Source of the DNA: Chloroflexota bacterium
Lineage (GTDB): Bacteria > Chloroflexota > Anaerolineae > Promineifilales > Promineifilaceae
Reading direction: 5' to 3'
Assembly: GCA_020628815.1 (NCBI GenBank)
Contig: JAHDEN010000003.1
Span: forward strand, 68,146-114,228
DNA length: 46,083 nt
The notes below the pieces were generated by a model, which ran no database searches, had not been told where the DNA came from, and saw only the letters and a program-made list of their open reading frames with translations. Position numbers and translations under genes: made by a program. Every line of letters begins with the position of its first letter. The stretch's first letter is position 1. This document shows positions 1 through 46,083 of the stretch, in pieces.

Positions 1-774
1 GATGATGATGGTCACCCGATCGGTAAAACGTATGGGGATGGGATGCCTAATCGGCCGGAAGAGTGGCTGAACGGGAATCGCATTCATGTTGGGTCTGTGC
101 TTGTTAAAAAGGCTTGGCTAGATGAAGTGGAGCCATTTGATGAGAGCCTGCGGGCGTGTGAAGATTGGGACATGTGGCTGCGTTTAGCTGCGGCTGGTTG
201 TCAGATGCTGTGGCTCCCAGAAACCGTTTCAAAATACCGCGTACATGGTCATCAGATGACCCGAGAGACGTTGCGGATGAAATCGGCCATGCTCACAGTA
301 TTAGATAAAACGTTTAAGAGCGACAGGTTGCCCAAAGCTTGGCGCGATGCTGAAGCTGAAGCTAGGTCAGCAGCTTTAGTCAAAGCGGCCGCTCGCGCAT
401 TTTTATCTGGGGATGGAGCGAGCGCTAAAGAAGATATTGCACAAGCGGTGAAGTATAACCCGGCGCTGGCCCAGCAAGATGGGGATCAACTCTTGAACAC
501 TTTTCTGGGATGGGCTTTTTCCCCCTCGTCAGAAGATCCTTTGCAATATATGACCTTTGTTTTTGATCATCTACCCAGCAGCGTACCGGTATCAGAGAAC
601 AAGAAAAAAGATATGTTGGGGCAACTGGCAGTGAATCTAGCCTTTGACACGTATGCTCAAGGGCAGTCAGAAAAAACACGCCAATATGTTGTAGAAACGG
701 CCAAAATCGCACCGGCACGGTTGGTTAACCGCAAGCTGTGCACTATTTATCTTAAATCACTTTTAGCAGGATAA
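1..774 (+). CDS. Family 2 glycosyltransferase, 5'-truncated by window edge
   Basis: The reading frame is open from base 1, so the 257 visible codons are the C-terminal part of a longer gene; the ATG at 43 is probably internal. The visible part has the typical end of a GT-A fold family 2 enzyme: a segment around codons 35-60 with GSVLVKK, then a CEDWDMWLRLAAAG stretch (the acidic ED..MWLRL motif that carries the catalytic base in this family), followed by YRVHGHQMT. The remaining roughly 150 residues are a helical tail without a recognised domain. It would transfer a sugar from a nucleotide donor to a lipid-linked glycan in the cytoplasm. It sits 8 bases before a GT4 gene and begins the visible polysaccharide operon. 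The exact sugar cannot be told. Confidence 0.85.
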   Translation, partial: DDDGHPIGKTYGDGMPNRPEEWLNGNRIHVGSVLVKKAWLDEVEPFDESLRACEDWDMWLRLAAAGCQMLWLPETVSKYRVHGHQMTRETLRMKSAMLTVLDKTFKSDRLPKAWRDAEAEARSAALVKAAARAFLSGDGASAKEDIAQAVKYNPALAQQDGDQLLNTFLGWAFSPSSEDPLQYMTFVFDHLPSSVPVSENKKKDMLGQLAVNLAFDTYAQGQSEKTRQYVVETAKIAPARLVNRKLCTIYLKSLLAG

Positions 775-782
775 CTTACTGA

Positions 783-1787
783 ATGAAATTAGGTGTTGCC
801 ATCGAAGATACGTGGGACTTTTTCCACGAAATATATGCAGACTTCCAATCCCATCATGACGTAACTCTGTTTGAACGGCGGGAGACGAATTCCCCTGTTT
901 TCTACACTCGTATCAACCGCTATCTTTTTAATCAAGATTTGGCCAAGTTGATGCAGGATAATGATCTTGTGTTTTTCGAGTGGTCTAGTCACCTGCTGGC
1001 GGCCGCAACCCGTTTGCCTAAAACGTGCAAAATCGTGACCCGCTTACATCGGTTTGAACTGAACGAATGGGCAGATCAAATTGATTGGGACAAGGTAGAC
1101 TTGCTGATTGTGGTTTGTGAGAACAAAAAGCAAGAAGTTCTAAAACGTTTCCCTCAATTAGCCGAAAAAATAGAAGTTGTTTACGAAGCGGTGGATACTG
1201 AAAAGTTTGTGCCAGATGACAAACCTTTTGCTGGGGATATCGGCATTCTGTGCCACATGACTCCTCGTAAACGAGTCTATGAGCTTATTCTGGCATTTTA
1301 TGATGCGATCAAATTGAACCCGAACCTCAAACTGCACGTTGGTGGGGGAATGCACGTGGCTCACCGGGACTACTACGAAGCTTTGGTAGACACTGTGGAC
1401 CGTTTAGGGTTGAACGATCACGTTCAATTTTATGGTCACGTTGATGATCCAAAAAGTTGGTATAAAAAAGTAGACGTTGTGTTCTCTAACGGCTATTCAG
1501 AGGGATTGCAGGTTTCTCCTCTTGAGGCGATGTCCAGCGGCCGGTATGTTCTGTCTCACTTTTGGCCAGGTGCTGATGAGATGTTGCCACGCGATTATTT
1601 ATACTTTACGAATGACGAACTTGTTCAAAAGCTGTTGGCTTATGCCTCGTCAACCAACGATTTTAAGAAAGATCAATCCGCTTTTATGCGTAACCGTGTA
1701 CTCGAACTGTTCAATATAGAAAATACGCGCCGCCAGATCCGTGAATTGACTGAGGCGATTGCGGATGGGAGCTACAACAAAGCATGA
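783..1787 (+). CDS. GT4 family glycosyltransferase (short)
   Basis: This 334-residue protein is a GT-B fold glycosyltransferase of the GT4 type. The C-terminal donor-binding domain has the EX7E motif (E240 to E248 in SEGLQVSPLEAMSSG), which contacts the nucleotide-sugar, and a preceding YGHVDDPKSWY stretch typical of the domain linker helix. The N-terminal acceptor domain begins MKLGVAIEDTWDFF rather than with the usual glycine-rich loop and is shorter than in most GT4 enzymes (family usually 360-420). The stop codon overlaps the next gene's start (ATGA), so translation is probably coupled. Family assignment is firm; donor and acceptor are unknown. Confidence 0.87.
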   Translation: MKLGVAIEDTWDFFHEIYADFQSHHDVTLFERRETNSPVFYTRINRYLFNQDLAKLMQDNDLVFFEWSSHLLAAATRLPKTCKIVTRLHRFELNEWADQIDWDKVDLLIVVCENKKQEVLKRFPQLAEKIEVVYEAVDTEKFVPDDKPFAGDIGILCHMTPRKRVYELILAFYDAIKLNPNLKLHVGGGMHVAHRDYYEALVDTVDRLGLNDHVQFYGHVDDPKSWYKKVDVVFSNGYSEGLQVSPLEAMSSGRYVLSHFWPGADEMLPRDYLYFTNDELVQKLLAYASSTNDFKKDQSAFMRNRVLELFNIENTRRQIRELTEAIADGSYNKA

Positions 1788-3031
1788 AAGTAGGCTATTT
1801 GTGGCAAATTGAAGATGCCGAAATCAATACAACGTCTACATCTGTTTTGCATATTACCGCCGTCATTTCGGGGCTTAAAAAACGGCTGCATCAGGTCCGC
1901 TTTGTAACAACCCCAGACAAAGAGTTGAGCTATACAGATGATTGGGAAGATTGGCACAAAGTCCCGCTGGGCTTTTTTGATTCAAAATTATACAAATTAG
2001 TTCGTGGTGGGATCGGTTTTCTGCAAGGCAAATTGCGTTTGCCCTACTTCCACTTTTTTGACAGCATGCGGTATGGGCATGTGGTGACAACCGCCTGCAA
2101 AGATTACGACGTTTTGTTTGAGCGATACTGGCTTTTAAACTATGGGGGTTTGATAGCGGCAAAACGATTGGGGGTCCCACTCATCCTTGAAATTAATGGG
2201 GACTTGTTTCAAGAATATGAAATGATGGGGATTGAACTGTCTGCGTTGCAGTGGCGGGTTGTGCGATTTATTAATCGGAAGTTGTTTAAGCATGCGGACC
2301 ATGTGGTAACGGTTAGCGATCCTCTGCGCACAAAAATGATAAAGATGTGGGATTTGCCTGAAGATAAGGTCACGGCCATTGATAATGGGGCCCATGTGGA
2401 CCGATTTGCGGCCGATTATGATCTCACTGACCTTCGGGCTAAATATCAGCTAAACGGCGAGCCAACGGCCGTTTTTGTGGGCACGTTCCGCTTGTGGCAT
2501 GGGTTAGATCTTGTGATCGAGGCTTTCAAAAAAGCGGCCAAAAAAGATGATAGTTTTCGATTGTTGTTAATCGGAGACGGCCCACAGTACGATGAAATTC
2601 AGAAACTTGTCGGGGAATACGGCTTGACCGATAAAGTTGTGTTTACCGGCAAGGTAAAACATGAAGATGTCGCTCCGATTATGAAGCTGGCACAGGTTGC
2701 CCTTGTTAATCCAAGACTGTCACCGGCATCGGCCGCCCAAAGCCCTCTAAAACTATTTGAATATATGGCGGGTGGTAAAGCCGTCATCGCCCCAGATGTG
2801 CCAAATATTCAAAAAATTATGACCCACGGTGAGCATGGATTATTGATTCCCCCCAATGATGCCGATCATTTGGCTGAAGCGATGTACACCTTGCTAAGTG
2901 ACCAGGCAACCAGCCAGAAAATGGGAAATGTGGCTCAAGAAAAAGCGCTGGCTGAATTTTCTTGGGATAAAACGGTTGAACGAATTGAAGACATCATGGT
3001 AGATCTGATCGCCAAAAAACAGAGAAAATAA
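1784..3031 (+). CDS. GT4 family glycosyltransferase
   Basis: A full-length 415-residue GT-B enzyme. The C-terminal Rossmann domain is clear: FVGTFRLWHGLDLVIEAF at about residues 231-248, LLLIGDGPQYDEI at about 260-272, and SPLKLFEYMAGGKAVIAP with E326 as the conserved second glutamate of the donor site. The first EX7E position is not a glutamate (SPASAAQSPLKLFE), a variation seen in WcaI/WbuB-like members. The gene starts inside the previous stop codon (ATGA overlap) and ends one base before the next start. It should add one sugar to the growing undecaprenyl-linked repeat unit; specificity is not readable. Confidence 0.9.
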   Translation: MKVGYLWQIEDAEINTTSTSVLHITAVISGLKKRLHQVRFVTTPDKELSYTDDWEDWHKVPLGFFDSKLYKLVRGGIGFLQGKLRLPYFHFFDSMRYGHVVTTACKDYDVLFERYWLLNYGGLIAAKRLGVPLILEINGDLFQEYEMMGIELSALQWRVVRFINRKLFKHADHVVTVSDPLRTKMIKMWDLPEDKVTAIDNGAHVDRFAADYDLTDLRAKYQLNGEPTAVFVGTFRLWHGLDLVIEAFKKAAKKDDSFRLLLIGDGPQYDEIQKLVGEYGLTDKVVFTGKVKHEDVAPIMKLAQVALVNPRLSPASAAQSPLKLFEYMAGGKAVIAPDVPNIQKIMTHGEHGLLIPPNDADHLAEAMYTLLSDQATSQKMGNVAQEKALAEFSWDKTVERIEDIMVDLIAKKQRK

Positions 3032-3032
3032 T

Positions 3033-4286
3033 ATGCGCATACTACTTATCTCATCCTATTATCCGCCACACTTTATTGGTGGCTGGGAACAAATGGTTCG
3101 CGACTGTAGCGAAATTTTTATTGAGCGGGGTCACGAAACTCACATCCTCACCAGTACGCATGGTGTAGAAAAGCAGGTGGTTGAAGGTAACGTGTCAAGG
3201 GTTTTGCACCCTGACAGCGACGTTTTTCATTACGACCCATTGCGTGAGATCAACCACAAACGGATGCTGGAAGAAAATCTGCAAAACACAGAAAAGGTGA
3301 TTAAGGAATTTAAGCCTGATATTGTGTTTGTACATTTGATGTACAACATGTCAAAAGGGGTTCCTTGGATCGCAGAGCAGCTGATGCCCGGCCGGGTCGC
3401 CTATTGGATCGCAAATGATTGGCCATATGCGCCTGATCCACACACAGCTTATTGGCTTGACCGAGCGGGCAACCCGATCAAACAGGCCCTTAAATCTATT
3501 GTGGGACAGATTCCGCTGGCCGCAATCAAAAAAGAACACGATCGTTTTAAGCTCCGCTTTAAACATGTGATGTGTGTGAGCCAAGCGGTTTTGAATAGCT
3601 TGAACGTAGAGGCGGGGATACCTCTGGATTCCCTTGAAGTTTTGAATAATGGAGTGGAAACCGAGTTATTTAAACCAACAGATCAATCAAATTATCCAGC
3701 GGATCAATTAAGATTGTTTTATGCAGGCTCTGTGAATACCCACAAAGGAATTCACACAATCCTTGAAGCGATGCATTATTTGGATGAGCAAAACAACCTC
3801 AACCAAATTACGTTAACCGTTGTGGGTGACGGCCATCCAGATTATGCGGTGCGGTTAAAAAAATATATTAAGGAGCATAAACTAGAGCAGGTGGTCACTT
3901 TGGCCGGACGTGTTCCCCGCTCCCAAATGCATGAGATTATGCGTGATTTTAATGTGCTCGTTTTCCCATCTATTTGGGAAGAGCCATTAGCCCGCATGAT
4001 GCAAGAAGGAATGTCGGCCGGGCTGACTGTGGTTGGCACGTTAACCGGTGGCAGTGGCGAATTGCTCGTTGAAGGTGAGACAGGGCTAACCTTTGACAAA
4101 GAAAACTTTGTGCAACTGTCTGAGCGGTTGCTTGAACTACAAGCAGATCCTGAACTGCGTCAGCGTTTGGCTGACAACGGCCGTGCTGAAATCTTAAAGC
4201 GATTTAGCATGGAGCGTATGATGGACAAAATGGAATCTAATCTTGAAGAGATTCTCGCTAATCAGCCCGTTTCCGCCGTTAAGTAA
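3033..4286 (+). CDS. GT4 family glycosyltransferase
   Basis: A 417-residue GT-B protein. The N-terminus MRILLISSYYPPHFIGGWEQ carries the glycine loop of the acceptor domain. The C-terminal donor domain shows AGSVNTHKGIHTILEAMHYL (about 231-250), VVGDGHPDYA and a complete EX7E motif with E317 and E325 in EEPLARMMQEGMSAG. It resembles the next gene throughout, including the shared PGRV...(N)DWP/DYWP segment near residue 120-132, which suggests the two arose by tandem duplication. It abuts the next start with no spacer. Role: cytoplasmic sugar transfer onto lipid-linked glycan; donor unknown. Confidence 0.92.
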   Translation: MRILLISSYYPPHFIGGWEQMVRDCSEIFIERGHETHILTSTHGVEKQVVEGNVSRVLHPDSDVFHYDPLREINHKRMLEENLQNTEKVIKEFKPDIVFVHLMYNMSKGVPWIAEQLMPGRVAYWIANDWPYAPDPHTAYWLDRAGNPIKQALKSIVGQIPLAAIKKEHDRFKLRFKHVMCVSQAVLNSLNVEAGIPLDSLEVLNNGVETELFKPTDQSNYPADQLRLFYAGSVNTHKGIHTILEAMHYLDEQNNLNQITLTVVGDGHPDYAVRLKKYIKEHKLEQVVTLAGRVPRSQMHEIMRDFNVLVFPSIWEEPLARMMQEGMSAGLTVVGTLTGGSGELLVEGETGLTFDKENFVQLSERLLELQADPELRQRLADNGRAEILKRFSMERMMDKMESNLEEILANQPVSAVK

Positions 4287-5516
4287 ATGCGAACGTTGTT
4301 TATCTCGAACTTTTACCCGCCGCTCGGCCGTGGTGGGTATGAAGAATGGTGCCAAGAAGTTGCGCTTCGCTTTTTAGAGCAGGGCGAGCAGGTTCGGGTT
4401 TTAACAAGCAAATCGCAAACCAATTCTCCGAACGATCCCCCACATCTTTTTCGAGAGTTAAACCTAGAAATGGAACTCGCTTCGTTGTCGAACGGGCTTA
4501 AGTTTTTTACCCATCGCCAAAAACGGGTTCAAGAATCCCTAAACACCTTAAAAACCCATATCGAAACCTTCAAACCAGATACTGTTTTGGTTTGGGGGAT
4601 GTGGAATCTTCCTTTTGATATCCCCGCCTTGGCAGAAAAACTGCTCCCCGGCCGAGTGTTTTACTATTTGGGCGATTATTGGCCCACGCTACCACCTCAA
4701 TTCCAAAACTATTGGGAAGCTGAACCGAGCGGAGCTTTAACCGCCTTGCCCAAGAAGATTCTGGCCTTACCCGCAAAAGCGATTTTAAAGCGAGAGGAAC
4801 GGGCCAAACTTGAGCTAAAACATGGTTTATTTTGCTCAAACTATTTAAACACCGCATTGCGAGACAAGGGAATTCGATTTGGAACTGAAAAAGTGATTTA
4901 TGGGGCAATCGACACATCACAATACGATTCGCAGAAAGCTGATCGGGTTGATGATACGGTTCAATTGCTCGCTATCGGCCGATTGATAGAAGACAAAGGG
5001 TTCCACACCATATTAGAAGCGGTTAAAATTTTAATTACGAAACAAGAACACCAAGCTATTCATTTACGTATTATTGGTCGTGGTAACCCTAGCTATGAAC
5101 AGCAGCTTGAAAAATATGTGGCTGATCATCAGTTAGAAAAATATGTAACCTTTGTTGGAAATGTAGCAAAAGCTGAAATGCCAAAACAATATCAAAATTC
5201 AGACGTCTTTATCTTTGCGTCCCAGTGGCCTGAGCCCTTTGGGCGGGTGATTGTCGAGGCGATGGCATCTAACTTGGCCATCGTTGCGTCGGCAACAGGT
5301 GGTGCGGCCGAAATAATTGACAGCGGCAACAATGCACTGACGTTTGAGCGATCAAATGCTACAGATTTAGCCGCTAAATTAGGACAAATCATCGCTGACC
5401 CAGCCTTGCGCCAAAAGCTTAGCCAGCAGGGATTGCAAGATGCTGAGAAGTTTGACATTTCAAGAATGGCGGCCGAAATCTATTCAAGCTTGGAATCAGT
5501 TTTGATCAGTAGTTGA
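4287..5516 (+). CDS. GT4 family glycosyltransferase, paralogue of upstream gene
   Basis: This 409-residue protein starts directly after the previous stop. It has MRTLFISNFYPPLGRGGYEEW at the N-terminus (acceptor-domain glycine loop), AIGRLIEDKGFHTILEAVKIL at about 229-249, and the EX7E motif E316 to E324 in PEPFGRVIVEAMASN. The middle segment around residues 121-145 (PGRVFYYLGDYWP) matches the upstream neighbour, so the pair are likely duplicates that have taken on different specificities. It acts in the cytoplasm on a membrane-bound acceptor. Family call is secure; the sugar is not known. Confidence 0.92.
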   Translation: MRTLFISNFYPPLGRGGYEEWCQEVALRFLEQGEQVRVLTSKSQTNSPNDPPHLFRELNLEMELASLSNGLKFFTHRQKRVQESLNTLKTHIETFKPDTVLVWGMWNLPFDIPALAEKLLPGRVFYYLGDYWPTLPPQFQNYWEAEPSGALTALPKKILALPAKAILKREERAKLELKHGLFCSNYLNTALRDKGIRFGTEKVIYGAIDTSQYDSQKADRVDDTVQLLAIGRLIEDKGFHTILEAVKILITKQEHQAIHLRIIGRGNPSYEQQLEKYVADHQLEKYVTFVGNVAKAEMPKQYQNSDVFIFASQWPEPFGRVIVEAMASNLAIVASATGGAAEIIDSGNNALTFERSNATDLAAKLGQIIADPALRQKLSQQGLQDAEKFDISRMAAEIYSSLESVLISS

Positions 5517-5517
5517 C

Positions 5518-6690
5518 ATGAAAATTCTCTTTCTATCCGCATGGTACCCATACCCAGCGAACAACGGCTCAAAACTGCGCATTTTCAACCTGCTGCGTGG
5601 TTTATCTAAAAATCACGATGTGCATCTGATTAGCTTTACCGATAAACCTAATCCAGATCAAACTGTGCTAGAAGAATATTGCACGTCGGTTCGATCAATT
5701 CGCTGGGCCGAGAATCGGTTATCGGGTGCCAATCGGCTGATTGCAAAGGCATCGCCAACGCCATTTTCGTTTTTGGATACGTTTTCAGAAGATATGGTTG
5801 CGGCCATTAACAATGTTTTAGACTCTGAAGAGATTGATCTAATCATCGCTTCACAAATTAAAACCGGCACATATGCCCCGTATTTCCGTAATATCCCAGC
5901 CATCTTTGAAGAAATTGAGCTGGGTGTGATGTACGAGCAGTATGCAGCGGCCGAATCGCTTAAAAACCGTCTTAGATACCGTTTGACGTGGCAAAAGCAT
6001 CAAAACTATCTGAGGGGATTGTTAAAATATTTCGGGGCGATTACGGTCGCTTCTCGAGAAGAGAAACACCTATTTCACACAAAAATTGCTGGTGAAGGTG
6101 TAAAATCTGAAATAGTGCCAAATGGGGTAGACGTTGATAGCTACGTCCCATACTATGAAAGTGCGAAACCGAATACACTGATATTTACAGGTGCGTTTGG
6201 ATTTCATTCAAATTACGAAGCGATGGTTTGGTTTGTGGGGGAAGTATTCCCACTCATCCAAAAAGCGATTCCTGACGTAACCCTATCTATCACGGGTGAT
6301 CATAAAGATCTTTCTCTGCCGCAAGAGGATGGGATTATCCGGACCGGATTTGTAGATGATATCCGGCCGCTGATTGCACAATCGGCCGTGAGTATCGCAC
6401 CCTTACTAACTGGTGGCGGCACCCGTTTAAAAATTCTTGAAGCGATGGCTTTGAAAACAGCCGTTGTGGCCACCTCAAAAGGGGCACAAGGATTAGATGC
6501 AACGTCGGGAGAACAGTGTCTCATCGAAGATACGGCCGATGGATTTGCACAAGCCGTCATTGAATTGCTGAAAAACGACGAAATGCACAAACGCATTGTT
6601 GAAAATGGGTTTGAACTGGTAAAGAAAAAATATGATTGGAAAGAGATCTTGCCAATCCTTGATGAGTTAGCGACATGTATCAAAGAATAG
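5518..6690 (+). CDS. GT4 family glycosyltransferase, Stp1-like subgroup
   Basis: A 390-residue GT-B enzyme. The N-terminus MKILFLSAWYPYPANNGSKLR and the segment FTGAFGFHSNYEAMVWF (about 223-239) are hallmarks of the Stp1/EpsH-associated sugar transferases found in exopolysaccharide loci. The donor site reads GGGTRLKILEAMALKT with E308; the first EX7E position is occupied by the glycine-rich LLTGGG turn, as is normal for this subgroup. The gene begins one base after the previous stop and its 3' end overlaps the next gene by 16 bases if the upstream start there is used. Two other genes here, at 9295 and 11827, belong to the same subgroup. Confidence 0.9.
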   Translation: MKILFLSAWYPYPANNGSKLRIFNLLRGLSKNHDVHLISFTDKPNPDQTVLEEYCTSVRSIRWAENRLSGANRLIAKASPTPFSFLDTFSEDMVAAINNVLDSEEIDLIIASQIKTGTYAPYFRNIPAIFEEIELGVMYEQYAAAESLKNRLRYRLTWQKHQNYLRGLLKYFGAITVASREEKHLFHTKIAGEGVKSEIVPNGVDVDSYVPYYESAKPNTLIFTGAFGFHSNYEAMVWFVGEVFPLIQKAIPDVTLSITGDHKDLSLPQEDGIIRTGFVDDIRPLIAQSAVSIAPLLTGGGTRLKILEAMALKTAVVATSKGAQGLDATSGEQCLIEDTADGFAQAVIELLKNDEMHKRIVENGFELVKKKYDWKEILPILDELATCIKE

Positions 6691-8132
6691 AAAGAACCAG
6701 ATTGTTCGGGAACCAAATGAGGCAGTTTTGGTCTGATTTGCTCATCCAATATCGCGGATTTTTTATTCGTACATTCTTTGTCATTGCGATTTTGGCGATG
6801 TCGATTGTCGTTCCCTACCTGCTTTCGACAGACAATCAGCTCGCTTTTGTATTCTTGCTTCTGCCCGTTCTGTTAATCGGTTTCAACTCGATCACACAAT
6901 GGAGCGGCATGGGGAAGAGCGTTGTGCTTATTTCAGCCCTCTTTGTCGGTTTTGAAATAGGTACCGGGACCGAATCATCGATTAATGCCGGCATGTTGGT
7001 GCTGGTTGGTCTGGTGGTCCTCTGGCTGCTGCGCATTGTCGTGCAAGACACCCCTGCAAAAATTCTAGATATCGAAACATTTATCCCGCTGAGTTTGTTC
7101 GTTATCTTTACTTTTGTCTCGTTTTTGGCGGGTCAAATTACGTGGTACACCTTCGCAGAAGAAACCTCGATTGCGGCTCAGATTGGTGGGTTAGGGGTTT
7201 TCGTCCTGTCTGCGTTTGCCTTTTGGCTGTCAGCCAATCAGGTCGACGATCCGTTTTGGTTGAAATCAGGACTGACCGTTTTAATGATTGCTGGGCTTGT
7301 TTATTTCCTAAGCCGCATTGTTCCGGGTGAACCCGGCCGTCTTTTGGGCCTACTCATACCCCGTGGTGCATCAGGCAGTATGCTGTTTTTGTGGTCTGGA
7401 TGTATGGCTTTAGGGCAGGGGCTGCTCAACAATAAAATGCACCCATTCTGGCGTGGCGTCTGCTTGTTAATACCTACTTTAGCATTTTACGTCGCCTTTT
7501 TTATTCTAAGAGGCTGGGTGTCTGGCTATTTACCACTGATCGCATCGATCGGAATTGTGGTCTGGCTGGCGTTCCCCAAAGCAGGAGGGGTTCTCGGCAT
7601 TGCGGCCGTTGGTGCTGGTGCATTCCAGCTTCAATCGATTCTGAATCAATATGTTTTCATTGGTGACAATTCATACAGCTTAGGAACCCGTTTAGATGCG
7701 TGGGGCATCCTTGGTGAGATTACGAGTATCAGTCCGCTGTTTGGGCTTGGCCCCGCCAATTATTACAACATTACGCCACTGTTCCCTATTCGGGGTTATG
7801 CGGTGCAGTTTAATTCTCATAGTCAGTATGTAGACCTGTATGCTCAAACGGGCATTGTTGGGTTAGTTCTGTTTATCTGGTTCTTCTGGCGTGTTTTAAA
7901 ACTGGGATGGGGCTTAAATACCCGAATTACCGAATACAACTTTGAAAAAGGGTATGTGGTTGGTGTTTTGGGTGGCACAGTTGGAACCTTGATTTCGGCC
8001 GGGCTTGGCGACTGGGTAATCCCATTTGTGTACAACATCGGTTTTTCCGGTTTTCGCTCTAGCGTTATCGCTTGGCTGTGCATGGGTGGATTGGTTGCAA
8101 TCAAGCAGTTCTATGCAGCTGAGACAGAATAA
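6675..8132 (+). CDS. O-antigen ligase/polymerase-like membrane protein (Wzy/WaaL family)
   Basis: A 485-residue integral membrane protein with about 11-12 hydrophobic segments. Late in the protein there is the Wzy_C-type signature: GTRLDAWGILGEI, then FGLGPANYYNITPLFP and a periplasmic loop ending in NSHSQYVDLYAQTGIVGLVLFIWFF. The conserved histidine/tyrosine region (HSQYVDLYAQTG) is what marks O-antigen ligases and polymerases. It would polymerise repeat units or ligate finished glycan to an acceptor on the outer face of the membrane. The listed start overlaps the previous gene by 16 bases; an in-frame ATG at 6717 (residue 15) is a plausible alternative that removes the overlap. Ligase and polymerase cannot be separated from sequence alone. 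Confidence 0.85.
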   Translation: MYQRIERTRLFGNQMRQFWSDLLIQYRGFFIRTFFVIAILAMSIVVPYLLSTDNQLAFVFLLLPVLLIGFNSITQWSGMGKSVVLISALFVGFEIGTGTESSINAGMLVLVGLVVLWLLRIVVQDTPAKILDIETFIPLSLFVIFTFVSFLAGQITWYTFAEETSIAAQIGGLGVFVLSAFAFWLSANQVDDPFWLKSGLTVLMIAGLVYFLSRIVPGEPGRLLGLLIPRGASGSMLFLWSGCMALGQGLLNNKMHPFWRGVCLLIPTLAFYVAFFILRGWVSGYLPLIASIGIVVWLAFPKAGGVLGIAAVGAGAFQLQSILNQYVFIGDNSYSLGTRLDAWGILGEITSISPLFGLGPANYYNITPLFPIRGYAVQFNSHSQYVDLYAQTGIVGLVLFIWFFWRVLKLGWGLNTRITEYNFEKGYVVGVLGGTVGTLISAGLGDWVIPFVYNIGFSGFRSSVIAWLCMGGLVAIKQFYAAETE

Positions 8133-8359
8133 ACTTTGTCTAAGGGCCTATATCAGTAGTTTGTGTTTAGTTTGAATTCGTGAGTCTCGCACAAAATCAA
8201 CCGGTGGTTTGTCAATTGTCACTTGATCGGAATCCCAGCGGGATAAACCACTTTAGGCCAATCTGGCTCGGCTACGACAAGAATGCCGATCAACTTATTC
8301 TTGACGTAGCACCGGTTCATTGTTGGTGCATTAATCAACCGTGAAGGTAGTGAACAAAT
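8133..8359 (+). other. Intergenic leader with several inverted repeats
   Basis: This 227-base gap separates two operon segments. It has a 14-base inverted repeat with one mismatch (8271-8284 against 8297-8310, 12-base loop). Directly next to its right arm, CACCGGTTCATT (8310-8321) could pair either with AATCAACCGGTG at 8195-8206 or with AATCAACC at 8333-8340, each with one mismatch. The second option lies just ahead of the possible ribosome-binding site AAGG (8344-8347) of the next gene. The two pairings exclude each other. No coding signal or family-level riboswitch match was recognised; a promoter is expected here but no convincing boxes were seen. Confidence 0.4.
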
Positions 8360-9292
8360 ATGAAGTTATCCATAGTGATTGTTAGCTGGAATACAAAACA
8401 AATACTTGCAGAATGTTTAAATTCAATCGCCCCTGTATTTGAACGAATGAACAGCAATGGTGCCCCGATGGAGGTTATTGTTGTTGATAATGCATCATCA
8501 GATGGCACAATTTCGCTATTAAAAGAATCCTACGAGTGGGTTACCCTAATTGATACGGGTGAAAATCTTGGCTTCCCCGGCGGTAATAATCGCGGATTTA
8601 ATGTGAGCAAGGGTGAATATATTCTTTTACTAAACCCGGACACAGTTGTTCATGGCTCTGCAATTGAAGAGTTGGTTCAATTTCTAGATACCCATCCTGA
8701 TGTGGGAGCAGTAGGCTCGCGGCTATTAAATACCGATGGCTCACTTCAAGAATCATGTTATCCACGGCCGACAATCGGCCGTGAGCTTTGGCGCTTATTT
8801 CATTTAGATCGAATAAAAGCGATAGGCATTTACGACATGGATCGCTGGTCTCTAGCCGAGCCACGCGAAGTGGATGTACTCATGGGCGCATGTATCCTAG
8901 TCCGCCGGCCGATCATTCAAAAAATCGGCGGGATGGATGAAGAGTATTTTATGTATTCTGAAGAGGTAGATTTGTGCAGGCGAATACAAAAAGATGGCTG
9001 GCCCATTTACTGGTTCCCCCACGCTCAAATCACCCATTACGGTGGTCAAAGTACAAATCTAGTAAAAACGGAAATGTTCTTAAGGCTGTATGAAAGCAAG
9101 CTACTCTACTTTAGTAAAAACCATGGTCGAACAGTTGCGCTTATTTACAAAGTAATCTTGTACTTTGCGTCAATACCTCGCCTCTTTTTGTATCCACTCT
9201 CCAGGGTACAAAAATCACCCACCAATCGAGAACGGATGCTCCTCCTAGCATCGCAATATAAACAACTTCTACAAAAGCTACCAAGCATGTAA
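8360..9292 (+). CDS. Family 2 glycosyltransferase, WbbL/rhamnosyltransferase-like
   Basis: A complete 310-residue GT-A enzyme. The N-terminal MKLSIVIVSWNTKQ strand, VVDNASSDGT (about 41-50, nucleotide-binding aspartates), LLNPDT (about 90-95, the DXD-equivalent metal site) and a later MYSEEVDLCRRIQKDGW segment with the catalytic-base acidic pair are all present and in order. This arrangement fits rhamnosyltransferase-like GT2 enzymes such as WbbL. There is a basic, hydrophobic C-terminal tail (VALIYKVILYFASIPRLFLY) that could dock on the membrane. It starts a new operon segment after a 227-base gap and is followed two bases later by a GT4 gene. Confidence 0.9.
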   Translation: MKLSIVIVSWNTKQILAECLNSIAPVFERMNSNGAPMEVIVVDNASSDGTISLLKESYEWVTLIDTGENLGFPGGNNRGFNVSKGEYILLLNPDTVVHGSAIEELVQFLDTHPDVGAVGSRLLNTDGSLQESCYPRPTIGRELWRLFHLDRIKAIGIYDMDRWSLAEPREVDVLMGACILVRRPIIQKIGGMDEEYFMYSEEVDLCRRIQKDGWPIYWFPHAQITHYGGQSTNLVKTEMFLRLYESKLLYFSKNHGRTVALIYKVILYFASIPRLFLYPLSRVQKSPTNRERMLLLASQYKQLLQKLPSM

Positions 9293-9294
9293 TT

Positions 9295-10503
9295 ATGCGA
9301 ATACTGTTTCTATCACAACTAGTCCCATACCCTGCGGATGCTGGTCCTAAGGTGCGTAGCCTGCACGTGCTGGAATACTTGGCCTCTGCTGGCCATGATA
9401 TTACTCTGGTCGCCTTTTCGCGGGACACGGACACAACGCAATCAATCGACCATCTGGGCACCTTCTGCTCAAATGTCTATACGGTGCCTATTAAACGATC
9501 AACCTTCCAAGATATAAAATTCTTAATCAAAAGTATTATCCAAAGATCGCCCTTTTTGATTGCCCGCGACTATGATCAAAACATGTTTGATCTGTTGCGT
9601 ACCCTTGTTAAAGAAACCCCATTTGATGCGATACATGCGGATCAATTGTGGATGGCGCCGTATGCCTTGGCTGCTAAAAAATGTTCTCAAACAAAAGTAA
9701 AGATGGTTTTAGACCAGCACAACGCCGTTTACTTGGTTCCAGAACGTATGGGGCAAAACTCATCTAACCCGATCAAGAAAATGATTCTTGATGCTGAAGG
9801 TGAAAAGCTCTCCGAGTATGAGATCAGTGTCTGTGCCCAGTTTGATCATGTTGTTTGGGTTACCGACGAAGATCGCATGGCGCTAAGACGCATCCCGAAT
9901 GGGCAAGCTGATTTAATTACTGGCCCCACAATTCCTATTTGTGTTGACCCAGATGCGAAGAAAGTGGTTAAGCGAGCTGAAAACAGTAAGCGGGTTACAT
10001 TTTTAGGCGGGTTACATTGGCCACCCAACGCAGAAGGGATGGTTTGGTTCTATAAAAATGTCTGGCCTCAGATTGTTGAGCAGGTTCCAGATGCGAAACT
10101 AACTGTTATTGGCAAAAATCCTCCATCAGAGTTGATGAACGGGAACCACCAAGACAGCTTAGAAGTGACCGGATTTATTGATGATCCGGTTCCATATTTA
10201 GAGGAAACTGCAGCATTTATTGTCCCTCTCCATTCTGGTGGGGGGATGCGCGTAAAAATTATTGATGGTTGGTCATGGGGATTGCCGATTATTTCAACCA
10301 CAATTGGCGCAGAAGGAATTAAGTACTCTCCAGATAACGATATTATCATTTCAGACACTCCTGAAGAGTTTGCAAAAAATACGATAGCGCTTTTGACTGA
10401 TACAGATAAAGCGAACACGTTGGCGGCCGAAGGACGAAGAACGGTAGAGGAAAATTTCGATTGGCAAAAAACTTATAAAGCCTGGGATCAAATCTATGGT
10501 TAA
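9295..10503 (+). CDS. GT4 family glycosyltransferase, Stp1-like, with Asp at donor-site Glu
   Basis: A 402-residue GT-B protein with the Stp1-like N-terminus MRILFLSQLVPYPADAGPKVR and the segment FLGGLHWPPNAEGMVWFY (about 236-253). The donor site reads SGGGMRVKIIDGWSWGLP, so the usually invariant glutamate is aspartate (D324). That change is conservative and found in some members, but could alter donor choice. It begins two bases after the preceding GT2 gene and overlaps the next gene by 8 bases, so it is in the same transcript. The exact linkage formed is unknown. Confidence 0.9.
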   Translation: MRILFLSQLVPYPADAGPKVRSLHVLEYLASAGHDITLVAFSRDTDTTQSIDHLGTFCSNVYTVPIKRSTFQDIKFLIKSIIQRSPFLIARDYDQNMFDLLRTLVKETPFDAIHADQLWMAPYALAAKKCSQTKVKMVLDQHNAVYLVPERMGQNSSNPIKKMILDAEGEKLSEYEISVCAQFDHVVWVTDEDRMALRRIPNGQADLITGPTIPICVDPDAKKVVKRAENSKRVTFLGGLHWPPNAEGMVWFYKNVWPQIVEQVPDAKLTVIGKNPPSELMNGNHQDSLEVTGFIDDPVPYLEETAAFIVPLHSGGGMRVKIIDGWSWGLPIISTTIGAEGIKYSPDNDIIISDTPEEFAKNTIALLTDTDKANTLAAEGRRTVEENFDWQKTYKAWDQIYG

Positions 10504-11830
10504 ACGGATTCTTTACCGCAAAATGGACAATCTTTATTTGCCCATTATCTTAATTGTTTCGGTTGTGCTGCGCTTGGGAAGCGTGGCTTATTTTGGGAAC
10601 GATGTAATCGGACTCCCTGGTGTGCACGATCAGTTTTCCTACCATTATCTATCTTTAAGGGTATTAGACGGATTTGGCTTTACGTTTGGTGAGCCTTGGT
10701 GGCCGGTAACGCCTCCGGGAGAACCCACGGCTCATTGGAGCTATCTTTATACATCTTATTTGATTGGCGTGTACGGGTTGTTCGGCCGATTCCCTCTGGT
10801 CGCTCGTATTATTCAAGTTGTTTTTGTGGGTACTTTGCACCCATATTTGACCTATAAAATCGGTGAAAGAGTTTACAGCAAGACAGTGGGGCTAATCGCG
10901 GCCGGTTGGTCAGCCGTCTACATCTACTTCATCTACTATTCAGCCGCGTTAATGACAGAACCGGTATACATTACCGCCATTCTCGCATCAATCTACTTTG
11001 CACTTAAATTAAGTGATTCTGCAGATGATGAAAACCAATGGAGAAACGCGATTCTATTGGGCGTTTGCCTCGCCATAACCGTGTTGTTACGCCAGCTTTT
11101 TGTCCTCTTTGTTCCCTTTATGTTTTTATGGATATGGTGGAACAGCAACTGGAAAAAAACCATCCATTTGGTGATTGCTGGACTGATCTTGGTTGGCTCG
11201 GTTCTTCCGCTTACCGCCTTTAACTACACGCGATTTAATCAATTTGTTCTGCTAAACACCAACGCAGGCTTCGCGTTCTTCTGGGGTAATCATCCGATTC
11301 ATGGCACCAAATTCATCCCAATTTTGGACAACGACACCTATCGGGACCTGATTCCGCAAGAATTACACTCATTAAGTGAAGCAGATCTAGAAGACGAGCT
11401 AATGGATCGGGCGATGCAATTTATTGTCGATGATCCGGTACGGTATGCTCAGCTATCTGCTAGCCGAATTGTTAGTTACTTCATGTTCTGGCCATCTTCA
11501 CAATCTAGCCTCATAAGCAATATTTCGCGAGTGTTAAGTTTTGGGGTCGCACTGCCGTTTATTATTTACGGTCTGTGGCTCAGCTTAAAACGCTGGCGGT
11601 TTAACATGCGTAGGCCCGAAACATTGCTCTACTTATTTATGGGCTTTTACACCTGTATCCATCTGCTCTCTTGGGCACTTGTTCGGTATCGACTACCTGT
11701 GGATGCGGTCTTCCTTGTCTTTTCTGGCCTCGCGCTGGTTCAACTTTTTGAACCTATGGCAGAAAAATACAAAGCATCTAGATCAGTATCTACAACCAAC
11801 AGCAAACTAGTTTCAAGAGATTTAGGATGA
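10496..11830 (+). CDS. GT39-type membrane glycosyltransferase (ArnT/PMT-like)
   Basis: A 444-residue polytopic protein with about 10-11 hydrophobic segments. The first external loop contains GLPGVHDQFSYHYLSLRVL, with the acidic residue (here D in HDQ) after the first membrane helix that is the catalytic site of GT-C fold enzymes using polyprenyl-phosphate sugars. It then has PTAHWSYLYTSYLIGVYGLFG and the helix pair LTYKIGERVYSKTVGLIAAGWSAVYIY usual for the PMT_2 domain. It would move a sugar from a polyprenyl carrier to an acceptor on the outer membrane face. It overlaps both neighbours (8 and 4 bases). Confidence 0.82.
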   Translation: MVKRILYRKMDNLYLPIILIVSVVLRLGSVAYFGNDVIGLPGVHDQFSYHYLSLRVLDGFGFTFGEPWWPVTPPGEPTAHWSYLYTSYLIGVYGLFGRFPLVARIIQVVFVGTLHPYLTYKIGERVYSKTVGLIAAGWSAVYIYFIYYSAALMTEPVYITAILASIYFALKLSDSADDENQWRNAILLGVCLAITVLLRQLFVLFVPFMFLWIWWNSNWKKTIHLVIAGLILVGSVLPLTAFNYTRFNQFVLLNTNAGFAFFWGNHPIHGTKFIPILDNDTYRDLIPQELHSLSEADLEDELMDRAMQFIVDDPVRYAQLSASRIVSYFMFWPSSQSSLISNISRVLSFGVALPFIIYGLWLSLKRWRFNMRRPETLLYLFMGFYTCIHLLSWALVRYRLPVDAVFLVFSGLALVQLFEPMAEKYKASRSVSTTNSKLVSRDLG

Positions 11831-13035
11831 GAATTTTATTTATTGTGCCTTATGTGCCAAACCTGATCAGGGTTCGGCCGTACAATCTAATAAAATCTCT
11901 GACAGATCTTGGGAATGAAGTGACAGTTGCTACATTGGTTGTTAACGATGCAGACAAAAAATCTGTTGAAGAACTTAAAGCGTATTGTCATGATGTCATA
12001 ACCGTTGAAATGCCGTTGTGGAAATCACTCGTAAATTCGATCGGTGCTTTGTTTACAAAGCTGCCTCTCCAAAGTTTTTATTCTTGGAATAGCAAGCTTT
12101 TTGAACAGATCGAAGATATCAACGGGTTCGATTTGGTGCATGTTGAACATTTAAGAGGTGCTAAATACGCACTTCATGTGAAAGAAAACTATTCCGTCCC
12201 TGTAGTTTGGGATAGCGTCGACTGTATTTCACATTTGTTTGAACAAGCTCAAGCACAGTCTAAAAGCTTTTTCGGCACCCTGATAACCAAACTTGACTTA
12301 GGTCGCACGAAAAGGTTTGAAGGGTGGTTGGTGAATCAGTTTGACCGCATATTGGTTACATCCGAAGTTGATAAGTCAGCTCTAACCAATCTTTCACCAA
12401 ACCCAATACAAGATACGCAAATTTACGTATTACCAAATGGGGTAAATTTAGAGTACTTTAAACCTGACTTTAGCGTTAATCGTGATCCGGCAACCTTGGT
12501 TGTCACAGGAAAAATGAGCTATCACGCGAATGTCACAATGGTGTTAAATTTGGCCCACAATATCATGCCGCTTATTTGGGAAAGCAACCCCGATGTTAAG
12601 CTTTATGTTGTTGGCAAAGACCCATCATCTGAGATTCAAGAACTTAGCAGTAACCCGAACATAATTATCACTGGAACGGTGGATGACATGAGACCCTATC
12701 TCCATCGGGCAACAGTGGCGGCCGCTCCAGTTGTATACGGCGCGGGCATTCAAAATAAAGTGTTAGAAGCGATGGCTTGTGGCACCCCCGTTATTACAAC
12801 AACCCAATCTGCCCAAGCCATTATGGCCAAACCTGGCAACGAATTTTACGTTGCAGACGGGGCAGAAGATTTTGCTATTAAAACGCTAGACCTATTAAAC
12901 AATCCAGATCGCGCCAATCAAATTGGCAATGCTGGATATGAATTTATGAAAGAGAAACACGATTGGATGATGATCTCATCTCGATTAAAGGAGGTATACA
13001 ATGGAGTCGTCAATGGCCAGAGACAGCTCTCTTGA
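11827..13035 (+). CDS. GT4 family glycosyltransferase, Stp1-like subgroup
   Basis: A 402-residue GT-B enzyme that starts in the previous stop codon (ATGA). The N-terminus is MRILFIVPYVPNLIRVRPYNL. The donor domain begins VVTGKMSYHANVTMVLNL, the position where this subgroup has its short (F/V)xG(x)6-8N segment, and has AGIQNKVLEAMACGTPVITT with the conserved glutamate in KVLEAM. Its 3' end contains the ribosome-binding site and first 35 bases of the initiating phosphosugar transferase gene, tying the two products together. It acts on lipid-linked intermediates in the cytoplasm; the sugar is unknown. Confidence 0.9.
   Translation: MRILFIVPYVPNLIRVRPYNLIKSLTDLGNEVTVATLVVNDADKKSVEELKAYCHDVITVEMPLWKSLVNSIGALFTKLPLQSFYSWNSKLFEQIEDINGFDLVHVEHLRGAKYALHVKENYSVPVVWDSVDCISHLFEQAQAQSKSFFGTLITKLDLGRTKRFEGWLVNQFDRILVTSEVDKSALTNLSPNPIQDTQIYVLPNGVNLEYFKPDFSVNRDPATLVVTGKMSYHANVTMVLNLAHNIMPLIWESNPDVKLYVVGKDPSSEIQELSSNPNIIITGTVDDMRPYLHRATVAAAPVVYGAGIQNKVLEAMACGTPVITTTQSAQAIMAKPGNEFYVADGAEDFAIKTLDLLNNPDRANQIGNAGYEFMKEKHDWMMISSRLKEVYNGVVNGQRQLS
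12987..12995 (+). promoter_or_regulatory. Strong Shine-Dalgarno inside an upstream gene
   Basis: AAAGGAGGT lies five bases before the ATG at 13001 and is nearly a full match to the anti-Shine-Dalgarno sequence. It is embedded in the last codons of the GT4 gene that ends at 13035. It settles the start of the polyprenyl glycosylphosphotransferase despite the 35-base overlap. Few other genes in the locus have so good a site, so this initiating enzyme may be made at a higher level than its neighbours. Confidence 0.85.
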
Positions 13036-14509
13036 GGTATTAAATACCCGACAAGTTGAATATTCTATTTCTCCTTTGATGCGCAGTCGCCAATGGGTTC
13101 TATTGTCGTTTGCACTGCTCATTTTAGACATGAGCATGGCTTCACTCGCATTTTGGTTAGCTTTTATCACCCGATTTGATCTTGGGCTGACCGTGTTTCA
13201 ATTGGAGATTATTCCAGATACCCCGTTTTATCTGAGAATGCAGTTCAGCATTTTGTTTTTAACAGTGCTGACTTTTGCTGGTCATGGGCTCTACAATCGC
13301 AAAAACCTTTTGGGTGGGATGAAGGAATATGGCCTTATCTTTAGGTCGGTTAGCTTTGTCATGCTCATTATGATTGTGGTCGGTTTCTTCTACCAATCAT
13401 TTGTTTTTGCACGGGGCTGGCTTGCGGCCGCTTGGATTTTGACCATTACCTTTATTGGAATTAGCCGGTATCTGTTCCGCCGAGTCATCTATTCACTACG
13501 AAACTATGGGTACTTTTTAAGCCCAACCTTGATTATTGGCACCAACGAAGAGTCGATCTCCTTAGCAACCCAACTTTCTAGATGGAATACATCTGGATTG
13601 GATATTGTTGGGTTTGTTGATGACCAAAATGGTGAGCTTGGAAAGAAGGTTTTTGAACATCTAAAATATTTGGGCAATTTAGATTTGCTCGATCATTTGA
13701 TTGAAGCCTTTGATATTGAAGAATTAATCATTGCCACAAGTGCCTTAAACCGTGAGCAAATCGTTGATTTGTTTAAAAAATACGGATTGGTTGATCGGCT
13801 TAATCTTCGACTTTCATCTGGATTGTTTGAGATTATTACGACCGGTGTAGAAGTTAAAGAAATGGCGTTTGCGCCGCTGGTGCAAGTACGAAAAGCAAGA
13901 CTGACTGGGGCCGACAAATTCTTTAAGCGGATTGTCGACTATATGGTCCTTTCGCTACTCGCGTTGCCATTGTTTGTTGTATTCTCCGTCATTATTTTGT
14001 GGGTCAGGCTTGACTCAAAAGGGCCAGCCATTTATAGGCGCCGGGTGATGGGGTTGAACGGCCGTCAATTTGATGCGTTCAAGTTTAGAACCATGCACGT
14101 GAATGGGGATGAGATTCTTGACCAACATCCAGAACTAAAAGCTGAGCTAGAGAAAAATCATAAACTTAAAAACGATCCTCGCGTGACCCGTGCAGGAAAT
14201 TTCTTGCGCAAAACAAGTTTAGACGAGCTGCCTCAGCTCATTAACGTTTTTCTCGGTCAAATGTCTTTGGTTGGGCCTCGCATGATTTCTCCAGAAGAAA
14301 CAAAAATGTATAAAAACTGGAGCACAAACTTATTGACCGTATTGCCGGGCATGACCGGGCTGTGGCAAGTTAGCGGCCGATCAAATATCTCGTACGAAGA
14401 TCGAGTTAATCTCGATATGCACTACATCCGAAATTGGACCATTTGGTTAGACCTTCAAATCCTAATCAAAACAATTCCGGCCGTTGTTAAGCAACGTGGT
14501 GCATATTAA
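13001..14509 (+). CDS. Polyprenyl-phosphate hexose-1-phosphate transferase (WcaJ/PHPT family)
   Basis: This 502-residue membrane enzyme starts glycan synthesis by putting a sugar-1-phosphate on undecaprenyl phosphate. It has four or so N-terminal membrane helices (about residues 30-155), a Rossmann-like CoA_binding_3 region (about 175-260) and the catalytic bacterial sugar transferase domain from about residue 304 to the end. That domain shows a re-entrant helix (LSLLALPLFVVFSVIILWV), KFRTMHVNGD (361-370), the DELPQLINV motif (408-416) with the catalytic Asp-Glu pair, and LVGPRM (423-428), then PGMTGLWQVSGRS. Length and layout match WcaJ/WbaP relatives. The start is fixed by a strong ribosome-binding site. 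Likely substrate UDP-glucose or UDP-galactose, by family only. Confidence 0.95.
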   Translation: MESSMARDSSLEVLNTRQVEYSISPLMRSRQWVLLSFALLILDMSMASLAFWLAFITRFDLGLTVFQLEIIPDTPFYLRMQFSILFLTVLTFAGHGLYNRKNLLGGMKEYGLIFRSVSFVMLIMIVVGFFYQSFVFARGWLAAAWILTITFIGISRYLFRRVIYSLRNYGYFLSPTLIIGTNEESISLATQLSRWNTSGLDIVGFVDDQNGELGKKVFEHLKYLGNLDLLDHLIEAFDIEELIIATSALNREQIVDLFKKYGLVDRLNLRLSSGLFEIITTGVEVKEMAFAPLVQVRKARLTGADKFFKRIVDYMVLSLLALPLFVVFSVIILWVRLDSKGPAIYRRRVMGLNGRQFDAFKFRTMHVNGDEILDQHPELKAELEKNHKLKNDPRVTRAGNFLRKTSLDELPQLINVFLGQMSLVGPRMISPEETKMYKNWSTNLLTVLPGMTGLWQVSGRSNISYEDRVNLDMHYIRNWTIWLDLQILIKTIPAVVKQRGAY

Positions 14510-14531
14510 CCAACATAACCACACAAACTAA

Positions 14532-15512
14532 ATGATTATTGTTCAAACACCTTTAAGGGTTAGCTATTTCGGTGGTGGCACCGATTTTAAAGATTATTAT
14601 CTACAAAATGGAGGCTGCGTACTTTCAACGAGCATTGATAAGTATATTTTTGTCACCATAAAAAGCCGCTTCGACAAAAAATTGCGCGTGGGCTGGACAA
14701 GAACCGAAATGGTTGACTCAGTGACCGATATCCAACATGAATTGATACGCGAATCAATGATCATGACAGGTATTAATTCCGGCATTGAAGTAACAACAAT
14801 GGGTGATATTCCGTCTCAGGGTTCAGGACTTGGTTCATCAAGCACAGTTACCGTAGGTGCATTGCATGCGATGCATTCTCTAAAAGGGGATCTGGTTTCT
14901 GCGAAAGAACTGGCTGAACAAGCCTGTAAGATCGAACTTGATGTTCTTGGCAAACCCATTGGCGTTCAAGATCAGTACATAGCCGCGTATGGCGGTCTTC
15001 GAGTATTTAACTTTCAGCAAGACGGCAAAGTCTGCGAAGATAAAGTGATACTAGATCCGGTCACAGAACGACGCCTTAGTACTAATACATTATTATTTTT
15101 TACCGGAGTTACCCGAAAAGCGGATAATATTCTTGAAGAGCAAAAACAAAATATCGGCGATCGTCTCGAGATTTTGGCTCAAATGAAAGATCTTGTCTCT
15201 GTAGCTCGTACTGAGCTTGAAAACGGAAACCCTCACGCTATTGGTGAACTGTTGCACACGGGCTGGGAATTAAAAAAGCAAATGGCTTCAAAGGTCAGCA
15301 ATCCCGAATTAGATGCGATGTATTCAACTGCTAGGAAAGCAGGTGCGATAGGCGGTAAAATCTCTGGCGCAGGTGGTGGTGGATTTTTGTTATTATATTG
15401 TCCTCAAGACAAACAAGAATCTGTTCGCTCTGCACTGTCAAACTTGCAAGAATTAAATATTAATTTGGAACCCGACGGTTCTAAAGTGATTTTTAATTAT
15501 CAAAGAAAGTAA
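14532..15512 (+). CDS. GHMP-family sugar kinase, HddA-like
   Basis: A 326-residue GHMP kinase. It has the N-terminal substrate motif TPLRVSYFGGGTDF (6-19), the ATP-binding glycine-rich loop IPSQGSGLGSSS (93-104) and the C-terminal motif GGKISGAGGGGFLLLY. The TPLRxSxxGGGTD start is typical of D-glycero-D-manno-heptose 7-phosphate kinase (HddA) and close relatives such as fucose kinases, so it should phosphorylate C1 of a free or 7-phosphorylated sugar to prepare a GDP-sugar donor. No gmhA, gmhB or hddC-like partner lies in this window, so the heptose role is not confirmed. The gene has no CGGCCG sites, unlike most neighbours, and looks AT-richer. It begins 22 bases after the PHPT gene. Confidence 0.82.
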   Translation: MIIVQTPLRVSYFGGGTDFKDYYLQNGGCVLSTSIDKYIFVTIKSRFDKKLRVGWTRTEMVDSVTDIQHELIRESMIMTGINSGIEVTTMGDIPSQGSGLGSSSTVTVGALHAMHSLKGDLVSAKELAEQACKIELDVLGKPIGVQDQYIAAYGGLRVFNFQQDGKVCEDKVILDPVTERRLSTNTLLFFTGVTRKADNILEEQKQNIGDRLEILAQMKDLVSVARTELENGNPHAIGELLHTGWELKKQMASKVSNPELDAMYSTARKAGAIGGKISGAGGGGFLLLYCPQDKQESVRSALSNLQELNINLEPDGSKVIFNYQRK

Positions 15513-15630
15513 CTTTGAGTGAAAAATCAAAATATTTTCTAATCTAAACCTAAAAAAAGATTGTTGATAGGCTTAACTTATATTAGCCTTTAGGCAGTTA
15601 CACGAAGAAAAAGTAAAAGGAATTTAGCCA

Positions 15631-17280
15631 GTGGAACTCAAAAATTATCTTACACCCATACAACGTTGGTGGTGGCTAATCGCATTATCGGTTGTCTTAG
15701 CTGGTGCCTCCAGCTATTTTTTCATTAGTCAGCAACCTGTCAAATACATCTCTAAAGCGACTTTGATGGTTGGCCAAGAGGCGATTAATGATCCAAACCC
15801 TAACTCTAATCAGTTTTTCCTTGCCCGACAGCTGGCAGGGATTTATGCTGATATGGCGACCCGTGACTTAGTAAAAGAAGCAACAAGAAAGACATTAGGT
15901 TTGACATGGCTGCCTGAATATTTTGCCAATGCGATTCCAGAGACTCAATTTATCGAGATTGCGGTAGTTGATACGATTCCAGAACGTTCGGAGATTATTG
16001 CCAATGAACTGGCTGCCCAGCTGATCAGGCTGAGCCCTAGTAATTTAACCGAAGAAGAGCAAGAACGTATCGACTTTGTTGATACGCAGCTTGATCTGTT
16101 ACAGGTTCAAATTGAGGCTACAGTCGAAGAGATTCTGGTAAAAAGTGAAGAGCTTGGCGAGCAATTTAGTGCTCGTGAAATCGCAAATATTCGGAATGAA
16201 ATTGCAGCTTTAGAGACTAAGCGCAATACTCTACAAAGTAACTACGCATCTCTTTTAGATCAAACTGGGCAAGGGGATATTAATGCGATTAGCGTGATTG
16301 AACCGGCATTTGCTTACCCTGTGGAAACTGGCAACTTTATGGCTGTAGCAACCGCTATGGTTGTTGCTCTAGTGTTGTCGGCAAGCACGGCTTATCTGAT
16401 CGAGTATTTGGATGATACGATTAAAACGCAAGACGAAGCGATGGAGATGTTTGGTTTGCCCAAGCTGATCTCTTTGCCCGTTCTTGACTTTTTAAATGAT
16501 GAGGATCCACTTATTACGGTTCGGTCCCCCTTATCCCCCACATCTGAAACTTTCCGATCTTTGAGGACAAGTATTCAGTTTGCGAATCTTGATAAGAAGA
16601 ACAGAAGCCTTGTGGTTTTGAGCCCAAATCAAAGCGAAGGTAAAAGTATGATCGCTGCTAATACGGCGGTTATCTGGGCAAAGGGTGGCAGTCGTGTGCT
16701 CCTGATGGACGGGGACTTGCGCCGGCCGACCCAGCATAAACTTTTTAATATTGATCGGTCTAACGGCTTATCAACTATGTTGTTAGATTACCAAGCTGAT
16801 GAACACGAGGATTTCGCTGCCTTTTTGAAACCGTTTGTTCAATCCTCATTGGTACCTGGTTTAGATCTAATCGCGAGTGGCCCGATTCCACCATCGCCGG
16901 CCGAATTGATCGGTTCGCGCAAAATGGTTGATATTTTGGCTAAGTTACTTGAGATTTATGATTACATCGTGATCGATGCTCCATCTGTTTTGGCAGTTAC
17001 CGATCCTTCGATATTGAGCAGTTTGGCAGATTCAACCGTTCTGGTTGCCTTTGTTAATAAGACTCGTCGCCAGCATATTAAAGAGACAATCACACGCCTG
17101 AAACGTGTGAACGCAAATCTTGTGGGAATCATCTATAACGGTGACAGAGAACAGACCCATCAAGTTGCATATGTTGAGACCGGTGCAATGCAGCCATTGG
17201 ACACAATTGTGACCGATCTTGATCTAGAAGATGTAGGCTTAGAAGATGAATCTGAACCAGATTGGATTAATCAACTTTAG
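15631..17280 (+). CDS. Wzz chain-length protein fused to BY-kinase domain
   Basis: A 549-residue polysaccharide co-polymerase/autokinase. The N-terminal Wzz part has a membrane helix at about 15-33, an extracytoplasmic region with a coiled coil at about 145-205, and a second helix at about 237-257. The cytoplasmic kinase part has Walker A SPNQSEGKS (331-339, K338), Walker A' LLMDGDLRRP (357-366) and Walker B IVIDAP (446-451). Such proteins set chain length and control export. The usual C-terminal tyrosine cluster is missing: the tail after residue 510 is acidic with a single tyrosine. The start is GTG with AAAAGGA nine bases upstream (15615-15621), after a 118-base gap that may hold a promoter. 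Confidence 0.93.
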   Translation: MELKNYLTPIQRWWWLIALSVVLAGASSYFFISQQPVKYISKATLMVGQEAINDPNPNSNQFFLARQLAGIYADMATRDLVKEATRKTLGLTWLPEYFANAIPETQFIEIAVVDTIPERSEIIANELAAQLIRLSPSNLTEEEQERIDFVDTQLDLLQVQIEATVEEILVKSEELGEQFSAREIANIRNEIAALETKRNTLQSNYASLLDQTGQGDINAISVIEPAFAYPVETGNFMAVATAMVVALVLSASTAYLIEYLDDTIKTQDEAMEMFGLPKLISLPVLDFLNDEDPLITVRSPLSPTSETFRSLRTSIQFANLDKKNRSLVVLSPNQSEGKSMIAANTAVIWAKGGSRVLLMDGDLRRPTQHKLFNIDRSNGLSTMLLDYQADEHEDFAAFLKPFVQSSLVPGLDLIASGPIPPSPAELIGSRKMVDILAKLLEIYDYIVIDAPSVLAVTDPSILSSLADSTVLVAFVNKTRRQHIKETITRLKRVNANLVGIIYNGDREQTHQVAYVETGAMQPLDTIVTDLDLEDVGLEDESEPDWINQL

Positions 17281-17626
17281 CGTGAATGTAGAGTGTATTT
17301 TTGTCTCACAGCCGCTTATTCTCAAGTAAAGTCGTAAGGGAAAAATCCTAGAATTGACCGTGACTAGTAAATGAGTGGCCGTGGGTAAATATGCACTTTT
17401 GCCATAAAACTAAGTTCGAAAAGCAGTGTCAAGGAAAGCAGGCAAAGAAAGTAGGGAGAACACAGGACCGTAAGATCCTAGTTCGATTTTACAAATCCGT
17501 CTATCTTTATCGATACTGGTCAATCCTTCCGTACACAAAAGACACCCGAATCCTAAAGATCGTCAATTCTGTCTGGTGGACATACCGTACAGTAGCTAGC
17601 CGTTTGCAGGTTAAGGTATTTTAGAT
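17281..17626 (+). other. Intergenic region without a supported gene
   Basis: These 346 bases separate the Wzz-kinase gene from the next GT4 gene. A 77-codon open frame (17391-17624) is present, but it has no ribosome-binding site, an odd lysine- and tyrosine-rich composition and no recognisable family. I therefore treat the stretch as non-coding. The only structure noticed is a small inverted repeat AGGA(N8)TCCT near 17464-17479. A promoter for the downstream GT4-asnB-methyltransferase group is likely here, but no convincing boxes were seen. Confidence 0.4.
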
Positions 17627-18856
17627 ATGAAAATATTAATGATTGCTCCACAACCTTTTTTTGAACCACGTGGAACACCGATCAGCGTATATCAACGGGT
17701 GAATGCATTATCCAAGTTGGGTCACGAAGTAGATTTAGTGACCTATCATTTGGGCAGTTCTCCAGAGATTCCGAATGTAAATATTCATCGGACTCGTCCG
17801 GTACCTTTTGTCAACCAAATTAAAATTGGACCATCATGGGTCAAGCCTATTTTAGACTTGCTGGTTTTCTTCAAAGCATTGATGATGCTATTGTTTGCTA
17901 GAAACCGGTATGATGTGATCCACACACACGAAGAAGCTGCATTTTTTGCTTACTTCCTTTCCCCTCTGTTCCAAATCCCTCATCTTTATGATATGCACTC
18001 AAGTCTGCCCCGGCAGCTCGAAAGTTTTGGTGTTGGGAATTTTTGGCCTGTAAAACCGATTTTCTGTTGGTTAGAAGAACAGGTCATCAAATCAAGCGAA
18101 GCGATTATCACGATTGATAGTGAGCTGGCGAGTATCGTTAAGAAGACAAATCCAAATGCGCGGCATATTAACATCGAAAATACGGCCGTCAGTTTCAACA
18201 CCGGCTTTGGTGTTGAAAACACATTGCCAACAGCGGCCGAAATTCGTGAAAAGCTTGATCTTGAAGGACGGATGGCAGTTATCTATACCGGCACCTTTGA
18301 ACGGTATCAGGGATTAGACCTCGTCGTAAAGAGCGCTGAGAAGGTCAAAGATCAACATGCAAACGTAAAATATATTATGGTGGGTGGGAAGCCGCATCAG
18401 GTAGATGAGTTGAAAGCGATTGTGGCTGAAAAAGGGCTTGAAGAGTGGGTACACTTTACCGGCATTGTTTCACCAGAAGAGGCGATGGTCTTTTTAGATG
18501 CGGCCGATATTTTGCTCTCCTCTCGAATTGAGGGGACATCTGTACCGCTAAAAGTGTATAGCTACATGCACGCCAAAAAGCCGATTATCGCAACCAATTT
18601 AGAAGCGCATACACAGGTGTTTAACCCTAGCATGTCAGTTCTGGTTGAGCCAACCATTGAAGGGTTAGCCGACGGTGTATTGTCTTATTTAGATAATCCC
18701 GAAAAAATGGAACTGATGGCGACTAGAGCCAAAGATTACGCAAACGAATACTACAGCACAGCAAGCTACATCAAAAGAGTGGGGAACATCTACGAAATGC
18801 TGCAAGCTCCTTATTTCGTGTCAAAAAAGGATGCAATGCGTAGCTTGGAGATTTAA
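17627..18856 (+). CDS. GT4 family glycosyltransferase with degenerate donor motif
   Basis: A 409-residue GT-B protein beginning MKILMIAPQPFFEPRGTPIS, where the RGTPIS loop is typical of one GT4 subgroup that sits beside AsnB-type amidotransferases in exopolysaccharide loci. The donor domain has VIYTGTFERYQGLDLVV and MVGGKPHQVDELK. The donor-site stretch reads EGTSVPLKVYSYMHAKKP: the first glutamate is kept but the second is serine. It may therefore use a different donor contact or be less active; the fold itself looks intact. Its last base is the first base of the asnB-like start codon, so the two are coupled. Confidence 0.87.
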   Translation: MKILMIAPQPFFEPRGTPISVYQRVNALSKLGHEVDLVTYHLGSSPEIPNVNIHRTRPVPFVNQIKIGPSWVKPILDLLVFFKALMMLLFARNRYDVIHTHEEAAFFAYFLSPLFQIPHLYDMHSSLPRQLESFGVGNFWPVKPIFCWLEEQVIKSSEAIITIDSELASIVKKTNPNARHINIENTAVSFNTGFGVENTLPTAAEIREKLDLEGRMAVIYTGTFERYQGLDLVVKSAEKVKDQHANVKYIMVGGKPHQVDELKAIVAEKGLEEWVHFTGIVSPEEAMVFLDAADILLSSRIEGTSVPLKVYSYMHAKKPIIATNLEAHTQVFNPSMSVLVEPTIEGLADGVLSYLDNPEKMELMATRAKDYANEYYSTASYIKRVGNIYEMLQAPYFVSKKDAMRSLEI

Positions 18857-20769
18857 TGTGTGGAATATGTGGCATCTCTAGCCATGCATCCAACTTATTA
18901 AGCCAGAATCAAATTTTAGAACAGATGAATAACTCAATGACTCACCGTGGGCCGGATGATTCTGGCTACCACGTTGAGCCATGTGCTGCGCTGGCCATGC
19001 GTCGCCTGAGTATCATCGATTTGGCGACTGGTCATCAGCCTATTTCCAATGAAGATGATTCGATTTGGCTGGTGTTTAATGGGGAAATCTACAACTTTCA
19101 AGAGATACGGGAAAATTTAGAGCGAAGGGGACACCGTTTTAAGACGATGTCTGATTCAGAAGTAATCATTCATGCCTATGAAGAGTACGGAGATGATTGC
19201 GTTGACCATTTTAATGGGATGTTTGGCTTTGCCCTGTGGGACTCAAATAAGCGGCGGTTGATGATTGCTCGGGATCGGGTGGGGATTAAGCCGCTTTACT
19301 ATAGTCATCATCAGGGGCAGCTTGTGTTTGGTTCTGAGTTAAAAGCGGTTTTGAACAATCCCCATGTTCCGCGTGAGGTTGATCCCATCGCATTGAACCA
19401 TTTTCTGACACTTGAATATATCCCATCCCCTTACTCAATTTTTAAGCACATTCGCAAATTACCGGCCGGGCATCGACTGGTTTATGAGAATGATCAGGTT
19501 CGTATCGAAAAATATTGGGATATCAAACGAGACCCCGTTTCGATGAGCGAGCAAGAAGCGATTGAAAGGCTTAAATGGCTTTTGCACGATTCTGTTCGGC
19601 TGCGCATGGTTAGTGATGTCCCGTTAGGCGCTTTTTTGAGCGGAGGGCTAGACTCGAGCGGGATTGTGTCATACATGAGTGACGCCTCATCTGTGACACC
19701 CCAAACATTTTCAATCGGTTTTCAAGAGTCGACCTATAACGAACTGCCTTTTGCACGCTCTGTCGCCAACAAGTTTGGGACCCAGCACCGCGAAGAAATT
19801 TTAAAGCCGGATATTTTAGATTTAGCCTATAAGCTGATTTCCCATTTAGATGAACCTCTTGGGGATTTTTCTATTTTCCCAACTTTTTTGGTGTCACAAA
19901 TGGCGCGTAAACATGTAAAAGTTGTGCTTTCGGGTGACGGGGGAGATGAGGTGTTTGGGGGATACGATACCTACGTGGCGCAAAATATGGCCCGTACATA
20001 TCAGTTTTTACCGGCCGTCATGCGGCAACGCATCCTCCCATCTATTTTAGACAGACTGCCACCCCGGCCGGCTAAAAAAGGATTTATAAACAAGGCCAAA
20101 CGATTTGTGGAAGGGGGTGCCTTACCCAGCCACCTGCAGCACACACGCTGGATGATGTTTATGAATCAGGCCAACAAGCAAGATCTCTATAGCGGTGCCA
20201 TGCTTGACTACATCGCTGACGCATCGGTTGAGTCGACATTGGGGAGCTATTTTGCACAAGCCGAAGCGGAGGATTTTGACCCGCTAGCCCAGCAGCAGTT
20301 TGTCGATATCAAAACGTACATGGCCGAAAATATTTTGACCAAAGTAGACCGGATGAGCATGGCGGCTTCAATCGAGGCGAGAGTGCCTTTGCTGGACCAC
20401 CGAATTGTAGAATTTGGGGTCAATTTGCCCGCTAGCTTAAAGATGAATGGGGGAAACACGAAGTCTGTTTTGCGGCAGGTGATGGCAGACCGTTTACCGG
20501 CCGACGTTTTGAACAAGCCGAAAGAGGGATTTAGCATCCCGATCAAACATTGGCTGCGGGGGCCGCTAAACCCCTTGATGATGGAGCTGTTATCTCCAGA
20601 AAGGGTGAGCCAAAGAAACTACTTTAATCCGGAAACTGTTACTCGTTGGATTGGGGAACACATGGCCGGTCGAGTTAACCATAGCCACCGCTTGTGGGCA
20701 CTGATGGTTTTTGAGCTATGGCAGCAAAACGTGTTAGCCAATACGGGCAAGGAGAAAATGACAGCATGA
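18856..20769 (+). CDS. asnB: Asparagine synthase-like amidotransferase (AsnB family)
   Basis: A 637-residue two-domain enzyme. The processed N-terminus gives Cys2 (MCGICGISS), the nucleophile of the class II glutamine amidotransferase domain (about 1-200), with RGPDDSG (31-37) and NGEIYN (75-80). The synthetase domain has the PP-loop SGGLDSS (262-268) and a later SGDGGDEVFGGY motif. Classic members make asparagine from aspartate, glutamine and ATP. Homologues inside exopolysaccharide loci are often thought to amidate a sugar acid in the glycan, and this context (between a GT4 and a methyltransferase) favours that role. It overlaps the GT4 by one base and the methyltransferase by four. The gene symbol is by family, not proven function. 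Confidence 0.9.
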   Translation: MCGICGISSHASNLLSQNQILEQMNNSMTHRGPDDSGYHVEPCAALAMRRLSIIDLATGHQPISNEDDSIWLVFNGEIYNFQEIRENLERRGHRFKTMSDSEVIIHAYEEYGDDCVDHFNGMFGFALWDSNKRRLMIARDRVGIKPLYYSHHQGQLVFGSELKAVLNNPHVPREVDPIALNHFLTLEYIPSPYSIFKHIRKLPAGHRLVYENDQVRIEKYWDIKRDPVSMSEQEAIERLKWLLHDSVRLRMVSDVPLGAFLSGGLDSSGIVSYMSDASSVTPQTFSIGFQESTYNELPFARSVANKFGTQHREEILKPDILDLAYKLISHLDEPLGDFSIFPTFLVSQMARKHVKVVLSGDGGDEVFGGYDTYVAQNMARTYQFLPAVMRQRILPSILDRLPPRPAKKGFINKAKRFVEGGALPSHLQHTRWMMFMNQANKQDLYSGAMLDYIADASVESTLGSYFAQAEAEDFDPLAQQQFVDIKTYMAENILTKVDRMSMAASIEARVPLLDHRIVEFGVNLPASLKMNGGNTKSVLRQVMADRLPADVLNKPKEGFSIPIKHWLRGPLNPLMMELLSPERVSQRNYFNPETVTRWIGEHMAGRVNHSHRLWALMVFELWQQNVLANTGKEKMTA

Positions 20770-21566
20770 GCGTAGCCATCCCTGAAATTGAAAAAGAATT
20801 GACAAACCCCAAGCTGATAGAAGTCAGAGATTACTGGAACATCCACATCCATGATCTAGAAATCGCCACAGAGCCGTTGGGTTCATTGGGCTTTTTTGAC
20901 CAGCTTGATGCCTATCGTTTTGACAAACTCCACTACTTGCCCAAGGTTGTTGATTTCCCCTCGTATGCGGGCAAAGATATGCTTGAAATCGGCTGTGGGG
21001 CTGGAATTGACCTAGTTCATTTTGCACGGGAAGGGGCCAACGTGATCGGTGTGGATCTTGCTGAGGTGTCGATTGATTTGGCGCGCAAAAACTTTGCTGT
21101 ACGAAATTTAAAAGGGGAGTTTCGGGTGATGGACGGGGAGGCTTTGACCTTTGAAGACAATAGCTTTGATGTGGTCTACGCCCATGGGGTTTTGCAATAT
21201 ACGGCCGATCCGGCCGCCATGCTGCGCGAAATCTACCGAGTTTTAAAGCCAGCGGGCGAAGCGATATTCATGGTTTATAACCGCATTTCTTGGCTGAACT
21301 TCATGAAAAACATTGTTAAAGTAGACTTGGAACACGAAGATGCCCCGGTTTTTATGACCTATTCGATCAAAGAATTTAAAGGGTTGTTACAGGGGTTTGA
21401 TACGGTTGAAATAGTCCCTGAACGCTTCCCCGTTAAAACCAAACTCCACAAAGGGTTAAAAGCGATTTTGTACAACAACATTTTTGTAGGTGCATTTAAT
21501 ATTTTGCCAAAAGTGATTGTACGGCCGTTCGGCTGGCACCTGATGGCATTTGCCACCAAGAAGTAA
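20766..21566 (+). CDS. Class I SAM-dependent methyltransferase
   Basis: A 266-residue methyltransferase of the Methyltransf_11 type. Motif I is MLEIGCGAGIDLVHFAREGA, followed by VIGVDLAEVSIDLA (ribose-contacting acid), FRVMDGEALTFEDNSFD and a post-motif VYAHGVLQYTADPAAMLREI. The frame stays open 48 bases upstream into asnB, but the ATG at 20766 forms an ATGA overlap with the asnB stop and has AAGGAGAAA (20749-20757) ahead of it, so it is chosen. The C-terminal part is hydrophobic and basic (LHKGLKAILYNNIFVGAFNIL), which might bind the membrane. Probably methylates a glycan or its precursor; the acceptor is unknown. Confidence 0.85.
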   Translation: MSVAIPEIEKELTNPKLIEVRDYWNIHIHDLEIATEPLGSLGFFDQLDAYRFDKLHYLPKVVDFPSYAGKDMLEIGCGAGIDLVHFAREGANVIGVDLAEVSIDLARKNFAVRNLKGEFRVMDGEALTFEDNSFDVVYAHGVLQYTADPAAMLREIYRVLKPAGEAIFMVYNRISWLNFMKNIVKVDLEHEDAPVFMTYSIKEFKGLLQGFDTVEIVPERFPVKTKLHKGLKAILYNNIFVGAFNILPKVIVRPFGWHLMAFATKK

Positions 21567-21587
21567 CCCTTCAGAACTCGATCTAAA

Positions 21588-23321
21588 ATGCAACGTGATT
21601 TAGAAAAACTCCAACAGAAACATTATGACCTACTGGTGATCGGTGGTGGAATTCATGGAGCATTTGTGGCGTGGGATGCGACCCTGCGTGGGCTGAGCGT
21701 TGCGCTTATTGATCGCGGTGATTTTGGCGGGGCAACATCTGCCAATAGCCTTAAAACCGTGCATGGGGGATTGCGCTATCTGCAAGATGGGGACTTGAAG
21801 TTGGTGCGCAAAATGATCCGGGAGCGGAGGGCGTATTTGCGTATCGCTCCCCATTTGGTGCATCCGTTACCGTGTGTGATGCCGACGTACCGGCCGCTTA
21901 AAAAGAACAAACTGTTGCTGCGCCCGGCCTTGGTTTTAAACGATTTGCTTGGATCAGACCGAAACAACGGACTTGATCAAGTGGCCCATCTGCCCAAGAG
22001 CAAGCCGCTGACCAAAGATGAATTGTTTGAACGGCTGCCTGGTTTAGACCCCACAGGTGTCACCGGCGGGGTGAGCTGGCACGATGGGCAAGTCTATAAC
22101 TCAGAGCGATTTTTGATTAGCATTTTGCAATCGGCCGCCAGCGTGGGTGCTGATATTGCCAACTATGTGACAGCGCAGAACCTGCTTTTTGCCACAGAAG
22201 ATCAAACACGGGTGATAGGGGCCAACGTTTGTGACCAGCTAACTGAGAAAGAATTTGAGATCAAGGCCAGCTTGGTGGTTAATGCGACAGGGGCATGGAC
22301 CGATCAGCTATTGAGCCAGATCAAACCTAAATCACGATTCAAACAGCCCCGTTTTCATCTGTCAACGGCCATAAACGTAGTGACCCGTCAATTTATAGAT
22401 GGGATCGGAGCGGGCATTTTTGGTCAGTATCAACCCGACCCTGACAAACCAAATAAAAAATCTCGGCTGCTATTTATCTCTCCATGGCGCACCTATTCGA
22501 TTATCGGCACAGTGCACCAATTTTTTGATGGCGATCCGGCCGAACATAAAGTGACTGACGCGATGGTTCAAGCCTTGCTCGACGAAGTGAATGAGGCTTA
22601 TCCGGGTGCTGAACTGACGCTAGACGATGTGAAACTAGTGCATCGTGGCTTTTTGCCAACCACGGCCGATCGAGACGGTGATGTGAAACTCGTGCGTAAA
22701 GGGCAGATTCACGATCATTTGAATGAAGATGGGGTGGCCGGACTGATCAGTGCGGTGGGGGTTAAGTACACCACCGCGCGGGATGTGGCTGAACAAACGG
22801 TTGATATGGTGATCGAGAAACTTGAGCTTGATTATGCCCCATCAACCACCGCTCAAACCCCGGTATTTGGCGGCAACTTTTTGTCATTAAAATCGTTGAT
22901 CATTGATGCCCAGGGGCGCAAATCTCATCGGCTGGACTACAAAGATGTCATCAGTTTGGTTTACAACTACGGCCGTGAGTATGAAACGATTTTGTTCATG
23001 ATGGACGATGAAGATGATCAGGTTGACCATTTACCCCTGACCCAGCCACACGAGAAAATGATCGCGGCCCAAGTTCGCTTGGCCATTCGTGAAGAAATGG
23101 CGATTACGCTGGCAGATGTGATTCGGCGGCGCACAGATTTTGGCTCGGCCGGACATCCTGGCGCAGAGTTGATCAATTTTTGCGCCGAGATTATGGCGGC
23201 CGAGCTCGATTGGGATGCTAGCAAAATAGAGCAAGAGATCGATGCGGTTGATGCGCTTTATGCATTTGCAACACATGCAGCAGTTGTTGAGCCGCAAGCG
23301 CCATTAGAAAAGGTGCTTTAA
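21588..23321 (+). CDS. glpD: FAD-dependent glycerol-3-phosphate dehydrogenase (GlpD-like)
   Basis: A 577-residue flavoenzyme. The FAD-binding start is LLVIGGGIHGAFVAWDAT (GxGxxG at 19-24), followed by IDRGDFGGATSANSLKTVHGG, the GlpD signature with the conserved residues that contact FAD and phosphate. The mid-region has PRFHLSTAINVV and SPWRTYSIIGT, and VGVKYTTARDVAEQTVD closes the FAD domain; a DAO_C-type helical domain follows to the end. It is longer than E. coli GlpD (about 500). The family oxidises glycerol-3-phosphate to dihydroxyacetone phosphate at the membrane and passes electrons to quinone. Its position in a glycan locus is unusual and may mean another polyol-phosphate is used. Confidence 0.87.
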   Translation: MQRDLEKLQQKHYDLLVIGGGIHGAFVAWDATLRGLSVALIDRGDFGGATSANSLKTVHGGLRYLQDGDLKLVRKMIRERRAYLRIAPHLVHPLPCVMPTYRPLKKNKLLLRPALVLNDLLGSDRNNGLDQVAHLPKSKPLTKDELFERLPGLDPTGVTGGVSWHDGQVYNSERFLISILQSAASVGADIANYVTAQNLLFATEDQTRVIGANVCDQLTEKEFEIKASLVVNATGAWTDQLLSQIKPKSRFKQPRFHLSTAINVVTRQFIDGIGAGIFGQYQPDPDKPNKKSRLLFISPWRTYSIIGTVHQFFDGDPAEHKVTDAMVQALLDEVNEAYPGAELTLDDVKLVHRGFLPTTADRDGDVKLVRKGQIHDHLNEDGVAGLISAVGVKYTTARDVAEQTVDMVIEKLELDYAPSTTAQTPVFGGNFLSLKSLIIDAQGRKSHRLDYKDVISLVYNYGREYETILFMMDDEDDQVDHLPLTQPHEKMIAAQVRLAIREEMAITLADVIRRRTDFGSAGHPGAELINFCAEIMAAELDWDASKIEQEIDAVDALYAFATHAAVVEPQAPLEKVL

Positions 23322-23348
23322 GGCTGCGGTGCAGGCAGAAAAACGTTT

Positions 23349-24335
23349 ATGAAACCTCTCGTACTGGTAACAGGCGCAACCGGATTTACCGGCGGCCATT
23401 TGGCTCACGAACTGAATAAGCAAGGGTATCAGGTGCGTGCTCTGGTGCGCGATTTTAGCCGAGCTAAAGATTTGGAAGCAGCTGGCATTCAGCTGATAAA
23501 AGGGGATCTGCGCGACAAAGCATCGCTGCAGGCTGCGCTCGAAGGGGTGCATACGGTCTATCACATTGCGGCGCTGTTCCGGCCGGAAAATGTGACAGAG
23601 CAAGATATGTGGGATGCCAATGCGCATGGGGTGCGGAATATGTTCGAGGCGGCCGTAGAGACCAACGTGCAGCGCTTTGTCCATTGCAGCACAATCGGGG
23701 TGCATGGTGAAGTTAAAAATCCACCTGGAGATGAAGATACCCCGTATGGGCCGGGAGACTATTACCAAGAATCAAAAACGGATGGCGAGCGCATCGCCAT
23801 CGAATATATGGAAAGCGGCAAGCTAGATGTGGTGATTTTCCGGCCGGGTGGCATTTACGGCCCCGGTGATGATCGTTTTTTAAAGCTGTTCAAAACAATC
23901 AAGAAAAAACGGTTCATCATGTTTGGCTCTGGCAAGGTGCTGTACCAGCTTGTTTACATCGAAGATTTGGTGCGCGGCATTATTTTGTGTGGAACCAAAG
24001 ATGAGGCGGTCGGCAATATCTATATCCTGACCGGAAAACGGTACATTACACTCAACGAGATGGTGGCAACCATTGCCGAGGCGGTTGGTGAACGGCCACG
24101 GAGGCTAAAACTGCCGGTAATGCCCCTATATTGGGCCGGATACGCTTGTGAGCTGATCTGCAAGCCATTCGGCATCTCTCCACCCATCTACCGCAGGCGG
24201 GTCGATTTCTTCCGCAAAGATCGGGCGTTTAAAATCGATAAGGCCCAGCGGGAGCTAGGCTTTGATCCCATCGTGAAAGAGCGGGATGGGATTCAGCAAA
24301 CGGCCGAATGGTATAAACAAATGGGGCTGCTTTAA
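23349..24335 (+). CDS. NAD-dependent epimerase/dehydratase (extended SDR)
   Basis: A 328-residue extended short-chain dehydrogenase. The cofactor motif GATGFTGG (9-16) fits TGxxGxxG, HCSTIGVHG (112-120) gives the catalytic Ser/Thr, and YQESK (139-143) gives the YxxxK pair. FRPGGIYGPGD further on is typical of nucleotide-sugar epimerases and of 3-beta-HSD/dihydroflavonol-reductase-like relatives. The C-terminus (about 245-300) has a WAGYACELICKPFG segment that may touch the membrane, more in line with the latter relatives. It lies 27 bases after glpD and 8 before the hydrolase. A role in altering a sugar or lipid precursor is likely; the substrate is not clear. Confidence 0.85.
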   Translation: MKPLVLVTGATGFTGGHLAHELNKQGYQVRALVRDFSRAKDLEAAGIQLIKGDLRDKASLQAALEGVHTVYHIAALFRPENVTEQDMWDANAHGVRNMFEAAVETNVQRFVHCSTIGVHGEVKNPPGDEDTPYGPGDYYQESKTDGERIAIEYMESGKLDVVIFRPGGIYGPGDDRFLKLFKTIKKKRFIMFGSGKVLYQLVYIEDLVRGIILCGTKDEAVGNIYILTGKRYITLNEMVATIAEAVGERPRRLKLPVMPLYWAGYACELICKPFGISPPIYRRRVDFFRKDRAFKIDKAQRELGFDPIVKERDGIQQTAEWYKQMGLL

Positions 24336-24343
24336 AAACCGGC

Positions 24344-25300
24344 ATGAGTTCTCTTTCTTCTCAATCAGCACAGGCTCTGTCCGACAGTTTAAAAGCGGAC
24401 TGGAAAGCAGATTTAAAGTTGGCCATTGGCCCGCTTATTAAAAAGAGCCTGTCACTTACCAAAGGTGGCCTGAGCCATAAAAAGCTGTTTCGTGATCCCC
24501 AAACTCAAGTGCAAATAACGTTGACCGGTGCGCAGGGGGGCAAGCTGGCCGCCCGTTTTTACAGGCCAGTGGGTCAGCAACCGGCCCCTGCCGTGCTTTT
24601 ACTGCATGGTTCAACGCCCGAAGGGCAACAGATGGGACTGTATCGGCTGTTGGGTCACAAACTGGCGGGATTGGGGTATGCGGTGCTGACGATTGATCAA
24701 CGGGGGCACGGCCAATCAGATGATCCACAAAAACTTACCCACAAAGACGATTTAGACTTTGCGGCCGATGCATTTTTGGCCCTAGAGTATTTAAAACAGC
24801 GCACCGAGGTTGATGCGGCACAAACCTATCTGCTGGGGCATAGCTTTGGTGGCGATGTGGCGATCACGGCCGGTGCGCGTGCCATCGGTGTCAATAAAAT
24901 TTTGGCCTACGGTCCCGGCCGTCGCTACGCAGAGCGGGTGCAAACTGAACTGGCCTATTTTTGCCGTCGTTTTACCCGCTACATGGGGTTGTCAGAGATG
25001 ATTTCCCCCCAGCTCTATTTGGAAACAATCGGGGCACAGCTGCTAGAAAACCATCAAACACATTATCAATCGGCCGGGCATGTGCCGCTGATGTTGATAG
25101 ATGGAGAATACGAGAGCCAAGCAGACCGGACCTTTTTGGAGCAAATTTCAGCGACCTTGGCTGAGCCCGTGATCTACAAAACGATACCCAAGGCGGACCA
25201 CTATGCCAACGTCGCCGCATTCGGCCGGGTGATACTGTATGACCAAGCTGCTTTTGACACACTTTTGACGGAAATTGCAGGCTGGTTCAAGGTAGAATAA
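24344..25300 (+). CDS. Alpha/beta hydrolase
   Basis: A 318-residue alpha/beta-hydrolase fold protein. It has the oxyanion-hole region LLLHGSTPEG (HG at 88-89), IDQRGHGQSDD (118-127), the nucleophile elbow GHSFGG with S167, a candidate acid D253 in LIDGEYE, and the histidine H286 in PKADHYAN near the C-terminus, so the triad is complete. There is no signal peptide; the first 50 residues are a helical extension. Neighbouring genes are eight bases upstream and four bases downstream, so it is in the same operon as the SDR and the DUF5060 protein. Could be an esterase removing acyl groups; the substrate is unknown. Confidence 0.83.
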   Translation: MSSLSSQSAQALSDSLKADWKADLKLAIGPLIKKSLSLTKGGLSHKKLFRDPQTQVQITLTGAQGGKLAARFYRPVGQQPAPAVLLLHGSTPEGQQMGLYRLLGHKLAGLGYAVLTIDQRGHGQSDDPQKLTHKDDLDFAADAFLALEYLKQRTEVDAAQTYLLGHSFGGDVAITAGARAIGVNKILAYGPGRRYAERVQTELAYFCRRFTRYMGLSEMISPQLYLETIGAQLLENHQTHYQSAGHVPLMLIDGEYESQADRTFLEQISATLAEPVIYKTIPKADHYANVAAFGRVILYDQAAFDTLLTEIAGWFKVE

Positions 25301-25304
25301 GCGC

Positions 25305-27404
25305 ATGTTAACCGCTCTTGTCTTGTTTTCTGTGGCTGCGTTTTTACGCTTGTGTGGCGCTATCTCCAAACGGGTTTCAGACTCACCTGTTGCTCTGCGC
25401 GCCGGGTTAATCATCGGCTTGGCCGGTATCTGGGTCGCCATGCACGGGGCCGGTGTTTGGGGGACGATTTGGCCCCTAATCCCGTTGGCCCTGCTCGCCC
25501 TAATCCTGCCAAAAAACTGGCTTCAAGCTCCGGCGGGATGGGTTGTTGCTGATGCGACTGCTGTGGTTTTGATCAGCCTTCTGGCGGTCCCTCCGGCCGG
25601 TTTTAACCTGTTAATTTTGCTCGCTGTAGCCATTCCATTTGTTGGCGCTGTGTTTGACCATGGCGTCCCATTGCTCCCCAAGCCGGTTCAGTTTGGCTTG
25701 CCCGCTTTGGCCGTTTTAGGGACATTGGGTTTGACCCTGCTAACCCCATCTACGCTGATGGGGGGCGTGCGCCTGATGCAGACCCGCTTGTCGGCCGGAA
25801 CCGCCATCCCGTCTGTGCCGATTCCGCTGGTGCAAGTTGAATATCAAGAAGGGTTAGACTTGGGGTCATCCCCCGTGCGCAGCGTTAGCGCGGCCGAAAT
25901 CAACACAAAAGAAGGGAATGCAGGGGATGCCTTTTTACCCGTTGTCAGCAAAGATCATATTCCCGGCCCACCAAACGAGATCGTAGCGGCCCGACCCATC
26001 GATATAACATTTAACAACACGACAGTTTCGGGCAACCCGTATGATCTGGTGGCGACTGTTGCATTTGTCCATGCTGAGAGCGGCAAACGGCACCAAACAG
26101 AAATGTTTTATATGGGTGGAGACGAATGGCGCGCTCGGTTTACTGCATCGCAGGCGGGGCGCTGGAACTATGCCACAGCCAGCTCTGACCCTGATCTGAA
26201 CGGTTTGAGCGGCGTGTTGGATATTGAAAAAGAGGACGGTTTGCTGGGGTTTGTAAGCGCCGATGGGCAAAACTGGGTCCGTACTGGCGAGAACCCCACT
26301 GCGTTTGTTCCTCAATTTGTGATGTCGGCCGAACCGAACCATTTCTACAACGATCCCACCAGAATCGAGTCGGACATTGATACGTACATCGTTGAGCACG
26401 GTTTTAACGGTCTGCACGTTAAAGTTTTGTGTCGCTGGTTCGATATTAATCAGGCCAGCTGTAACAACATAAACGTCTCAAGCCCAAATCCCGATCTGCG
26501 CACGTTTGAAGCACTAGAACAAGTGATTTTGGAAGTGTATGATGCAGGTGGCACGGTTCACATTTGGGCATGGGGAGACGAATCCCGTGGGCAAACCCCG
26601 GCCAGATGGGGGTATAACCAGCAGGTTGACCAGCGGTTACAGCGGTACATCGCTGCCCGACTGGGTCCGTTGCCTGGCTGGACGATGGGGTACGGTTTTG
26701 ACCTGTTTGAGTGGACCAACGAGGAGCAGCTTGACACGTGGCACACCAACATGCATGCTCATTTAGGCTGGTACCATTTGTTGGGTGGACGGGCCAATAA
26801 AAACGAGCTCAACCAAATCTCTGAGCTGATGGATTACAGCGGCTACGAACAGCATGAGCCAGATTATGCAAAATACGTTGAAACGATTGAGACCCGGCCG
26901 TTCAAACCGTCGTTTTCAGAAGATCGGTTCCGTGTGCGGAACGAAGGGCGAGACAAAGACTACACTTTTGATGACACCCGCCAAGGGCTATGGCGGTCCG
27001 GTATGGCCGGTGGTGTGGCCAATATTTGGGGATATTTACTGGATGGTGGTACAGATGAACTAGGTTCAGCCCCCTATCCGAACAAAGAGCAGATTAAACT
27101 TTATTCAAGCTACTTCAACCCCCGTTTCTCGGGTGATCTGACCCGCTGTAACAACCTTACCAACGGTGTTTGCTTAAAAAATGAGCTTAACACGGCTTAT
27201 ATTTTTTATATCGAAAACGGTTCAACCATCGAGATTGATTTAAGCGGCATGGCGGGCAATCAGCCTTATTTGATGCTGAACACCATCACAGGGGAAACGA
27301 GTAGCGGTACCTTGACTCCATCCTCCACAACTTTAACCCTAGCATCCGGCAATGGCACAGTTCCAGAGCGGAGTGACTGGGCTATTTTTGTAGGTGATTT
27401 TTAG
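25305..27404 (+). CDS. Multi-TM protein fused to DUF5060 and glycoside-hydrolase-like barrel
   Basis: A 699-residue protein of unusual build. Residues 1-160 carry about five hydrophobic segments. A linker (160-225) leads to a DUF5060-like beta-sandwich (about 228-310: PIDITFNNTT, DEWRARFTASQAGRWNYA). A catalytic-type barrel follows (about 320-600). It has FEWTNEEQ (468-475), where N472-E473 fits the Asn-Glu acid/base of clan A glycosidases, FSEDRF with E539 as candidate nucleophile, and LWRSGMAGGVANIWGYLL, comparable to the Arg/Ala/Gly-rich motif of DUF4038-type enzymes. It ends in a short beta domain. It should be a membrane-held glycan hydrolase or lyase facing outward that may trim the locus product. 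Substrate unknown. Confidence 0.75.
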   Translation: MLTALVLFSVAAFLRLCGAISKRVSDSPVALRAGLIIGLAGIWVAMHGAGVWGTIWPLIPLALLALILPKNWLQAPAGWVVADATAVVLISLLAVPPAGFNLLILLAVAIPFVGAVFDHGVPLLPKPVQFGLPALAVLGTLGLTLLTPSTLMGGVRLMQTRLSAGTAIPSVPIPLVQVEYQEGLDLGSSPVRSVSAAEINTKEGNAGDAFLPVVSKDHIPGPPNEIVAARPIDITFNNTTVSGNPYDLVATVAFVHAESGKRHQTEMFYMGGDEWRARFTASQAGRWNYATASSDPDLNGLSGVLDIEKEDGLLGFVSADGQNWVRTGENPTAFVPQFVMSAEPNHFYNDPTRIESDIDTYIVEHGFNGLHVKVLCRWFDINQASCNNINVSSPNPDLRTFEALEQVILEVYDAGGTVHIWAWGDESRGQTPARWGYNQQVDQRLQRYIAARLGPLPGWTMGYGFDLFEWTNEEQLDTWHTNMHAHLGWYHLLGGRANKNELNQISELMDYSGYEQHEPDYAKYVETIETRPFKPSFSEDRFRVRNEGRDKDYTFDDTRQGLWRSGMAGGVANIWGYLLDGGTDELGSAPYPNKEQIKLYSSYFNPRFSGDLTRCNNLTNGVCLKNELNTAYIFYIENGSTIEIDLSGMAGNQPYLMLNTITGETSSGTLTPSSTTLTLASGNGTVPERSDWAIFVGDF

Positions 27405-27407
27405 CAA

Positions 27408-28397
27408 ATGGCTGGCTTTAAGCTCAACCGCAAACGAGTTACCTCGGTTTTAAGAATCATGGTCAGCCTGGTGCTTATCGGCTGGATGGTTTGGATGGCG
27501 GACGAAGCCCAGCTTGTTGAGCGGCTGCGTGGGGCTCACATCGGTTATTTGCTGATTATGGCTCTGGTGGTGAACCTAGATCGTTTTTTAATGGCGATCA
27601 AGTGGAACATGCTGCTGCGCTCGAAGGATATATTTTTGTCGTGGGGTGGGGCTATTAGCGCGTATTATCGTGCGTCGTTCTTTAATATTTTTCTACCCAC
27701 AGTAGGGTCAGACTCGTATCGGATTGTTGAGGTATCAACAAAAACCGGCCGGTCCGATGAAATTATCGCCTCGGTGGCGGTGGAACGGCTGTTTGGCATT
27801 ATTTCGACCGCCATTGTTAGCCTGATTAGCTTTGTTGCGTTTGTGGGATTAATTGATAACGATCAAAGTTGGACAACTGTTTTCCAACTGGTTCTTTTGC
27901 TAGGTGGGTTATCGGTTATTTTGCTTGTCTCGATGAACAGCAAAGTTCAGGGGATGATTTTTGATCGATTGCCGGCCGGCCGTTCTAAATGGGTCACCAA
28001 AATTCAAGCGATTGTGGATGCATACCAAGACTATGCTCAGCAAAAGCAGACCCTAGCTGTTTTTCTGATACTCTCTGTGATCGAACAGTTTTTTCAGGCG
28101 ATCACCTCATATTTTATTTCATTGTCCCTTGGCTTAAACATCGACTTTGTTTACTTTTTAATTTTTGTTCCATTGGTGATGATGATTATCCGTTTGCCAA
28201 TTTCTTTTGATGGCTACGGTGTTCGTGAAGGGTTATACATCTACTTTTTTGGTCTGGTGGCGGTTTCGCAGACAGATGCCTTTTTATTGGGATTTTTATC
28301 GACAATCCTATGGCGTTTTTCCAGCGCACCCCTTATGATTTACTACTTCTGGGCCAATGACACCAAAGCGGTCCCCGTTCCACCCACAACAACTTAA
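27408..28397 (+). CDS. Flippase-like membrane protein (LPG_synthase_TM family)
   Basis: A 329-residue protein with about eight hydrophobic segments, of the lysylphosphatidylglycerol-synthase transmembrane (UPF0104, AglD-like) type. Signatures include the early LVVNLDRFLMAIKWNMLLRSKDI, YYRASFFNIFLPTVGSDSYR with the conserved F(L)P.xxGxDxxR stretch, ASVAVERLFGI and, near the end, PISFDGYGVREGLYIYFFG. Members without the C-terminal aminoacyl domain, as here, are common beside glycosyltransferases and are thought to move or help move lipid-linked sugars. It starts three bases after the DUF5060 gene. No stronger functional claim is possible. Confidence 0.85.
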   Translation: MAGFKLNRKRVTSVLRIMVSLVLIGWMVWMADEAQLVERLRGAHIGYLLIMALVVNLDRFLMAIKWNMLLRSKDIFLSWGGAISAYYRASFFNIFLPTVGSDSYRIVEVSTKTGRSDEIIASVAVERLFGIISTAIVSLISFVAFVGLIDNDQSWTTVFQLVLLLGGLSVILLVSMNSKVQGMIFDRLPAGRSKWVTKIQAIVDAYQDYAQQKQTLAVFLILSVIEQFFQAITSYFISLSLGLNIDFVYFLIFVPLVMMIIRLPISFDGYGVREGLYIYFFGLVAVSQTDAFLLGFLSTILWRFSSAPLMIYYFWANDTKAVPVPPTTT

Positions 28398-28440
28398 CCA
28401 TTTAAACTTGTTTAGTACCCCTATTTTTTTCTAATCCAAC

Positions 28441-28980
28441 ATGAAACTGAGTGCAATAACCAAAGGATTAAAACGCTTTCTCACCCCGGCCTTTGTGGTG
28501 ACATTAATTTATTATCTGCGCCACAGGGCCAAAGTAAGCCCCAAGGCGGAAGTTGATTTAACGCAAAATTTAAAATTTGGAAAAAACTGTGTGGTAAGCT
28601 CTTACTGCAAAGTTAAAGCGACCGACGGCCCACTGATTGTGGGTGAACGTGGAGGTTTTGCCACCGGCTGTTTTATCGCGAGCGGCGAGGGTGGGATTGA
28701 GATCGGAGATAACGCAATTGTTGGCCCAAACGTCAATATCGTTGCGGTCAACTATCGCACCGATCAGCTCGACACCCATTTAGAAGATCTTGGCTCTACA
28801 TCAAAAGGGATTAAGATCGGGAACAATGTTTGGATCGGCGCAGGCTGTACGATCTTGGATGGTGCTGTAATTGGCGATAATACGATTGTGGTTGCCAACA
28901 GTTTGGTAAACCGCCGTTATAAATCAAACGTTATTTTGCAGGGTAATCCGGCGAAGGTTTTGATGAAGCGGTCGGCTTAA
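28441..28980 (+). CDS. Left-handed beta-helix acyltransferase (hexapeptide repeat)
   Basis: A 179-residue protein with hexapeptide repeats through most of its length, for example IEIGDNAIVGPNVNI, then IKIGNNVWIGAGCTILDG, AVIGDNTIVVANSLV and the closing QGNPAKVLMK, as in WbbJ/CatB-like O- or N-acetyltransferases. Two points are unusual. The place where relatives have Asn-His with the catalytic histidine reads AVNYRTD, so the histidine is tyrosine; another histidine (THLEDL) follows nine residues later. The gene also sits immediately upstream of an acyl carrier protein set, so the acyl donor might be ACP-bound rather than CoA-bound. The gene has no CGGCCG sites. Confidence 0.85.
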   Translation: MKLSAITKGLKRFLTPAFVVTLIYYLRHRAKVSPKAEVDLTQNLKFGKNCVVSSYCKVKATDGPLIVGERGGFATGCFIASGEGGIEIGDNAIVGPNVNIVAVNYRTDQLDTHLEDLGSTSKGIKIGNNVWIGAGCTILDGAVIGDNTIVVANSLVNRRYKSNVILQGNPAKVLMKRSA

Positions 28981-29057
28981 AAATTAAATTGAAAGCTGCA
29001 GTTTTGTGGCTTATAACTACTCTGTGAGGCAAAGAATTTAGAGTAACTAAAAAGTAT

Positions 29058-29083
29058 GTCATACCCGCGAACGCAGGAATGAC
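29058..29083. repeat. REP-like hairpin with GTCAT/ATGAC ends
   Basis: GTCATACCCGC (29058-29068) and GCAGGAATGAC (29073-29083) form an imperfect 11-bp stem with two mismatches and a short loop. The left arm resembles the reverse complement of the right end of the element at 35495-35562, and the right arm resembles the reverse complement of that element's left end. It looks like a one-hairpin derivative of the same family, and lies 40 bases before the acyl carrier protein start. Confidence 0.6.
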
Positions 29084-29123
29084 GATCGGAATATAATTTG
29101 TGATTCAGAGTACCAACATAGAC

Positions 29124-29420
29124 ATGAAAGAAAAAATCATAGAAATCATTGCTGATGCAATTGTAGAATTAAACGAAGAGCTCGAATACGAAGAGCTTGA
29201 GAATGTAACCGCAGACACCGCGATTTTTGGTGGTGAAAGTGGCATCGACTCCCTATCTTTGGTGAGTTTGGTGGTTGAAGTAGAAGGGCAGGTTAACGAC
29301 GAGTTTGATGCGAATGTGACGCTGGCTGATGAAAAGGCGATGTCGTCTCGCAACAGCCCGTATCGGAATGTGACCGCTTTTGCTGAATTTATTATGACCA
29401 AGCTCGGAGAAGAGGCTTAA
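29124..29420 (+). CDS. Acyl carrier protein-like protein
   Basis: A 98-residue acidic, helical protein with the phosphopantetheine site ESGIDSLSLVSL; S43 in the DSL motif would carry the prosthetic arm. Acyl carriers are usually about 75-90 residues; here an extra segment (DEKAMSSRNSPYRNV) lies between helices 3 and 4. The frame is open to a GTG at 29100, but the ATG at 29124 gives the normal ACP N-terminus and is preferred. Its stop overlaps the reductase start (TAATG). Together with the reductase, the AMP-ligase and the upstream acyltransferase it looks like a private acyl-donor system. It has no CGGCCG sites. Confidence 0.85.
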   Translation: MKEKIIEIIADAIVELNEELEYEELENVTADTAIFGGESGIDSLSLVSLVVEVEGQVNDEFDANVTLADEKAMSSRNSPYRNVTAFAEFIMTKLGEEA

Positions 29421-30115
29421 TGGAAACGATGGTGATCACCGGCACACGCAAGGGTATCGGCCGTTATTTGGCCGAATACTACGTGGGCAAAGGATATAAC
29501 GTGATTGGCTGTAGCCGTTCAGCGGCCGATTATGAGCTTGAAAACTATGAACACTACGAGCTCGACGTGGCTGACGAAAAAGCGGTTGGCAAGATGGTGC
29601 GCAGCGTGGCCCGTGATCACGGCGGGATCGATATTTTGCTCAATAATGCAGGTATCGCATCGATGAACCATTTTTTGCTCACGCCGCTTAGCACGGTTGA
29701 GCGGATTTTTGCGACCAACGTGTTTGGCACCTTTAATTTCTGCCGTGAGGTGGGGAAGGCGATGGCGAAGCAGCGCTACGGCCGGATTGTGAACTTTGCA
29801 ACGGTGGCTGCCCCCCTGAAATTAGAGGGTGAAGCGGCATATGCAGCCTCGAAAGCGGCTGTAGCTAATTTGACCCAGTTGATTGCCAAAGAGCTGGCAG
29901 AGTTCAACATCACCGTCAATGCGGTAGGGCCAACGCCGGTGGCAACTGATCTGATTCGTGGCGTATCAGACGATAAAATCGACGATTTGATCAATACGCA
30001 AGCGATCAAACGGATGGGGGAGTATCGGGACATTAGCAATGTTACCGATTTCTTGATTCAAAAAGAAAGTGACTTTATCACCGGCCAAGTCATCTACTTG
30101 GGTGGTGTTTCCTAA
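29420..30115 (+). CDS. FabG-like SDR reductase with Thr in the catalytic Ser position
   Basis: A 231-residue classical short-chain dehydrogenase. The cofactor motif is GTRKGIG (8-14), NNAG is at 75-78, N100 is present and YAASK (141-145) supplies the YxxxK pair. Thirteen residues before the tyrosine, where the catalytic serine is expected, there is T128 in NFATVAAP; threonine can keep the hydroxyl. VNAVGPTPVATDL follows as in ketoreductases. Being between an ACP and an AMP-ligase and coupled to the former, it probably reduces (or oxidises) an ACP-bound beta-keto or hydroxy-acyl group. Specificity for NADPH is not certain. Confidence 0.88.
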   Translation: METMVITGTRKGIGRYLAEYYVGKGYNVIGCSRSAADYELENYEHYELDVADEKAVGKMVRSVARDHGGIDILLNNAGIASMNHFLLTPLSTVERIFATNVFGTFNFCREVGKAMAKQRYGRIVNFATVAAPLKLEGEAAYAASKAAVANLTQLIAKELAEFNITVNAVGPTPVATDLIRGVSDDKIDDLINTQAIKRMGEYRDISNVTDFLIQKESDFITGQVIYLGGVS

Positions 30116-30130
30116 CCGATTCGTTTTTCT

Positions 30131-31465
30131 ATGCTTAACCCTGCACAGCTTTTGCAAGCGTTCCCAAATCGTCTGGCCTTAATTTGGCAAGAACAAAGAA
30201 TTTCATATAGTCAGCTAGGCGAGCTAGTTACACAACAGACCAAATGGATGGTCGATAACGAAATTGTGTCTGGCAGCGTCGTGGGGTTGAAGGGTGACTT
30301 TTCAGACCGCTCGATTCCGCTTTTGTTGGCACTGCTTAGCCAAAAGTTTGTTGTGGCGCTGCTGCCATCCGGCCGGGCAGATCTTGACGTGCTGTGCAAC
30401 TTGGTTCAAGCGGACGTTTTGATTGACACGAGCAGAGATGAAGTCGTAGTTGAAAAGCTGGAGCGTTCGGCCGATTATCATCCCTTAATTCAAGAGCTGT
30501 TTGCCAATAACGAAGCTGGATTTGTGATCTTCTCGTCTGGTAGTTCAGGGCGGCCGAAGCCGATTTTGCACAACCTAAATCGCTTTTTGAAAAAATATGA
30601 GCGAGCCAACAAACCGTTTGTTACGCTGACCTTTTTGTTGCTCGATCATATCGCTGGGATTGACACCTTGTTTTACGTGCTGTTTAGCGGCGGCACGCTT
30701 GTGGCGCCACAAGAGCGCGGAGCAAGTGCGATTTGCAAACTGATTGAAGGGGCCAAAGTTGAAGTGCTGCCTGTATCCCCATCCTTTTTAAATTTGCTCT
30801 GGCTGTCTGGGGATTTTGACCAGCATGATTTGAGCAGCGTGAGAATTGTGACTTATGGCTCTGAGCCGATGACACAGCAGAATCTTGATCATGTGCAGGT
30901 CATGTTCCCCAATGCTGCGATCAAGCAAAAATATGGCACATCAGAGTTTGGCTCACCCGCTTCAAAATCACGCGGGAATGATCAGCTGTGGATTAAGCTT
31001 GAAGGGGATCATTTTCAGACCAAAGTGGTTGACGGCATTTTGTTCATTAAGTCAGATACAACGATGTTGGGGTATTTGGACGATTCTGAGCCGATGTTTG
31101 TGGATGGGTGGTATAACACGGGGGATCAGGTAGAAGTTGATGGGGAATGGATGAAAATCCTCGGCCGGGATTCTGATTTGATCAATGTGGGGGGAGAGAA
31201 AGTTTTCCCCAGCGAAGTTGAAGCGGTTGTGCAAACGGTGGATGGGGTGATTGAAAGCTCCGTTTACGGCGAATCTAATCCGATAACGGGGCAGATCGTA
31301 TGCGCCATGGTCTATTTGCAAGCAGACGCAGATCGTAAAGCGACTAAAAAATTGATAAAACGTGCTTGTGCAGACCAACTTGCCCGATATAAAGTACCGG
31401 TAAGAATAAAATTTTCTGACACTCCATTAACCAATCAACGCCAAAAGAAAATTCGTGCTGGGTAA
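30131..31465 (+). CDS. AMP-forming acyl/aryl ligase (ANL superfamily), ACP-loading candidate
   Basis: A 444-residue adenylate-forming enzyme, shorter than typical acyl-CoA ligases (500-650). Core motifs are in order: SSGSSGRPK (135-143, P-loop), YGTSE (268-272), GWYNTGD (326-332), GRDSDLINVGGEKVFP (345-360), and QKKIR near the C-terminus, where K440 could be the catalytic lysine of the mobile domain. The N-terminal region is short, as in stand-alone loading enzymes. It lies 15 bases after the reductase. It most likely activates a carboxylic acid with ATP and loads it on the neighbouring ACP. CoA as acceptor cannot be excluded. Confidence 0.87.
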   Translation: MLNPAQLLQAFPNRLALIWQEQRISYSQLGELVTQQTKWMVDNEIVSGSVVGLKGDFSDRSIPLLLALLSQKFVVALLPSGRADLDVLCNLVQADVLIDTSRDEVVVEKLERSADYHPLIQELFANNEAGFVIFSSGSSGRPKPILHNLNRFLKKYERANKPFVTLTFLLLDHIAGIDTLFYVLFSGGTLVAPQERGASAICKLIEGAKVEVLPVSPSFLNLLWLSGDFDQHDLSSVRIVTYGSEPMTQQNLDHVQVMFPNAAIKQKYGTSEFGSPASKSRGNDQLWIKLEGDHFQTKVVDGILFIKSDTTMLGYLDDSEPMFVDGWYNTGDQVEVDGEWMKILGRDSDLINVGGEKVFPSEVEAVVQTVDGVIESSVYGESNPITGQIVCAMVYLQADADRKATKKLIKRACADQLARYKVPVRIKFSDTPLTNQRQKKIRAG

Positions 31466-31562
31466 CAATCTTGAATCGAAATCGACTTAAGGTGCAGAAA
31501 TCAATTGGCTTCTCTCCTGTCATTCCGGCTCTCGCTCAGCACATTAATTAGCTTAAAACTTT

Positions 31563-33182
31563 ATGATTACACACCAAGAGCCAACAACAGAAACCTATCA
31601 CCCACTTTCGGTTTCGGCCGGCTTTTTTGCCGTGTTGGTCGTTTGTGTTGTTTTGCGCCTGCTTCAGATTGATGAGTGGAGCATTTGGATTGAAGAGAAT
31701 CATCTGGTGCGTGATGTAAAGCTTTATATGGAGTCACTGTCGGCCATATTAGGGAATCCACGGCCGGTGTTTTATCTCCTGGTTTTACCTGTTTTTCAAG
31801 TTTGGGGAGTCAGCTTAGTCAACGCTCGAATTATATCCGCCTTCATCGGTATTTTGACTCTGCCGATCTTTTACCTTTTTGCACGGCTGGCAATTAACAG
31901 GCGTACGGCCCTCATCGGGGCCTTGCTGTTGGCCCTTTCTCCTTGGCACATATTCTGGTCACAAAACGCCCGTTTTTATACGATTCTGCTCCTGTTTTAT
32001 GCTCTGGCGTATGTGTTTTTCTACCTCGCTTTAGAAACAGACCGTTTTGTTTTTACGATTTTGGCGATTGGTTTCTTAGGCGCAGCCACTTTGTCACATT
32101 CGATTGGTGCTCTGCTTGTCCCGCTTTTTGTTGCCCACTACATCGTCTTAAAATTTAGCAGCACCGCCCCGCCGCCCGGTTTACACTTGCTGCATTTGTT
32201 ACCCTATGTGCTGTTGCCCTTCGTGGGATATTTTGCGTATGAAGGGCTGCGTGTTTTTGTGCTTGGGCAAAACCTGTTTATCGTTGACTTGTATGAGCAG
32301 TTTTTTGATAGCACTACCGCTTCATTTATCGGATACAAAGGGCCGCTGGTCATGTTTACCTCGGTGTTTTACAACATCGGGTTTCCCTTGGGCATTTTGT
32401 CTGCTTATGGTGCATTTGACCTGATCTTTGTACAGCGCAAACGCTTGGGCACTATGCTGGCCTTCTCGGCTTACGGGCCGTTGGTGCTGCTGATGCTGAT
32501 TACCCTATTTGCTGAAAGCACCACCAACCGCTATGCGTTTATGTCGCTACCCTTCTGGATCTTGTTGGCAGCTTCGGGCATTTATCGCATTATCAATTTG
32601 CGTAACACCGTGATTGGGGTGTTGCTTCTGATCCTGATCGCCCTGTCATTCTTTTTCGACCCTGTCATCCTTGATGTGATTCATTTTGCGGGGCAAAGCG
32701 CTATATTTCAGGTTGGTTTGGTTTTGACGATTCTTTTGCTGTGGGTCGCTTATTTGTTTTGGGGTGAGGCGTATCATGTTGCGGCCGCGGGCATCACGCT
32801 GCTGTTTGTGACCATTTTGCACCCGGCCGTGGCCGACACAATGTACTTTGCTTTCCAGCATGGGCATCGTGACAACTGGCAGGGGGCGATTCAAACGATT
32901 GAGCAGCAGGCTCAGCCGGAAGACGACGTGGTGACCCATCTGTTCCCGGTTGGACGTTACTACCTAGATCGCAGCGTGATTTCGATGGATGATTTGCGCG
33001 ATAATCCCGGCCGATTTGAAGGCAAAACCGTTTGGCTAATCGAAGATGAGGGAGCGGCCGTTTATTTGGGGGCAAACTTCACCAACTGGGTTGTTGATTC
33101 CGGCTGTGTTGTGGCTGGGGATTGGGACAACTTTGTTGCAGGGCGCAGTTGGCCCATGAAGCTCTATCGCTGTACCCCTTAA
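31563..33182 (+). CDS. GT39-type membrane glycosyltransferase (PMT_2-like)
   Basis: A 539-residue polytopic protein with about 12 hydrophobic segments. Soon after the first helix is IDEWSIWIEENH, with the acidic pair expected at the GT-C active site, then PRPVFYLLVLPVFQVWG and SPWHIFWSQNARFYTILLLF, the conserved SxWHxxxSQxARxY motif of this group. The C-terminal 120 residues form a soluble outward domain ending in ...RSWPMKLYRC. It would use a polyprenyl-phosphate sugar outside the membrane. It follows a 97-base gap and ends the long run of plus-strand genes; the next gene is convergent. Confidence 0.83.
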   Translation: MITHQEPTTETYHPLSVSAGFFAVLVVCVVLRLLQIDEWSIWIEENHLVRDVKLYMESLSAILGNPRPVFYLLVLPVFQVWGVSLVNARIISAFIGILTLPIFYLFARLAINRRTALIGALLLALSPWHIFWSQNARFYTILLLFYALAYVFFYLALETDRFVFTILAIGFLGAATLSHSIGALLVPLFVAHYIVLKFSSTAPPPGLHLLHLLPYVLLPFVGYFAYEGLRVFVLGQNLFIVDLYEQFFDSTTASFIGYKGPLVMFTSVFYNIGFPLGILSAYGAFDLIFVQRKRLGTMLAFSAYGPLVLLMLITLFAESTTNRYAFMSLPFWILLAASGIYRIINLRNTVIGVLLLILIALSFFFDPVILDVIHFAGQSAIFQVGLVLTILLLWVAYLFWGEAYHVAAAGITLLFVTILHPAVADTMYFAFQHGHRDNWQGAIQTIEQQAQPEDDVVTHLFPVGRYYLDRSVISMDDLRDNPGRFEGKTVWLIEDEGAAVYLGANFTNWVVDSGCVVAGDWDNFVAGRSWPMKLYRCTP

Positions 33183-33232
33183 GCTCGTAACTCAAACAGC
33201 TACCAAATTTAAATTTTCAGCCCCGAGCCTGC

Positions 33233-33634
33233 TTACTTCTCAACCCTTTTTTCAGGATGCACACCCTCAACGGGCCAGTTGTTGTCGGTGATTGCTACCC
33301 CGTTCAGCAGTTCCCGCATATCGGTGGACAAACTAATCAGCTCCCCTTTTTCTCGGCGGGGGCCAAACTCATCACGCAGGGCGGTAATCAAAACCTGGGC
33401 GATTTCTTCTTTTATCGCTTGCGGCCGACCTTCGCGAATCACGGCCGTGAGGCAGGCCATTTTGTATTCCTCTCCACCTTCCGCCATATGGTATTCAGTT
33501 AGCTTAATGGCGCGGCTTTTGAGCCCTTTCCAGCGGATCGAGTCTACCTGCTCCAGTTTAAAATGGAGCTTTTCAAAAAATGGGGCCGGATCAAAATTTA
33601 GATTGTCTGTGTATTCAAGAATTATATTTGGCAT
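33233..33634 (-). CDS. 5-carboxymethyl-2-hydroxymuconate isomerase-like tautomerase
   Basis: A 133-residue tautomerase-superfamily protein resembling HpaF/CHMI. The start MPNIILEYTDNL gives Pro2 as the catalytic base after removal of Met1. Other matching parts are KSRAIKLTEYHMAEGGEEYKMA and VIREGRPQAIKEEIAQVLITAL. The length fits CHMI (about 125). No other homoprotocatechuate pathway gene is nearby, so the classical aromatic-degradation role is unsupported by context. It is convergent with the GT39 gene and divergent from the MttB-like gene, across a gap with a perfect inverted repeat. Confidence 0.75.
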   Translation of the reverse strand: MPNIILEYTDNLNFDPAPFFEKLHFKLEQVDSIRWKGLKSRAIKLTEYHMAEGGEEYKMACLTAVIREGRPQAIKEEIAQVLITALRDEFGPRREKGELISLSTDMRELLNGVAITDNNWPVEGVHPEKRVEK

Positions 33635-33733
33635 GATGTTTAGCTTTTAACTGTCAGAATTTAGCTTGTTGAGTTCGATAATTTTAACCCACCTTGTCAT
33701 TATTCAGTAGGTGCCAAAATTGACATGAGCAAA

Positions 33734-33791
33734 CGTGTTGCGTGGAACGTTGAATCTATCAAGCGCGAGCTTTTACGTTCCACGCAACACG
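33734..33791. repeat. Perfect 17-bp inverted repeat in a divergent intergenic region
   Basis: CGTGTTGCGTGGAACGT (33734-33750) and its exact reverse complement (33775-33791) are separated by 24 bases. No T-tract follows, and the arms lie between two divergent genes rather than after one, so it is not a normal terminator. It could be a palindromic repeat element, a small mobile-element remnant or a large operator. The wider gap (33635-33877, 243 bases) holds no gene; just before the MttB-like ATG there is a short GGGA(N6)TCCC repeat. Confidence 0.75.
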
Positions 33792-33877
33792 CCTTAAATA
33801 GATTAATTCGATGCTGAATGGGTATCCCATCTTTTTGATAATTCCCCTCTTTTTACGGCTGGGAGTAAAATCCCAAA

Positions 33878-35410
33878 ATGACCTCAAGACGAACCCGAAG
33901 TAGAACCCGTAGATCTGTAAACGACAAGCCCAAATGGTTGCAAAAACCGTTTCAACTTTTGCAAAACCCCATCGCCCCCACTGAATGGTGTACACCGACC
34001 CAACTAGACCAAATTCATGATGCAACCATGCGCATTTTAGAAAATGTTGGCATCGATTTTATGGACGATGAGGCGCTTGATGCATGGGAGAATGCTGGTG
34101 CCAAAGTAGATCGAAACTCTCAGCATGTCTGGATTGATCGTGGACTGCTGATGGATCTGGTTGAAAAAGCCCCATCCCAATTTACGTGGCACGCCCGTAA
34201 CAGCGACAATAACTTGCAGATCGGCAGCAACTATATAAATTTTTCTCCCAATTCTGGCATGCCGTATGTTAGCGATCTCGACGGCGGCCGGCGTGTTTCA
34301 ATGCTTCAAGATTTCGAAAACTTTATCAAAATGGCCCATGCGGTGCCGTACTTCCAGTTTGTGGGTGGCCCGCTGTGTGAGCCGCAAGATGTCCGTAATT
34401 CTCTGCGCCACTTGTATCGGGTGCGGATCATGGCGCACAACACCGACCGAGCGATTCGTGATACCGCGAGCGGCCGCATAATCGCGGCCGACACGGTTGA
34501 GATGATGAAGATTATCCATGGGGGGGAGGTTCCCGGCTGTGTCGTGGGTGGGGTAGTCAACGTTAACAGCCCGCTCCGTTTTGACAATCGGATGCTGGGT
34601 GGGCTGATCACCTATGCCAAACTGGGGCAAGCTTCGATCATCACCCCCTTTATCATGGCTGGGGCGATGAGCCCGGTTACGTTGGCATCCGCACTGGCTC
34701 AGCAAAATGCTGAGGCGTTGGCCGGAGTTGCCTTGGCCCAACTGATCAACCCCGGTGCGCCGGTGCTGTACGGGGGATTTACGCAAAACGTTGATATGCG
34801 TTCAGGTTCTCCCGCTTTTGGTGGCCCTGAAGGGGGATGGGCCTTAATTGTGGGAGCACAGCTGGCTCGCCGGTATGGGGTCCCGTATCGGGCCAGCGGC
34901 AGCCTGACCAATTCAAAAGTGGCTGACGCCCAAGCGGCTTATGAAACGATGTGGACGATGTGGCCGGCCGTGATGTCGCACACTAACATGGTTTTGCACG
35001 GCGTCGGTTGGTTAGAAGGGGGACTAGTTGCCAGCTACGAAAAGTTCATGATCGATGCTGAAAACTTGGCCATGTTCACCCATTTCTTGAACAACTTTGA
35101 AATTAGCGAGGAGGCGTTCGCCATCGACGCAATTGATGAGGTTGGTTCAGGCGGACACCATTTCGGCACCCAACATACTCAAGATCGGTACGAGACCGCT
35201 TTTTACGAACCGCTGGTCAGTGACCGATTGGGCTTTGACGCATGGGAAGCGGCCGGGGCAGAAGATTCGCTGGTGCGGGCCAACAAACTCTATAAACAGG
35301 TGCTTCGCTCGCACGAAAAGCCCCCCTTGGATCAAGCCATCGCTGAAGAATTAGATGCGTATATCGCCAAGCGTGAGGCCGAGTTAGAAGGTGTTGACCT
35401 ATTTAATTGA
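33878..35410 (+). CDS. MttB-superfamily methyltransferase, non-pyrrolysine
   Basis: A 510-residue protein of the trimethylamine methyltransferase (MttB) superfamily. Recognisable parts are IHDATMRILENVGIDFMDDEA (about 46-66), the SPNSGMPYVSDLDGGRR segment, SLRHLYRVRIMAHNTDR, and GGFTQNVDMRSGSPAFGGPE followed by the barrel end. The frame has no amber codon, so it belongs to the non-Pyl branch (MtgB-like and others), which demethylates quaternary amines such as glycine betaine or carnitine onto a corrinoid protein. No corrinoid protein, corrinoid:folate methyltransferase or RamA activator is nearby, so it is an orphan here. The basic N-terminus (TSRRTRSRTRRS) is an extra. Confidence 0.85.
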   Translation: MTSRRTRSRTRRSVNDKPKWLQKPFQLLQNPIAPTEWCTPTQLDQIHDATMRILENVGIDFMDDEALDAWENAGAKVDRNSQHVWIDRGLLMDLVEKAPSQFTWHARNSDNNLQIGSNYINFSPNSGMPYVSDLDGGRRVSMLQDFENFIKMAHAVPYFQFVGGPLCEPQDVRNSLRHLYRVRIMAHNTDRAIRDTASGRIIAADTVEMMKIIHGGEVPGCVVGGVVNVNSPLRFDNRMLGGLITYAKLGQASIITPFIMAGAMSPVTLASALAQQNAEALAGVALAQLINPGAPVLYGGFTQNVDMRSGSPAFGGPEGGWALIVGAQLARRYGVPYRASGSLTNSKVADAQAAYETMWTMWPAVMSHTNMVLHGVGWLEGGLVASYEKFMIDAENLAMFTHFLNNFEISEEAFAIDAIDEVGSGGHHFGTQHTQDRYETAFYEPLVSDRLGFDAWEAAGAEDSLVRANKLYKQVLRSHEKPPLDQAIAEELDAYIAKREAELEGVDLFN

Positions 35411-35494
35411 GACTGCTGAAACACAACCGATGTTTGGATGGCTCAGAAAGATAGTAAATCGTCTCAAAAGTAATTTAGCATTTTTGAGGAAGGT

Positions 35495-35562
35495 GTCATT
35501 CCTGCGGAGGCAGGAATCGAGCGTCAAACTTAGCACTGGATACCCACCTTCGTGGGTATGAC
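35495..35562. repeat. Two-hairpin REP-like element with GTCAT...ATGAC ends
   Basis: The first hairpin is ATTCCTGC (35498-35505) / GCAGGAAT (35510-35517). The second is ATACCCAC (35540-35547) / GTGGGTAT (35552-35559). The element begins GTCAT and ends ATGAC, so its ends are inverted repeats. Many bacterial genomes carry abundant intergenic elements of this design. The surrounding gap (35411-35745, 335 bases) has no gene; its 3' part has AGGAGA (35734-35739), the ribosome-binding site of the next gene. Confidence 0.75.
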
Positions 35563-35745
35563 GATCCGCAGGAAGCGTTGAGAACCTCTGGAACAGGGCG
35601 CTGAAGGCTGAAATTCTTGGATTTATGTAAACAAATCAAGCTGATTGGGTTGATCTACGCCTTTGCTTGAGCCTGAATTGTTGTAAACTCGTAGTGGTGA
35701 CGAGATGCCTACGGTTTGATTAGAATCAGTCACAGGAGATAAACC

Positions 35746-36447
35746 ATGATAGAAGAGCTGATGAAGGCGGTTTTAGAAGGAGCCCAACAGCAACAACAAA
35801 GGGGGCAACGGCAAACCCAGCAAGCCCCTGGCGGAGATATTTTAGGCGAAGTATTAAAAGGTGTTCTTGGAGGAGCTGCTCAACAGCAATCTCGTCGTGC
35901 ACCGGCACAGCCTGACATGAATAACTTAGGCGGTATCGCTGACATTTTGGGCGGCGTTTTAGGCGGCGGCACACGTGGTGCCAGCACGGGTAACCCGATT
36001 GCTGATATGGCCGCTAATGCTTTGGCCAAACGTTTAGGCATTTCGCCTCAAATTGCAGCGATGGTTGTTAGTTTTGCTATGGCGGCCTTAATGGGCAAAA
36101 AGCAGATGCAAAATAGCCAAAGTGGTGCAACAACCCGCCGTGGCCCATCTTCAAGAGGATCAAATACGACCCGTGGTGGCACATTTGGCGGTCTGGATCT
36201 AGATGATTTGCTAGACGGTGACTTTGCTTATGAAAGTGGTTTAGCGGCCCAGCTGGCTGAAAAAACCGGCCAATCAGAAGATGAATCAGCGTATCAACTG
36301 CAAGAAGCGGTGAGTATGTTGACCGGTGTAGGACAAAAGAAAACTCGTAAAACAGCAAAAGCTAAACCAAAACCAAAGCCAGCGGCTAAAGCTCGACCAA
36401 AATCTGGTGGACTAGACAGCCTGCTTGATAATTGGGAGGTAGATTAA
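35746..36447 (+). CDS. Low-complexity Gln/Gly-rich protein, DUF937-like helical core
   Basis: A 233-residue protein, not firmly assigned. The N-terminal third is rich in Gln and Gly with two related segments (GDILGEVLKGVLGG at 30-43 and ADILGGVLGGG at 65-75). A helical hydrophobic core NPIADMAANALAKRLGIS...MVVSFAMAALMG (83-117) is like DUF937/YidB-type proteins. A second helical part (about 160-195) precedes a Lys/Pro/Ala-rich linker. The motif GGLDLDDLLDGD (148-159) recurs as GGLDSLLDNW at 221-230 near the C-terminus. There is no signal peptide. The start is set by AGGAGA six bases upstream. It is two bases ahead of a protease gene, so it may be its partner or substrate. Confidence 0.75.
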   Translation: MIEELMKAVLEGAQQQQQRGQRQTQQAPGGDILGEVLKGVLGGAAQQQSRRAPAQPDMNNLGGIADILGGVLGGGTRGASTGNPIADMAANALAKRLGISPQIAAMVVSFAMAALMGKKQMQNSQSGATTRRGPSSRGSNTTRGGTFGGLDLDDLLDGDFAYESGLAAQLAEKTGQSEDESAYQLQEAVSMLTGVGQKKTRKTAKAKPKPKPAAKARPKSGGLDSLLDNWEVD

Positions 36448-36449
36448 TT

Positions 36450-37994
36450 ATGGCCCATGATCATGTAGATGGGGAAATTGACCGTCACGAGATTCGTGAC
36501 ACGATGCCAGCGGTTGTTCAAATTGTCGCATTGCAGAAAAAAATGTTTGGCAATTTATCGTCAGCATGGACCGGTTCAGGAACGATTGTAGACCCCCGTG
36601 GTTATATCCTGACCAATTGCCATGTGGCAAACCCACGTGCGATGGGTATGCGTTCTCCGGCCGCGAATCGATTGGGAATTGCGATTATGGATCGTTCCGA
36701 CGAGCCACCTGCCTTAACTTTTTATGCAGATATTGTGGCTCAGTCTCCTGAACTCGATTTGGCCGTGCTCAAAATCTCAGAGCGAATGGATGGCAAATCG
36801 ATTCGAGGATTAAAACTACCTTTTATCCCCTGTGGTGATTCAGATGAAATCGAATTGGGTGATGAACTTTCGATCTTTGGTTTTCCAGGGATTGGTGGCG
36901 AAACGATCACCTTTACCAGCGGAAACGTATCTGGATTTACGAAACAACGGGCTGTGCGTGCACGGCGGGCGTTTATTAAAACGGATGCGACGATTGCGGG
37001 CGGAAACTCTGGTGGAACTGCGGTGGATCACCAAGGTTTGCTTGTCGGGATTCCGACCCAAGCGGCGGCCGGTGAAGGGATTAATCCTGTGGATGCCCGG
37101 CCGGTGGTTGATACGAACCGTGACGGCCGTGTAGATACGCGTGACACACCGATGGCGATTGGTGGATTTATTAATGGTCTACGGCCGGTTAACTTGGCCA
37201 AACCGTTGATGATGGAAGCAGGTGTCAAAATTAAAGGGGTTGGTGTCGCCAAAACCCGTCAAGCAGCTAAACAGGCTGGCAATGCCGGTGGTTTGCGCGG
37301 GAGCGTACGTAAATCGGCCGGACGTGGCGCAACTGCGACGATGGGTGAAATGGTCTTTAGCCAAAGAGTAAATCGCTCTGGCTTACCGATCGGTGCCAAC
37401 GAGGTGTTTGCTTCACGCTCGAACCAAATCTTTGCGACGTTTGACTTTAATGACATGCGTAACGGGACCAAGTGGCAACAAACTTGGTCGCACAATGGCA
37501 AGATTATTAGCCAGCAAGAAGACAGTTGGAAAAACGGCCCACGCGGCCGGATGAGCTTGGCCATTGGTGGACAGCGTGGTGGTTTGCCAGATGGCACCTA
37601 TCATTTGGCTGTAAGTGCAAAAGGGCAAATACTGGCTGAGGGTGATTTCGCCATCGGCCGTCGTCAAGAAGATAATGACACCAAGCTTTCAGGCTCTGTG
37701 GTTGATTCGCGCACCGGCCGAGGCATTAGTGGTGCGTTGGTAATTGCGCTAAAACCGGGCGTAAGCGTTCAGCAATTTGTACGCAGCCAAAGCCCGGATA
37801 TGGCATACACATCTATCAAAACCAACCGTAGCGGTAAATTTACCTTTAAGAAGCAACTGCCACGTGGGCAGGCGTATGGCTTGGTTGCCATTGCGCGTGG
37901 CTACCAGGATATGGTGATTGAAGGTGGGTTGCGCTTAGCCGCGAACACGCCTGAAGTTGCAGAAATGCAGCCGATCCCTCTGCATAAAGGTTAA
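36450..37994 (+). CDS. Trypsin-like serine protease with EF-hand-like loop and C-terminal beta domains
   Basis: A 514-residue protein. A chymotrypsin-fold domain of the HtrA/S1C kind fills residues about 20-250, with a full triad: H58 (ILTNCHV), D103 (ELDLAVL) and S187 (AGGNSGG). An EF-hand/dockerin-like loop at 221-232 (DTNRDGRVDTRD) follows the nucleophile and may bind calcium. No PDZ domain is seen; instead there is a beta domain at about 315-405 and a carboxypeptidase-regulatory-like domain at about 412-510 (SGSVVDSRTGRGISGALV). No signal peptide or membrane segment is visible, so it may be cytoplasmic. An upstream TTG in frame is unlikely; ATG 36450 has GGGAGGT nine bases ahead. Confidence 0.87.
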   Translation: MAHDHVDGEIDRHEIRDTMPAVVQIVALQKKMFGNLSSAWTGSGTIVDPRGYILTNCHVANPRAMGMRSPAANRLGIAIMDRSDEPPALTFYADIVAQSPELDLAVLKISERMDGKSIRGLKLPFIPCGDSDEIELGDELSIFGFPGIGGETITFTSGNVSGFTKQRAVRARRAFIKTDATIAGGNSGGTAVDHQGLLVGIPTQAAAGEGINPVDARPVVDTNRDGRVDTRDTPMAIGGFINGLRPVNLAKPLMMEAGVKIKGVGVAKTRQAAKQAGNAGGLRGSVRKSAGRGATATMGEMVFSQRVNRSGLPIGANEVFASRSNQIFATFDFNDMRNGTKWQQTWSHNGKIISQQEDSWKNGPRGRMSLAIGGQRGGLPDGTYHLAVSAKGQILAEGDFAIGRRQEDNDTKLSGSVVDSRTGRGISGALVIALKPGVSVQQFVRSQSPDMAYTSIKTNRSGKFTFKKQLPRGQAYGLVAIARGYQDMVIEGGLRLAANTPEVAEMQPIPLHKG

Positions 37995-38008
37995 AAAGTA
38001 ACAAGTGG

Positions 38009-38044
38009 CAAGTATGAAGTGGAGATCCTTCCACTTCATACTTG
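38009..38044. terminator. Hairpin between convergent genes, probably a bidirectional terminator
   Basis: CAAGTATGAAGTGGA (38009-38023) and its perfect complement (38030-38044) make a 15-bp stem with a 6-base loop. It sits 15 bases after the protease stop and 6 bases before the stop of the minus-strand MBL gene. Only weak T-tracts flank it (ACTTT on the plus side; a five-T run a few bases past the stem on the minus side), so terminator strength is uncertain. Confidence 0.7.
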
Positions 38045-38049
38045 ATACT

Positions 38050-38901
38050 TTAAACCATCCACTTAAATGCCCCGTTTTCTTTGCCGATGCGGATAAGTGC
38101 GGGGAAGTCAAAATGTGCACCAAATACGAGGAAGTCTTCAGCCGCAGCCTTCTCAAGCAAACTCTCCATCGTTTTTGCCAACTGATCTGGATAACTATCA
38201 AACAGGCAGTAAAAATCGTGTCGTTTTAGCTGTATCGGATGGCGCCAGGCGTCTGCGACATGGAGCAATTTGTTGCCTGCTGATTCAACCACAACGGCCG
38301 TGTGGTCGCGCCGATGGCCGGGGGCAGCTAAGAACGAGATTCCCGGAGCCACTTCTTCACCCATCTCAACCATCACAACTCGATCTCCCAAGCTTTTAAC
38401 CACCTCGGCGTATTTAGCGCGCCCGGCTGCCATATTTTCAAGATCTTGATCTGGAACAACACCTCGGAACAATTTGACAAACTCTTCGATCATTCCGGCC
38501 GTGTCCTCGGTCCACAACTTGTACGAGTTTGTGGGCATCACGATTTTGGCGCTGCTGTAGCTGGCTAACCCACCGATGTGGTCCCCGTCACCGTGGGTCA
38601 CCATGACCATGTCGATGTCGCTGGGTTGAATGCCAGCTTCGGCCAAGCTTTGCAAAAGCTGACCACCGGCCGGTGGCAGGCCGGAGTCGATCATAATTTT
38701 TTGATCTCCCGTATCGATCAAAAGGACATTCCCATGTAGGGACATCTCAGTTTCTAGGGTTAGATCGTAGCCGCCGAGCCCGATTTCTTTCAATAGCTCA
38801 GCCTCATCGATTTGCGGGAATGTTTGTTTGACGGAGCGGGTACGAGCAAAGTCGTTTAATACCGTACAGGTATAGTTTCCAAGGGTAAATGTGTGGTGCA
38901 T
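38050..38901 (-). CDS. MBL-fold metallohydrolase with HxDxDH metal motif
   Basis: A 283-residue metallo-beta-lactamase-fold protein. It has the early LLIDTGDQKIMIDSGL strand pair, the metal motif THGDGDHIGG (102-111), APGHRRDHT with H196, D217 in HVADAW and H263 in VFGAHFD. In the canonical HxHxDH motif the second histidine is here aspartate (H103, D105, D107, H108), which may change metal binding. Members with this layout include lactonases and thiol-hydrolases. Thought to be cytoplasmic, as no signal peptide is seen. It is followed on the minus strand upstream by a dehydrogenase gene 39 bases away, which suggests co-transcription. Substrate unknown. Confidence 0.85.
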   Translation of the reverse strand: MHHTFTLGNYTCTVLNDFARTRSVKQTFPQIDEAELLKEIGLGGYDLTLETEMSLHGNVLLIDTGDQKIMIDSGLPPAGGQLLQSLAEAGIQPSDIDMVMVTHGDGDHIGGLASYSSAKIVMPTNSYKLWTEDTAGMIEEFVKLFRGVVPDQDLENMAAGRAKYAEVVKSLGDRVVMVEMGEEVAPGISFLAAPGHRRDHTAVVVESAGNKLLHVADAWRHPIQLKRHDFYCLFDSYPDQLAKTMESLLEKAAAEDFLVFGAHFDFPALIRIGKENGAFKWMV

Positions 38902-38940
38902 GTTTTTTAAATTCCTAGTGATTGGCTTGCTAACTATCGC

Positions 38941-39780
38941 CTACTGATTCTTTTTAACTTCGTTCAAAACCTCTTCCAAGGTTTGTTCCCCTTCAGATTC
39001 ACGCAAATGGCCGATACGGCCGTAAACTTCGGCCGCTGCGGTGTAAAAGCCGTTGGGAACGCCTGCATCTTCCCACGTGTTGGCGATTTCATCCATTTCG
39101 CCCGCAAAGCGCCAGGCTTTGTTATAGGCGACGCTTTTGACCGCACGCTTTTTCTGGGCGGGGAAGCCGGAATAGTAATGCTCCCACATCTCTTCGACAT
39201 GTTCTAAAACACCTAGTTCATGGGCAACACCCATCAGGGCGGTCAGTAGGGCGTTGTATCCTTTGCTGTTGGCGGCAAAGCACATTTTTGTGGCAGATGC
39301 GGCCCCAATTCCCCCTTCGATGACTTTGGTTTCGAGAGGCCCGGCCGAAAACCAGTCGGCGGCCGCTGGAGCAGATTGGCCGGATAAATAGAGAAAGGTT
39401 GTGTTTGGCTCTGTGGGGGGCATGCCGATGATCCCACCGTCGATGAAGTCTATACCAGCCGGGGTGACCACATCTTTTATTTGATGGGCCGTGCGCGGGG
39501 CGATGGCGTTTGCATCGAGATAGGTTCCTTTGAATCCCGCTTCGACAACCATTTCGGCCACGTCTACGGCCGCATGGGGCGGGCATACGCTGACTATCGC
39601 TTCGACCGTGTTGACCATCTCTGCGCCGCTGGTGAGTTCGTGCAGTCCGGCCGTTTCAGCCCGCTGGCGGGTGGCGTCGCTACGGCCGGCCGAGATCCAA
39701 TAGACATCGTGGCCGCTGTTGACCATCGTTTTGGCGACGGCGGATCCCATCATGCCTGGGTTTAAAATTCCAACTTTCAC
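38941..39780 (-). CDS. 6-phosphogluconate dehydrogenase-like NAD(P) oxidoreductase, DUF1932 C-terminus
   Basis: A 279-residue beta-hydroxyacid-dehydrogenase-superfamily protein. The Rossmann start GILNPGMMGSAVA is like GxxGxGxMG but with Asn-Pro replacing the first Gly pair. The central DGGIIGMPPTEPNTTFLYLSG and GAASATKMCFAANSKG (K165, N171) fit the catalytic Lys-Asn of the family. The C-terminal helical part is DUF1932-like. It should reduce or oxidise a hydroxyacid or related substrate with NAD(P). Start is GTG with AAGAGAGG (complement of 39786-39793) ahead. It likely shares a transcript with the MBL gene. Confidence 0.82.
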   Translation of the reverse strand: MKVGILNPGMMGSAVAKTMVNSGHDVYWISAGRSDATRQRAETAGLHELTSGAEMVNTVEAIVSVCPPHAAVDVAEMVVEAGFKGTYLDANAIAPRTAHQIKDVVTPAGIDFIDGGIIGMPPTEPNTTFLYLSGQSAPAAADWFSAGPLETKVIEGGIGAASATKMCFAANSKGYNALLTALMGVAHELGVLEHVEEMWEHYYSGFPAQKKRAVKSVAYNKAWRFAGEMDEIANTWEDAGVPNGFYTAAAEVYGRIGHLRESEGEQTLEEVLNEVKKNQ

Positions 39781-39892
39781 TGTTGCCTCTCTTCCGAATA
39801 GGGTTCAATATCGTGATAGTGATTCTAACTCGGCAGGCGTATTAGACAAGATGTGGTTAGGAGAATGAGACGGGCGTGATAGGTGGTTGTGC

Positions 39893-40699
39893 TTAAACGG
39901 GTTTGCGGGCTATAAACAGCTTTTCTTTTTCGATTAAATTGTATTTGTTGGTTGGCCCGCCAAAGTTGGTGCGATCTTTGGTCCAATCAAACAGCTCTAC
40001 TTCAAAGCCAACATTCTCTAACCGACCAACATAGTCCATCGCATAGATCCGAACATGGTCGTCTTCTCCAAACGAGACTTCACGTTCCCAAATACTAGTC
40101 AGCCTCATATCTTCGTAGGTTTGATCCAAGGTTAATGAGATTGGTACTTGCAAAACGGCCCAGCCTCCTGGCACAAGCACCCGGTACAGCTCTGACATGG
40201 CCAGTGTGTCGTGTTGAATGTGGTCAAAAACGTGATTGCAAATCACGACGTCGAAGCTTTCTTCTGGGTATTGGATTTTGGTGATATCCATTTTGATCAT
40301 GGCTCTGTCCGGCTCAATGTCGGCCGAAAGATAGTGGATCAATGGAGAGTTGGCGAAAACCTGTTCAAGCGAATATTCAGGGGCGATATGCAGGAGCAGG
40401 TTGGAATCTGAAAACAAATTGGTTTTTTGTTGCAGGTACAAATATTGGAGCCGGTCTCGATCTAGAGAGTAGCAAACGGGGCATTGTGCTTTTTCTCTGT
40501 GGCCTAATCCCACCACCTGTTTTTCTATAAGGACGGGGAGGTTAACGCCGAAAGGGAGAAATGATTTCAGCTTGGCGTTGCAGATGGGGCATTCATAGCG
40601 GGTGCCAAAATTGACTGTTTTTCGAAAATATTCTGAGGCGGCAGGCTTTATTTTTCGCGGAACAATTGACTTTGTGATTTTTTTGAGATTATTCGCCAC
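39893..40699 (-). CDS. SAM-dependent methyltransferase with N-terminal CxxC pairs
   Basis: A 268-residue methyltransferase. Residues about 37-75 contain CPIC and CPVC, a likely zinc ribbon. The SAM fold follows: LLLHIAPEYSLEQVF (motif I in a variant form without the GxGxG), YLSADIEPDRAMIKMDIT, and FDVVICNHVFDHIQHDTLAMSELYRVLVPGGWAVLQVP. Relatives occur in glycan and secondary-metabolite loci. Start is GTG with AGAGGA (complement of 40708-40713) ahead. The gene is followed, downstream on its strand, by the dehydrogenase after 112 bases. The acceptor is unknown; the sulfotransferase and flippase nearby suggest glycan modification. Confidence 0.83.
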   Translation of the reverse strand: MANNLKKITKSIVPRKIKPAASEYFRKTVNFGTRYECPICNAKLKSFLPFGVNLPVLIEKQVVGLGHREKAQCPVCYSLDRDRLQYLYLQQKTNLFSDSNLLLHIAPEYSLEQVFANSPLIHYLSADIEPDRAMIKMDITKIQYPEESFDVVICNHVFDHIQHDTLAMSELYRVLVPGGWAVLQVPISLTLDQTYEDMRLTSIWEREVSFGEDDHVRIYAMDYVGRLENVGFEVELFDWTKDRTNFGGPTNKYNLIEKEKLFIARKPV

Positions 40700-41119
40700 G
40701 GTAGTAATCCTCTTACTCTATTTAGCGATCAACTTCTTTGATATCAATACTCGTCATGGGTAATGTACCCTTATTATCTTGTTTGCGCCCTTATGAAATA
40801 GGCTTAGGGGCCGATAATTCGCACATTATTTACTGATCGGCCGTCTAAAATTATCCAAGTGATTATTCCGCCATTCCGGGATGTAAGAGGTCGGTCCAAA
40901 CTTGTTTGCGAGTATTTAGATCCGTTCCGACCTCTTTCACCCCTACAAATTTGACTCAATTTTAAATATGTACTGCCCTAATCTCATTGGGGAAAGAAAC
41001 AAACTAAAATAGCTGTTTAGTTGGAACTATAATAGGATGCTTTCGAAGCGAAAGTAGATAGTGTAGAAAGTTTGGCCCCAAGATTTTATTTAATCTCGTC
41101 ATGGGCTAGGTAAATAGAT
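40700..41119. other. 420-base divergent intergenic region
   Basis: This region separates the minus-strand methyltransferase and the plus-strand sulfotransferase-like gene. It has an exact 10-bp inverted repeat AAGAGGTCGG (40885-40894) / CCGACCTCTT (40927-40936) with a 32-base loop, and a small hairpin CTTTCG/CGAAAG (41040-41054). One CGGCCG lies near 40838, the only one found outside genes. Promoters for both neighbours are expected, but no clear boxes were found, and I see no gene. Confidence 0.5.
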
Positions 41120-41701
41120 GTGTTGAATCGAGAAAGAACAAAATACTTTGGGATTGGCTTGCAGCGAACAGGGACAACGAGCTTGCATCAGGCGGCTTTG
41201 ATGTTGGGATTGCGCTCTGCTCCGATATCAACTGACTTGTTAAACGATTTAAAGTCACCACTCATCGAGCAGTACGATCTGTTTTCAGACAATCCTGTCC
41301 CGTTTTATTATCAAGATTTAGATCAACTTTATAGCGGGAGTAAGTTTGTTTTGACAACCCGGCCGGTGGATGATTGGCTGAAAAGCGTTGAATGGCTACT
41401 GACGCACGAGGTCCCAAAGCTTTCAGCTGACATGCAACATTTGGCGGATGCTGTACACAAACAACTGTACGGCCGTACCTCGTTTGATGAGTCTGCGTTT
41501 CGAGCGTTTTGGCACAGCTATCATGTGGGAGCGGGGCGTTATTTTGCTAATCGGCCGGATGATTTGTTGCGGCTCGATTTTTCGTCCGGGGACGGCTGGG
41601 AAAAGCTCTGCCCGTTTTTGGGTAAACCGATCCCCGGTCGGCCGTTTCCCCATTCCAACCGGCGGGATAAACGGAGTTGGTGGAGCCGGTTTTTGCCGTA
41701 G
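41120..41701 (+). CDS. Sulfotransferase-family protein (Sulfotransfer_4-like)
   Basis: A 193-residue P-loop protein. The PAPS 5'-phosphosulfate loop is GIGLQRTGTTSLHQA (about 11-25). The 3'-phosphate loop KFVLTTRPVDDWLKSV (75-90) has R81 and S89. The C-terminus (LLRLDFSSGDGWEKLCPFLG...PFPHSN) matches the family end. It is short compared with usual sulfotransferases (250 or more) but similar to the Sulfotransfer_4 group. The start is GTG (an overlapping ATG at 41118 is out of frame). It would transfer sulfate to a sugar hydroxyl or another acceptor. It is convergent with the flippase gene. Confidence 0.82.
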   Translation: MLNRERTKYFGIGLQRTGTTSLHQAALMLGLRSAPISTDLLNDLKSPLIEQYDLFSDNPVPFYYQDLDQLYSGSKFVLTTRPVDDWLKSVEWLLTHEVPKLSADMQHLADAVHKQLYGRTSFDESAFRAFWHSYHVGAGRYFANRPDDLLRLDFSSGDGWEKLCPFLGKPIPGRPFPHSNRRDKRSWWSRFLP

Positions 41702-41763
41702 GGTCGAAGGGGGCGGGTTCAAAATTGTTCGAAGAGAATCGGTGGTTCCGCTCCCTTCGACCC
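41701..41763. terminator. Long hairpin filling the gap between convergent genes
   Basis: GGGTCGAAGGGGGCGG (41701-41716) pairs with CCGCTCCCTTCGACCC (41748-41763), a 16-bp stem with one wobble pair and a 31-base loop. It begins on the last base of the sulfotransferase stop codon and ends directly before the flippase stop codon. No T-tract is seen, so it could work as a factor-assisted or bidirectional terminator, or be a repeat element. Confidence 0.6.
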
Positions 41764-42966
41764 CTACCTGGAAATGTTTCGCTTGGCGACAGCTAGGGTA
41801 ATGGCATGAACGAGGAGGGCCGCCACGACCGAGACGGCCGCACCCGTTAGCGGGTCAAAACAAATGGCAAAAACAGTCAGCGGGATGGCGATTGCCACGG
41901 TGACGGCCGTGGCCCACAGCACCGGCCGTTCATCCCCTTGGGTGATGAGCTCAAACGAATCACGCAGCCGGAACAGGAAGGGGAGCAAGCTGAGGAGCAT
42001 AATTTGTAGCACCGGGATTGAGGCGGCGTAACCGGCGAAAAGCAGCCGAATGATCGGACCGGCCGCAAAGATGCCGACGGTGATCCCAACGGCAAATAGC
42101 CCGACCAATCCCCAAAAGATTTGTGCGTAGCGAGGGTCACGATTGGCTCCACGCACCATGGCGGGGAAGAGTGCACCGAAAAGGGCGGCCGGGAGCAGTC
42201 TGGCTCCGTTGATGAGCTGATTGGCAACGCCGAATTGACCGACGGTGACGTCGTCTGTGAGGGCGCGTAAGGCGAGAATGGGGAGCTGGGCCAACAGGGT
42301 CGCTAGCAGGGCGATTAAGGCGAGCACCCAGCCTGATCGGTAAGTGCGTTTGAGCAGGTCGGCCGAGACCGATTGCAATTTCACATGAACAGGGCCACGG
42401 CGCACAAACCATCCCGCCAAACAGGTTGCCACAAGCTGCCCAAGCACGAGAATAACCACGAGCGGAAGCAGCTGCGGCCGAACGCGTAACACCCACCATG
42501 CGCCAACAATTTGTAAGATCGCTTGAGTCAGGGTGTAAGCGGTGTGCAGGTCCATTCGTTCTAATCCGCGTAAGATGGCGCTAAAAACGGTGCCAAAGGC
42601 GAGCGGGAGCAGGATGAGCAGGTAGACGATGAGGGGCGCTTGGGGCGTTTGCCAAAAGAGTGAGCCGATGGCGATGATGAAGATGTAGAGGGCTGAGAAG
42701 CCCAATTGGAGCCAGAGGGCGGCGGCCGCTTGCTTAGATGCGCTCTCTTCTTGAGCAGAAACGGCCCGCATGACGAGGGTGTCCATGCCGAATGTTGTCG
42801 CGGTGTTGCCGAGATAGGCGAGCGAGATGATAAAGGTGTATTGACCAAACCCTGCTTCGCCCAAGGTGCGGGCGATGGTGATGGTGAGCAGTAGGTTGAG
42901 CAGTGCGGTGGCGACACGGCCGAGGAAGAGCCACGCGGAGTTTTTCGCGATTAAAATTGTGTTCAT
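41764..42966 (-). CDS. Oligosaccharide flippase (Wzx/MOP family)
   Basis: A 400-residue protein with about 12 hydrophobic segments. The N-terminus NSAWLFLGRVATALLNLLLTITIARTLGEAGFGQYTF-like pattern (positions about 9-44; ARTLG..FGQY) is the MOP/PST signature of lipid-linked oligosaccharide flippases. FAAILRGLERMD-like text is present at about 128-140 (SAILRGLERMD). It would move undecaprenyl-linked repeat units across the membrane. This is the only Wzx-type gene in the window, 21 kb past the main glycosyltransferase block and on the other strand. It is divergent from the GIN lipoprotein gene. Confidence 0.87.
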   Translation of the reverse strand: MNTILIAKNSAWLFLGRVATALLNLLLTITIARTLGEAGFGQYTFIISLAYLGNTATTFGMDTLVMRAVSAQEESASKQAAAALWLQLGFSALYIFIIAIGSLFWQTPQAPLIVYLLILLPLAFGTVFSAILRGLERMDLHTAYTLTQAILQIVGAWWVLRVRPQLLPLVVILVLGQLVATCLAGWFVRRGPVHVKLQSVSADLLKRTYRSGWVLALIALLATLLAQLPILALRALTDDVTVGQFGVANQLINGARLLPAALFGALFPAMVRGANRDPRYAQIFWGLVGLFAVGITVGIFAAGPIIRLLFAGYAASIPVLQIMLLSLLPFLFRLRDSFELITQGDERPVLWATAVTVAIAIPLTVFAICFDPLTGAAVSVVAALLVHAITLAVAKRNISR

Positions 42967-43084
42967 GGCTTCGAGAGTTAAAACTATTGAAACAAATTTT
43001 AAAAAAACCTGTCTAACTAAATATACCGAAAATTAATTCAATGTTGCGTTATTCTTCGATAATTCAGCAAAGGGAAAGTTAAAA

Positions 43085-43879
43085 ATGATGTCGAAACTAC
43101 TAAAAGTGAGTTTGTTGATCGGGGTACTTTTGTTAACTGTGTCTTGTTTTGGGGTTAGGGTCAGAGGCTCGGGAAATGTGATTTCTGAAAAGCGAGAGGT
43201 TCGTGATTTTGACTCGGTCCAATTAAATAGTTTTGGAGATGTTTTTATTGAGCAAGGTGACCAGCCAGGTGTCACCATTGAAGCGGATGATCAGCTGATG
43301 GAGTATGTCAACGCTGAAGTCCGCGCTGGAAAACTGCATTTAGATGTGGGTGAAAACGGTCAATCTGTTTCTGTCACCAATGCTGAATTACGCTACTTGG
43401 TCACTGTTACTGACCTTGAAGAGATTCGTATTTCAGGATCCGGTGATATTTCTGTGGATGATTTATCGATTGATGATTTGGAGATACACATTGGTGGCTC
43501 GGGCGATATTACGGCCGAAGAAATTGAAGGGGACCAGTTGACACTTTCGATTGGCGGTTCTGGTGATATTGAGATTAAAGAGGTTAAGCTGAATGAAGTT
43601 GATACGGGGATATCAGGATCTGGAAGTATTGAAGTGAGTGGGCAGACCAATCAGCACTCAATTCGGGTTGGTGGATCAGGCAGTTATGACGCTGCTGATC
43701 TGGAAAGCCAAGTTGTTGACGTGCGTATTCAAGGGTCAGGCAATGCGGAAATTTGGGCCGTGGAATCTTTGGATATTTCGATTGGGGGTAGTGGGGATGT
43801 CCGTTACTATGGCGATCCCAGTGATTTAACGCAGTCGGTAAGTGGCTCTGGTGATGTGAGAGGGTTGGGAGATAAATAA
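43085..43879 (+). CDS. GIN-domain (DUF2807) lipoprotein with regular beta-solenoid
   Basis: A 264-residue exported protein. The N-terminus has a basic start, a hydrophobic core and a lipobox-like LLTVSC with C21 as the acylated residue (Thr at -3 is less common). The mature part is a DUF2807 adhesin-head-like domain. GSG occurs nine times; the last eight (118, 138, 158, 178, 197, 217, 235, 254) are spaced 18-20 residues apart, one per predicted solenoid turn. It would sit on the cell surface, perhaps in adhesion or envelope sensing. The start could also be the second ATG (43088); AAAGGGA lies near 43069-43075. Confidence 0.88.
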   Translation: MMSKLLKVSLLIGVLLLTVSCFGVRVRGSGNVISEKREVRDFDSVQLNSFGDVFIEQGDQPGVTIEADDQLMEYVNAEVRAGKLHLDVGENGQSVSVTNAELRYLVTVTDLEEIRISGSGDISVDDLSIDDLEIHIGGSGDITAEEIEGDQLTLSIGGSGDIEIKEVKLNEVDTGISGSGSIEVSGQTNQHSIRVGGSGSYDAADLESQVVDVRIQGSGNAEIWAVESLDISIGGSGDVRYYGDPSDLTQSVSGSGDVRGLGDK

Positions 43880-44038
43880 CCTGAGTTTCGCTTAAGTATT
43901 TTTGCCGCGGGTGTACGCTAATTTCCGCTGATATTTGATAAATAATCACGTAAATCAGTGAGAATTTGTAGAAAATCTGCGGCAAATTGTTAACCTGTGG
44001 TCTTGTCCAAAACCCGGGTTAAATAGGTGAGCTAAGCA

Positions 44039-44075
44039 GGGCTGGTTAATTGATTAGATTAATCAGCCCTTTTTT
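44039..44075 (+). terminator. Intrinsic terminator
   Basis: GGGCTGGTTAAT (44039-44050) pairs with ATTAATCAGCCC (44058-44069) through one wobble, loop of 7 bases, then six Ts (44070-44075). It is the best terminator in the window. It lies 160 bases after the GIN gene stop, so the transcript would carry a long 3' region that has its own pairing (TTTGCCGC 43901-43908 with GCGGCAAA 43979-43986). That stretch has no gene; it could be a 3' UTR or a separate small RNA. Confidence 0.88.
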
Positions 44076-44166
44076 GTGTGGGGGATTGTGTCTGAATTTA
44101 TGGGTGTCTATTCAAATCTAACAAATTGTCATAAAATTAAATAATCGAACAACTGTTCCCTTCTCC

Positions 44167-44232
44167 GAGGGATGAATCCCTCTGCTAAAACACAAAACCT
44201 GATGAATCAGGTTGAAGACTTAGCGGTTTTTT
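44167..44232. repeat. Double-hairpin REP-like element
   Basis: Hairpin 1 is GAGGGAT (44167-44173) / ATCCCTC (44176-44182). Hairpin 2 is AACCTGAT (44196-44203) / ATCAGGTT (44206-44213). Both close on the same GA turn within ATGAAT. TGCTAA (44183-44188) can also pair with TTAGCG (44220-44225) around hairpin 2, and six Ts follow (44227-44232). The design resembles abundant intergenic repeats in cyanobacteria and Chloroflexota; it may also act as a terminator ahead of priA. Confidence 0.65.
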
Positions 44233-44256
44233 CTCTCCTTGTTTCTTTTTGTTTAA

Positions 44257-46083
44257 ATGAACTACGCCGAAATTGTTGTCAATATCGAAGCTCCGCTGGC
44301 GGGCACGTACCATTATTCTGTGCCGCGTGATATGCGCCGCTACCTGAAAATCGGTCATTTGGTAGAGATTGAGTTCGGCCGACGGGCGGCACAGGGGCTG
44401 GTGGTGAGCTTTGCAAATGATCTGAGGGAACTGGCGGCCGAGGATGAGGGCTTCGATGAAAGCCTAATCAAGCCGATATTGAGCACAATTAACAATGATC
44501 CGGTGGTGTTTGATTGGCAGATTGAGCTGGCCCGCTGGATGAGCGCTGAATATTTGGCTCCGCTGAACGGGTGTTTGCGCCTGTTTTTGCCGCCGGGGCT
44601 AACCCGCTGGTCTGATGTGACTGTGCAATTAAACCGGTATTGGGACGGTGAGGGGCGTTTGACGCCGTTGCAGGCGAAAATTGTGGAGCTGTTGCGCGAA
44701 CATGGGGATTTGCGAGGGAAGAAGCTGCGGCCGTTGTTGCCGAAGGCTGATCGGAAAAAGTGGCAAACGGCCGTCAATCAGTTAGCCAAACGGGATATTG
44801 TGATTAAAGCCAGTGTGCTTGATCCGCCACGGCTGCGGCCGAAGGCGATCAAGACGGCCGAACTGATCGCTCGGCCGGAGCAGATTGTGCAAAAGTTGCC
44901 GGAGATCGGCCGGAAGAGCAAGCAGGCCGATGTGTTGATTTGGCTGCTGCTGAGCGGCGGGGCAACGCCGACGGTGGATGAGGTACTGGAGGGGAGCGGT
45001 CGGGATCAGGCAGATTTTGATAAGTGTTTGGCAGATGGTTTGATTGAGTTCAAGAAGGCTGGTGGCTTTTTGCCTGAAGAAGGTGGTTTGGCAAAATCTC
45101 TCACGGATACGGATTTAGGTGAGGATGTCGGTTCACGTACTACGGAATACGTTGCTTTGAGCCAAGGTCGGAAAGGCACAATTGGGGCGGTTTTAAAGTT
45201 GAAGAAGGGAGAAAGCTACGGCCGGATTATCGACTTTTTGGCGGCTGAGGCGCGGCCGACGAGCGTGGCCGAAATCTACGATGCGGCCGATGCCAATCTG
45301 ACCCAACTTAAAAAGCTGGCAAAGTGGGAGATACTTAAATTTGGGGCAGAAGAGGTGTGGCGAGACTCGATGGCGGATCGGGACTTTACTCCGGCCGAGC
45401 CACCGAGGTTGACGCAGGACCAGGCACGGATTTGGGGGCGGTTAAAAGTGGAGATGATCGGTGCGGGGATTGAGTCTGAGGTCGAGGATGAAGACGACTT
45501 TGAATATTGGGACGACGATGAGAACGAGAACGACCCATCCATCCAAACTGAGTTTGAAGTGAAGCCATTTTTGCTCCATGGCGTAACGGGGTCGGGCAAA
45601 ACTGAAATTTACATGCGGGCGATTGACCATGCTCTGGACGCGGGGCGGACCGCCATTGTGCTGGTGCCAGAGATTGCGCTAACGCCGCAGACGGTGCGCC
45701 GTTTTGCGGCCCGTTTTCCTGGAAGAGTCGCCGTCATGCACAGCCGTTTGAGCGATGGAGAACGATACGACACGTGGCGGCGGGCGCGTCAGGGGCTGTT
45801 TGATATTGTGGTGGGGCCGCGCAGTGCTCTGTTTGTGCCGTTGCAAAATTTGGGCGTGATTGTGTTAGATGAGGAGCACGACAACAGTTATAAGCAGACG
45901 CCGCCTGTCCCAGCGCCCTATTATCATGCGCGTGAAGTTGCCATCCAACTGGGCCAAATTACCGGCGCGGCCGTAGTGCTGGGGTCAGCTACGCCGGACG
46001 TGGTGACGTACCACAAATCACGGGCGGGTGAGTACACGCTGCTTGAACTGCCTCGGCGGGTGATGGGGCATCGCTTGCGCATC
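44257..46083 (+). CDS. priA: Primosomal protein N' (PriA helicase), 3'-truncated by window edge
   Basis: The frame is open for 609 codons from ATG 44257 to the window end. PriA restarts stalled replication forks. The N-terminal DNA-binding domain begins MNYAEIVVNIEAPLAGTYHYSVP, with GHLVEIEFGRRAAQGLVV. The helicase core shows HGVTGSGKTE (441-450, Walker A K448), LVPEIALTPQ, FDIVVGPRSALFVP, the DEEHD box and GSATPD. An acidic stretch (about residues 405-432, many Glu/Asp) lies between the winged-helix region and the helicase start, where relatives are usually shorter. The zinc-binding cysteines lie beyond the window. Confidence 0.95.
   Translation, partial: MNYAEIVVNIEAPLAGTYHYSVPRDMRRYLKIGHLVEIEFGRRAAQGLVVSFANDLRELAAEDEGFDESLIKPILSTINNDPVVFDWQIELARWMSAEYLAPLNGCLRLFLPPGLTRWSDVTVQLNRYWDGEGRLTPLQAKIVELLREHGDLRGKKLRPLLPKADRKKWQTAVNQLAKRDIVIKASVLDPPRLRPKAIKTAELIARPEQIVQKLPEIGRKSKQADVLIWLLLSGGATPTVDEVLEGSGRDQADFDKCLADGLIEFKKAGGFLPEEGGLAKSLTDTDLGEDVGSRTTEYVALSQGRKGTIGAVLKLKKGESYGRIIDFLAAEARPTSVAEIYDAADANLTQLKKLAKWEILKFGAEEVWRDSMADRDFTPAEPPRLTQDQARIWGRLKVEMIGAGIESEVEDEDDFEYWDDDENENDPSIQTEFEVKPFLLHGVTGSGKTEIYMRAIDHALDAGRTAIVLVPEIALTPQTVRRFAARFPGRVAVMHSRLSDGERYDTWRRARQGLFDIVVGPRSALFVPLQNLGVIVLDEEHDNSYKQTPPVPAPYYHAREVAIQLGQITGAAVVLGSATPDVVTYHKSRAGEYTLLELPRRVMGHRLRI

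Follow-up and report, generated by a model that had tools for sequence, protein, structure and literature searches.

Bacterial serine proteases of the HtrA type have mostly been studied in the cell envelope, and their control usually operates via PDZ domains. Members of the HtrA/Deg family (S1C; DegP, DegQ, DegS, HtrA1; TIGR02037) carry at least one PDZ domain and assemble into trimer-based oligomers, and the bacterial members typically possess an export signal or a membrane anchor. Small partner genes of trypsin-like peptidases have also been described: Trypco1 and Trypco2 co-occur with such a peptidase in the vWA-MoxR conflict systems (Kaur et al. 2020, PMC7159879), whose reported occurrence includes Chloroflexi and Planctomycetes (PMC7159879).

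Here we analyse a two-gene locus which encodes an HtrA-type serine protease and, directly upstream, a partner protein that we call P1. It lies within a 46,083-nucleotide stretch, referred to as the window, of a Chloroflexota MAG whose nearest named relatives place it in the Anaerolineae. The comparisons described below lead us to favour, with moderate confidence, a model in which the two would form one co-transcribed cytosolic unit, with P1 acting as a dedicated scaffold, adaptor or activator of the protease.

Organisation of the gene pair

The P1 gene (35746..36447, 233 aa) and the protease gene (36450..37994, 514 aa) lie on the forward (+) strand, as do all of their features given below, and are separated by two bases, the P1 stop codon occupying 36445-36447 and the protease ATG starting at 36450. 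Shine-Dalgarno-like sequences are readable before both genes, AGGAG for P1 (ribosome-binding region 35730..35745, by direct reading of the sequence) and GGGAGG for the protease, confirming the close spacing and good ribosome-binding sites reported in the initial annotation. Scans for promoters and terminators at the locus gave no signal above that of shuffled sequence. P1 and the protease are probably co-transcribed. Further upstream lies a gene of the MTTB (trimethylamine methyltransferase) family (33878-35410; PF06253, E = 6.6e-184) without an in-frame stop, and the interval between it and P1 holds an inverted-repeat element (GTCATTCCTGCGGAGGCAGGAATC ... GGATACCCACCTTCGTGGGTATGACGATCC; 35495-35566) that is REP/MITE-type in look.

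The protease comprises a Trypsin_2 catalytic domain (36573..37052, residues 42-201, E = 1.5e-25) with the triad His58, Asp103 and Ser187 (codons at 36621, 36756 and 37008), which is invariant. It is followed by an EF-hand-like loop, DTNRDGRVDTRD (37110..37145, residues 221-232), an unclassified beta domain (37353..37664, about residues 302-405) and a CarboxypepD_reg beta-sandwich (37686..37946, residues 413-499, E = 3.4e-8). Pfam scans of the protease and its orthologues detect no PDZ domain, and neither a signal peptide nor a clear transmembrane segment is found in the window protease. The initial reading of an intact triad lacking signal peptide, membrane segment and PDZ domain thus holds in the Pfam scan and N-terminal scoring, as does that of beta domains in the position usually taken by PDZ. 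The best sequence matches are HtrA1, HtrA and DegS, and a model of a Pirellulaceae orthologue, L060 (50% identical; mean pLDDT 80.7), shows an HtrA fold, a disordered linker and two beta domains, with HtrA1 (3tjn) as its best structural match (Z 23.5, rmsd 2.5 over 186 residues).

The first beta domain has no counterpart in Pfam and, by sequence, none among PDB chains. It is present in other proteins from the window's own bacterial family and also occurs without a protease domain, in proteins of ~270-320 aa at L003:1462-2370 (-) and at similar loci in G020, G022, G024, G029 and G050; the L003 protein has no Pfam match. In a genome of the window's genus (G002), the protease is split over two overlapping frames of 466 and 120 aa (L052:5989-7679), which reflects a frameshift or an assembly error. 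A role in defence was considered and rejected, as the neighbourhoods of the loci showed no recognisable defence genes. The PADLOC matches (RT-Protease_XI, LmuA, PDC-M35A) span the trypsin domain only. Matches to PHROGs are likewise restricted to the protease domain.

P1 is a low-complexity protein with disordered linkers, and its composition (22 Gln, 33 Gly and no Cys in 233 residues) bears out the Gln/Gly-rich part first noted. The motif LDxLLD occurs twice, at residues 148-159 and 221-230, and none of 20,000 shuffles of P1 yields two, so that the repeat previously seen near the C terminus stands. A stronger repeat had been overlooked, a helical unit with the pattern [DEG]-L-L-x-x-V/I-L-G-G; three copies occur, at residues 4, 35 and 66 (maximum in 300 shuffles, 0), and as many as six in relatives. 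The copies read ELMKAVLEG (35755..35781, forming the N-terminal helix), EVLKGVLGG (35848..35874) and DILGGVLGG (35941..35967). They precede a core made up of a first helical pair (35992..36120, residues 83-125, block pLDDT about 63-91) and of an LDLDDLLDGD motif with a second helical pair (SGLAAQLAEKTGQ...; 36187..36327), the DUF937-like part. The protein also has a basic linker rich in Lys, Pro and Ala, and it ends in the tail GGLDSLLDNWEVD (36406..36444), which contains an LL[DE]xW motif, here LLDNW. There is a single borderline hydrophobic helix (residues 97-115, mean KD 1.76). The structure model of P1 is weak (pLDDT 65), and comparison with the PDB found no matching fold (the best results were E 1.3 with Foldseek and Z 5.4 with VIA, a value too low to be meaningful) and no match by sequence.

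The DUF937-like core proposed initially is only partly upheld: DUF937 (PF06078) is matched by 5 of 28 P1 relatives (best E = 4.8e-5), but window P1 scores 13.4 bits (E = 0.11), under the Pfam gathering score of 25.4. The similarity resides in the second helical pair (SGLxxQLAxxTG...), which aligns weakly, whereas the N-terminal helical repeats, linker and LLDxW tail are additions of P1. The literature searched mentions DUF937 in two papers only and yielded nothing on its function.

Conservation of the pairing

A survey of 298 Anaerolineae genomes for P1 and for proteases of the window's clade found the protease in 14, P1 in 54 and the two together in 13 (Fisher p = 7e-10, without correction for phylogeny). 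In 12 of the 14 protease-bearing genomes the gene directly upstream of the protease is P1, and the order is never reversed. The loss of co-occurrence in related genomes, which the initial annotation had named as grounds for abandoning the pair, is therefore not what the survey shows. Among the distinct Chloroflexota loci fetched, the pair is adjacent in 16 of 20; in the remaining cases P1 is on a different contig (L057/G149), does not adjoin the protease in an incomplete locus (L068), or is not detected (L058 and G122). Since the proteases of L058 and G122 have neither a detectable P1 nor an N-terminal helix, P1 is not strictly required by the enzyme; both come from MAGs, that of G122 being 84% complete. 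Both genes are absent from G001, a genome of the same genus as the window.

The pair is scattered over several Chloroflexota families, and a comparison of 27 loci revealed no recurrent third gene beside it beyond the window's own genus. One could argue that the genes merely share a promoter, that the role of P1 is DUF937-like and unconnected with the protease, and that adjacency was inherited without functional coupling, as might be expected from the many genomes in which P1 occurs alone among varied neighbours (41 of the 298 Anaerolineae genomes have P1 without a clade protease). However, the pair persists over many families while every other neighbour changes, and neither the helix at the N terminus of the Pirellulaceae proteases nor the association of the P1 tail with pairing, both described below, sits well with mere promoter sharing, which we consider the least probable of the explanations weighed here. 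The stand-alone occurrences do indicate that P1 has a function of its own and, because these copies too show the core and repeats, that the P1 family is broader than the pairing. In genomes that contain P1 together with only an exported relative of the protease, the two never adjoin.

Loss of export features

In a tree of 48 catalytic domains, the window protease belongs to a clade of 26 rows (support 100/100) that is separate from, and placed among, exported relatives. A hydrophobic N terminus is absent from all 27 clade members scored, whose best 14-residue KD mean is at most 1.35, compared with at least 2.36 in the exported relatives where scored. The EF-hand-like loop DxNxDGxxDxxD is retained in nearly all proteases of the clade. 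A Cys pair flanks this loop in 13 of 15 exported relatives with a readable loop and N terminus, but in none of the window-clade members read; L084, a member of the exported group with an unreadable N terminus, also lacks it. The best explanation is that the enzyme is an HtrA-type protease that descended from exported relatives and lost both its signal peptide and the loop disulfide. The loss of both features fits a move into the cytosol, and we infer that the protease is cytosolic, although the missing Cys pair is no proof of this location since two exported sequences are also without it.

Conversely, the protease may leave the cell by a non-classical route and act extracellularly, with P1 as its chaperone or export partner. 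Retention of the loop D221-D232 despite the low Ca2+ of the cytosol would favour such a route, as would a fold that otherwise resembles that of exported relatives and the borderline hydrophobic helix of P1. The absence of signal peptides and loop Cys pairs is, however, as expected of an intracellular enzyme, and no secretion genes were recognised near the loci, making export of this kind very unlikely in our judgement.

Pirellulaceae orthologues

Eight orthologues from Pirellulaceae share 48-52% identity with the window protease and form one group (support 100/98) placed inside the Chloroflexota clade (85/74). Their nesting suggests that Pirellulaceae acquired the protease by horizontal transfer. 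It is rare there: among 246 sampled Planctomycetota genomes, a match was found in the centre genome only. None of the Pirellulaceae proteases has a P1 gene upstream, and a search of seven of the genomes produced no convincing P1, two weak matches (E about 0.002-0.003) not being accepted as such.

Instead, the N terminus of each Pirellulaceae protease itself is a short P1-type helix (MGLEELFEAILGGAIEQQ..., MGLLDIFEAILQ...), the same type as the first helical repeat of window P1. A profile of the P1 N terminus scores 19.7 bits against L060 and 14.5 bits against L063 and L066, where the best of 177 non-P1 N termini, a null set from which two P1 proteins had been excluded, reaches 8.7 bits. The match is strong only in these three, as the other five N termini score 4.5-6.1 bits, among the top few of the null. 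In the L060 model the helix has low confidence (about 50), and the N-terminal helices of L060, L063 and L067 match no Pfam family at E<=1, including EAD, though EADs outside Pfam would escape this search. The simplest account is that the helix is a retained N-terminal piece of P1, but a short amphipathic helix could also have arisen by convergence. Two of the eight proteases have as a neighbour a small protein with a single hydrophobic segment (L060:2372-2863 (-) and L067:7489-7872 (+)); it contains three DWxM-type repeats (SDWEMSDV, GDWTMEDV and similar), which bear a faint likeness to the NWEVD tail of P1, and has no Pfam match.

The P1 tail and the role of P1

The LL[DE]xW tail is found in 14 of 16 paired P1s (the exceptions being L059 and L077) versus 2 of 23 unpaired ones, and in one of these two (L097) the genome carries the protease elsewhere. 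Within genus g137, P1 of the protease-bearing G289 (locus L113) ends in LLDQWQ, whereas in the protease-less sister species G220 and G591 (L122 and L160) it ends in LLDQ, followed by TAG at the Trp codon. Because this Trp-to-stop change is probably one event, and the poorly resolved P1 tree provides two supported independent contrasts, the association between tail and pairing is suggestive rather than proven. A further P1 ORF, in G240 (L111:1504-2232 (-)), ends in ...VFNMLSPIPLQRE. Its last residues resemble the C terminus of clade proteases (IPLQRG/IPMQRG), as though P1 had been fused by a deletion to the terminal codons of a protease that is now missing; the survey detected no protease of the clade in G240.

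A tail that follows the presence of the protease is what one would expect of a recognition tag, and a low-complexity protein with disordered linkers, encoded just upstream, could be a dedicated substrate, cut, for example, close to an LDxLLD motif or within a flexible linker, so that a self-assembling protein is released or destroyed. This reading leaves the P1-type helix on the Pirellulaceae protease unexplained, and no cleavage site can be identified in the P1 sequence. Because P1 is also widespread without the protease, a role as scaffold, adaptor or activator is preferred, and we regard P1 as an unlikely substrate. Of the two roles named side by side in the initial annotation, adaptor thus gains ground and pure substrate loses it, while its wider proposal, that of a dedicated protease-partner pair inside the cell, draws good support from the conserved adjacency, the loss of signal peptide and Cys pair, and the Pirellulaceae helix.

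We tentatively propose the following mechanism for the scaffold, adaptor or activator role. The N-terminal helical repeats and helical core of P1 may serve for assembly or docking, and contact with the protease would fall to the C-terminal LLDxW tail. P1 would thereby concentrate the enzyme, position it or turn it on, instead of being only its prey. The Pirellulaceae would have kept a single copy of the helix, on the protease itself, and lost P1. The pairing, the loss of export features, the clade, the helix similarity and the tail association are direct readings of the sequences; direct binding, the direction of control and the substrates are presumed by the model. More speculatively, and improbably at this stage, P1 could be the multivalent scaffold of a cytosolic proteolytic body, in which its repeated helices self-associate and the LLDxW peptide acts as an allosteric activator of a PDZ-less HtrA protease, a design that Pirellulaceae would have simplified by putting one sticker helix on the enzyme. 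If true, proteases of a family best known from the cell envelope would have been rebuilt as an intracellular, scaffold-controlled machine.

Comparison with known systems

The exported trypsin-like proteases of Chloroflexota (L010-L020, L083-L093) have the same beta domains and share the domain order and, in most cases, the EF-hand-like loop with the window clade, at ~30-50% identity across matched parts. They differ in having a signal peptide, mostly a loop Cys pair, often more than one beta domain, and no adjoining P1. With the HtrA/Deg family the window protease shares the trypsin-like fold and the His-Asp-Ser triad, yet its score of 86 bits falls short of the family's cut-off, 416, and it carries a beta domain and CarboxypepD_reg instead of PDZ and lacks a signal peptide and membrane anchor.

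The helices of P1 recall the cargo-encapsulation peptides of microcompartments (PMC11157265), in which a protein terminus likewise bears a short amphipathic helix joined through a flexible linker. The likeness is by analogy only, P1 having several such helices, and inspection by eye recognised no bacterial microcompartment shell genes near the pair loci.

The nearest conceptual precedent is that of the Trypco-peptidase pairs, in which a trypsin-like peptidase gene is likewise joined by a small co-occurring partner gene. Pfam scans gave no Trypco match for P1 (E<=1) or about 28 relatives (E<=0.1), and no vWA, MoxR, VMAP, iSTAND or EAD genes were recognised by eye near the pair. A narrow literature search, covering few subscription papers, found no description of a pair of this make-up. 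The make-up is not wholly new, as the HtrA-type enzyme has exported relatives in the same phylum and partner genes of peptidases are known (PMC7159879). The pair is small and self-contained. A branch of these enzymes that is conserved, cytosolic and free of PDZ domains, and that has a partner family of its own, would reveal another route by which the HtrA fold is controlled, and would supply a first functional hypothesis for one branch of the DUF937-like proteins.
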